A stretch of 32,949 bases of DNA from an uncultured Oscillospiraceae bacterium. Lineage in GTDB: Bacteria > Bacillota > Clostridia > Oscillospirales > Oscillospiraceae. The notes under the pieces are model-generated. The model made no database searches, had not been told where the DNA came from, and saw nothing but the letters and a program-made list of their open reading frames with translations. Both the position numbers and the translations under genes were made by a program. Below, one piece after another: positions 1-32,949 of the stretch; position 1 is the first letter of the stretch, and each line of letters starts with the position of its first letter. The stretch is from contig CAKTQE010000020.1 of NCBI GenBank assembly GCA_934593275.1, positions 1-32,949 on the forward strand, written 5' to 3'.

Positions 1-1769
1 CCTGTATGCGCTACGGCATGGAGCTGGTGGTTCCCGTGGACGACTACGGCCGCCACACCGACTACGCCGGCAAGTACGCCGGGATGAAGACCGAGGAGAC
101 TAACCCCGTGATTCTGGAGGATATGCGCCAGTCCGGCGTGCTGTTCGCCTCCGAGGAAATCGTCCACTCCTATCCTCACCATGACCGGTGCAAGAAGCCT
201 GTCATTTTCCGGGCCACTCCCCAGTGGTTCTGCTCCGTGGAATCCTTCAAGGATCAGGCCATCAAGGCCATTGAGAACGTCCAGTGGTACCCTGCCTGGG
301 GTCAGGAGCGGATGACCAGCATGATCCGGGAGCGAGCCGACTGGTGCATCTCCCGTCAGCGCCGGTGGGGTCTGCCCATCCCCGTGTTCTACTGCAAGAG
401 CTGCGGCAAGCCCGTATCCACGGAAGAGTCCATCATGAAGCTGTCCAAACTCTTTGACGAGTACGGCTCCAATATCTGGTTCGAGAAGGACGCCATGGAG
501 CTGGCTCCTGAGGGCTTCACCTGCCCCCACTGCGGCGGTAAGGACTTTACCAAGGAGAAGGATACCCTGGACTGCTGGTTTGACTCCGGCTCCACCCATT
601 ACGCCTCCCTGATGCACCGCACCCCTGAGCTGTGGCCCGCGGACGTGTATCTGGAGGGTGCCGATCAGTACCGTGGTTGGTTCCAGTCCAGCCTTCTGAC
701 CTCCGTAGGTGCCCTTGACCAGGGTGCTCCCTTCCGTCAGGTGCTGACCCACGGCTGGACGGTGGACGGCCAGGGTCGAGCCATGCACAAGTCCCTGGGC
801 AACGGCGTTGACCCTGCCGACCTGATCAAGGAATTCGGCGCGGACATCGTCCGTCTGTGGGCGGCTTCCTCCGACTATCACGCGGACGTGCGCTGCTCCA
901 AGGAGATCTTCAAGCAGATCGCCCAGAACTATCTGAAATTCCGGAACACCGCCCGGTACTGCCTGGGCAACCTGAACGAGTTTGACCCCAACAACCTGGT
1001 TCCCGCAGATCAGCTGGAGGAGCTGGATCGGTGGGCACTGACCAAGCTGGACGCGCTGGTGAAGGAATGCCGGAAGGCCTACAACGGCTATGAGTTCCAC
1101 CTGGTTTCCCATGCCATCAACGACTTCTGCGTGGTGGAGCTGTCCAGCTTCTACCTGGATATTCTGAAGGATCGGCTGTACTGCGAGGAGAAGAACGGCC
1201 TGCGCCGCCGCTCCGCCCAGACTGCCCTGTTCCTGATTCTGGACGCCATGGCAAAGGTCTTCGCCCCCATTCTGGCCTTCACCTGCGACGAAATCTGGCA
1301 GTCCATGCCCCATCGGGACACCGACGACAGCCGGAACGTGCTGCTGAACCAGATGCCCGAGGACTTCTCCGTCTACGCTCTGGACGAGGCCGCCATGGCC
1401 AAGTGGGACACCGTCATGAAGCTCCGCCAGGACGTAAACGGCGTCTTGGAGAAGGCCCGTGCGGACAAGCGCATCGGCAAGGCTCTGGAGGCTCACGTCA
1501 CCCTGAAAACCGAGGATGCTGAGCTCAAGGCCGCCTGCGAGGGCGTGAATCTGGCCGAGGTGTGCATTGTGTCTGCCTGCGACTGGAACGAGCCGGAGGA
1601 AGGCGCTGAGGTGGGCCAGGGTGTGAACTTCCCTGCCCTGACCATCGGTGTCAGCGAGGCCAAGGGCACCAAGTGCCCCCGCTGCTGGATGCACTCTGAA
1701 CATGCCAACGCCGAGGGTCTGTGCCCCCGCTGCGCCGCCGTCATCGCCAAGCTGGACGTAGAGCTGTAA
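1..1769 (+). CDS. ileS: Isoleucyl-tRNA synthetase, 3' part (5' end outside window)
   Basis: Charges tRNA-Ile with isoleucine in the cytoplasm. The reading frame is already open at base 3, so the HIGH-containing Rossmann half and most of the editing domain lie upstream; about 588 of roughly 930 residues usual for the family are visible. The end of the CP1 editing region comes first, with the PVDDYGRHTDYAGKY stretch. Next are two CxxC knuckles (CKSC, CPHC), the WFDSGSTHYA block, and a KMSKS-type loop written MHKSLGN near base 785. The anticodon-binding helices follow, then a C-terminal zinc finger with two CPRC-type pairs. That finger marks the bacterial IleS1 type. A strong terminator follows 11 bases after the stop. 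No internal frameshift is visible. Identity is very secure; only the missing 5' end limits the call. Confidence 0.97.
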   Translation, partial: CMRYGMELVVPVDDYGRHTDYAGKYAGMKTEETNPVILEDMRQSGVLFASEEIVHSYPHHDRCKKPVIFRATPQWFCSVESFKDQAIKAIENVQWYPAWGQERMTSMIRERADWCISRQRRWGLPIPVFYCKSCGKPVSTEESIMKLSKLFDEYGSNIWFEKDAMELAPEGFTCPHCGGKDFTKEKDTLDCWFDSGSTHYASLMHRTPELWPADVYLEGADQYRGWFQSSLLTSVGALDQGAPFRQVLTHGWTVDGQGRAMHKSLGNGVDPADLIKEFGADIVRLWAASSDYHADVRCSKEIFKQIAQNYLKFRNTARYCLGNLNEFDPNNLVPADQLEELDRWALTKLDALVKECRKAYNGYEFHLVSHAINDFCVVELSSFYLDILKDRLYCEEKNGLRRRSAQTALFLILDAMAKVFAPILAFTCDEIWQSMPHRDTDDSRNVLLNQMPEDFSVYALDEAAMAKWDTVMKLRQDVNGVLEKARADKRIGKALEAHVTLKTEDAELKAACEGVNLAEVCIVSACDWNEPEEGAEVGQGVNFPALTIGVSEAKGTKCPRCWMHSEHANAEGLCPRCAAVIAKLDVEL

Positions 1770-1780
1770 GTCTTTTCTTG

Positions 1781-1813
1781 ACCGTCCCCGGAAAATTCCG
1801 GGGACGGTTTTTC
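1781..1813 (+). terminator. Rho-independent terminator of ileS
   Basis: Perfect 13-bp stem (1781-1793 with 1796-1808) rich in G+C, tiny A-rich loop, followed by a short T run. It lies just after the ileS stop codon and separates it from the tRNA promoter. Confidence 0.9.
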
Positions 1814-1894
1814 TTCGGAATATTCGTCAGTAATTCCCTTTTCTCTGCAGAATTCTCCCAGAAAAGTTTCCTTTTCAAATATATAAAAAAGTGC

Positions 1895-1922
1895 TTGACA
1901 TTTCCATTTTCCGTGCTATAAT
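1895..1922 (+). promoter_or_regulatory. Sigma-A promoter of the tRNA-Thr/tRNA-Tyr operon
   Basis: Consensus TTGACA at 1895-1900 and consensus TATAAT at 1917-1922 with a 16-bp spacer. The first tRNA begins 20 bases after the -10 box, as expected for a stable RNA promoter. Confidence 0.9.
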
Positions 1923-1942
1923 AAGCGTGTTCGGTTCGAGAC

Positions 1943-2018
1943 GCCGGTATAGCTCAGTTGGTAGAGCAACTGATTTGTAATCAGTAGGTCGGGGGTTCGA
2001 GTCCGTCTACCGGCTCCA
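1943..2018 (+). tRNA. tRNA-Thr (anticodon TGT)
   Basis: Cloverleaf with acceptor arms GCCGGTA (1943-1949) and TACCGGC (2008-2014), D-loop AGCTCAGTTGGTAGAGC, anticodon stem CTGAT/ATCAG around loop TTTGTAA, T-loop GGTTCGAGTCC, and an encoded CCA end. The TGT anticodon reads ACA and, by wobble, other Thr codons. It is co-transcribed with the tRNA-Tyr gene 20 bases downstream. Confidence 0.95.
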
Positions 2019-2038
2019 AATCGAGCCCAAGTGCATAT

Positions 2039-2123
2039 GGGGGAGTTCCCGAGTGGCCAAAGGGGACAGACTGTAAATCTGCTGCGTTTCGCTTCGATGG
2101 TTCGAATCCGTCCTCCCCCACCA
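2039..2123 (+). tRNA. tRNA-Tyr (anticodon GTA)
   Basis: Class II tRNA with a long variable arm. Acceptor arms are GGGGGAG (2039-2045) and CTCCCCC (2113-2119), discriminator A, encoded CCA. The anticodon loop CTGTAAA gives GTA. The T-arm GGTTCGAATCC is intact. The accessory island that follows (to about 5684) starts directly behind this gene's terminator. Confidence 0.95.
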
Positions 2124-2128
2124 AACAT

Positions 2129-2176
2129 AAGAAATCCGAACTTCTTCCCTGTGGGGGATGGGTTCGGGTTTTTTGT
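2129..2176 (+). terminator. Terminator of the tRNA operon
   Basis: AATCCGAAC (2133-2141) pairs with GTTCGGGTT (2162-2170) with one G-U pair. The loop holds a small TCCC/GGGA stem, and a T run ends the structure. The 5' arm (2129-2140) is repeated exactly at 5636-5647 on the far side of the island. Confidence 0.85.
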
Positions 2177-2209
2177 TTATATCAGAGATATTTCATATTG
2201 AGTTTTGTA

Positions 2210-2249
2210 CCAGCAGTGCCGGTTTGATGCCGGGTTGCTGGCACTTTTT
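2210..2249 (+). terminator. Second hairpin with T run behind the tRNA operon
   Basis: CCAGCA (2210-2215) pairs with TGCTGG (2236-2241), with an inner CCGG/CCGG pairing, followed by CAC and five T. It could be a back-up terminator or the terminator of a lost gene at the island edge. It shields the recombinase gene from tRNA transcription. Confidence 0.5.
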
Positions 2250-2338
2250 CCTGTTCCGGATCATCGAACTTTTGTGCGGAGCGGTTCGAAAACTGTATTA
2301 CAATTTATCCGAATACCGATCAATTGGAGGTTTGTATT

Positions 2339-3379
2339 ATGGAATATGGGTATATCCGTGTTTCTACAAGAGAACAAAATGAACAGCGGCAGCTCATTGC
2401 AATGCAAGAGTTTGGAATATCAGAAAAACGAATCTACATGGATAAGCAATCCGGCAAGGACTTTGAGCGGAAGAACTATAAGAAAATGGTTCGAAAACTA
2501 AAAAAGGACGACACCCTGGTAGTAAAGAGCATCGACCGGTTGGGGCGAAATTATGAGGAGATCCTGGAGCAGTGGCGGATCATCACCAAGGAAAAACAGG
2601 CGGCCATCGTCGTGCTGGATATGCCCCTGCTGGACACACGGCAAAACCGGGACCTGACCGGAACGCTGATCGCGGACATTGCTTTGCAGCTTCTATCTTA
2701 TGCAAAGCAGTTTTATGAAGAAGCGTTCCATTTTATCGAGGAAAAATTCGGTGCAGAAAATGTTATATCGGCTGTAATGCACGCTGATGAAATCAATGTA
2801 GCGGCAACCGAGGAACTTGGAAAAGAGGTTTATCACTATCATCTTCACGCTATGGTTCTGCCTGTTGTGGAGAAAGAAATCCTATGGAGTAAGCGTTGCA
2901 AAGATGAAAAACTGCGAGGAACTGTTAAGGAGGTTGTTCATCAAATTAGCCATTCAAAGAAATGGAAATCGGATATTCCGCTGACCGATGAAAAAGGAAA
3001 TCCACTTCTTAGAAAAAATGGGAAACCGATGTTCCGAGCTTCATACAGCATACTGCAAAACGAATTGTTTAATTATATGACGGAGCGAGAATTCAAAGGC
3101 TTTCAGCGTGGCGAATACGGAAGTACCGCCGAACATCTTACTTCCCTACAATATCAAATCAAGCAGGACAAGGAACGATTGGAGAAGTTGCAGAAGCGTA
3201 TTCAGCGTGAACAGATGAAGTATGAGCCTGCCCGTAATGTTTCCAAAACCTATAACGAGATTGACAGTATGGGGCAGAAAAAATCACGGGTAAAATGGCA
3301 ATCTCCAAAGAGGATTATTCTGAGCTTACTGCCCTTGCCAAAGAGGGCATTACCAGTCGTGCAGAAATCAGCGAATTAG
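2339..3379 (+). CDS. Chimeric ORF: serine-recombinase N-domain fused to MobV relaxase fragment
   Basis: I take the ATG at 2339 because GGAGG (2326-2330) sits 8 bases upstream; this gives 346 residues. Residues 1 to about 121 are a resolvase/invertase catalytic domain: YGYIRVSTREQ with the nucleophilic Ser9, then KSIDRLGRN, then LDMPLLDTRQ. The match stops at LQLLSY, where the E-helix and DNA-binding HTH should follow. Instead the frame continues into the middle of a MobV/Pre-type relaxase (FIEEKFGAENVISAVMHADE, then YHYHLHAMVLP, then a coiled-coil stretch). The MobV N-terminus is absent. Near base 2705 the DNA changes from GC-rich to visibly AT-rich, so the join is a DNA junction. The last about 32 residues are out-of-frame read-through. 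Neither half should work as a normal recombinase or relaxase. Probably a decayed product of recombination. Confidence 0.75.
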   Translation: MEYGYIRVSTREQNEQRQLIAMQEFGISEKRIYMDKQSGKDFERKNYKKMVRKLKKDDTLVVKSIDRLGRNYEEILEQWRIITKEKQAAIVVLDMPLLDTRQNRDLTGTLIADIALQLLSYAKQFYEEAFHFIEEKFGAENVISAVMHADEINVAATEELGKEVYHYHLHAMVLPVVEKEILWSKRCKDEKLRGTVKEVVHQISHSKKWKSDIPLTDEKGNPLLRKNGKPMFRASYSILQNELFNYMTEREFKGFQRGEYGSTAEHLTSLQYQIKQDKERLEKLQKRIQREQMKYEPARNVSKTYNEIDSMGQKKSRVKWQSPKRIILSLLPLPKRALPVVQKSAN

Positions 3380-3651
3380 AACAGAATGCAAACTATTACC
3401 GACAGAAATATTTTGACTGTGCAAACGCACTCGAAAGAATGAAAACTAAATACAACGAACTGAAAGAAAAGTGCAGACCTTTTCTTCAAGCGTTGGAGCA
3501 TTTCCCCGAAGTTGCTTCACTTTTTACCGAAAAAGTGAAGCAACTTTCTTCTTTTAAGGAAGCGCAGGAACGAGCCGAAAAAGAAGCAAGGGAAAAAGAA
3601 AGACAAGAGCGTATCAAAGCTCGAAGAAACAAGCGTGGTATGGAAAGATAA
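3295..3651 (+). pseudogene. MobV relaxase C-terminal fragment, frame-shifted from the upstream part
   Basis: Encodes the lysine/glutamate-rich tail of MobV proteins (EDYSELTALAKEGITSRAEI, then a coiled coil ending in KERQERIKARRNKRGMER). It lies one frame back from the chimeric ORF. Reading the A at 3283 again within the run of six A (3278-3283) would join the two into one protein. The simplest reading is loss of one A from that run in a formerly intact mobV gene. The ATG at 3295 is internal to the old gene and has no good ribosome binding site, so independent translation is unlikely. Confidence 0.7.
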
Positions 3652-3769
3652 CCTTTTCCATTATACTCATGACTTAATGACTTCTTGATATACTGAAAAT
3701 CTGTGGTTGCTGAGTGTTCTAATGTGAATGCCCATCAATCAAATCTTATGAAAGAGAGGAACGGACTAT

Positions 3770-3958
3770 ATGAAAGAACAGAAACATTCTTATTCGCAAC
3801 GTATAGGAAAAACAACATTTATCGTAAATGTAAAGCGGTCCGAAAGTGCCAAAAAGCCCTTGAATACGGTGTTTCAGGATATATGCAAACACGAGGTTTT
3901 GGGCGGCTTCTTTACGGACAAATCGTTTAATTTAGAAAATCCACAAAAAGTATCTTGA
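3770..3958 (+). CDS. TnpW-like small transposon-encoded protein
   Basis: 62 residues with a start preceded by GAGAGGAA. The N-terminal half (YSQRIGKTTFIVNVKRSESAKK) fits the TnpW family of small proteins carried by clostridial mobilisable elements; their molecular function is not established. The C-terminal half (GGFFTDKSFNLENPQKVS) looks atypical and may be eroded. It sits between the MobV remnant and the DpnI-like gene, all in AT-rich DNA, which suggests the three came from one element. Family call by memory of the pattern, so moderate confidence. Confidence 0.6.
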   Translation: MKEQKHSYSQRIGKTTFIVNVKRSESAKKPLNTVFQDICKHEVLGGFFTDKSFNLENPQKVS

Positions 3959-3983
3959 CAAACTCAATCCCGAGGATGCAACT

Positions 3984-5519
3984 ATGGATCTGAGATTTGA
4001 TACCGATGTGATCTCGGGCTATCACTCCAATTCGCAGATTGCACGGCTTCTAACCGAAAACTGGGTCAGGAAAAACATGTACTGTCCCCGTTGCGGGCGG
4101 TCACACATTGAACAATTCGAAAACAATCGTCCTGTAGCCGATTTCTTTTGCCCGCAGTGTAGCAGCGAGTTTGAACTGAAAAGCAAATCAGGTGCGCTTG
4201 GAGCAAAGATCAATGACGGTGCATACGCAACCATGATCAAACGAATCACGGGAAATCACAATCCTGATTTCTTCTTTATGAGTTATTCTAAATCAGAATG
4301 CGCTGTTGAGAATTTAATATTTACACCGAAGCATTTCTTTGTACCGGATATTATAGAAAAGAGGAACCCTCTAGCCGAAAATGCACAGCGTGCTGGCTGG
4401 ATCGGGTGTAATATTGTCATAGATAAAATCCCGGAGCAAGGGAGAATACCAATTATTTTCAATAGAATTGTAGTTGATTCTGAGCAGGTTATAAGGAAAG
4501 TCAGATCAAGCTACAGATTGTTGGTTGAGGACGTACATAGCCGCAGTTGGCTTATGGATGTCTTAAACTGCGTAAACAGAATCCCCATACAACAATTTTC
4601 CTTACAGAATGTGTATAACTTTGAGGCAGAGCTGCAACTGAAACATCCCGAAAATCATAACGTCAAGGCGATCGCCAACTACCTGTGGTCCCACACGGAG
4701 GTGCTCAGGGAATACCTTGCCGAAGCACAACTGCCGGAGGAGCAAGCTCAGATCGTGGCGGGGTGGGAACAGTGCAAGCCGGGAAAGTACATTATGGAGC
4801 GGCATCTAAAAAAGGGTACCGTGTTTATTTCGGAGGAAGACCAAAAGGTTTATATGGTGCAGGGCCTGTTTTCCACCTGGGAGGAAATGATAGGAAAGGG
4901 CCCGGTGCTGCTGGATGCGGTGCTGATCCCCTTTCGGGACTGTATTATTTCCGATGGGTTGGTGATGGCCTACCCCGTTCACTTCGGCCCCGGATGCAGA
5001 GATGCATTCAAGGAGATTTACAGGAAGGCCAAGGAGGAGCAACTGATCTGCTTCTCCTTTACCGATGCGAAACCGGAGCGCAAACCCCGCAAGAAAAAAG
5101 AAACCGGCAAGGTAGAGAGTTATGTGATCAAGGTGTCGCTGAGTGGCAGCTGCTACCGCCATATCCGGATCGGCAAGCAGGAGGCCCTGGGAACACTGAG
5201 CGAGATGATCCTGCGTGCCTTTGATTTTGACGATGACCACTGTCACGCATTTTTCATGGACAACCGGTATTGGAGCAAAGCCAATGCCTATTTTTCCGAC
5301 GGTATGGATACAGGCTGCCGGATGTCCTACAAGATGCCCCTTCGCCGCCTGGGGCTGAAAAAAGGCGATGCATTCAAGTACCTCTTTGACTTTGGCGACG
5401 AATGGCGGTTCCAGTGCCGGGTGTTGCAGGAACTGGAGGAGGAAACAGATATTCCCGGCGTGCTCAAAGCGGTAGGAGAACCCCCGGAGCAGTACCCTTC
5501 CTGGGAGGACGATGACTAA
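3984..5519 (+). CDS. DpnI-like methyl-directed endonuclease domain fused to pRiA4b ORF-3-like tail
   Basis: 511 residues, start preceded by GAGGA. Residues 1 to about 229 match DpnI, the type IIM enzyme that cuts Gm6ATC-containing DNA. The zinc cysteines C34, C37, C56 and C59 are present, as is the PD-(D/E)XK core D53, E64, K66, at the positions I recall for DpnI; NDGAYATMIKR and RAGWIGCN are also conserved. The DpnI match ends inside its C-terminal winged-helix domain (NFEAELQLKHPENHNVKA), so the recognition helix that reads methyladenine is lost. From about base 4670 the DNA turns GC-rich and the protein becomes a Firmicutes protein of the plasmid pRiA4b ORF-3 family, with the hallmark YLFDFGDEWRFQ near residue 470. 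Function of that family is unknown. The nuclease core may be intact, but specificity is doubtful. No cognate methylase is nearby, as is usual for DpnI. Confidence 0.8.
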   Translation: MDLRFDTDVISGYHSNSQIARLLTENWVRKNMYCPRCGRSHIEQFENNRPVADFFCPQCSSEFELKSKSGALGAKINDGAYATMIKRITGNHNPDFFFMSYSKSECAVENLIFTPKHFFVPDIIEKRNPLAENAQRAGWIGCNIVIDKIPEQGRIPIIFNRIVVDSEQVIRKVRSSYRLLVEDVHSRSWLMDVLNCVNRIPIQQFSLQNVYNFEAELQLKHPENHNVKAIANYLWSHTEVLREYLAEAQLPEEQAQIVAGWEQCKPGKYIMERHLKKGTVFISEEDQKVYMVQGLFSTWEEMIGKGPVLLDAVLIPFRDCIISDGLVMAYPVHFGPGCRDAFKEIYRKAKEEQLICFSFTDAKPERKPRKKKETGKVESYVIKVSLSGSCYRHIRIGKQEALGTLSEMILRAFDFDDDHCHAFFMDNRYWSKANAYFSDGMDTGCRMSYKMPLRRLGLKKGDAFKYLFDFGDEWRFQCRVLQELEEETDIPGVLKAVGEPPEQYPSWEDDD

Positions 5520-5635
5520 AGGCAGAAAATGCATATTAAAGGTAAAACACACAAAGAACTATCCGAATACTTTTGGACGTTCAACAGGTGCACCCAGACC
5601 TTTCATCCCAGAGGACCTACGCTCTATGGATGCAC

Positions 5636-5684
5636 AAGAAATCCGAATCTGTTCCCCACAGGAGCAAATTCGGATTTCTTTGTT
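5636..5684. terminator. Large terminator hairpin closing the tRNA-Tyr island
   Basis: A perfect 13-bp inverted repeat (5636-5648 with 5668-5680) with a CTGT/ACAG inner stem. T-rich sequence follows on the plus strand. It stands between the pRiA4b-like gene end and the convergent M24 gene, so it can stop transcription from both sides. Its left arm equals the tRNA-Tyr terminator arm at 2129-2140, and it looks like a tRNA-operon terminator that has no tRNA. Confidence 0.8.
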
Positions 5685-5756
5685 TTGAATCAGATGTATC
5701 TGGTTTTGTTTTTATATCACCGTCATATTTTACAGGTAATCTGCCGGTTGGCAATA

Positions 5757-6935
5757 CTACATATACAGCGACGGGCTGGCATGGGAAAACAGTTCGATGC
5801 CATCTTCTGTAACCACAAAAGTATCTTCGATGTTGTAGGTATGCCGCCGGGAGCTGTAGAACGGCGTTTCAAAGCACATGACCATTCCAGGCTCAAACAC
5901 CCGGGTTTCCTCCGGAGAGATAAAGGGCGCTTCCTCGCCGGAAATATCGCAGCTGATCGCATGTCCGAAATGCCCACGGACATACTCCGGCATGCCGATG
6001 GCCTGCTCTACACCCTGGAAGATGTCGCACATCCGCACCCCGGGACCAATGTGCTGGATGCCCCAGGCATAGCCTTTCCAAAGCTTTGCGTAGAGATCTT
6101 CTCTCTCGGGAAGCGTATAGTTGCCGACTGCATAGGTTCTGCCCAAATCGGATTTATAGCCGTTGGTATAGGGGCCACCGTCCAGCCGAACCAGGTCACC
6201 TCGCATCAGTGGCTTTTCCTGCGGGATCCATGCAGGTGCAATGTTGGAACCAAACGTATGGGACTGACTGATGGCCGTTAGGTCCGGTGCCAGTTCCAGG
6301 CAGGCCCGGTGAAAATAGGTGTGAATATCCGCATAGGTCATTCCGGGCACCGTAGCCTTCATGGTTTTGTACATCGCCTGCTCCGCCATTTGGGCATTGT
6401 GTCGAAGGACCCGGATCTCCCAGGGGGTCTTGATCACCCTGGCCTCGGAGAGGATTTTGCTGCAATCCTTCACGTGTTCCGCACCGAAGGTCTCCCGCAG
6501 GAAGCAGCCGGCATCATAGGTGATCCATTTGCTCTGCACGCCAATATTGACATTTCCGTTCCCTCTTGGAATAAATTCCGCAGCCATTCGGAAGGTCCGA
6601 TTCAGGTCCGGCTGAACCTCTTTTTTCATTCCCGCAAAGGCATAGTCCTCAATGTAGATCCATACAGGGTATGCCTCAATGTGAATAGACGGGTCACAGA
6701 CATCCTGTGCGGCCATTTTCTCAAACTCGCTGCAAACGAGTGTCACCTGACCATCCGCTGTAACAACACTTGCCGCGTTCCCGGTTTTGCCGGAACGGTA
6801 AAGGCTTCGGACCGCAAACCCGGTACTATAAAAAACACCGTCCGCAGAGGTCAGGATCAGCGCATCCAAATTGTGTTTGCGCATCTGCTCTGTAATTTTG
6901 CCAATCATCAGCTTTTGTTCTCTGCCTTGTATCAT
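5757..6935 (-). CDS. M24-family metallohydrolase (Xaa-Pro peptidase / creatinase-like)
   Basis: 392 residues if started at the ATG at 6935, which has GGAGG (6948-6944) 8 bases upstream; the longer start at 6950 would lie inside that ribosome binding site. An N-terminal creatinase-type domain is followed by the pita-bread fold. Dinuclear metal ligands are visible: both Asp in RLDGG and YKSDLGRTY, His in RGHFGH, Glu in MVMCFETPFY, and Glu in YNIEDTFVV. No signal peptide, so cytoplasmic. M24 proteins include aminopeptidase P, Xaa-Pro dipeptidase, creatinase and ectoine hydrolase, and sequence alone does not separate them. It lies downstream of the TRAP-TAXI genes on the same strand, which suggests that it hydrolyses an imported amide or peptide. 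Confidence 0.85.
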   Translation of the reverse strand: MIQGREQKLMIGKITEQMRKHNLDALILTSADGVFYSTGFAVRSLYRSGKTGNAASVVTADGQVTLVCSEFEKMAAQDVCDPSIHIEAYPVWIYIEDYAFAGMKKEVQPDLNRTFRMAAEFIPRGNGNVNIGVQSKWITYDAGCFLRETFGAEHVKDCSKILSEARVIKTPWEIRVLRHNAQMAEQAMYKTMKATVPGMTYADIHTYFHRACLELAPDLTAISQSHTFGSNIAPAWIPQEKPLMRGDLVRLDGGPYTNGYKSDLGRTYAVGNYTLPEREDLYAKLWKGYAWGIQHIGPGVRMCDIFQGVEQAIGMPEYVRGHFGHAISCDISGEEAPFISPEETRVFEPGMVMCFETPFYSSRRHTYNIEDTFVVTEDGIELFSHASPSLYM

Positions 6936-7003
6936 CATGCAGGCCTCCATTTGTTAATTTTAGAATTTTTATCCATCCGATTTGCATCCAATAGACAGAA
7001 CAT

Positions 7004-7044
7004 GGGCGGGAAACCGTTTTTCCTGCGTAACAAATTTCCCGCCC
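7004..7044 (-). promoter_or_regulatory. Intercistronic hairpin between TAXI gene and M24 gene
   Basis: Perfect 10-bp inverted repeat GGGCGGGAAA/TTTCCCGCCC (7004-7013, 7035-7044). On the minus strand no T run follows, so it is more likely a partial attenuator or mRNA-stabilising structure that lets the transporter transcript outlast the M24 message. Confidence 0.5.
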
Positions 7045-7069
7045 TTTTCACACAGACTCTGCTCCGGGC

Positions 7070-8092
7070 TTATTTGGCAAGTCCGATCTCTTTGTAGTAC
7101 CGCTCTGCGCCGGGGTGGAAGGGCAGCAGTTGGTTCTCCATGACCTTCTGTCCCACCTCGCCCGCCTGGGGATGGGCGGCCTGCAGGGTATCGTTGTTCT
7201 CGTCGATGGTTTTCACCAAATCATAAATCATCTGTTCATCCGCATCTGCTGTGCAGACATAAACATTGTGTACGCCCACGGTGTTTGCATCAAAGTCCGA
7301 ATTGTACTTATCCATGGTGATGGTATACTTCTGGAAACAGGGATTCAATTCTGTCATTCTCTCAATGATCTCATCACTCATTGTCAGAATGTTCAACCCT
7401 ACCGACAGTGCTGTATCCTGAATGCTGGTATTGGGCGTAGAGGCCACGTGTACGCCGTAGTCCAGCGTTCCGTCCTGAATGGCAATCAGCAGATCCTTGA
7501 TGCCCATGACCTCAACTTTGGCAAAGTCACTCTCCTCCAGACCGTATGCCTGCAGCAGATACTTCCAGTAGTAGTTTGCCATGGTGCCCGAGGCAACGCC
7601 TACACGCTTGCCCTTCAGGTCCGGCAATTCCCTGGCTCCGGTGCTCTTGGGGCTGAACTGGGTAATGCTGGTAAGATAGCTGTTGGTGACATAGTACAGC
7701 GCATCCTTCGCCTGGGCGTTTCCCTCCCATTTCCGCTCCATCTGGTTGCAGGCCAGCGCATCATCCAGCATACAGGAGGCCAACTGTGCATCGCCGGACA
7801 GCAGCATATTGATGTTTTCCGCACCGCCGGTGGTGATTTCCGGAACAATGGTATATTCCGGATACGCTTTCGACAAGAGCGAGCCCACCGTGCTGACAGT
7901 GATGAACCCAACACCCGTGGAGGTACCGGTTGCCACGTGGATGTCCTGCGGAGTGCGCACAACCGAATCACCGGTCTGCGCAGCGTCCTGCGCCGTTCCG
8001 GCGGTAGGCCCGTCGGCTTGTCCACTGCTGGAACACGCTGCGCAGGATAGCAGCATCAGAGCAATAAGCAAGAGCGCCAGTAACTTTTTCAT
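7070..8092 (-). CDS. TAXI-family TRAP transporter solute-binding lipoprotein
   Basis: 340 residues, start preceded by AGGAGG at good spacing. The signal peptide MKKLLALLLIALMLLSCAAC ends in a lipobox (Cys17 or Cys20), followed by a Ser/Gly/Ala-rich linker, so it should be a membrane-anchored extracytoplasmic receptor. The mature part has the TAXI pattern: VATGTSTGVGF near the start, TTGGAENINMLLSGDAQLA, LKGKRVGVASGT, and GTLDYGVHVASTP. Characterised TAXI systems bind small carboxylates such as glutamate; the ligand here cannot be read from sequence. It is 22 bases downstream of the fused permease gene and belongs to its operon. Confidence 0.93.
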   Translation of the reverse strand: MKKLLALLLIALMLLSCAACSSSGQADGPTAGTAQDAAQTGDSVVRTPQDIHVATGTSTGVGFITVSTVGSLLSKAYPEYTIVPEITTGGAENINMLLSGDAQLASCMLDDALACNQMERKWEGNAQAKDALYYVTNSYLTSITQFSPKSTGARELPDLKGKRVGVASGTMANYYWKYLLQAYGLEESDFAKVEVMGIKDLLIAIQDGTLDYGVHVASTPNTSIQDTALSVGLNILTMSDEIIERMTELNPCFQKYTITMDKYNSDFDANTVGVHNVYVCTADADEQMIYDLVKTIDENNDTLQAAHPQAGEVGQKVMENQLLPFHPGAERYYKEIGLAK

Positions 8093-8114
8093 ATAAATTT
8101 CCTCCTTTATATTT

Positions 8115-9989
8115 CTATCGGTTTTCCGATAGGATTTCTGCCTGCACCGCTGTGCTTCTGCGGCGGAGATTAAAATAGATGTGTGCGCAAGCCATCAGGG
8201 CCAGACCGATGATGTCCGTCAGAACCGCACTGTCGATCAGCAGCACCGCAGCGACAAACAACACCAGTCTCCCAAGCCAATTCACCGGTGCGTTCCAAAG
8301 GTGGCCCTGCATGGCACAGGCCAGGCAGTAGATACCGATGACCGCCCCTACAAAAGCCCGGAATATTGCCAGCGGTGTACCATCAAACAGCAGCACATTG
8401 TTGTACACGAAGAAGAACGGCAGCAGGAAACCTGCAATGGAGAGCCGAAACGCCTGGAATCCGCAGCGGCTGGGGTTGCAATCCGCCAGTCCGGCTGCCG
8501 CATAGGCGGCCATTGCAACCGGAGGCGTCACATTGGAGATAATACCGTAGTAGAACACAAACAGATGCGCCGCCATGGGTTTTACACCCAACTGAATGAT
8601 TGCAGGAGCCACCAGCGTTGCCAGCACCAGATAGCAGGCGGAGCTGGGAAGTCCCATGCCCAAAATGATGGCAGCCAGCATGGTGATCACCAGCAAAAGC
8701 TCCAGCTTGCCCCCGGCAATGTCGACCAGAATGGAAGAAAGACGATAGGAAAGGCCTGTCCCCGTAACCGTTCCGATGATCACGCCTACCACTGCGCATG
8801 CAATGGCCACCGTGCAGCAGCCCCGGCCTGCGGAATAGAGAAACTGTACCAGCTTTTCACGGTTCAGTCTGGTTTCCTTGCTCACAAAGCTCAGCGCCAG
8901 TGTAAACAGGAATGTATAAACGCCGGAACGGGTAATGGTAAAGTTCAGCGGCCCGATCATCAAAATCAAAACCAGCATGGGGGTGAATTTCCAGATGCCC
9001 CGGATGGTCTTTTTTATGGGCGGAAGCTCTGAGCGCTTCATTCCCACCAGGCCATGGCTCAGTGCATACAGATCCACTGCGATCAGCAGTGCCACATAGA
9101 AAAGAATCGCCGGAATAATGGCCGCCTTCACCACATCCCAGTACCGCACACCCAGGATTTCCGCCACTAAAAACGCTGCGGCACCCATGATCGGCGGCAT
9201 GATCTGTCCGCCGGTAGAGGCTGTTGCCTCCACAGCTCCGGCAAACTCCGCATCATATCCAATGCGCTTCATCAGAGGAATGGTAAATGTGCCCGTTCCA
9301 ATTACGTTGGCACAGGCCGAACCGGAAATGGAGCCAAACAGTGCCGAAGCAACCACCGCCACCTTTGCGGGGCCGCCCCGAAAGATGCCGAACACCGAAG
9401 ATGCCAACTCCGTGATATAGTCACCCACACCGGTCACAGCAAACAGCGCTCCCAGGATAATGAACACACAGATGAATGTAGCAGCCGAGTTCAACGGAGA
9501 ACCGAAAATACCCTCTGAGGTATAGCAGATCAGATGAATGAATCGTGTAAACTTCATGCCGCCGTGGCGGAAAATCATTGGGAAATACTTTCCGAAAAAC
9601 GCATAGAAGATGAAAAAGCTGACAACGATCGCCAACACCGGTCCAACCTTCCGCCATGTTGCAACCAGTAGAATTCCGATGAGCAGCACGCCGAAGACAC
9701 TCATGGCCAGCGTATGCGTTGTGCTGTCAATAGCCAGAGCCTTGGAAAGAGATGTGATGTAAACAGTCACAATGCATCCCACGACCATCAGCGCCAAGTC
9801 CAGAACACGCAAAATCTTTTTGTCGTGATCGTTGTTATAAAGGCCAATAAACAAAATTGCGATCACAAATGTCAGATGAATGGATTTCTGCGCAATGCCG
9901 GATATTGCACCGAAAAACGCAGTGTACATCTGAAACAGTACAAACAAGACGCACAGTACAAGTTCCAGACGTTTGATGATTTTTGACAT
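8115..9989 (-). CDS. TRAP transporter fused permease (small plus large membrane subunit, TAXI type)
   Basis: 624 residues from the ATG at 9989, chosen because AGGAGGAG lies just upstream and the residues before it are not membrane-like. The N-terminal about 150 residues carry four hydrophobic segments (DctQ-like), then a long DctM-like part with many segments. Motifs of the large subunit are clear: GSISGSACANVIGTGTFTIPLMKRIGY, ATASTGGQIMPPIMGAAAFL, and LGMGLPSSACYLVLATLVAPA. This is the ion-driven channel for the TAXI receptor. First gene of the minus-strand operon permease - receptor - M24 hydrolase, divergent from a LysR gene whose product is the likely regulator. Confidence 0.93.
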   Translation of the reverse strand: MSKIIKRLELVLCVLFVLFQMYTAFFGAISGIAQKSIHLTFVIAILFIGLYNNDHDKKILRVLDLALMVVGCIVTVYITSLSKALAIDSTTHTLAMSVFGVLLIGILLVATWRKVGPVLAIVVSFFIFYAFFGKYFPMIFRHGGMKFTRFIHLICYTSEGIFGSPLNSAATFICVFIILGALFAVTGVGDYITELASSVFGIFRGGPAKVAVVASALFGSISGSACANVIGTGTFTIPLMKRIGYDAEFAGAVEATASTGGQIMPPIMGAAAFLVAEILGVRYWDVVKAAIIPAILFYVALLIAVDLYALSHGLVGMKRSELPPIKKTIRGIWKFTPMLVLILMIGPLNFTITRSGVYTFLFTLALSFVSKETRLNREKLVQFLYSAGRGCCTVAIACAVVGVIIGTVTGTGLSYRLSSILVDIAGGKLELLLVITMLAAIILGMGLPSSACYLVLATLVAPAIIQLGVKPMAAHLFVFYYGIISNVTPPVAMAAYAAAGLADCNPSRCGFQAFRLSIAGFLLPFFFVYNNVLLFDGTPLAIFRAFVGAVIGIYCLACAMQGHLWNAPVNWLGRLVLFVAAVLLIDSAVLTDIIGLALMACAHIYFNLRRRSTAVQAEILSENR

Positions 9990-10109
9990 GAATACTCCTC
10001 CTTCTTGTTCTGAAGGCACCTGCCAACGCAGTGCCCTGTCTCCCACGTGCCACGCTTTGCACAAATGAATAAGAAATTATTTTTTTCTCTCATTAATTTG
10101 TGCATTTTT

Positions 10110-10138
10110 ATGATACATGATGTCAAAACATAAGTCAA
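10110..10138 (-). promoter_or_regulatory. Promoter of the TRAP-TAXI operon
   Basis: On the minus strand TTGACT (10138-10133) and TATCAT (10115-10110) are separated by exactly 17 bases, each one base from consensus. It points into the permease gene and leaves a leader of about 110 bases. Confidence 0.6.
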
Positions 10139-10142
10139 ACAA

Positions 10143-10160
10143 GAATAAAAAATGTTATTC
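10143..10160. promoter_or_regulatory. Candidate LysR binding dyad
   Basis: GAATAA-N6-TTATTC, a perfect 6-bp dyad just upstream of the -35 box of the TRAP promoter (about -40 to -58), where LysR proteins commonly contact activated promoters. The divergent LysR gene starts 131 bases away. Confidence 0.45.
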
Positions 10161-10210
10161 ATAAGCACTGCTAATGGTTGCATCTGCTTGAATTCCTCTT
10201 ATCCACAGCC

Positions 10211-10239
10211 TTGCATCTCAGAAATTTTTCTGCTACAAT
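10211..10239 (+). promoter_or_regulatory. Candidate promoter of the first LysR gene
   Basis: TTGCAT (10211-10216), 17-bp spacer, TACAAT (10234-10239). It points to the LysR gene at 10291. The -10 box is good and the -35 box is weak. Confidence 0.5.
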
Positions 10240-10290
10240 CACTGTACAAACGGCCCCTGCTGTTTGACCGATCAGGAAGGTGTGACGCTC

Positions 10291-11214
10291 TTGAACATCA
10301 AAGATATGGAATTCATCATTGCCGTGATTGACGAAGGGAACATTACCCGGGCCGCAAAAAAGCTCTTTGTCACCCAGTCTGCGCTGAGCCAGTGCATCCA
10401 GCGTGTTGAATCCGAGCTGAATACCACTTTGTTTAATCGAACCAAGAACGGCATCGAGCTGACCAACTCCGGTCAGACGTTCTTTGCTTATGCCGATCGG
10501 ATCTGCAAGAACTACCAGGACCTGGGAACCACACTGGCGGACATCTCAAATCTGAAAACCGGTTATCTGACAGTGGGTATTCCGGCTCTGATGAATGGCT
10601 ATATACTGCCCAAGGGATATATGAGCTACCGGGAGAAATACCCCAATATACGGGTCGACCTTTTTGAATCAGATTCTTCTCATCTGGAAACCATGCTTCT
10701 GCGGGGAAAAATCGATGTGGCCATCATGTCGCTGCCTGTCGATGCCTCTCTTGTTTCCTATCCCATGCTTTCCTCCGAAATGCAGATCTGTGCCCCGGAA
10801 TGGTTTGAGCCAGGGGATGCACTGATTGACCCGGAGCACCGTATTCTGGATATTCGCAAGCTGGAAAACCAGCCCTTTATATTTCCGCGCCAACATCAGA
10901 AGCTCCACAAGGTCACAGAACGGATCCTGAAAAAGGCCGGGATCACTGTCCAGAATGTTTTGAACACCCGCAGCTCCACAGGAGCCTTGCTCTATAGCTC
11001 CCTGGGCCTTGGATTTACCATTCAGCCCGCCATATCCATTCAGTTTTATCTGCCCATGCTGCACGAAAAAGCGAATATCTACCGTATTGCCCCTCAGTAT
11101 AACGAAAACTGGGATATTGTACTGACCCGCAGTCGGAACAGTTACTTTTCAAAAGCGGCCCAGTCCTTTATTGAGACCATGCAGGAGTACTATGCCCAGG
11201 AAGACATTGGCTGA
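10291..11214 (+). CDS. LysR-family regulator, divergent from TRAP-TAXI operon
   Basis: 307 residues from the TTG at 10291. AGGAAGG (10274-10280) lies 10 bases upstream, and the first residues (LNIKDMEFIIAVIDEGNITRAAKKL) match where LysR proteins normally begin; earlier TTG/GTG codons fall on or before the ribosome binding site. N-terminal winged HTH (AAKKLFVTQSALSQCIQRVESEL) and a C-terminal periplasmic-binding-like effector domain starting near LTVGIPALMNGY. Probably controls the TRAP-TAXI/M24 operon in response to its substrate. This rests on position and the dyad at 10143-10160, not on direct evidence. Confidence 0.9.
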   Translation: MNIKDMEFIIAVIDEGNITRAAKKLFVTQSALSQCIQRVESELNTTLFNRTKNGIELTNSGQTFFAYADRICKNYQDLGTTLADISNLKTGYLTVGIPALMNGYILPKGYMSYREKYPNIRVDLFESDSSHLETMLLRGKIDVAIMSLPVDASLVSYPMLSSEMQICAPEWFEPGDALIDPEHRILDIRKLENQPFIFPRQHQKLHKVTERILKKAGITVQNVLNTRSSTGALLYSSLGLGFTIQPAISIQFYLPMLHEKANIYRIAPQYNENWDIVLTRSRNSYFSKAAQSFIETMQEYYAQEDIG

Positions 11215-11250
11215 GGAGGGGCTGTCTTCGCCGCCCTTTGCGGCGTTTCC

Positions 11251-11302
11251 AAAAAAAATGCCGCCGCCAGCCTCTGTTGCGGCAGGGCTGGCGGCGGTTT
11301 AA
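11251..11302. terminator. Terminator between LysR gene and the convergent hydratase gene
   Basis: 12-bp GC stem (11261-11272 with 11286-11297). Eight A on the left become a T run on the minus strand, so it chiefly terminates the hydratase transcript. A smaller CGCCG/CGGCG hairpin at 11229-11248 may serve the LysR gene. Confidence 0.8.
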
Positions 11303-11324
11303 GAAAAGGAACAGAATGAGCTGT

Positions 11325-13592
11325 TTAGTGGCTGCGGTAGTAGTTGATCAGGCAGCCGTCGGCGATGGTCTGGCGCTCGGCCTCGGTAAGGAAGCCGGTG
11401 GAGACCTGGAGCCTGGTAACGGTGCCATCGGGCTTTACCGCATAGGCATCGAACAGAGCATCATTGGCTAAAATATGACTGCGGACACCGGGAATGAACA
11501 CATAGTCCCCCAGTTCCAGAAGCTCCGGTTTTTCTACCAGGAAGGGGATCATGCCCCAGTTGATGCAGTTGGAGCGGTAGCGCTTGGTGGCATAGGCCCG
11601 GGCAAAGTTGGCCGATGCGCCCATGACCCGCTGGCATGAGGCCGCCTGCTCCCGGGCAGAACCATCACCGGGGCTGTTGGCATAGATGGCAGAGCCCAGG
11701 TCCGTAGCCTGGGGGTCATTTTTGAGCCCGGCCTTAGTCAGTGCCTCGTATATGTGCAGGACCTCCTGCGGCAAGGGCTTTCCTGCCTGACGGTCCCGCT
11801 CGAACTGCCGGATTTGCTTGCTCTGAGGCACAAAGTTGGGATCCCGGCGACACAGCGCAAAGGTACTGAGACGTTCCGGGTTGGAGCGGTAGGAGGAGGT
11901 CTCCCCGGATGGGATCAATTCATCCGTAGTGGTAACAGGGTCCGTGATGTAGGAGCAGATCTTCACCAGAAGATCCGAGGTCAGTTCCGGCATCTCGGGC
12001 CAGTCCTTGATGTTGGGGCCGTAGACCAGTGCCGTCTCCGGTTTCTGATTGCCAAAGCCATTGTATACACGCTTTCCGTAGACGGAAGGGTCGTAATGAT
12101 ACTCCGGGCATGTGTATTCCACGTCCAGGTCACTGGCCGCAGTCAGTCTGCCGCCGTGGATGGCGGTGGCCGCCACACTGCGGGAATCCATCAGTGCCAC
12201 CGCCGCCATCTGGCCTTCACCGGGCTTGGAGCCCTCCCGGTTGGGGAAATTCCGGGTGGTATGCCGGATGGAGAACTCGTTGTTGGCCGGGCAGTCTCCC
12301 GCACCAAAGCAGGGCCCGCAGAAGCACTCCCTGACGATCGCTCCCGCCGCCAGCAAGTCGGCCATGATGCCGTTGCGCGCCAATTCCAGATTCGTGGGCA
12401 TGGAGCCAGGGTAAATATTCAGCGTGAAGGGGCCATTGCCGATATTTTTTCCTCGCAGAATGCTGGCTGCGGCGCAAATACCGTCATAGGTTCCGCCGCT
12501 GCAGCCGGCAATCTCCCCCTGCTGTACCCAGATCCCGCCGTTGCGGAATTTGCTGTCCAAATCCATTTTGGCACCCTTGATCTGCTTATTGGCCTGTTCC
12601 TGCACCTGGTGCAGAATGTCCGCCGCATTCTCCTGGAGCTCGTGGATGGTATATACATTGCTGGGATGCATGGGCATTGCAATGGAGCACTCTACCGTAG
12701 ACATATCCACGTACACGCATCCGTCATAATAGGCAAGCTGTCCCGGCTGTAGATAGCGAAAATCCTGGGGACGGCCATGAACCGTATAGTAGCCCTTGAT
12801 CTCGTCGTCTGTGACCCAGATGGAGGACCAGCAGGTGGTCTCCGTGGTCATAACGTCTATGGCGTTCCGAAATTCGGCACGGAGCTTTGACACACCGGGG
12901 CCTACAAACTCCATGACCTTATTTTTTACATAACCGTTTTTGTACACCGCCCCCACAATGGTCAGCGCAATATCCTGCGGTCCTACCCCAGGCCGGGGCT
13001 CGCCGTCCAGATAAATGGCCACGGTCTCAGGGCGCTTGAAATCATAGGTCCGGCACAGCAGCTGCTTTGCCAGTTCGCCGCCGCCTTCGCCTACGCCCAT
13101 GCAGCCCAGCGCACCGTAGCGGGTGTGGGAATCTGAGCCCAGAATCATTTTGCCGCAGCCGGCCATGGTCTCCCGGTTGTAGCTGTGCAGGTTTGCCATA
13201 TTGGCAGGCACATAAATTCCGCCGTACTTCATTGCGGCAGACAGCGCAAACTTGTGGTCGTCTTCATTAATGGTCCCGCCTACGGCGCACAGAGAATTGT
13301 GGCAGTTTGTCAGCACGTAGGGCATGGGGAACTCCCTCATGCCGGAGGCCCGGGCGGTCTGGATGATCCCCACATAGGTAATGTCATGGCTGGTCATGGA
13401 GTCGTATTTCAGGTGCAGATTCTCCATATCGCCGCCTACATTGTGTGCCTTCAGAATGTTGTAGGCCATGGTTTCCCGGGTATCCCGGGCGGGATCCCAC
13501 TGTTTTCCGGTTTTGTACAGCAGTTCTTTGGCATCCTGCACCAGTTCCGTTCCATTTACCAGGTAAACACCGGTATCATATAATTTGATCAT
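11325..13592 (-). CDS. Aconitase-superfamily hydratase, single-chain YbhJ-like
   Basis: 755 residues from the ATG at 13592, preceded by GAAAGGG; the longer frame lacks a ribosome site. It has the whole aconitase layout in one chain. The catalytic GSDSHTRYG loop lies at residues 152-160. The three cysteines of a [4Fe-4S] cluster are C364 (in AGCSGG), C425 and C428 (in CGPC). The C-terminal swivel domain carries GDGSAREQAAS and RSNCINWGM. Family members dehydrate and rehydrate polycarboxylic hydroxy-acids. The closest type I recall is E. coli YbhJ, whose substrate is unknown to me, so I give no reaction. It is 63 bases downstream of the MalY-like gene and probably in one operon with it; a GGCCGG/CCGGCC hairpin (13621-13643) lies between them. 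No isocitrate or leucine pathway genes are adjacent. Confidence 0.88.
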   Translation of the reverse strand: MIKLYDTGVYLVNGTELVQDAKELLYKTGKQWDPARDTRETMAYNILKAHNVGGDMENLHLKYDSMTSHDITYVGIIQTARASGMREFPMPYVLTNCHNSLCAVGGTINEDDHKFALSAAMKYGGIYVPANMANLHSYNRETMAGCGKMILGSDSHTRYGALGCMGVGEGGGELAKQLLCRTYDFKRPETVAIYLDGEPRPGVGPQDIALTIVGAVYKNGYVKNKVMEFVGPGVSKLRAEFRNAIDVMTTETTCWSSIWVTDDEIKGYYTVHGRPQDFRYLQPGQLAYYDGCVYVDMSTVECSIAMPMHPSNVYTIHELQENAADILHQVQEQANKQIKGAKMDLDSKFRNGGIWVQQGEIAGCSGGTYDGICAAASILRGKNIGNGPFTLNIYPGSMPTNLELARNGIMADLLAAGAIVRECFCGPCFGAGDCPANNEFSIRHTTRNFPNREGSKPGEGQMAAVALMDSRSVAATAIHGGRLTAASDLDVEYTCPEYHYDPSVYGKRVYNGFGNQKPETALVYGPNIKDWPEMPELTSDLLVKICSYITDPVTTTDELIPSGETSSYRSNPERLSTFALCRRDPNFVPQSKQIRQFERDRQAGKPLPQEVLHIYEALTKAGLKNDPQATDLGSAIYANSPGDGSAREQAASCQRVMGASANFARAYATKRYRSNCINWGMIPFLVEKPELLELGDYVFIPGVRSHILANDALFDAYAVKPDGTVTRLQVSTGFLTEAERQTIADGCLINYYRSH

Positions 13593-13655
13593 TTTTATCC
13601 CTTTCTTGCAGCTCGGCGGTGGCCGGGAGCATTGCATCCGGCCCTTTCGGATAAA

Positions 13656-14837
13656 TCAAAAGCGCCTGCTATACTGCTCGTAAATCCTGTCCAGGCCCAG
13701 CTTCAGGGTCGCTCTGGGGCAGCCGACGTTCAGGCGGATGAAGTTCTTTCCTTCTGGGCCGAAGCCGTCGCCCCGGCTGACAGCGACCTTGCAGTCCTGA
13801 ATGATGAACCTGGCCAAATCGTCGCCGCTGATTCCCAACGCCGTGCAGTCCAGCCACATCAGATAGGTGGCTTCCGGCTCTACCAGCTTGATTTTAGGCA
13901 TTTTTTCTTTCAGATATTCCCGCAGGAAATCCACATTCCCTTGCAGATATTCCAGCTGCTGTTCCAGATAGTCGTCACACTGGGTGTAAGCCGCCACCAA
14001 TGCGGGTATCGCAAAGATGTTCTGCTGGATGCTGCGGTTCATTTTGAAGCGGTCGTTCAGCATGGCCCGCAGCTTGGGATCCGGCACCACAATGGCAGAG
14101 CCCCGCAAACCTGCAATGTTGAAGGTTTTAGAGGGCGCATAGCAGGTGATCACATTGTTGCGGACCTGTTCGCTGCCCAGCATCCCCATGGGCACGTGCT
14201 TGAACCCCTTGAGGATCAGGTCGGAGTGGATCTCATCGCAAATCACCACCACGTGGTTTTCATAGCAAATCTCAGCGACTTTCTGCAATTCCTCCGCCGT
14301 CCATACCCGGCCCACCGGGTTATGGGGGCTGCACATGATCATCAGCTTGGCTCTGGGGCCTTGTGCCCGGCGGCGCAAATCCTCAAAATCAATGGAGTAT
14401 CTTCCATTCTCGTAAATCAGGCTGCAGTCACTGATCTGCCGCTTGTTGTCCGCAATGGCAAAACCGAAAGGATGGTAAACGGGGCGGCAAATAATGACCT
14501 GATCCCCTTCCTCTGTCAGTGCCTGCACCATTGTATTGAACACCGGCACAATACCGGTGGCAAACACCAGCCACTCCGGCTTCAACTCCCAGCCGTGGCG
14601 GCGTTTGATAAAGCTGCAAGTCGCCGCTTGAAAGTCCGGGGTCACGAAGGGATAGCCGTACACCGGATGCTGTGCCCGGGCGATCACCGCATCCACCACA
14701 GGCTGGGGGCAGCGGAAATCTGTATCTGCCACCCACATAGGCAATGCATCCGGGTTGCCTACCCGAGGGCCCACATTATCCCACTTGGAGCTGGCTGTAT
14801 TGTGGCGGTCAATGATCTCATCAAAATCGTAATGCAT
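13656..14837 (-). CDS. PLP-dependent MalY/PatB-type aminotransferase or C-S lyase
   Basis: 393 residues, fold type I. The start at 14837 has AGGAGGAGG upstream. The opening NTASSKWD and LPMWVADTDF are typical of MalY/PatB cystathionine beta-lyases. PHNPVGRVW, CDEIHSDL and the PLP-lysine block APSKTFNIAGLRG (K237) follow. Family members cleave C-S bonds of cysteine conjugates or transaminate; sequence cannot decide. First gene of the minus-strand pair with the hydratase, so it may process an amino- or sulfur-bearing precursor of the hydratase substrate, which is inference. Divergent from two LysR genes. Confidence 0.9.
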   Translation of the reverse strand: MHYDFDEIIDRHNTASSKWDNVGPRVGNPDALPMWVADTDFRCPQPVVDAVIARAQHPVYGYPFVTPDFQAATCSFIKRRHGWELKPEWLVFATGIVPVFNTMVQALTEEGDQVIICRPVYHPFGFAIADNKRQISDCSLIYENGRYSIDFEDLRRRAQGPRAKLMIMCSPHNPVGRVWTAEELQKVAEICYENHVVVICDEIHSDLILKGFKHVPMGMLGSEQVRNNVITCYAPSKTFNIAGLRGSAIVVPDPKLRAMLNDRFKMNRSIQQNIFAIPALVAAYTQCDDYLEQQLEYLQGNVDFLREYLKEKMPKIKLVEPEATYLMWLDCTALGISGDDLARFIIQDCKVAVSRGDGFGPEGKNFIRLNVGCPRATLKLGLDRIYEQYSRRF

Positions 14838-14870
14838 TAGATAACCTCCTCCTTTGCTTCTTCTGTCTGC

Positions 14871-14900
14871 ATTATAGCCGCAATGGTCTTACACTTCCAA
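14871..14900 (-). promoter_or_regulatory. Promoter of the malY-like/hydratase operon
   Basis: Minus-strand TTGGAA (14900-14895), 18-bp spacer, perfect TATAAT (14876-14871). The start codon is about 34 bases further on. Confidence 0.55.
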
Positions 14901-14927
14901 TACCTTAATCTCACTTCTTCCATAGGT

Positions 14928-14963
14928 AAAATGCACGGGCTTTTGAGAATTCCCTTGCATTTT
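14928..14963. promoter_or_regulatory. Long dyad operator between malY-like and LysR genes
   Basis: AAAATGCACGGG, 12-bp spacer, CCCTTGCATTTT: two 12-bp arms complementary at 11 positions, in the 216-bp divergent region. It sits about 60-100 bases upstream of the malY-like promoter start, the usual place of a LysR recognition site, and upstream of the LysR gene it could autoregulate. Confidence 0.6.
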
Positions 14964-15053
14964 GCGATGGCGAATGGTATCTTATTGAGAAAAGATGCCT
15001 GCAAATTCGTAAGGATCCAGGTTTTTATAAATCAAATAAGGAGGGCAATTTTT

Positions 15054-15989
15054 GTGAAAAGCAGTGAAAGACTGTATGTCGCCACCATTGCGGAGTGCGG
15101 AAACATTACAAAAGCCGCCGAAAAGCTGTATATGGCCCAGCCCTCTCTGACCCAGTCCCTGCACCGAATCGAACGCACCTATGGCGTTTCCTTCTTCCAT
15201 CGCAGCCGCAGCGGCCTGAGACTGACGGATGAGGGCCAGCTTTTCCTGGATGCCGCCGCCAAAATTGAAAATATCTATGGGCTGATGGAAAGCGAGCTGT
15301 GTAACCTTACCAATACCCGCACCGGCAGCTTAAAGCTTGGCACCACCGTTTTCCTGGGAGGCATTTTGGTGCCCCAAATCATGCGGCGCTTTCAGGACCG
15401 CTACCCCAATGTGGGGTTGGACATGATCGAGTACTCCTCCACCCAGTTAGAGCAGCTGCTGGCAGAAAAAAAGATGGACATTGCACTGATGCACCGGCCG
15501 TTTTACAAGTACGACCTGGAATACCAGTCCCTGTATCACGAGGAATTTCTGCTGGCCGTTCCCACACCTCCCGGAGAAGCAGTCCCTGAAAAGCTTTGTG
15601 TCAAAAAGCTGCCAGTGATCACTGCCAGTCAGATGCGCAAATATTCCTTTGTAATGATGAACGCCAACCAGCGCATTCGGCAGGTTGCGGATAATATCTG
15701 CACCGCTGCCTGCGTAGAGCCGAAAATCATCTTCCATACCAGCAGTTTTCTTACCGCCCTTTCCATGGTACACAACGGTTTTGGCGCAGCCTTTGTGCCC
15801 AAAAGCTTCGCAAACTTCTACTGGGACCACCAGCCTGTGTGCTACTATCGCTTCCCGGAGAGCTGGAAAGCGGAATGGGAGCTGGTGGCCGCCCACCGTC
15901 AGAATTTCACCCTGAGCAAGGATCTGCTGGGACTGATCCAGGTCCTGCAGGAAACCATTGCGGATATGCCGGAGGTGTTTTGCGTTTGA
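15054..15989 (+). CDS. LysR-family regulator, divergent from malY-like/hydratase operon
   Basis: 311 residues from the GTG at 15054, which has AAGGAGGG (15038-15045) 8 bases upstream. HTH ITKAAEKLYMAQPSLTQSLHRIE and effector domain from LKLGTTVFLGG onwards. It is the first of two LysR genes in tandem; its stop overlaps the start of the next. Position and the dyad at 14928-14963 suggest it controls the malY-like/hydratase genes. Confidence 0.9.
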   Translation: MKSSERLYVATIAECGNITKAAEKLYMAQPSLTQSLHRIERTYGVSFFHRSRSGLRLTDEGQLFLDAAAKIENIYGLMESELCNLTNTRTGSLKLGTTVFLGGILVPQIMRRFQDRYPNVGLDMIEYSSTQLEQLLAEKKMDIALMHRPFYKYDLEYQSLYHEEFLLAVPTPPGEAVPEKLCVKKLPVITASQMRKYSFVMMNANQRIRQVADNICTAACVEPKIIFHTSSFLTALSMVHNGFGAAFVPKSFANFYWDHQPVCYYRFPESWKAEWELVAAHRQNFTLSKDLLGLIQVLQETIADMPEVFCV

Positions 15990-16918
15990 ATACCACAAGC
16001 CTGCGTTATTTCTGTGAATACATCGCCCAGGGGTCCGCTCAGAAAGCGGCAGACAACCTGGGGGTCAGCCGCTCCGCCATTACCCGAAATATGAAAGCAC
16101 TGGAACATTCCCTGGGTGTGTCCCTGCTGATGTCCACCGTCAACGGCGTTGCCCCCACGGAGGCAGGACTGTTGGTCTTGCAGCGGGCCAGGGAGATCAT
16201 CAAAATCGAGGACGATTTGCGCTTTGACTTCTCTGACAGCCAGGACTACTGCGGACAGATCATCGTGGGCATGGGCGGGATGCGTGCCCAGTGTCTTCTG
16301 CCTGCCATCCTCCCGGAATTCCGGAAAAAATACCCCAATGTGGATGTGCAGATCCAGGACCTGCGCTCCTATGATGACCGGGTCGCCGCCCTGCTGAACC
16401 ACAGAATGGATTTTCTGGTAACCGGCAACAGTCTCCCGGCAGACGGCATCCTCTTTGAACCCTTCATGCAGGAGGAGCTGGTGTGTGTCGCACCTAAGGA
16501 CGACCCCTTTGTTTTGGAGCACTCCTATGTTCAAAACCGTCGCCGCTGCATCCGTTTGCAGGAGTTCCAGGATAAACCCTTTATTCTTGGCTACCCCAAC
16601 ATGAAAAGCCGGACGGTCAGCAACCAGGCCTTCCAGGCCCTGGGCTTGAAACCCAAAGTGATCATGCAGACTCAGAACAGCTACACCGCCTCCATCCTGG
16701 CCTATCACGGTCTGGGGTATGCGCTGGTCCCTCTGAATCTGTCCAAAATGGAAGGGGGCGCAGATTTTCCCGTATACCATCTGGAAGAACAGCTCCAGGC
16801 CAGCTGGCCCGTGGGCATCGCCAGCCTGCGGCAAACCGGTCTTTCCCGGGCGGCGGAGCAGCTGAAAAAAGCGATCATGGAAACCCGGCTTCCCACCGGG
16901 GATCCGGGGGAGCTCTGA
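15986..16918 (+). CDS. LysR-family regulator, second of a tandem pair
   Basis: 310 residues from the TTG at 15986, with GGAGG (15971-15975) 10 bases upstream. The start and the previous stop share the bases TTGA, so translation is probably coupled. HTH AADNLGVSRSAITRNMKALE, followed by an effector-binding domain (IIVGMGGMRAQCLLPAILPEF). The next operon downstream (MmgE/PrpD, LeuCD-like) runs the same way after a terminator and has no other regulator near its start, so this protein may serve it. Why two LysR proteins are co-expressed is not clear from sequence. Confidence 0.88.
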   Translation: MNTTSLRYFCEYIAQGSAQKAADNLGVSRSAITRNMKALEHSLGVSLLMSTVNGVAPTEAGLLVLQRAREIIKIEDDLRFDFSDSQDYCGQIIVGMGGMRAQCLLPAILPEFRKKYPNVDVQIQDLRSYDDRVAALLNHRMDFLVTGNSLPADGILFEPFMQEELVCVAPKDDPFVLEHSYVQNRRRCIRLQEFQDKPFILGYPNMKSRTVSNQAFQALGLKPKVIMQTQNSYTASILAYHGLGYALVPLNLSKMEGGADFPVYHLEEQLQASWPVGIASLRQTGLSRAAEQLKKAIMETRLPTGDPGEL

Positions 16919-17006
16919 CATCCCCCATCCGGTCAAGCCCCGGTTTTATTCACCGAACAGACCGTCTAAAACCGAAGGAAATTCTAAAGAAACTTCAAAT
17001 CATTCA

Positions 17007-17052
17007 GCGGCAGAAGCCACGAGCCATTCGTGATTTCTGCCGCCGTTTTTTT
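17007..17052 (+). terminator. Terminator of the tandem LysR genes
   Basis: GCGGCAGAA (17007-17015) pairs with TTCTGCCGC (17035-17043), followed by CG and a run of seven T. The rest of the 285-base gap to the next gene is AT-rich leader, with a possible weak promoter (TTGGAC at 17147, ATTATA-like box near 17167). Confidence 0.88.
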
Positions 17053-17203
17053 GCTTAAAGGGAGGATCCCTTGCAAAGCTTTCATTTTTTTGCGGTCTTT
17101 TTCTGCACCCCGTGCAAAAATACAATTGAAATCAGCAAAAAGAATATTGGACTTCCGGAGCCGGATATTATACGCTCAAGAAAAAGGATAGGAGATGAAT
17201 GCA

Positions 17204-18592
17204 ATGGACGGACCCTCCGAAAAAAGCATTGCCCAGCAGATCGCCTCATTTGCACTTTCCATGCCCTTGGAAGACGTGCCTCAGGAGGTCATTGCCCACG
17301 GAAAAATGCTGCTGGCCGACACCTTTGGTGTTGCCATGTCCTGTCAGGATATGGCACATGCAGCCGCCATCCGCAAAACCCTGGAAGCCATGGGTTCCGC
17401 ACCCCAGAGCACCCTGTGGGGAACCTGTGAGAAAGCATCCATGGCCGATGCGGTGCTGTACAACGCCGCTCTGATCCACGGTGCCGACTACGATGATACC
17501 CATGTTGCCTCCATCGTCCACCCCAGTGCCGCCGTGGTCAGCACCGCTCTGACCGTAGGCGAATACTGCGGGGCCACCGGCAGGCAGATGCTGGAAGCCA
17601 TCATCATCGGCTGGGAGATCATTGTTCGCCTGGGGCTGGCCGCCAAAGGCCGGTTCCACGATGTGGGCTTCCACGGAACGGGCATTGTCTCCCCCTTTGC
17701 CGCCGCCTGTGTGGCTGCACGGCTTTTGGGGGACAGCCAGCAAACGCTGGAACATGCCCTGGGCATCTGCGGCAGTCAGGCCGCTGCTTTGCAGCAGTTT
17801 CTGAAAGACGGAAGCTGGACCAAAAAAATCCACCCCGGCTGGGCTGCCCACAGCGCCATCTATGCGCTGACCATGGCCCGGAACGGGCTCACCGGCCCCA
17901 AACAGGTCTTTGAGGGGGTGTTTGGCATGTGGATGACCCACTGCGGCGGCATCGACGGCCTGCTAGAAGAAATGTCCGATCTGGGCCGTGTCTGGCGCAC
18001 CACAGAAATCACCGTCAAGCTCTACCCTGTATGCCATATGACCCATTCCTTCATCGACTGCATGTTAAAGCTGATGTGCCGGGAACACTTTACGGCCGAT
18101 GATATTGAAAGTGCCCAGTGCCGCATTGAAAGTCGCTGCTACCCCATTGTCTGTACCCCCAGGGAGGCAAAAATTCGCCCCAATACAGACTATATGATGC
18201 GCTTTAGTCTGCCCTATGTGGTGGCCATGGCCGCCGAAAAGCACCGGGTCAGTCCCAGGGAAATCGACCTCCAATACGCCTCCGACCCAAAAATTCAGGA
18301 TCTGATGGACCGCATTACCTGTGTAGACGACAACTCCAAACGCAACCCCGGCTATTTCCCCGGCTATCTCACCGTCACCCTGAAAGACGGACGCAGGCTC
18401 ACGATGGACCAGCGCTACGAAATGGGAACTGCCCAGAATCCCTTGAACATGGAGGCCGTCAGCCGGAAGTTCTCCGACAATCTGGAGCCATTCTATTCCA
18501 AAGCGCAGATCCGTCAGATACTGGAAAGCATCAACTCTTTTGAACAGCTGCCCCGTCCCGACAGCTTTCTCAAATTACTTGTAAGAGCATAA
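17204..18592 (+). CDS. MmgE/PrpD-family protein, first paralogue
   Basis: 462 residues from the ATG at 17204; the ATG at 17195 touches the GGAG ribosome site, while 17204 has 9-base spacing. The family includes 2-methylcitrate dehydratase, cis-aconitate decarboxylase and iminodisuccinate epimerase. The active-site stretch HGADYDDTH...HPSA (D95-H106) is complete, as are the later blocks GFHGTG, TKKIHPGWAAHS and VKLYPVCHMTH, so it should be catalytic. Cytoplasmic, no signal peptide. First gene of a four-gene operon with a LeuCD-type hydratase, so a tri- or dicarboxylate substrate is likely. Which of the three reactions applies cannot be told. Confidence 0.9.
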   Translation: MDGPSEKSIAQQIASFALSMPLEDVPQEVIAHGKMLLADTFGVAMSCQDMAHAAAIRKTLEAMGSAPQSTLWGTCEKASMADAVLYNAALIHGADYDDTHVASIVHPSAAVVSTALTVGEYCGATGRQMLEAIIIGWEIIVRLGLAAKGRFHDVGFHGTGIVSPFAAACVAARLLGDSQQTLEHALGICGSQAAALQQFLKDGSWTKKIHPGWAAHSAIYALTMARNGLTGPKQVFEGVFGMWMTHCGGIDGLLEEMSDLGRVWRTTEITVKLYPVCHMTHSFIDCMLKLMCREHFTADDIESAQCRIESRCYPIVCTPREAKIRPNTDYMMRFSLPYVVAMAAEKHRVSPREIDLQYASDPKIQDLMDRITCVDDNSKRNPGYFPGYLTVTLKDGRRLTMDQRYEMGTAQNPLNMEAVSRKFSDNLEPFYSKAQIRQILESINSFEQLPRPDSFLKLLVRA

Positions 18593-18619
18593 ACCATCAC
18601 GAAGAAAGAAGGTACTATT

Positions 18620-19879
18620 ATGGCACAAACCCTGGTTGAGAAAATTATCAGTAAAAATGTCGGTCACCCCGTAAAGGCCGGCGACACCGTTGTGGTCAAC
18701 GTAGACTTTGCCGGCTTACACGACGGCTCCGGCCCGTTGCTGGTCCGGCTGATGCAGGAGCGCGGCTATGACAAAGAGCCGGTATTTGACCCCCAGCGAA
18801 TGCTGTTTGCCAACGAGTTCGGTCCTGAGTCCACCCGTGAAGTGGCCAACGAGCACGCTCTGTGCCGGAAATACGCCCATGCCCACGGCTGCCACTGGGA
18901 GGAAAGCGGCACCGGCCACGTCCACGCCCATATCTACGAGCAGTTTCTCAAGTGCGGCAGTGTCTGTATCGTTGGAGACAGCCACACCACCGTTCACGGT
19001 GCTTTTGGCACCTTTGCCACCGGCTGCGGTTCCACCGACATGGTTGCAGTTACCCGCTTCGGTCAGACCTGGATCAAGGTGCCCGAAACCTGGCGCATCA
19101 ACGTCAACGGCAAACTGCCGGAGGGGGTCGGTGCCAAGGACATTATGCTGAAAGTCGCCAGTATCATCAAGTCTGACCAGGCCATTTACAAGTCCCTGGA
19201 ATTCTGCGGCAGCACCATCCGTGATCTGTCCATGGAGGGGCGCATCACCATCGCCAGTATGGGCGTAGACGTCGGCGCAAAAAATCTGATCATGGAAACC
19301 GACGAACACACCCGGGCGTACCTGGCCCAGTTCGGCCGGGAGACGGACTACCTGGAAGTAAAAGCCGACGAAAATGCCCACTTTGAACGGGTCATCGACA
19401 TTGATGCCACCAAGCTGGAACCGCTGGTCTCCAAGCCCCACTATGTAGAAAACGTGGATCTGGCCAGAAACTGCAAAGATGTCCATGTGGATATGATTTA
19501 CATCGGCAGCTGCACCAATGGCCGTGTAGAAGACATGCATGTGGCAGCAGACATCCTGCGTGGCAAACATGTGGCCAAGGGTACCCGTCTGCTGGTGATC
19601 CCCAACTCCAATTACGTGTTCCAGACCTGCATGCGTGACGGTACGCTGCTGGCACTGGCTGAGGCCGGGGCGGTCATCGAAGGCCCCAACTGCGGCCCCT
19701 GCATGGGTGTCCACCAGGGCATTCCCGCCGACAACGAGGTGGTCATTGCCACCCAGAACCGGAACTTCAAAGGCCGCATGGGCAACCCCACCGCCCAGAT
19801 CTACCTGTCCGGCCCTGCCGTGGCCGCTGCCTCCGCTCTGACCGGGTACATCACCGACCCCCGGGATCTGAAAAATTGA
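18620..19879 (+). CDS. LeuC-like (de)hydratase large subunit
   Basis: 419 residues, the length of isopropylmalate dehydratase, homoaconitase or dimethylmalate dehydratase large subunits. GDSHTTVHGAFG (119-130), then the iron-sulfur cysteines C298 in GSCTN, C358 and C361 in CGPCMG are all present, so a [4Fe-4S] cluster enzyme. Partner is the LeuD-like subunit encoded 34 bases downstream. No leuA or leuB is nearby and the flanking genes are MmgE/PrpD, so I judge it catabolic, not leucine biosynthesis. The exact substrate (citramalate, methylcitrate, dimethylmalate, homocitrate or similar) is open. Confidence 0.92.
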   Translation: MAQTLVEKIISKNVGHPVKAGDTVVVNVDFAGLHDGSGPLLVRLMQERGYDKEPVFDPQRMLFANEFGPESTREVANEHALCRKYAHAHGCHWEESGTGHVHAHIYEQFLKCGSVCIVGDSHTTVHGAFGTFATGCGSTDMVAVTRFGQTWIKVPETWRINVNGKLPEGVGAKDIMLKVASIIKSDQAIYKSLEFCGSTIRDLSMEGRITIASMGVDVGAKNLIMETDEHTRAYLAQFGRETDYLEVKADENAHFERVIDIDATKLEPLVSKPHYVENVDLARNCKDVHVDMIYIGSCTNGRVEDMHVAADILRGKHVAKGTRLLVIPNSNYVFQTCMRDGTLLALAEAGAVIEGPNCGPCMGVHQGIPADNEVVIATQNRNFKGRMGNPTAQIYLSGPAVAAASALTGYITDPRDLKN

Positions 19880-19913
19880 TCTGGCAGGATGTTTTGAAAA
19901 GGAGAATGTGATT

Positions 19914-20420
19914 ATGATTCGTGACTCTATTCATGGTAAAGCCTGGAAAGTTGGCTGCAACGTCAGCACCGACTCCATTGCCCCCGGCCGTCTGATCTCT
20001 CTGCGTGCCAACCCTACCGAGTATGCCAAGCATGTTCTGGAGGACTGCCGCCCCGATTTCGCCCCCAATGTCCGGAAGGACGATTTCATTGTGGCCGACC
20101 GCAACTTCGGCTGCGGCTCCAGCCGGGAGATCGCACCCATCATCATCAAGCTGGCCGGTGTCGGTGCGGTGCTGTCCAAATCCTTTGGCCGCATTTTTTA
20201 CCGCAATGCCATCAACAACGGTATGCTGCTGATCGAATGCGATACGGACCGGATCGATGAGGGGGATATTCTGAATATCGACGTAAAGAACCGCATCATT
20301 TATAAAGAAAACGACCCCAACTTCAAAATGCCCTTTGTGCTCAGCGACAAAGAGGTCAAAATCATCAGCGAGGGCGGTCTACTGAACTACATTGAGAAGT
20401 ACCATTCTCTGGAAATCTGA
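19914..20420 (+). CDS. LeuD-like (de)hydratase small subunit
   Basis: 168 residues from the ATG at 19914 (AAGGAG 9 bases upstream). This is the swivel domain of the aconitase superfamily, with the substrate-binding loop NFGCGSSREIAP at 65-76 and GRIFYRNAINNGMLLIEC further on. It forms the active site together with the LeuC-like subunit. The YxxxG/loop residues that fix substrate choice in this family were not compared, so it does not help to name the substrate. Its stop is 5 bases from the next start, which suggests translational coupling. Confidence 0.92.
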   Translation: MIRDSIHGKAWKVGCNVSTDSIAPGRLISLRANPTEYAKHVLEDCRPDFAPNVRKDDFIVADRNFGCGSSREIAPIIIKLAGVGAVLSKSFGRIFYRNAINNGMLLIECDTDRIDEGDILNIDVKNRIIYKENDPNFKMPFVLSDKEVKIISEGGLLNYIEKYHSLEI

Positions 20421-20424
20421 GCCT

Positions 20425-21783
20425 ATGGCCAAGGAAACGGAAATTTTAGCCCGGTTCGTCCAGGATTTTTCACTGGATCAGCTGGACGGGAAAACCATGC
20501 ATCTGGTGCGCTACTGCATTCTGGACACCATCGGAAGTGCCCTGGGTGCCGCCGGCTCCAAAGAGATCCGGTCCATTCTGAAAACCTGGCAGCAGTGGAG
20601 CGGCCTGGGCGAAAATCAGCGCAGTGCCTGGGTCTGGGGGCAAAACTGTAAAACCAATCTTCTGACGGCGGTGCTGGTCAATGGCCTGATGTGCCATGAG
20701 TTGGAGCTGGACGATGTACACACCGCCTCTAAATCCCACATCGGCGCCGTCGTCATCCCCGCCGCCTGGGCCGTGGCCGAGGCCATCGGCGCCACAGGCC
20801 GGGAGCTGACAGAGGCCGTCGTCGTGGGCTATGAGGTCATGGGCCGGGTCGGCATGGGCATGGATGTGGCCAGCAACCGCAAGCGTGGCTGGCACACCAC
20901 CGGTATCATCGGCACCTTCGGAGCGGCTGCTGCCGCTGCCCGTCTGCTGCACCTGACAATTCCCCAGACCGTCAGTGCCCTGGGCATGGCCGGTACCCAG
21001 TCCAGCGGACTGTGGGCCTTTCTGGCAGAGGGCTCTACCTGTAAAAAACTGCATCCCGCCCGGGCTGCGGTCAACGGTGTCTGCGCCGCCCTGCTGGCCC
21101 TCAGCGGCATGACAGGCCCCACCCATATTCTGGATGCCGCCGACGGCGGGCTCTATCAGGCAGTCAGCGATTCCTTTGACATGCGCCGTATCACATCCGG
21201 CCTGGGCCAGGACTTTGTGATCACCAAAATGGACAAGAAACCGTACCCCTGCTGTCGTACCACCCACCACGCCATTGATGCAGCCCTGCAGCTCCAGGGC
21301 CAGCATTTCTTCCGCCCGGAGGACATTGCGGGCATTCTGGTGGAAACCTATGACGTGGGTGTCCTGCAATGCGGTTTTGAAAAATATCCCCAATCTCCGG
21401 TGGAGGCCAAATTCAGCATTGCTTTCACCTGTGCCGTCGCCTTTGTCTATGGCAGCGTGACCGTCGGGGCGTTCTGCCAGGAAGTTCTGGATAATCCCCA
21501 GGTGAAGCGTATCGCCAAAGCTACCAAAGTGATCGGCGGTGACCTCTTTACCCAGCGTTACCCGAAACGCTGGGGCAGCCGCATGACCGTCACCACCGCA
21601 GACGGACGGCAGTATGTCTGTCAGATCGATGACATGAGCGGCAGTGTGGCAGTCCCCCTGTCCGAAAAACAGGAGCAAGACAAATTCCGCAGTCTGGCAG
21701 ACCCGGCACTGGGCCAGTCTGCCCAGCCCCTCATGGAGCAGCTGCTGCAAATGGAACGTCTGCCCGCCCTGCCGAAAATCTGA
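20425..21783 (+). CDS. MmgE/PrpD-family protein, second paralogue
   Basis: 452 residues from the ATG at 20425; the earlier ATG at 20392 lies inside the LeuD-like gene. Same fold as the first paralogue but clearly divergent. The first active-site stretch reads ELELDDVHTASKSHIGA: the usual DDTH threonine is Val98 and HPSA is changed to HIGA. The later blocks GWHTTG, TCKKLHPARAA and KKPYPCCRTTH remain. The two paralogues in one operon probably catalyse different steps or act on different isomers. Last gene of the operon; a terminator follows. Confidence 0.9.
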   Translation: MAKETEILARFVQDFSLDQLDGKTMHLVRYCILDTIGSALGAAGSKEIRSILKTWQQWSGLGENQRSAWVWGQNCKTNLLTAVLVNGLMCHELELDDVHTASKSHIGAVVIPAAWAVAEAIGATGRELTEAVVVGYEVMGRVGMGMDVASNRKRGWHTTGIIGTFGAAAAAARLLHLTIPQTVSALGMAGTQSSGLWAFLAEGSTCKKLHPARAAVNGVCAALLALSGMTGPTHILDAADGGLYQAVSDSFDMRRITSGLGQDFVITKMDKKPYPCCRTTHHAIDAALQLQGQHFFRPEDIAGILVETYDVGVLQCGFEKYPQSPVEAKFSIAFTCAVAFVYGSVTVGAFCQEVLDNPQVKRIAKATKVIGGDLFTQRYPKRWGSRMTVTTADGRQYVCQIDDMSGSVAVPLSEKQEQDKFRSLADPALGQSAQPLMEQLLQMERLPALPKI

Positions 21784-21865
21784 CCTGGCCAGACATCATT
21801 TCCGGGAGCATCCCTTTTTCCATCCTACCGTGCATCCTGAAAGGATGCGTTGTAAAAACGTCAGA

Positions 21866-21905
21866 AACCACACCAGCCACCCGAAAAAGGGGCCGGTGTG
21901 GTTTT
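21866..21905 (+). terminator. Terminator of the MmgE/PrpD - LeuCD-like operon
   Basis: ACCACACCAGCC pairs with GGCCGGTGTGGT (one mismatch), followed by TTTTC. A shorter GCATCC/GGATGC hairpin lies about 30 bases before it. Confidence 0.8.
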
Positions 21906-21921
21906 CGTGCCTATCGGGCGC

Positions 21922-21960
21922 AAAAAAGGGCCGCTGCAAAAGTGATTTCTGCAGCGGCCC
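21922..21960 (-). terminator. Terminator of the fourth LysR gene
   Basis: 11-bp stem GGGCCGCTGCA (21928-21938) with its complement (21950-21960). Six A on the plus strand give the T run when read on the minus strand. It stands back to back with the plus-strand terminator. Confidence 0.88.
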
Positions 21961-21974
21961 CGGTAATTTTTCCA

Positions 21975-22907
21975 TCACTCCCGGAAAATATCCGTCAGGA
22001 TCTCCGTACATTGTTTGCACCCGTCGGAAAAGTAGGTACCCTTTTTGTAAATGATACAGACTTTCCACCCCGGGTCGTAGACATCTTCAATATAGTAGTA
22101 GTTTGCCCCTCCCTGCATCGTGGAGAATTTCAGATAGTGTTCCGGAAACAACGCACAGCCCAGTCCAGCCCCGGCCACCGTGATCTTTGCCTGCACATTT
22201 TTGGTGACGAATATATTTTTCGGCGTGATCCCTGCCTTTTTGAACGCCATATCCGAGGCTTGCCGCACATGCTGCCCGGGAGCACTGGTTATAAAAGGCT
22301 GACGGTCCAGCTGCCGGAAGTCAATGAACGGCCGGTTTATTCCGGGCTTTGTGTAGGCAGAATAATTGATGGGATGGTCTTTCGGCACCGAAAGCACCAA
22401 CTTCTCCGAGAACAACTCAATAATATGAAACGACTCCTGCCGCTCAATAAACGCAGGGACCAACGCCAGGTCCAATTCCCCGGACAGCAGCATGGCCTCC
22501 AGCTCTCCTGTGGAGCCCTCCATAGGAATCAGCTGCATCCAGGGGTATTTCTCCCGACAAATGGTAAAGAGTCGGGGGAAAATATAGCTAATGAGGTTGA
22601 AGGGCATGCCAATTACGACCTTATTCTTGCCCACGCTACCCTGTCGCTGATCCTCAATTTCATTTTCTACATCCCGACAGATTTTCAGAATGTTTTTCCC
22701 TGCTTCAATGAAACGCTTTCCTGCATAGGTTGCCACCAGGCGGTTGTTCTGTCTGGAAAACAGTTTTGCACCTAATTCCTGCTCGATTTTTTTCAGTGTC
22801 ATGCTCAGTGCGGGCTGAGAAATATAGAGTCTCTGGGCTGCCCGGGTGAGATTTCCTTCTTCCTGAATGGCCAAAATTGCCTGAATATCCTTGACACTGA
22901 TGTCCAT
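21975..22907 (-). CDS. LysR-family regulator, divergent from the TctCBA operon
   Basis: 310 residues; the ATG at 22907 has GGAGGAGGTG upstream. HTH LTRAAQRLYISQPALSMTLKKIEQEL and an effector domain from VVIGMPFNLISY. Divergent, with 175 bases between it and tctC, the classic arrangement for a LysR activator of a transporter operon. It probably responds to the acid that TctC binds. Confidence 0.92.
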   Translation of the reverse strand: MDISVKDIQAILAIQEEGNLTRAAQRLYISQPALSMTLKKIEQELGAKLFSRQNNRLVATYAGKRFIEAGKNILKICRDVENEIEDQRQGSVGKNKVVIGMPFNLISYIFPRLFTICREKYPWMQLIPMEGSTGELEAMLLSGELDLALVPAFIERQESFHIIELFSEKLVLSVPKDHPINYSAYTKPGINRPFIDFRQLDRQPFITSAPGQHVRQASDMAFKKAGITPKNIFVTKNVQAKITVAGAGLGCALFPEHYLKFSTMQGGANYYYIEDVYDPGWKVCIIYKKGTYFSDGCKQCTEILTDIFRE

Positions 22908-22973
22908 ATGCTACACCTCCTCCATTTTCTTCTTTTTATAATTAAAACGAATGAAAATCAAAATTTTTATATA

Positions 22974-23013
22974 TTGGACAAATATAGTATATAATGTTTA
23001 TAATGCAATTGCA
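22974..23013 (+). promoter_or_regulatory. tctC promoter with overlapping palindrome
   Basis: TTGGAC (22974-22979) and TATAAT (22999-23004), with a long 19-bp spacer. A second TATAAT lies at 22990. The 10-bp palindrome TGCAATTGCA (23004-23013) overlaps the end of the -10 box, a position suited to a repressor. The poor spacer suggests a need for an activator such as the divergent LysR protein. Confidence 0.45.
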
Positions 23014-23082
23014 ATAGGGAACGGAAATTTTAGTGATTTCACCCATGCAAAAAGAAAATAATTTTCAGGAGGAACCCACAAA

Positions 23083-24144
23083 ATGAAAAGAATGCTTCCA
23101 TTCGTCTTGGCCCTGTGCATGCTCTTGACACTGTGCGCATGCGGTCAAACCACAGGAACCACACCCGCCGCAACCACCGCCGCAGCTGGTACGTCCGCAG
23201 CCCCCGCTGGAACCGTTGCCTCCGAAAGCAGCGCTGCGGAGCTGAATTATCCCACCAAGGACATTACAGTGATCGTCCCCTTCAATGCTGGCGGCAATGC
23301 TGATTTGTCCATGCGTGCTCTGGTCAATGCCGCAAACGACGGCAACTTTTTCGGTGGACACACCTTGATCGTTGAGAATGTAGGCGGCGGCGGTGCTGTT
23401 ATCGGCCAAACGCAGGCCTTCCAAGCTCCCAAAGACGGCTACACACTGATGCTCTACACATCTTCTGTCATCAACAATGACATCTTCAACGAAACGGAAT
23501 ACCGCTACAACGACTTTATTCCCATCGCAGGCTACAATCCCGACCCGGAAGTCATCTACTGTCCAACGGATGCCCCCTACAACACCTTTGAGGAGTTCAT
23601 TGATTGGGCCAAAGCCCAGGATGTCGTTCTCGCTGCTACCCCCGGTCATACCACCGGCCACCACATCCGCCTGATGAATCTGGCCGAGGACTACGGTCTG
23701 AACTTTGAGTATATCCACACCGACTCTGCTTCCGAGCAGCTGCTCCAGGTCATGGGCGGCCAGGTGGATATCTCCATGAACACTGTCGGTGCCACCAAGA
23801 GTGCCTGGGAAGACGGCACCGTAAAGATCCTGGCCGTTGCTACCAAAGAACGCTGGGCCGGCATGGAGGATATTCCCACTTTCATAGAATGTGGCTATGA
23901 TCTGGTTGACGGCGCAGACCGTGGCATCTGTATCGTCAAGGGTGTAGACGATTCCATCTACCAATATCTGGTCGCCGAGTTCAAAAAGGTCATCGAATCC
24001 GATTCTTTCAAGGCCAATATGGAGACCATCAACGGTGTCGGCATGTACAAATCCCCCGAGGAATACCAGGCTTACATGGACAACACCTATAATGCCATCA
24101 AGAATATCCTGCCAAAGTTGGAGGATGCCGCCAGCAAGAGCTGA
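23083..24144 (+). CDS. tctC: Tripartite tricarboxylate transporter receptor, TctC/Bug family lipoprotein
   Basis: 353 residues, AGGAGG 9 bases before the start. A lipoprotein signal (LTLCAC, probable Cys20) is followed by a Thr/Ala-rich linker. The mature protein has the Bug pattern: YPTKDITVIVPFNAGGNADLSMRAL, VENVGGGGAVIGQTQA, then VLAATPGHTTG and the MGGQVDISMNTVG block. Extracytoplasmic receptor that hands a carboxylate to TctAB. Known ligands include citrate, tartrate and other dicarboxylates; the ligand here is unknown. Confidence 0.94.
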   Translation: MKRMLPFVLALCMLLTLCACGQTTGTTPAATTAAAGTSAAPAGTVASESSAAELNYPTKDITVIVPFNAGGNADLSMRALVNAANDGNFFGGHTLIVENVGGGGAVIGQTQAFQAPKDGYTLMLYTSSVINNDIFNETEYRYNDFIPIAGYNPDPEVIYCPTDAPYNTFEEFIDWAKAQDVVLAATPGHTTGHHIRLMNLAEDYGLNFEYIHTDSASEQLLQVMGGQVDISMNTVGATKSAWEDGTVKILAVATKERWAGMEDIPTFIECGYDLVDGADRGICIVKGVDDSIYQYLVAEFKKVIESDSFKANMETINGVGMYKSPEEYQAYMDNTYNAIKNILPKLEDAASKS

Positions 24145-24210
24145 TACGCCGGTAAAAAGTGGATGCAGGATCTGCCCGATCCCGCATCCACATCCTGAAA
24201 GGAGACTTCT

Positions 24211-24660
24211 ATGTTTCAAAAAAAAGATGCGAACAAGCTCTTGGAATATCTGACTTCCTTTGCGTTCATGGGTATTGGGCTGTTCGTCTTTCTGGAAGGC
24301 CGCAACTTCCGGGGCAATGATAAATATTTTCCTATGATCGTAGGCGTTCTCACTTTTCTTGTCGCTCTCTGGATCTTTCTGGAGGACAGCAAGCAAGAGA
24401 ATTCCTGCTTTGACATTAAAAAAGTCAATTTCCTGGCAGTAGGTGTCACCTGCGCCGCACTGTTTATCTATGTTTTTCTATTCAAGGAGATCGGCTTCAT
24501 TCTCTCTACGTCCCTGCTGGGCATCTCCATTCTGGTGGGCATGCGTTTTCAGAACAAGCTGGGCACCGTTCTCTACCCCGTCATTATGGTGGCTGTGATT
24601 TTCGTGGTTTTCAAAGTTCTGCTGAAGGTCCCCCTGCCCACCGTCATCTTCTATAAGTAA
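24211..24660 (+). CDS. tctB: Tripartite tricarboxylate transporter small membrane subunit
   Basis: 149 residues, AAAGGAG before the start. Four hydrophobic segments can be traced (FAFMGIGLFVFLEG, FPMIVGVLTFLVALWIFL, LAVGVTCAALFIYVFLF, VIMVAVIFVVFKVLL). Length and position between tctC and tctA fit the TctB subunit. Sequence is weakly conserved in this family, so context carries much of the call. Confidence 0.88.
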   Translation: MFQKKDANKLLEYLTSFAFMGIGLFVFLEGRNFRGNDKYFPMIVGVLTFLVALWIFLEDSKQENSCFDIKKVNFLAVGVTCAALFIYVFLFKEIGFILSTSLLGISILVGMRFQNKLGTVLYPVIMVAVIFVVFKVLLKVPLPTVIFYK

Positions 24661-24673
24661 GGAGGACCGCTAC

Positions 24674-26200
24674 ATGTCTACTCTCGCAGGACTCGGCCAG
24701 GGACTGCTCAGTGCCCTGTCTCCCATGAATCTGCTGCTGATGCTGGCGGGTACATTCCTGGGTATCACCGTTGGTGCCCTTCCCGGCCTGAACAGCTCCA
24801 TTGCCATGGGTATTCTCATCCCCATGACCTACAGCATGAACCCGGCAACCGCACTGTGTATCCTTGCCGGTATTTACACAGGCTCCACCGCCGGCGGCAG
24901 TGTCACCGCCATTCTCCTGGAAATTCCCGGCACCGGTGCGGCCGTTGTCACCGCCTTTGACGGCCACCAGATGCTCAAACAGGGACGGGGCGGACTGGCC
25001 CTGGGCCTTTCCAGTGTCAGCTCTGCCATCGGCGGCGTGATCGCCGCCCTGGTTCTGGCGTTCTTTGCGCCCTTTATCGCAGCGCAGGCTCTGAAATTCG
25101 GTGCTCCGGAATACCTGATGCTCTCTGTCATGGGCTTTGCCTCCGTTATCGGAATGAGTACCGGCCGTACCTCGAAGAATATCATGGCAATTCTGATAGG
25201 CCTGCTGATCAGCATGATCGGCATCAGCCCCCAAGGCGGCCTGAAACGCTTTACATTCGGTACCCACGCACTGTTGGAGGGCATTCCCCTGGTTCCCATG
25301 CTCATCGGTCTGTTCGGTATCAGCGCAGTCATCGATGTTATGGCAAAAACCAAGCCCTTTAAGAAGGCCGCCCAGACCGTGCAGGAGGTTCAGGAAACCA
25401 TTCATACCGTAAAGATGCAGTACCCCGACCGCAAGATGTATAAGTCTCTGCTGCCCGTGTGGCTGCAATCCACCATTATCGGCAACATTGTCGGAGCCAT
25501 CCCCGGTGCGGGCATGACCGTCGCCATCTTCATGGCCTATGATCAGGTCAAGCGTTCCCGCCCGGACCTGAAATTCGGTACCGGCGTACCCGAAGGCGTT
25601 GCAGCTGCGGAATGCGCCAATAACTCTGTGGTAGGTTCGTCCATGATCCCGCTGCTTGCGCTGGGTGTACCCGGAAATGCGGCCTCTGCTCTGTTTTTGG
25701 GCGCACTGATGATCCACGGTCTGCGCACCGGCCCCAAGTTCTTCGTGGAAAGCGCCGACGTGGGCTATACCCTGATCGCCGCTTTCCTGCTTGCCAGCAT
25801 TGCGCTGATCCCCGTGATGCACATTTTCGTCAACTATCTGGCTACCCATATTCTCCGACTGAAAAAGGAGCCTCTGAACGCTCTTATCATCATCCTCTGT
25901 GTTACCGGCGCCTTTGCCACCGGCAATAACTACACTTATGTGACCTTTGCTGCCGTATTCGGGATCATCGGTTTCTTGCTCAAGCGCTGGGATATTCCCT
26001 TTGGTCCGCTGATCCTTGCCGTCGTTCTGGGCAGTATGCTGGAAAGCTATTACATCCAGTCCACCGTTGTGCTGCGGCACAATTGGCTGAATCTGTTCAG
26101 CCGTCCGATCTCTGTGGGTCTGCTGGTGCTCAGCGTGATTTTCCTTCTGATGCCTGTGCGCAAAGCCATCCGCAACCGCCGCAGCAAGCAAACCAATTAA
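24674..26200 (+). CDS. tctA: Tripartite tricarboxylate transporter large membrane subunit
   Basis: 508 residues, AAGGAGG before the start and 13 bases after tctB. About a dozen hydrophobic segments. TctA signatures are clear: LGITVGALPGLNSSIAMGIL, ILAGIYTGSTAGGSVTAILLEIPGTGA, GAIPGAGMTVAIF, and NNSVVGSSMIPLLALGVPGNAA. Ion-coupled permease that works with TctB and the TctC receptor. The enolase-family gene follows in the same operon. Confidence 0.95.
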   Translation: MSTLAGLGQGLLSALSPMNLLLMLAGTFLGITVGALPGLNSSIAMGILIPMTYSMNPATALCILAGIYTGSTAGGSVTAILLEIPGTGAAVVTAFDGHQMLKQGRGGLALGLSSVSSAIGGVIAALVLAFFAPFIAAQALKFGAPEYLMLSVMGFASVIGMSTGRTSKNIMAILIGLLISMIGISPQGGLKRFTFGTHALLEGIPLVPMLIGLFGISAVIDVMAKTKPFKKAAQTVQEVQETIHTVKMQYPDRKMYKSLLPVWLQSTIIGNIVGAIPGAGMTVAIFMAYDQVKRSRPDLKFGTGVPEGVAAAECANNSVVGSSMIPLLALGVPGNAASALFLGALMIHGLRTGPKFFVESADVGYTLIAAFLLASIALIPVMHIFVNYLATHILRLKKEPLNALIIILCVTGAFATGNNYTYVTFAAVFGIIGFLLKRWDIPFGPLILAVVLGSMLESYYIQSTVVLRHNWLNLFSRPISVGLLVLSVIFLLMPVRKAIRNRRSKQTN

Positions 26201-26224
26201 TTCTTTAGAAATGAGGACAGTACA

Positions 26225-27436
26225 TTGAAGATTACGAAAGTTGACGTATATATGTTAGATGCCGGTGTCCAGCGTGCCAGCCGCCGCCCCATCATCGCCC
26301 GTGTTTCCACAGACGAGGGGATCTACGGAGACGGCGAGGCCGGCATCGCTCTGGGGACCGGTGCCCCGGCCGCTTTCGGGATGGTACAGGATCTGGCCAG
26401 ACTGATCATCGGCCTGGATCCCTTTGACACGGAAAAAATCTATCATCGCCTGATGAAAAGCAGTTTCTGGGGCATTGGCTCCGGGGCCATCGTCATGGCT
26501 GGTATCAGTGCTCTGGACATTGCCCTGCTGGATATCAAAGGAAAGGCTCTGGGCGTTCCCGTCTATCAGCTGCTGGGCGGCAAAACCAGAGAAGAACTCC
26601 GTTGCTATGCCTCTCAGCTGCAGTTCGGCTGGTGCGACCGGATCGGTCCTTTCGGAAAGACGGAGGATTACGTTAAAATCTCCGAATACGCCCTGTCCCA
26701 GGGCTACGACTGCATCAAAGTCGACTTCACCCAGTTTGACCGGGATGCCGTTCGCCTGGGTACCCATGCGGTGGAGGGAATTCTCCCTCGCCCCATGATC
26801 AACATGATCGATGAGCGTATGGGTGCCATCCGGGACAGTCTGGGATATGACTTTGACATCATCGTTGAAAACCACTGCCGTACCGATGCCATCAGCGGTG
26901 TCCAGATCGGCGAACTGTGCGACAAGTACAAGGTTATGGCATATGAGGAGCCTGCCATGCCCCAGAATCCGGAAATGCACAAAATCATCCGTGACAAGAT
27001 CCGCACCCCCATCGCCACCGGCGAACGTGTCTACGGCAGCAGAATGTATTACAGCTTTTTCAAGAACGATGCGGTTCAGCTGATTCAGCCTGATATTTGC
27101 AACTGCGGTGGATTGACCGAAGGGAAGAAGATCTGTGATATGGCTGCGGTGTTTGACGTAACCGTCCAGGCCCACTGCGCCGGTTCCCCCATCTCCACCG
27201 CTGCCGCCATTCAAATCGAGGCGGCCATCCAGAACTTCTGTATCCATGAGCACCACTTCCGCAGTACACAGCCCGCACTGACCAAGCTGTGCAAATACGA
27301 CTACCAGCCCAGAAACGGCAAATACTACGTCTCCGACTTCTCCGACAAACCTGGCTTGGGTCAGGAGATGAGCGATTGGGCCATGGAAAACGCCTTGATG
27401 CACGTCACCGTAGACGAGTACTGGCGTGGCCTGTAA
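26225..27436 (+). CDS. Enolase-superfamily acid dehydratase, mandelate racemase subgroup
   Basis: 403 residues from a TTG at 26225 with GAGG about 9 bases upstream. N-terminal capping domain, then a (beta/alpha)7 barrel. Catalytic positions can be placed: KVDF at the second strand; metal ligands in VENHC (Glu, where many members have Asp), YEEPAMPQN and ATGERVYG; Asp in QPDICNCGG paired with His in QAHCAGSP as the general base; Glu in HEHHFRS. This pattern fits MR-subgroup dehydratases of sugar acids or hydroxy-acids, such as galactonate or related dehydratases. Last gene of the tct operon, so its substrate is probably what the transporter imports. Not a muconate cycloisomerase by its His-Asp pair. 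Confidence 0.88.
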   Translation: MKITKVDVYMLDAGVQRASRRPIIARVSTDEGIYGDGEAGIALGTGAPAAFGMVQDLARLIIGLDPFDTEKIYHRLMKSSFWGIGSGAIVMAGISALDIALLDIKGKALGVPVYQLLGGKTREELRCYASQLQFGWCDRIGPFGKTEDYVKISEYALSQGYDCIKVDFTQFDRDAVRLGTHAVEGILPRPMINMIDERMGAIRDSLGYDFDIIVENHCRTDAISGVQIGELCDKYKVMAYEEPAMPQNPEMHKIIRDKIRTPIATGERVYGSRMYYSFFKNDAVQLIQPDICNCGGLTEGKKICDMAAVFDVTVQAHCAGSPISTAAAIQIEAAIQNFCIHEHHFRSTQPALTKLCKYDYQPRNGKYYVSDFSDKPGLGQEMSDWAMENALMHVTVDEYWRGL

Positions 27437-27479
27437 GCACCACTTCATATTCACCAAAGGACTCGCTGTTTTTATTGAT

Positions 27480-27517
27480 TTCCTCCAATGCCGGGCATCT
27501 GGTATTGGGGGAATTTT
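27480..27517 (+). terminator. Terminator of the tctCBA - dehydratase operon
   Basis: 13-bp stem with two G-U pairs (27480-27492 with 27501-27513), 8-base loop, then TTTT. Confidence 0.65.
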
Positions 27518-27764
27518 CAAGAATGTTTTGTGTCATACTGTTTTAAAGCCGCAGATTTGAAAGATTACATCATGTACAAAGCCTACGAAAAAAATCATTC
27601 AGGCGATGATATTACACCATGATAATAATACTATCCCTTATAGAATAAAAGTAACTTCTAGGTTAAATTTAGCGAAATGGTCCAGATCTGATAATCATCC
27701 AGTGTAAAGATATGACGAATAGCAAAATTACCCTTGCCAAATTTCATTACAACAATAAAAGCAC
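27518..27764. other. AT-rich gene-free stretch at the edge of the mobilisable element
   Basis: No convincing ORF, RNA gene or long repeat is seen. Composition is much richer in A+T than the metabolic region before it. The left end of the mobilisable element probably lies here or just after, but I cannot point to an attachment site because the right end is outside the window. Confidence 0.4.
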
Positions 27765-27793
27765 TTGACAATCACGAATATATGTTCTACAAT
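27765..27793 (+). promoter_or_regulatory. Strong sigma-A promoter of a candidate small RNA
   Basis: TTGACA (27765-27770), exactly 17 bases, TACAAT (27788-27793). No ORF with a ribosome site follows; a structured stretch and terminator do. Confidence 0.75.
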
Positions 27794-27953
27794 GCAAACA
27801 GGCTGAATCATCATAACTAAATATCCCCGTACTCAAATCGCGCGAGCGGAGACAATGATGTAACATCATTGAGCTACCAAGCACCGTAAGAGGCTAATCT
27901 TCAGACAGGAGAACTCCTGCCTGTGTGGTTAGTGTCTTGCGGTGCTTTTCTGT
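27794..27953 (+). ncRNA. Candidate structured small RNA of about 155 nt
   Basis: Lies between a near-consensus promoter and a T-rich end with no coding sequence. It has an 8-bp hairpin CAATGATG-TAA-CATCATTG (27853-27871). A large branched stem follows: AAGCACCGTAAGA (27879-27891) with TCTTGCGGTGCTT (27935-27947, one G-U), enclosing CTAA/TTAG and a CAGACAGGAG/CTCCTGCCTG stem (27902-27923). It ends in TTTTCTGTTTT. I do not recognise it as T-box, tmRNA, 6S or a known riboswitch. It could be an independent sRNA or an attenuated leader for tnpV, whose gene starts about 230 bases further. Confidence 0.5.
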
Positions 27954-27984
27954 TTTCCAGATGAGGGAATTGTGATGTGAGGCT

Positions 27985-28005
27985 ATGCAGCTTGACAAGT
28001 TCATA
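27985..28005 (+). repeat. 21-nt direct repeat, copy 1 (upstream of tnpV)
   Basis: Identical over 21 bases to 29167-29187. The core CTTGACAAGTTCATA holds a TTGACA box and the short palindrome CTTG-A-CAAG, so a shared promoter or operator is likely. Confidence 0.7.
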
Positions 28006-28114
28006 CCCGCCAGAGAATGGGATACGACTTTGCGAGGATAGGAGCAAGGCAACGCTGCGGTGAGATTTCGGGGTAGGAACGACATTGGAACAGGGCGGCA
28101 AGAAGGCGGTACAT

Positions 28115-28143
28115 TTGCGAGGTGTAGAGCGGTGGCCTATAAT
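28115..28143 (+). promoter_or_regulatory. Candidate tnpV promoter
   Basis: TTGCGA (28115-28120), 17 bases, perfect TATAAT (28138-28143), about 38 bases before the tnpV start. Confidence 0.5.
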
Positions 28144-28180
28144 ATGCGTACCATCTGAAAACCAAACAGGAGGGACACAT

Positions 28181-28525
28181 ATGGAAATCACCTATACGCT
28201 CGTCGGGGACTATTATCTCCCCAATCTGGTTGCGCCGGAAAGCCCAAAGGTAGGACGTTGGGGAATGCTGCGTTTCAACTATTTGAGAAAGCACCGAGAA
28301 GCACTTTATACCATAATGCTCATGGAGAACACGCTGAATCCCCATTTGGAAGATGTTGACTGTCAGGCGCAGGAAATGGAGCAGCAGCTCATTTCTCAGC
28401 TGGCACAACAGGAGGGCATTACCGAACAGCTGAAAGCGGAGAATCAGATGGAATGGGTTGCCCGGATGAACAGTATTCGGAATCGAGCAGATGAAATTGT
28501 ATTGAATGATCTCATCTATACCTAA
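28181..28525 (+). CDS. TnpV-family transposon-encoded protein
   Basis: 114 residues from the ATG at 28181, with AGGAGGG 6 bases upstream. The sequence pattern (MEITYTLVGDYYLPNLV, GMLRFNYLRKHR, QMEWVARMNSIRNRADEIVL) fits TnpV, a small protein encoded on clostridial mobilisable elements such as the Tn4451 group. Its biochemical function is not established to my knowledge. No transmembrane segment; largely helical. It is followed by a terminator and then the iteron array, so it forms its own transcription unit. Confidence 0.78.
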   Translation: MEITYTLVGDYYLPNLVAPESPKVGRWGMLRFNYLRKHREALYTIMLMENTLNPHLEDVDCQAQEMEQQLISQLAQQEGITEQLKAENQMEWVARMNSIRNRADEIVLNDLIYT

Positions 28526-28542
28526 AAAAGTGAATCATGAAA

Positions 28543-28590
28543 ATCGCCATGGTGCGTACTGATTCTGTCAGTCACACCGTGGCGGTTTTT
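28543..28590 (+). terminator. Terminator of tnpV
   Basis: CGCCATGGTG (28545-28554) pairs with CACCGTGGCG (28575-28584, one G-U), with an inner ACTGA/TCAGT stem, followed by GTTTTT. Confidence 0.82.
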
Positions 28591-28596
28591 GTCATT

Positions 28597-29160
28597 TCCC
28601 ACAAAAATAAAATATTTTCAGAAATCATATTAAAAAACGGTTCGTCTCAATGGCTATTTAAGTGAGAGGGAAAAATATTTTCGGAAAACACACTAACAAA
28701 ATCTCATTTTTGCCGCGATAGGTGAAGGGGGGATATCTCATGATGCTTCATCGAATTTCACAAAAATAAATTATTTCCCGAAACATGTAAAAAATCGGCC
28801 TGTTTCGTGGGCTCAATATATGAGGGGATTTGTGCAGGCTTCATGAAATTGAGAAAATATTGAGAGACACCTTTCATTTCGCCCATTCTGGATGCCTACC
28901 ACTTGAGAGGTTTTTTATGTAGTTTCCACGAAAACGAAAAGGTTTTGGGAAACACGCAAAAATCGGCCTGCTTCGATGCCTACCAAGTGAGGAGGTATTT
29001 AGGGGGACCTGCGTGAAAAATAAAAATTATTGAAAGAATGGAATATTTTAGGCCCTCCCGATGCCTACCACATGAGAGGTACCTCTAGCCCGAAAATATT
29101 TTTTGCAAAACACCCTCACAAAACCCCGTTTTCACCGCGATAAGTGAAGGGGTATTGTCC
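28597..29160 (+). repeat. Iteron array of about seven degenerate units, candidate parC centromere
   Basis: A non-coding stretch of repeated blocks. Each unit has an A-rich part (such as CGAAAATATTTT or CACAAAAATAAA) and a core. Cores: CAATGGCTATTTAAGTGAGA (from 28648), CCGCGATAGGTGAAGG (28713), GGCTCAATATATGAGG (28809), GATGCCTACCACTTGAGAGG (28891), GATGCCTACCAAGTGAGG (28975), GATGCCTACCACATGAGAGG (29060), CCGCGATAAGTGAAGGGG (29135). The TGAG/TGAA elements are spaced 60, 98, 83, 84, 85 and 72 bases, mostly near eight helical turns. The array lies directly upstream of parM and parR genes, the place of parC in type II partition loci, where the ribbon-helix-helix ParR binds repeats. An origin function is an alternative. 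Confidence 0.7.
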
Positions 29161-29166
29161 CCCTCA

Positions 29167-29187
29167 ATGCAGCTTGACAAGTTCATA
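29167..29187 (+). repeat. 21-nt direct repeat, copy 2 (upstream of parM)
   Basis: Exact copy of 27985-28005, placed just after the last iteron. TTGACA at 29174-29179 may be a -35 box; a TGATAC box follows with an 18-base spacer. The two copies head transcription units of the same element. Confidence 0.7.
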
Positions 29188-29468
29188 ATCATTCATCTGA
29201 TACATTCTGCCCCATCAGAGCCGGGAGGCCGTGCGCCATGACCGTGTTTAACGCGAGCGACAAACACGAGCCTCCAATGCAGGTTTGCAACCGACAAGGC
29301 GACGACGGTGGGGGCAGGACAATGATACTTCTCGAAAGAGCTGGGCGGAAGCGCAGGGGTGGAACTCCCATGGACCCGATTCGCTGTTGGGCATCAGGTG
29401 AATCCAGCGCGCACGGGGGCGAGGTCAAATAGATGCGCAAAAATCTGAATTTTGAAAGGAACGAACAA
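29188..29468 (+). other. GC-rich leader of parM, possibly with a 64-codon ORF
   Basis: About 280 bases between the candidate promoter and the parM start. An open frame of 64 codons runs from 29238 to a stop at 29432, directly before an ATG; GGGAGG lies 10 bases before its start. The predicted peptide is Gly/Arg/Asp-rich with no domain that I recognise. The base pattern (GC-rich blocks amid an AT-rich element) could also mean a structured leader RNA. I cannot decide between them. Confidence 0.4.
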
Positions 29469-30392
29469 ATGAAAAACAAAAACGGAATTTATATCATCGG
29501 TGTTGACCATGGCTTTGGCAACATCAAAACAGCCAACTGCTGTTTCCCCACGGGAATTGAAAGCAGCGACACGGAACCGACCTTCAAGAATGACCTGTTG
29601 ATCTATCAAGGCCGCTACTACCAGATCGGTGTTGGACATAAGGAATACGCCGCTGAAAAAGTAATGGACGAGGATTACTACATTCTGACCCTGGCAGCCA
29701 TTGCCCGAGAATTGAGCAGAGAACAAATTACCCAGGCCAACGTGTTCCTGGCGGCGGGGCTGCCCCTGTCCTGGGTGGCGAAGCAGCGGAAGGCGTTCCA
29801 GGAGTATCTACTTCAGAACAGTGCGGTGGAATTTACTTTTTGGAGAATAGAGTACCGCATCCGCATTGTGGGAGCGGCAGTTTATCCTCAGGGATTTGCA
29901 GCAATTGCGCCCATTGTCAACCACTTTACCGGCAGCAATATGCTCTGTGATATCGGCAACGGCACTATGAACATTCTGCGCACTATGGACAGCAATGTGG
30001 ATCTACGTCAGCTGTTCACGGAAAAGTACGGCGTGCAGCAGTGCGTCCTGGCTATCCAGGAGGCACTTATGCGGGAACATCATGCCGAACTGGATGAACA
30101 GATGACCCACAGTTTTCTGCGGTATGGCACAGCCGGCATTGACGTGGAGTTGGAAAAGACTATGAAGCTGGCAGCCAGTGATTATGCGAAAACGGTATTC
30201 CGCAAACTCCGAGAGCATGGCTACGATCCCCGGATTATGAAGCTCTATGTAGTCGGCGGCGGTGGCTGCCTGCTGAAGAATTTCTTTCCCATTGATTCCG
30301 GCAGAATCATCATCAACAGTGACATTTGTGCTACGGCCAAGGGATATGAGTACATGGCCGAGGTGCAAAATGTGACGGGAGGTGTGAAATGA
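29469..30392 (+). CDS. parM: ParM/StbA-family actin-like segregation ATPase
   Basis: 307 residues from the ATG at 29469 (AAAGGA 8 bases upstream); an ATG at 29433 also has a GAGG but adds residues before the conserved fold. Actin-fold motifs: phosphate-1 GVDHGFGNIKT (11-21), phosphate-2 CDIGNGTMNI (about 160-169), and the adenosine motif VVGGGGCLLKN (about 261-271). Proteins of this group form dynamic filaments that push plasmid copies apart, attached through ParR to parC. The parR-like gene overlaps its stop by the four bases ATGA, so both are made together. Presence on an element with a relaxase suggests a plasmid-like stage. Confidence 0.88.
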   Translation: MKNKNGIYIIGVDHGFGNIKTANCCFPTGIESSDTEPTFKNDLLIYQGRYYQIGVGHKEYAAEKVMDEDYYILTLAAIARELSREQITQANVFLAAGLPLSWVAKQRKAFQEYLLQNSAVEFTFWRIEYRIRIVGAAVYPQGFAAIAPIVNHFTGSNMLCDIGNGTMNILRTMDSNVDLRQLFTEKYGVQQCVLAIQEALMREHHAELDEQMTHSFLRYGTAGIDVELEKTMKLAASDYAKTVFRKLREHGYDPRIMKLYVVGGGGCLLKNFFPIDSGRIIINSDICATAKGYEYMAEVQNVTGGVK

Positions 30393-30712
30393 GGTCTACA
30401 AAAACCACAATACGCTTCAAGTTGTCCCGTGCCGAGGATGCCCGTGCGCTGGAGTATCTGAGGGATAGAAAAGCATCTGGAAGCTCTTTCAGCAAATCCG
30501 TGGTGCAGGCCATTAACGACTGCCTGGATGCCCAAGAGTCAGAAAGCCGAGAAGATTCCTTTATGGGCAGATTCCGGCTGATGCTCCGGGAGGAACTGAA
30601 AGAGCTGGGAAATATAGTTCCTTTTCAGTCTTTCTCGGAGCCGCCCCAGCCGTCGCAGGAAAACGCCGAGCAAACGCTGGCGTTTTTGGATGCTTTCGAC
30701 GGCATGGAATGA
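30389..30712 (+). CDS. parR: ParR-like ribbon-helix-helix adaptor
   Basis: 107 residues; ATGA overlap with parM and GGGAGG 6 bases before the start. The N-terminal TTIRFKLSRAED, followed by two helices (ALEYLRDRKA, FSKSVVQAINDCL), fits a ribbon-helix-helix DNA-binding fold. A linker and an acidic-hydrophobic tail (TLAFLDAFDGME) follow, like the ParM-capturing tail of ParR proteins. Identity rests on gene order, size and fold pattern. Expected to bind the iterons at 28597-29160. Confidence 0.75.
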   Translation: MRSTKTTIRFKLSRAEDARALEYLRDRKASGSSFSKSVVQAINDCLDAQESESREDSFMGRFRLMLREELKELGNIVPFQSFSEPPQPSQENAEQTLAFLDAFDGME

Positions 30713-30858
30713 GAAAATGACGGCGTTTTTTCGGGGAAACGCCATCGCTGCACCAACATACCCAAAAGCTACGCCGCCGCATTTGATGATTTGTGATGGC
30801 AAAATTGGAAAACACGGCGGCACTTTTGACCGAAAGTGCCGTCAGAAAGGAGGACACT

Positions 30859-31164
30859 ATGGAAAAGATAAGGGTGCTATCCAAAGCGCAATTGGCCCAA
30901 AGCGAATTTGATATCCGCAGCTATCATTTCATCACGGAAACAGGAACTTTTACCGCATATTTGGACTTGAAGATATGGGGAAAGCGTTGCCTGGAATGCT
31001 TCTTCACATTCGCGGATGGCAGGAAAATCGTTGCCTGTACGTTTCCGGAGGCGGATTATCTGGGCCTTGCGGATATTCCGATTGGTACAAATCTGAGATT
31101 GACCTTTGAAGAAACGGTAAGAAGCAAACGCATCTATCTACGGAAAGCGAATGCTGTCCTGTAG
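30859..31164 (+). CDS. Small protein of unknown function
   Basis: 101 residues from the ATG at 30859, chosen because AAAGGAGG (30846-30853) lies 5 bases upstream; an upstream in-frame ATG at 30793 has no such site. A 9-bp hairpin CGGCACTTT/AAAGTGCCG (30818-30841) lies directly before the ribosome site and may act as an attenuator or translational control. The predicted protein is a mix of beta strands (FHFITETGTFTAYLDLKI, ECFFTFADGRKIVACTF), basic at the C-terminus. No domain recognised. It lies between parR and the oriT-like region, so a role in mobilisation or maintenance is possible. Confidence 0.65.
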   Translation: MEKIRVLSKAQLAQSEFDIRSYHFITETGTFTAYLDLKIWGKRCLECFFTFADGRKIVACTFPEADYLGLADIPIGTNLRLTFEETVRSKRIYLRKANAVL

Positions 31165-31262
31165 TGTAACAAGCAGGGAACTTGTGTGCCGCAAGTTCCC
31201 CCTCTATCCCAGCGTACTGGGCTCCTCTTTGGGGAGTCCCCCAATCCCCCGAGCAAGAAAGA
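31165..31262 (+). other. Candidate origin of transfer (oriT)
   Basis: A non-coding stretch directly upstream of the mobC-like gene. It has three inverted repeats: GGGAACTTG/CAAGTTCCC (31176-31184, 31192-31200), CCCAG/CTGGG (31208-31212, 31217-31221) and CTCC/GGAG (31222-31236), then C-rich tracts. Such a cluster next to mobC and relaxase genes is the usual form of oriT. The nick site cannot be named from sequence. Confidence 0.55.
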
Positions 31263-31278
31263 CATAAGGAGTTGATTT

Positions 31279-31587
31279 ATGAAGAAAGAAAACAGAATTG
31301 CGCTCCGGGTCACAGACCAGGAGAAAAAGAGGATTGCAGTGCTTGCCAGAAAGTGTGGATTAAGCGTGAGCGAGTATGTGAAGCAGCGGGCATTGAGTTA
31401 TGCGCCGCAGCCAATCATTCCAGAAAGCGTGTTTCTCCTGTTGGAAAAAATCGGCCAGTTGCAGGATTTAACGGCATCCCCGGAAGCGGATGCCGCTATC
31501 TGTGCACTGCTGAAAGAGATCTCGGATGCCCTGCTTCTGCCCAGAAAGGAGGGTGCGCCTTGGCCGTTACCGGATTCTGGCCCGTAA
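31279..31587 (+). CDS. MobC-like ribbon-helix-helix mobilisation accessory protein
   Basis: 102 residues, start preceded by AAGGAG. The N-terminal KENRIALRVTDQEKKRIAVLARKCGLSVSEYVKQRAL is a ribbon-helix-helix domain of the NikA/MobC type, which binds oriT and helps the relaxase open the DNA. It lies between the oriT-like hairpins and the relaxase gene, whose start overlaps its end by 28 bases. Confidence 0.85.
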   Translation: MKKENRIALRVTDQEKKRIAVLARKCGLSVSEYVKQRALSYAPQPIIPESVFLLLEKIGQLQDLTASPEADAAICALLKEISDALLLPRKEGAPWPLPDSGP

Positions 31588-32924
31588 AGGGGCAGCTGAA
31601 AGCGGTGTTGGATTATGCGGATAACCCGGACAAGACCACGCCCCAGCGGTACTTAGACAGCGACCTCTACGTCACGCTGAAATACGCCGCCAATGATGCC
31701 AAGACGGACCGTACCATGTTCGTTGGCGGGATCAACTGTTCCAAGCAGAATGCCTATGGGGAAATGGTGGCCGTTCAGAAACGCTTTGGCAACCGTGGCA
31801 GCGTGGTGGCCTATCACGGGATCCAGAGTTTTCGAGAGGGGGAGGTCACGCCGGAGATGGCATTTGAGATCGGCAAGGAAACGGCCCGCCGGATGTGGGG
31901 GAATCGGTATCAGGTGCTTGTGACGGTGCATCTGAATACCGAAAACATCCATTGCCACTTTGTTGTGAATCCGGTTTCGTTCAAAGACGGAAGCAAATTT
32001 CAGAACAAAATAGGCGACCACAAGGAGCTGCGCAAAATCTCAGATGCCATTTGCCGGGAGCATGGCCTGTCGGTGCTGGAAAGCAGTGACTTCTATAAGC
32101 GCGAAAAGAAAGCCTACTGGCTTCACCGGCAGGGCAAGAAAACCCACCGGGATATGCTGCGGGAGGATGTGGAATACTGCCTGACCTATGCCAAAAACTG
32201 GGAACAGTTTGAAAAGCAGATGGTGTCCAGAGGCTATTCCATTGACCGAGTACGGCTTTCTGTCAAGGCAGCAAATTGGCAGCGGCCCGTCAGGCTGTCC
32301 TCGCTGGGGTATACCAAAGAGGTGCTGCGGAATCGGTTTGACGAGAATTTCTATTCCAATGATTTCCGACAGAAGTGGAACACCCACCTACCCTATAAGC
32401 CGAAGAAATTTCCGTTGGAGTGGGAAATGGAGCGACTGGCCTTTACCATTGAGCATAGCCACAACACAGAAGAAGTCTTTGTGGACACGGTGCTTCTGCT
32501 GCTGATCCTGGTGATAGAGCTGGTGCTGCAAACCACGGACGTGATTCTTCTCTCTCCTGACCTGCGGGCGGCGGCAAAGAACCTGGAAAGCTACCGTGCG
32601 GACTACCGCTTTCTACAGGAAAATGGAATCCACACGATGGCCCAGTTGGAAACTGCAATTCCGGACATCCAATCCCAGATTGATGCACTGGAGGCGGAAC
32701 GCAGTAAAACCGACAATACCCGCCGCAGGGCAAAGACACCGGAGAAAAAGCAAGAGGCCAAAGGCTGCAAAAAGGAACTCACCCAGAAAATCGCACCGCT
32801 GCGGAAAAAGCTGCGGCAGGCGAAAAAGATTCTGGAGGAATCCCCACATGTATACGAACTGCTGCAAGAAGAACACCGCCTGGAACAGGCGGCATATCAA
32901 AGATTCAGAGAAAGGATGAAATGA
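31560..32924 (+). CDS. MobP-type relaxase / mobilisation nuclease
   Basis: 454 residues from the TTG at 31560, with AAAGGAGGG (31545-31553) 6 bases upstream inside the mobC-like gene; the in-frame codons before it encode no domain. The early VLDYADNPDKTT holds the probable nucleophile Tyr19. The metal-binding triad is H124, H131 and H133 in HLNTENIHCHFVVNP. These belong to the relaxase family PF03432, which nicks oriT and pilots single-stranded DNA. Near the middle of the C-terminal half lies a long hydrophobic stretch (VFVDTVLLLLILVIELVLQ), then a coiled-coil tail rich in Lys/Glu. The hydrophobic segment could anchor the protein at the membrane near the coupling protein. The protein ends inside the window; no integrase or coupling gene is seen. 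Confidence 0.88.
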   Translation: MAVTGFWPVKGQLKAVLDYADNPDKTTPQRYLDSDLYVTLKYAANDAKTDRTMFVGGINCSKQNAYGEMVAVQKRFGNRGSVVAYHGIQSFREGEVTPEMAFEIGKETARRMWGNRYQVLVTVHLNTENIHCHFVVNPVSFKDGSKFQNKIGDHKELRKISDAICREHGLSVLESSDFYKREKKAYWLHRQGKKTHRDMLREDVEYCLTYAKNWEQFEKQMVSRGYSIDRVRLSVKAANWQRPVRLSSLGYTKEVLRNRFDENFYSNDFRQKWNTHLPYKPKKFPLEWEMERLAFTIEHSHNTEEVFVDTVLLLLILVIELVLQTTDVILLSPDLRAAAKNLESYRADYRFLQENGIHTMAQLETAIPDIQSQIDALEAERSKTDNTRRRAKTPEKKQEAKGCKKELTQKIAPLRKKLRQAKKILEESPHVYELLQEEHRLEQAAYQRFRERMK

Positions 32925-32949
32925 GAATAGATAATAAATTATGTAAACC

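What the first reader, a model, noticed from the sequence alone, without database searches (positions are those of the whole stretch)
28597..30712. Complete actin-type partition locus (iterons, parM, parR) on a mobilisable element
The sequence shows an array of seven degenerate cores, then parM and parR with an ATGA overlap, on the same element as a relaxase and an oriT-like region. Type II partition loci are known from plasmids. Here the locus sits next to chromosomal metabolic genes, so either the element integrates yet still segregates like a plasmid, or it is a plasmid recently integrated. The mostly 83-85-base phasing, about eight helical turns, is much longer than the short iterons of classic parC and would place ParR dimers on one face over about 500 bases.
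Basis: partly seen in the sequence, partly recalled or inferred. Interest (0 to 1): 0.8.

Follow-up and report, generated by a model that had tools for sequence, protein, structure and literature searches.

The report
Partition operon behind Tn916-type antiterminator
A gut-type bacterium's mobile DNA element carries an actin-like partition gene pair, and the RNA leader in front of it is related to the RNA that lets the well-known element Tn916 read through transcription stop signals, which suggests a job for a widespread RNA of unknown function.

Summary
parM (29469-30392) and parR (30389-30712, ATGA overlap) look like actin-type partition genes, followed by nikA and a relaxase. Seven degenerate cores lie upstream (TGA at 28663-29145), but only 3 of 6 spacings are 83-85. 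The array is probably not a ParMR-specific centromere: units of the same kind lie, mostly singly, in front of parA and other genes of other mobile elements (loci chosen because they carry the same leader RNA), and the one close relative, L023, has one unit. The leader is the unexpected part. It holds the orphan Rfam family pemK (29319-29373) and 118 nt of further conserved RNA (29201-29318). The same two stretches lie inside the experimentally proven antiterminator canT of Tn916: on the pCF10 copy, pemK starts at the three bases whose change killed canT and lies within the deletion that killed it. An rRNA-like boxA precedes 33 of 47 such leaders, though the window's own copy is weak. I conclude that parMR is run from a canT/pemK-type leader preceded by seven promoter- or operator-like units. 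Antitermination here is inferred; a centromere role for the array is not excluded.

The parts
27987..28100 (+). Conserved left-end block of the element, starting with a 19-nt copy of the boxA-like sequence
   Evidence: 90% identity over 115 nt to L023 (MT839657.1), where it abuts an unrelated flank; one other flank only, so the end is likely, not proven
28181..28525 (+). tnpV-like gene (Pfam TnpV), 114 aa
   Evidence: PF14198, E 1.1e-42
28594..29152 (+). Array of seven units: A/T tract, then a core ending in TGAGAGG, TGAGGGG or TGAAGGGG; core TGA at 28663, 28723, 28821, 28904, 28988, 29073, 29145
29149..29162 (+). Short hairpin GGGG-TATTGT-CCCC right after the last core (boxB-like position)
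   Evidence: sequence; the 45 nt before the boxA-like site of 48 pemK loci fold with mean z -1.8 against mononucleotide shuffles, the window's with -1.0
29169..29187 (+). boxA-like sequence GCAGCTTGACAAGTTCATA
   Evidence: best site of the whole window for the best-scoring form of a motif found without the window in 43 pemK loci; only 8.1 bits, not outstanding, with a profile made from rRNA operons
29201..29318 (+). Upstream half of the leader RNA (model R1)
   Evidence: 50.9 bits, E 7.8e-13 (rough) with a model built from 16 other loci without the window
29319..29373 (+). pemK RNA (RF02913), downstream half of the leader
   Evidence: 48.1 bits, gathering score 34.8
29370..29432 (+). 20-codon open frame starting at the AUG that ends the pemK motif
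   Evidence: translation
29469..30392 (+). parM, actin-like ATPase, 307 aa
   Evidence: Pfam ALP_N and MreB-like_C above cut-off; AF2 pLDDT 87.7 and ParM-family folds among the best PDB matches
30389..30712 (+). parR-like gene, 107 aa; N-terminal TTIRFKL plus helices, C-terminal TLAFLDAF
   Evidence: position, ATGA overlap and homologues; AF2 model too weak to judge
30859..31164 (+). Small gene of unknown function (101 aa) between parR and nikA
   Evidence: open frame; no Pfam match
31279..31587 (+). NikA-like relaxosome gene
   Evidence: PF21983, E 1.1e-13
31560..32924 (+). Relaxase (MobA/VirD2 nuclease domain), 454 aa, TTG start after AAAGGAGGG
   Evidence: PF03432, E 4.1e-38; NCBIfam TraI/MobA(P) match below its cut-off

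Best explanation
This is the maintenance and mobilisation operon of an integrative mobilisable (or similar) element of a Clostridia-type bacterium. ParM and ParR form an actin-type partition pair (ParM homology shown; ParR likely; polymerisation and partition inferred). The operon is transcribed from the region of the seven units, which act as tandem promoter or operator modules (inferred). The transcript then carries a short hairpin, a boxA-like site, a conserved 118-nt RNA and the pemK RNA. The last two belong to the same RNA family as the core of canT of Tn916 (shown by covariance models). By analogy with canT this leader makes the RNA polymerase that transcribes it read through terminators, which would couple expression of parMR, and perhaps of nikA and the relaxase behind it, to the element's own start site (inferred). 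The array is not primarily a ParR-specific centromere, although ParR may bind there and repress, as in type II systems where parC overlaps the promoter (recalled).
For: ParM: Pfam, profile match to Alp12, pCBH ParM, Cbc-ParM and Dh-cParM1, AF2 pLDDT 87.7, pTM 0.82, Foldseek best matches Dh-cParM1, Ta0583 and pSK41 ParM. Module: of 41 parM-bearing sources 25 have a relative of this relaxase, 20 of this NikA and 12 of this ParR. Leader: pemK above cut-off; R1, built from 16 other loci and from the part upstream of pemK only, finds the window (E 7.8e-13) and the canT region of pCF10's Tn916-type element (E 7.4e-10), in each case ending at the base before pemK. It hits 12 of 18 sources, the 12 that carry pemK, and not the 3 rRNA loci or the 3 parM loci without pemK. 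canT: in PMC11658703 (passages) canT is nt 126-577 after the orf8 stop, the 3-bp mutant starts at nt 283, the deletion is 229-390; on L178 pemK is nt 283-383, and the three mutated bases are its first three. A hairpin of the upstream half covaries over 19 loci: 87.4% of 95 cells paired, score 0.724 against at most 0.180 when slid. boxA: the motif found in 43 pemK loci resembles boxA of rRNA operons of four genomes of the same order; 33 of 47 loci have it at p 0.01 or better with a profile made from those rRNA operons alone. Genes behind 48 pemK loci, by motif pattern: 12 serine recombinase, 11 MazF/PemK, 9 ParA, 4 tyrosine recombinase, 3 ParM, 9 other. Unit sharing: the window-core profile finds sites at p 0.01 or better in 7 of 43 other loci, 0.4 expected; direct matches window-L063 (parA) 78% over 51 nt, E 5e-5, and L007 (parM)-L064 87% over 77 nt, E 7e-21.
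Against: The window's own boxA-like site does not stand out with the rRNA-derived profile (8.1 bits; the best site of the tested region is elsewhere, p 0.066). The leader's single-sequence folding energy is ordinary (z -0.26), and in the covarying hairpin the window forms only 3 of 5 standard pairs (my reading of the row). No + strand terminator beyond chance lies between leader and relaxase, so a target of antitermination is not visible. In Tn916 a 291-nt fragment holding the essential sequences was inactive, and the active 452-nt fragment lacks the first five bases of boxA: pemK alone does not suffice and an intact boxA was not needed there. canT coordinates were applied to pCF10's copy, not to Tn916 itself, and only the R1 and pemK stretches were compared, not all 452 nt. 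The promoter reading of the units rests on position and composition; I could fix no shared -35/-10. The unit-profile hits at p 0.01 are partly related sequences (5 of 7 are parA loci), 36 of 43 loci have none, and Tn916 has none by eye. Tandem repeats next to the leader were found in the window, by eye in L007, and in 1 of 35 instances of other loci (L098), which would also fit a ParMR-linked role. The seven cores are in helical phase.
Confidence: 0.6

Rival explanations
1. The array is the parC centromere: ParR dimers bind the seven cores on one face of the DNA, and ParM filaments push sister copies of the excised, circular element apart.
For: Canonical place directly upstream of parMR, as srpC in SXT/R391; seven cores, imperfectly palindromic by eye, in 10.5-bp phase; tandem repeats next to the leader in the window and by eye in L007, but in only 1 of 35 instances of other pemK loci.
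Against: Units of the same kind lie in front of parA and other genes; L023, with a 91% identical leader, has one unit; parM at 73% identity lacks the array, though without a recognised ParR; relatives with parC-like repeats (pRUMAL02, L102) have short ones at the promoter, by eye.
Confidence: 0.25
2. The pemK RNA is a conventional cis-regulator (translation or attenuation control at the AUG that ends the motif, with a short leader peptide), not a processive antiterminator; it overlaps canT, but other parts of canT do the work.
For: Rfam files it as cis-regulatory; the motif ends in a conserved hairpin and AUG; a 20-codon frame follows in the window; the 291-nt canT piece with the essential bases was inactive.
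Against: The three bases whose change inactivates canT are the first three of pemK, and the inactivating deletion removes pemK; leaders precede genes as different as parA, mazF, recombinases and xis-int.
Confidence: 0.2
3. Decayed remnant: the element is a degraded integrated plasmid and the partition genes are relics.
For: The window shows only one end and no integrase among the 10 frames scanned; host metabolic genes adjoin.
Against: tnpV, parM, parR, nikA and the relaxase have open frames; homologues at up to 92% over 96% of ParM and 83-93% for the 120 listed ParR relatives exist in metagenomes; the leader DNA is 91% conserved in L023 although ParM there is 58% identical over its first 155 residues.
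Confidence: 0.08

Closest known systems
canT antiterminator of Tn916 (PMC11658703; passages read)
   Same: Holds the same two abutting RNA stretches (R1 and pemK) and a boxA-like sequence before them, at the head of mobile-element genes
   Different: canT precedes xis-int and reads across the closed circle into conjugation genes; here the leader directly precedes parMR and is preceded by seven units, none of which I see in the pCF10 copy (by eye)
srpMRC of SXT/R391 ICEs (PMC4489591; passages read)
   Same: Actin-type parM and small downstream parR-like gene on an integrative element, repeats upstream
   Different: srpC has four 13-bp repeats in a 251-bp region bound by SrpR, and the operon depends on SetCD; no such leader in the passages seen
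Chromosome-encoded ParMs Dh-cParM1 and Cb-cParM (PMC12270681; abstract and passages)
   Same: ParM relatives of Firmicutes outside plasmids; Dh-cParM1 is the best Foldseek match of the window's ParM
   Different: Cb-cparC has three palindromic repeats; no mobile-element or leader context in the passages seen
pemK RNA, Rfam RF02913
   Same: The window holds a match of 48.1 bits over the 34.8 cut-off
   Different: Rfam's 61-nt model covers only the downstream stretch; parM context was seen in 3 loci here
conAn of pLS20-family plasmids (PMC8955417; passages; the 2021 original is not held)
   Same: Antitermination at the head of a mobile-element operon in Gram-positive bacteria
   Different: Two components, protein ConAn1 and RNA conAn2; not compared by sequence here

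Membership tests
Type II (actin-type, ParMRC) partition locus | ParM: actin-fold ATPase of the ParM/ALP group | tested here: met
   (sequence and predicted fold; ATPase activity and filaments not testable)
Type II (actin-type, ParMRC) partition locus | ParR: small DNA-binding adaptor (ribbon-helix-helix) encoded after parM | tested here: inconclusive
   place, size and sequence pattern fit; AF2 pLDDT 56.7, no PDB match at E 1
Type II (actin-type, ParMRC) partition locus | parC: ParR-binding iterons next to the operon | not testable with these tools
   an array is there, but units of its kind are shared with parA and other loci
pemK RNA RF02913 | covariance-model score at or above the gathering score | tested here: met
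   48.1 against 34.8 bits
canT-type antiterminator | sequence and structure homology to canT | tested here: met
   window and canT region of L178 both match R1 and pemK, abutting; the rest of the 452-nt canT was not compared
canT-type antiterminator | processive read-through of terminators in cis | not testable with these tools
   needs a reporter; shown for Tn916 in PMC11658703
rRNA-type boxA (nut) antitermination | boxA sequence like that of rRNA operons | tested here: inconclusive
   33 of 47 pemK loci at p 0.01 or better, but not the window itself (p 0.066, other site); L023 p 0.0066
Integrative and mobilisable element | integrase, both ends, and relaxase with oriT but no mating-pair genes | tested here: inconclusive
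   relaxase and NikA present, left end supported by L023; right end, integrase and oriT not seen

The most novel reading that the evidence does not exclude
The orphan Rfam family pemK is part of a canT-type processive antiterminator with an rRNA-like boxA, used across Firmicutes mobile elements to run their integration, toxin-antitoxin and partition genes (parA as well as parM) as one shared expression device; the seven-unit array is a tandem promoter set, perhaps read by an element-encoded sigma-like factor, that feeds transcription into this terminator-resistant mode.
Probability: 0.45. Interest if true: 0.82.

Novelty: new variant of a known kind. Interest (0 to 1): 0.68.

Why it matters
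It proposes a function, testable at once, for an RNA family found in 48 of 147 genomes sampled here. Published Tn916 mutants already fit it: the inactivating 3-bp change hits the first three bases of pemK and the inactivating deletion removes pemK. It also suggests that partition systems of two unrelated types, toxin-antitoxin genes and integrases of gut mobile elements share one expression device, and it warns against calling any repeat array next to parM a centromere.

Tried and rejected
Rejected or without result: the array as classic short-iteron parC (TRF finds no tandem repeat at score 30 in 27400-31600); a sigma-70 promoter in each unit (8 promoter-like sites, 4.9 expected, none recurring from unit to unit); a strong fold of the single leader (z -0.26). 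Close relatives of the element: none by DNA in plasmids, none in viral contigs, ParR at most 40% in 394 genomes and at most 43% in 391 genomes; the phage collection gave L023. No near-identical copy of the host genes next to the element was found in 394 genomes. The window's assembly is not held. I first took the motif TTGACA-N18-GATAC upstream of the leaders for a promoter; the likeness to rRNA boxA made me drop that. A group II intron, a riboswitch and a hammerhead were considered from memory only and not pursued. In one search the relaxase and small-gene queries were out of frame; one search repeats the relaxase search in frame.

Rows dropped before counts: of 59 pemK instances 51 were kept after removing duplicates, 48 of them with a readable downstream frame; profile scans used the 47 with enough upstream DNA, and the de novo motif the 43 left without the window, L023, L007 and short ones. 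My instance filter is a pattern, not the Rfam model, so some Rfam hits (for example L061, L062, L082) are not among the 51. L007 and L023 were found through parM, so 3 ParM loci in 48 is not a fair rate. Gene classes are by motif pattern, so some loci in 'other' are probably classifiable (L071 is a Tn916-like integrase, L075 probably parA). The control used 57 parM upstream stretches with duplicates: 2 at p 0.01 or better (window, L023), 8 at p 0.05 or better, of which 4 are the window, L023 and L007 twice. In one search self-repeats were also found in L069 and L080, several hundred bases away from the boxA-like site; I did not count these. The five upstream proteins were chosen because they looked sigma-like; a fair rate was not measured.
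Full report
What is there. As far as it was scanned, the part of the window before 27.4 kb is chromosomal (ileS at the left end; tRNA-Thr and tRNA-Tyr; TctC, TctA and an enolase-family dehydratase). A block starting at 27987 is 90% identical over 115 nt to a human-gut contig, MT839657.1 (L023), where it abuts a different flank. I take this as the left end of a mobile element. Then follow a TnpV-like gene, the array, a leader, parM, parR, a small unknown gene, a NikA-like gene and a relaxase. The window ends 25 bases after the relaxase, so integrase, oriT and right end are not seen.

The partition genes. ParM (307 aa from 29469) passes two Pfam cut-offs. A profile of 30 homologues matches Alp12 and clostridial ParMs in the PDB. 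The AlphaFold2 model (pLDDT 87.7) is closest to Dh-cParM1, Ta0583 and pSK41 ParM. ParR (107 aa) overlaps parM by ATGA. It has a TTIRFKL strand-like start and a C-terminal TLAFLDAF, partly kept in distant relatives, which would suit a DNA-binding head and a ParM-binding tail, but its model is too weak to decide (pLDDT 56.7). Of 41 parM-bearing sources, 25 have a relative of this relaxase, 20 of this NikA and 12 of this ParR at E 0.001; many of the loci are short. So the partition reading is sound for ParM and likely for ParR.

The array. The seven cores are real (core 1 is weak), with spacings 60, 98, 83, 84, 85, 72 and approximate 10.5-bp phase. Each unit is an A/T tract, some 35-40 nt, and a core such as TGCCTACCACTTGAGAGG or CGCGATAAGTGAAGGGG. 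The test of the centromere view is whether the unit follows ParMR. It does not do so well. L023 shares 91% of the leader over 356 nt but has one unit and no tnpV in between. L001 and L002, with 73% identical ParM, have neither array nor leader, but also no recognised ParR. Units of the same kind lie at the matching place upstream of leaders of other genes: L063 (parA) shares 78% over 51 nt with the window array (E 5e-5), and a unit of the parM locus L007 is 87% identical over 77 nt to that of L064, whose downstream gene I could not name, with an exact 18-mer in L070 (parA). With a profile of the window's seven cores, 7 of the 43 loci that remain after removing the window, L023 and both L007 instances have a site at p 0.01 or better (0.4 expected) and 10 at p 0.05 or better; five of the seven are parA loci and partly related to one another. 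In the control, 57 upstream regions of parM hits with duplicates, 2 have a site at p 0.01 or better (window and L023) and 8 at p 0.05 or better, four of which are the window, L023 and L007 counted twice. Two more distant parM relatives carry, by eye, a different, classic-looking parC: short 9-10 bp repeats beside the parM promoter in pRUMAL02 and L102.

The leader. Rfam finds pemK RNA at 29319-29373 (48.1 bits). The family's name is too narrow. In 147 genomes of the order of G001, 48 have pemK. Of 48 loci with a readable downstream frame (L007, L023 and the window included) I count by motif pattern 12 serine recombinases, 11 MazF/PemK, 9 ParA, 4 tyrosine recombinases, 3 ParM and 9 others. Of five upstream proteins chosen because they looked sigma-like, four carry sigma-70 region 4. 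A motif search without the window over 43 loci returns GTTCCTTGACAACTGAATA, which resembles the boxA of rRNA operons of the same order (GTTCCTTGAAAATTGAACA before 16S in G358). A profile made from rRNA operons alone hits 33 of 47 loci at p 0.01 or better; the window's own copy is degenerate and does not stand out. The 45 nt before the boxA-like site fold better than mononucleotide shuffles (mean z -1.8 over 48 loci; window -1.0). Between boxA and pemK lies more conserved RNA. One hairpin there, over 19 loci, has 25 cells changed on both sides and a covariation score of 0.724 against at most 0.180 for slid versions; the window itself keeps 3 of its 5 pairs (row).

The link to Tn916. A search for antitermination in conjugative elements led to the Tn916 paper (PMC11658703; passages read), and one leader, L071, precedes a protein that is 66-75% identical to annotated plasmid integrases, one named after Tn1545. 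The antiterminator canT lies between orf8 and xis, at nt 126-577 after the orf8 stop. A 3-bp change at nt 283 and a deletion of nt 229-390 abolish it. I applied these coordinates to the pCF10 copy (L178). The bases at nt 283-285 are ATA as the paper states, and the opposite-strand frame has the 83 codons stated for orf5. pemK matches with 55.0 bits at nt 283-383: the mutation hits its first three bases and the deletion removes all of it. A boxA-like sequence is at nt 121-139. A covariance model R1 of the upstream half, built from 16 loci that include neither the window nor L178, finds the window at 29201-29318 (E 7.8e-13) and L178 at the stretch directly before pemK (E 7.4e-10). It hits 12 of 18 sources, those with pemK, and not the three rRNA loci and three pemK-less parM loci. 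pemK was also found between sigma/HTH and xis-int genes in two further plasmid elements, L175 (57.8 bits) and L176 (34.8 bits, just at the cut-off), but not in L173 and L174, whose integrase gene has a different upstream neighbour. Over 37 parM-bearing sources R1 is found in 2, L007 (twice) and L023. E-values of R1 are rough. The main text of the paper has no occurrence of pemK, Rfam or boxA. My searches showed no paper that joins pemK with antitermination: 3 of 3 listed, 12 of 487 and 12 of 99 were seen as listings. The paper that I recall as the family's first description (Weinberg 2017) is not held.

Mechanism. Shown: the leader in front of parMR is homologous over 173 nt to the core of canT, and units of the array's kind are not confined to ParMR. 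Inferred: the leader is a processive antiterminator; transcription starts in the array; parMR, and perhaps the relaxase genes behind it, are thereby expressed from the element's own control. Against it: no convincing + strand terminator lies between leader and relaxase, the window's boxA is poor, and in Tn916 a fragment with the essential bases but less of the surrounding sequence was inactive. Tandem repeats next to the leader occur in the window, by eye in L007, and in 1 of 35 other instances (L098, before a serine recombinase), so a centromere role co-opted from promoter units stays possible.

Known or new. Partition on integrative elements (srpMRC), chromosomal ParM and antitermination in conjugative elements are in print. 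New here, as far as the searches named above go, are the coincidence of pemK RNA with the essential part of canT, the boxA-like sequence at most of these leaders, and a parMR operon under such a leader.

Noticed in passing
window 27987-28005 and 29169-29187: The same 19-nt boxA-like sequence occurs at the element's left end and in the parM leader.
   Followed up: partly
window 27832-27952: A long hairpin just outside the left end is 77% identical over 121 nt to MT838441.1 (L103), so it may be a mobile or repeated sequence itself.
   Followed up: partly
window 29469-30712: The 120 listed of 235 ParR homologues are all 83-93% identical, while the 120 listed of 4449 ParM homologues fall to about 60%; parM and parR may be exchanged separately between elements.
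   Followed up: no
L007:160-1300: Two leader copies, 94% identical over 336 nt and 774 bp apart, with unit-like stretches between them, in front of one parM.
   Followed up: partly
L098 upstream of pemK: About 95-bp tandem repeats with A/T tracts precede the leader of a serine recombinase, like the parM array.
   Followed up: partly
window 29370-29432; L063: The AUG closing the pemK motif opens a 20-codon frame in the window; in L063 the frame from that AUG runs into ParA.
   Followed up: no
L188 (pRUMAL02) and L102 upstream of parM: Short 9-10 bp direct and inverted repeats beside a promoter-like site look, by eye, like a classic parC.
   Followed up: no
window 30719-30746 and 30818-30841: Two strong hairpins after parR, scored as terminator-like only on the minus strand.
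   Followed up: no
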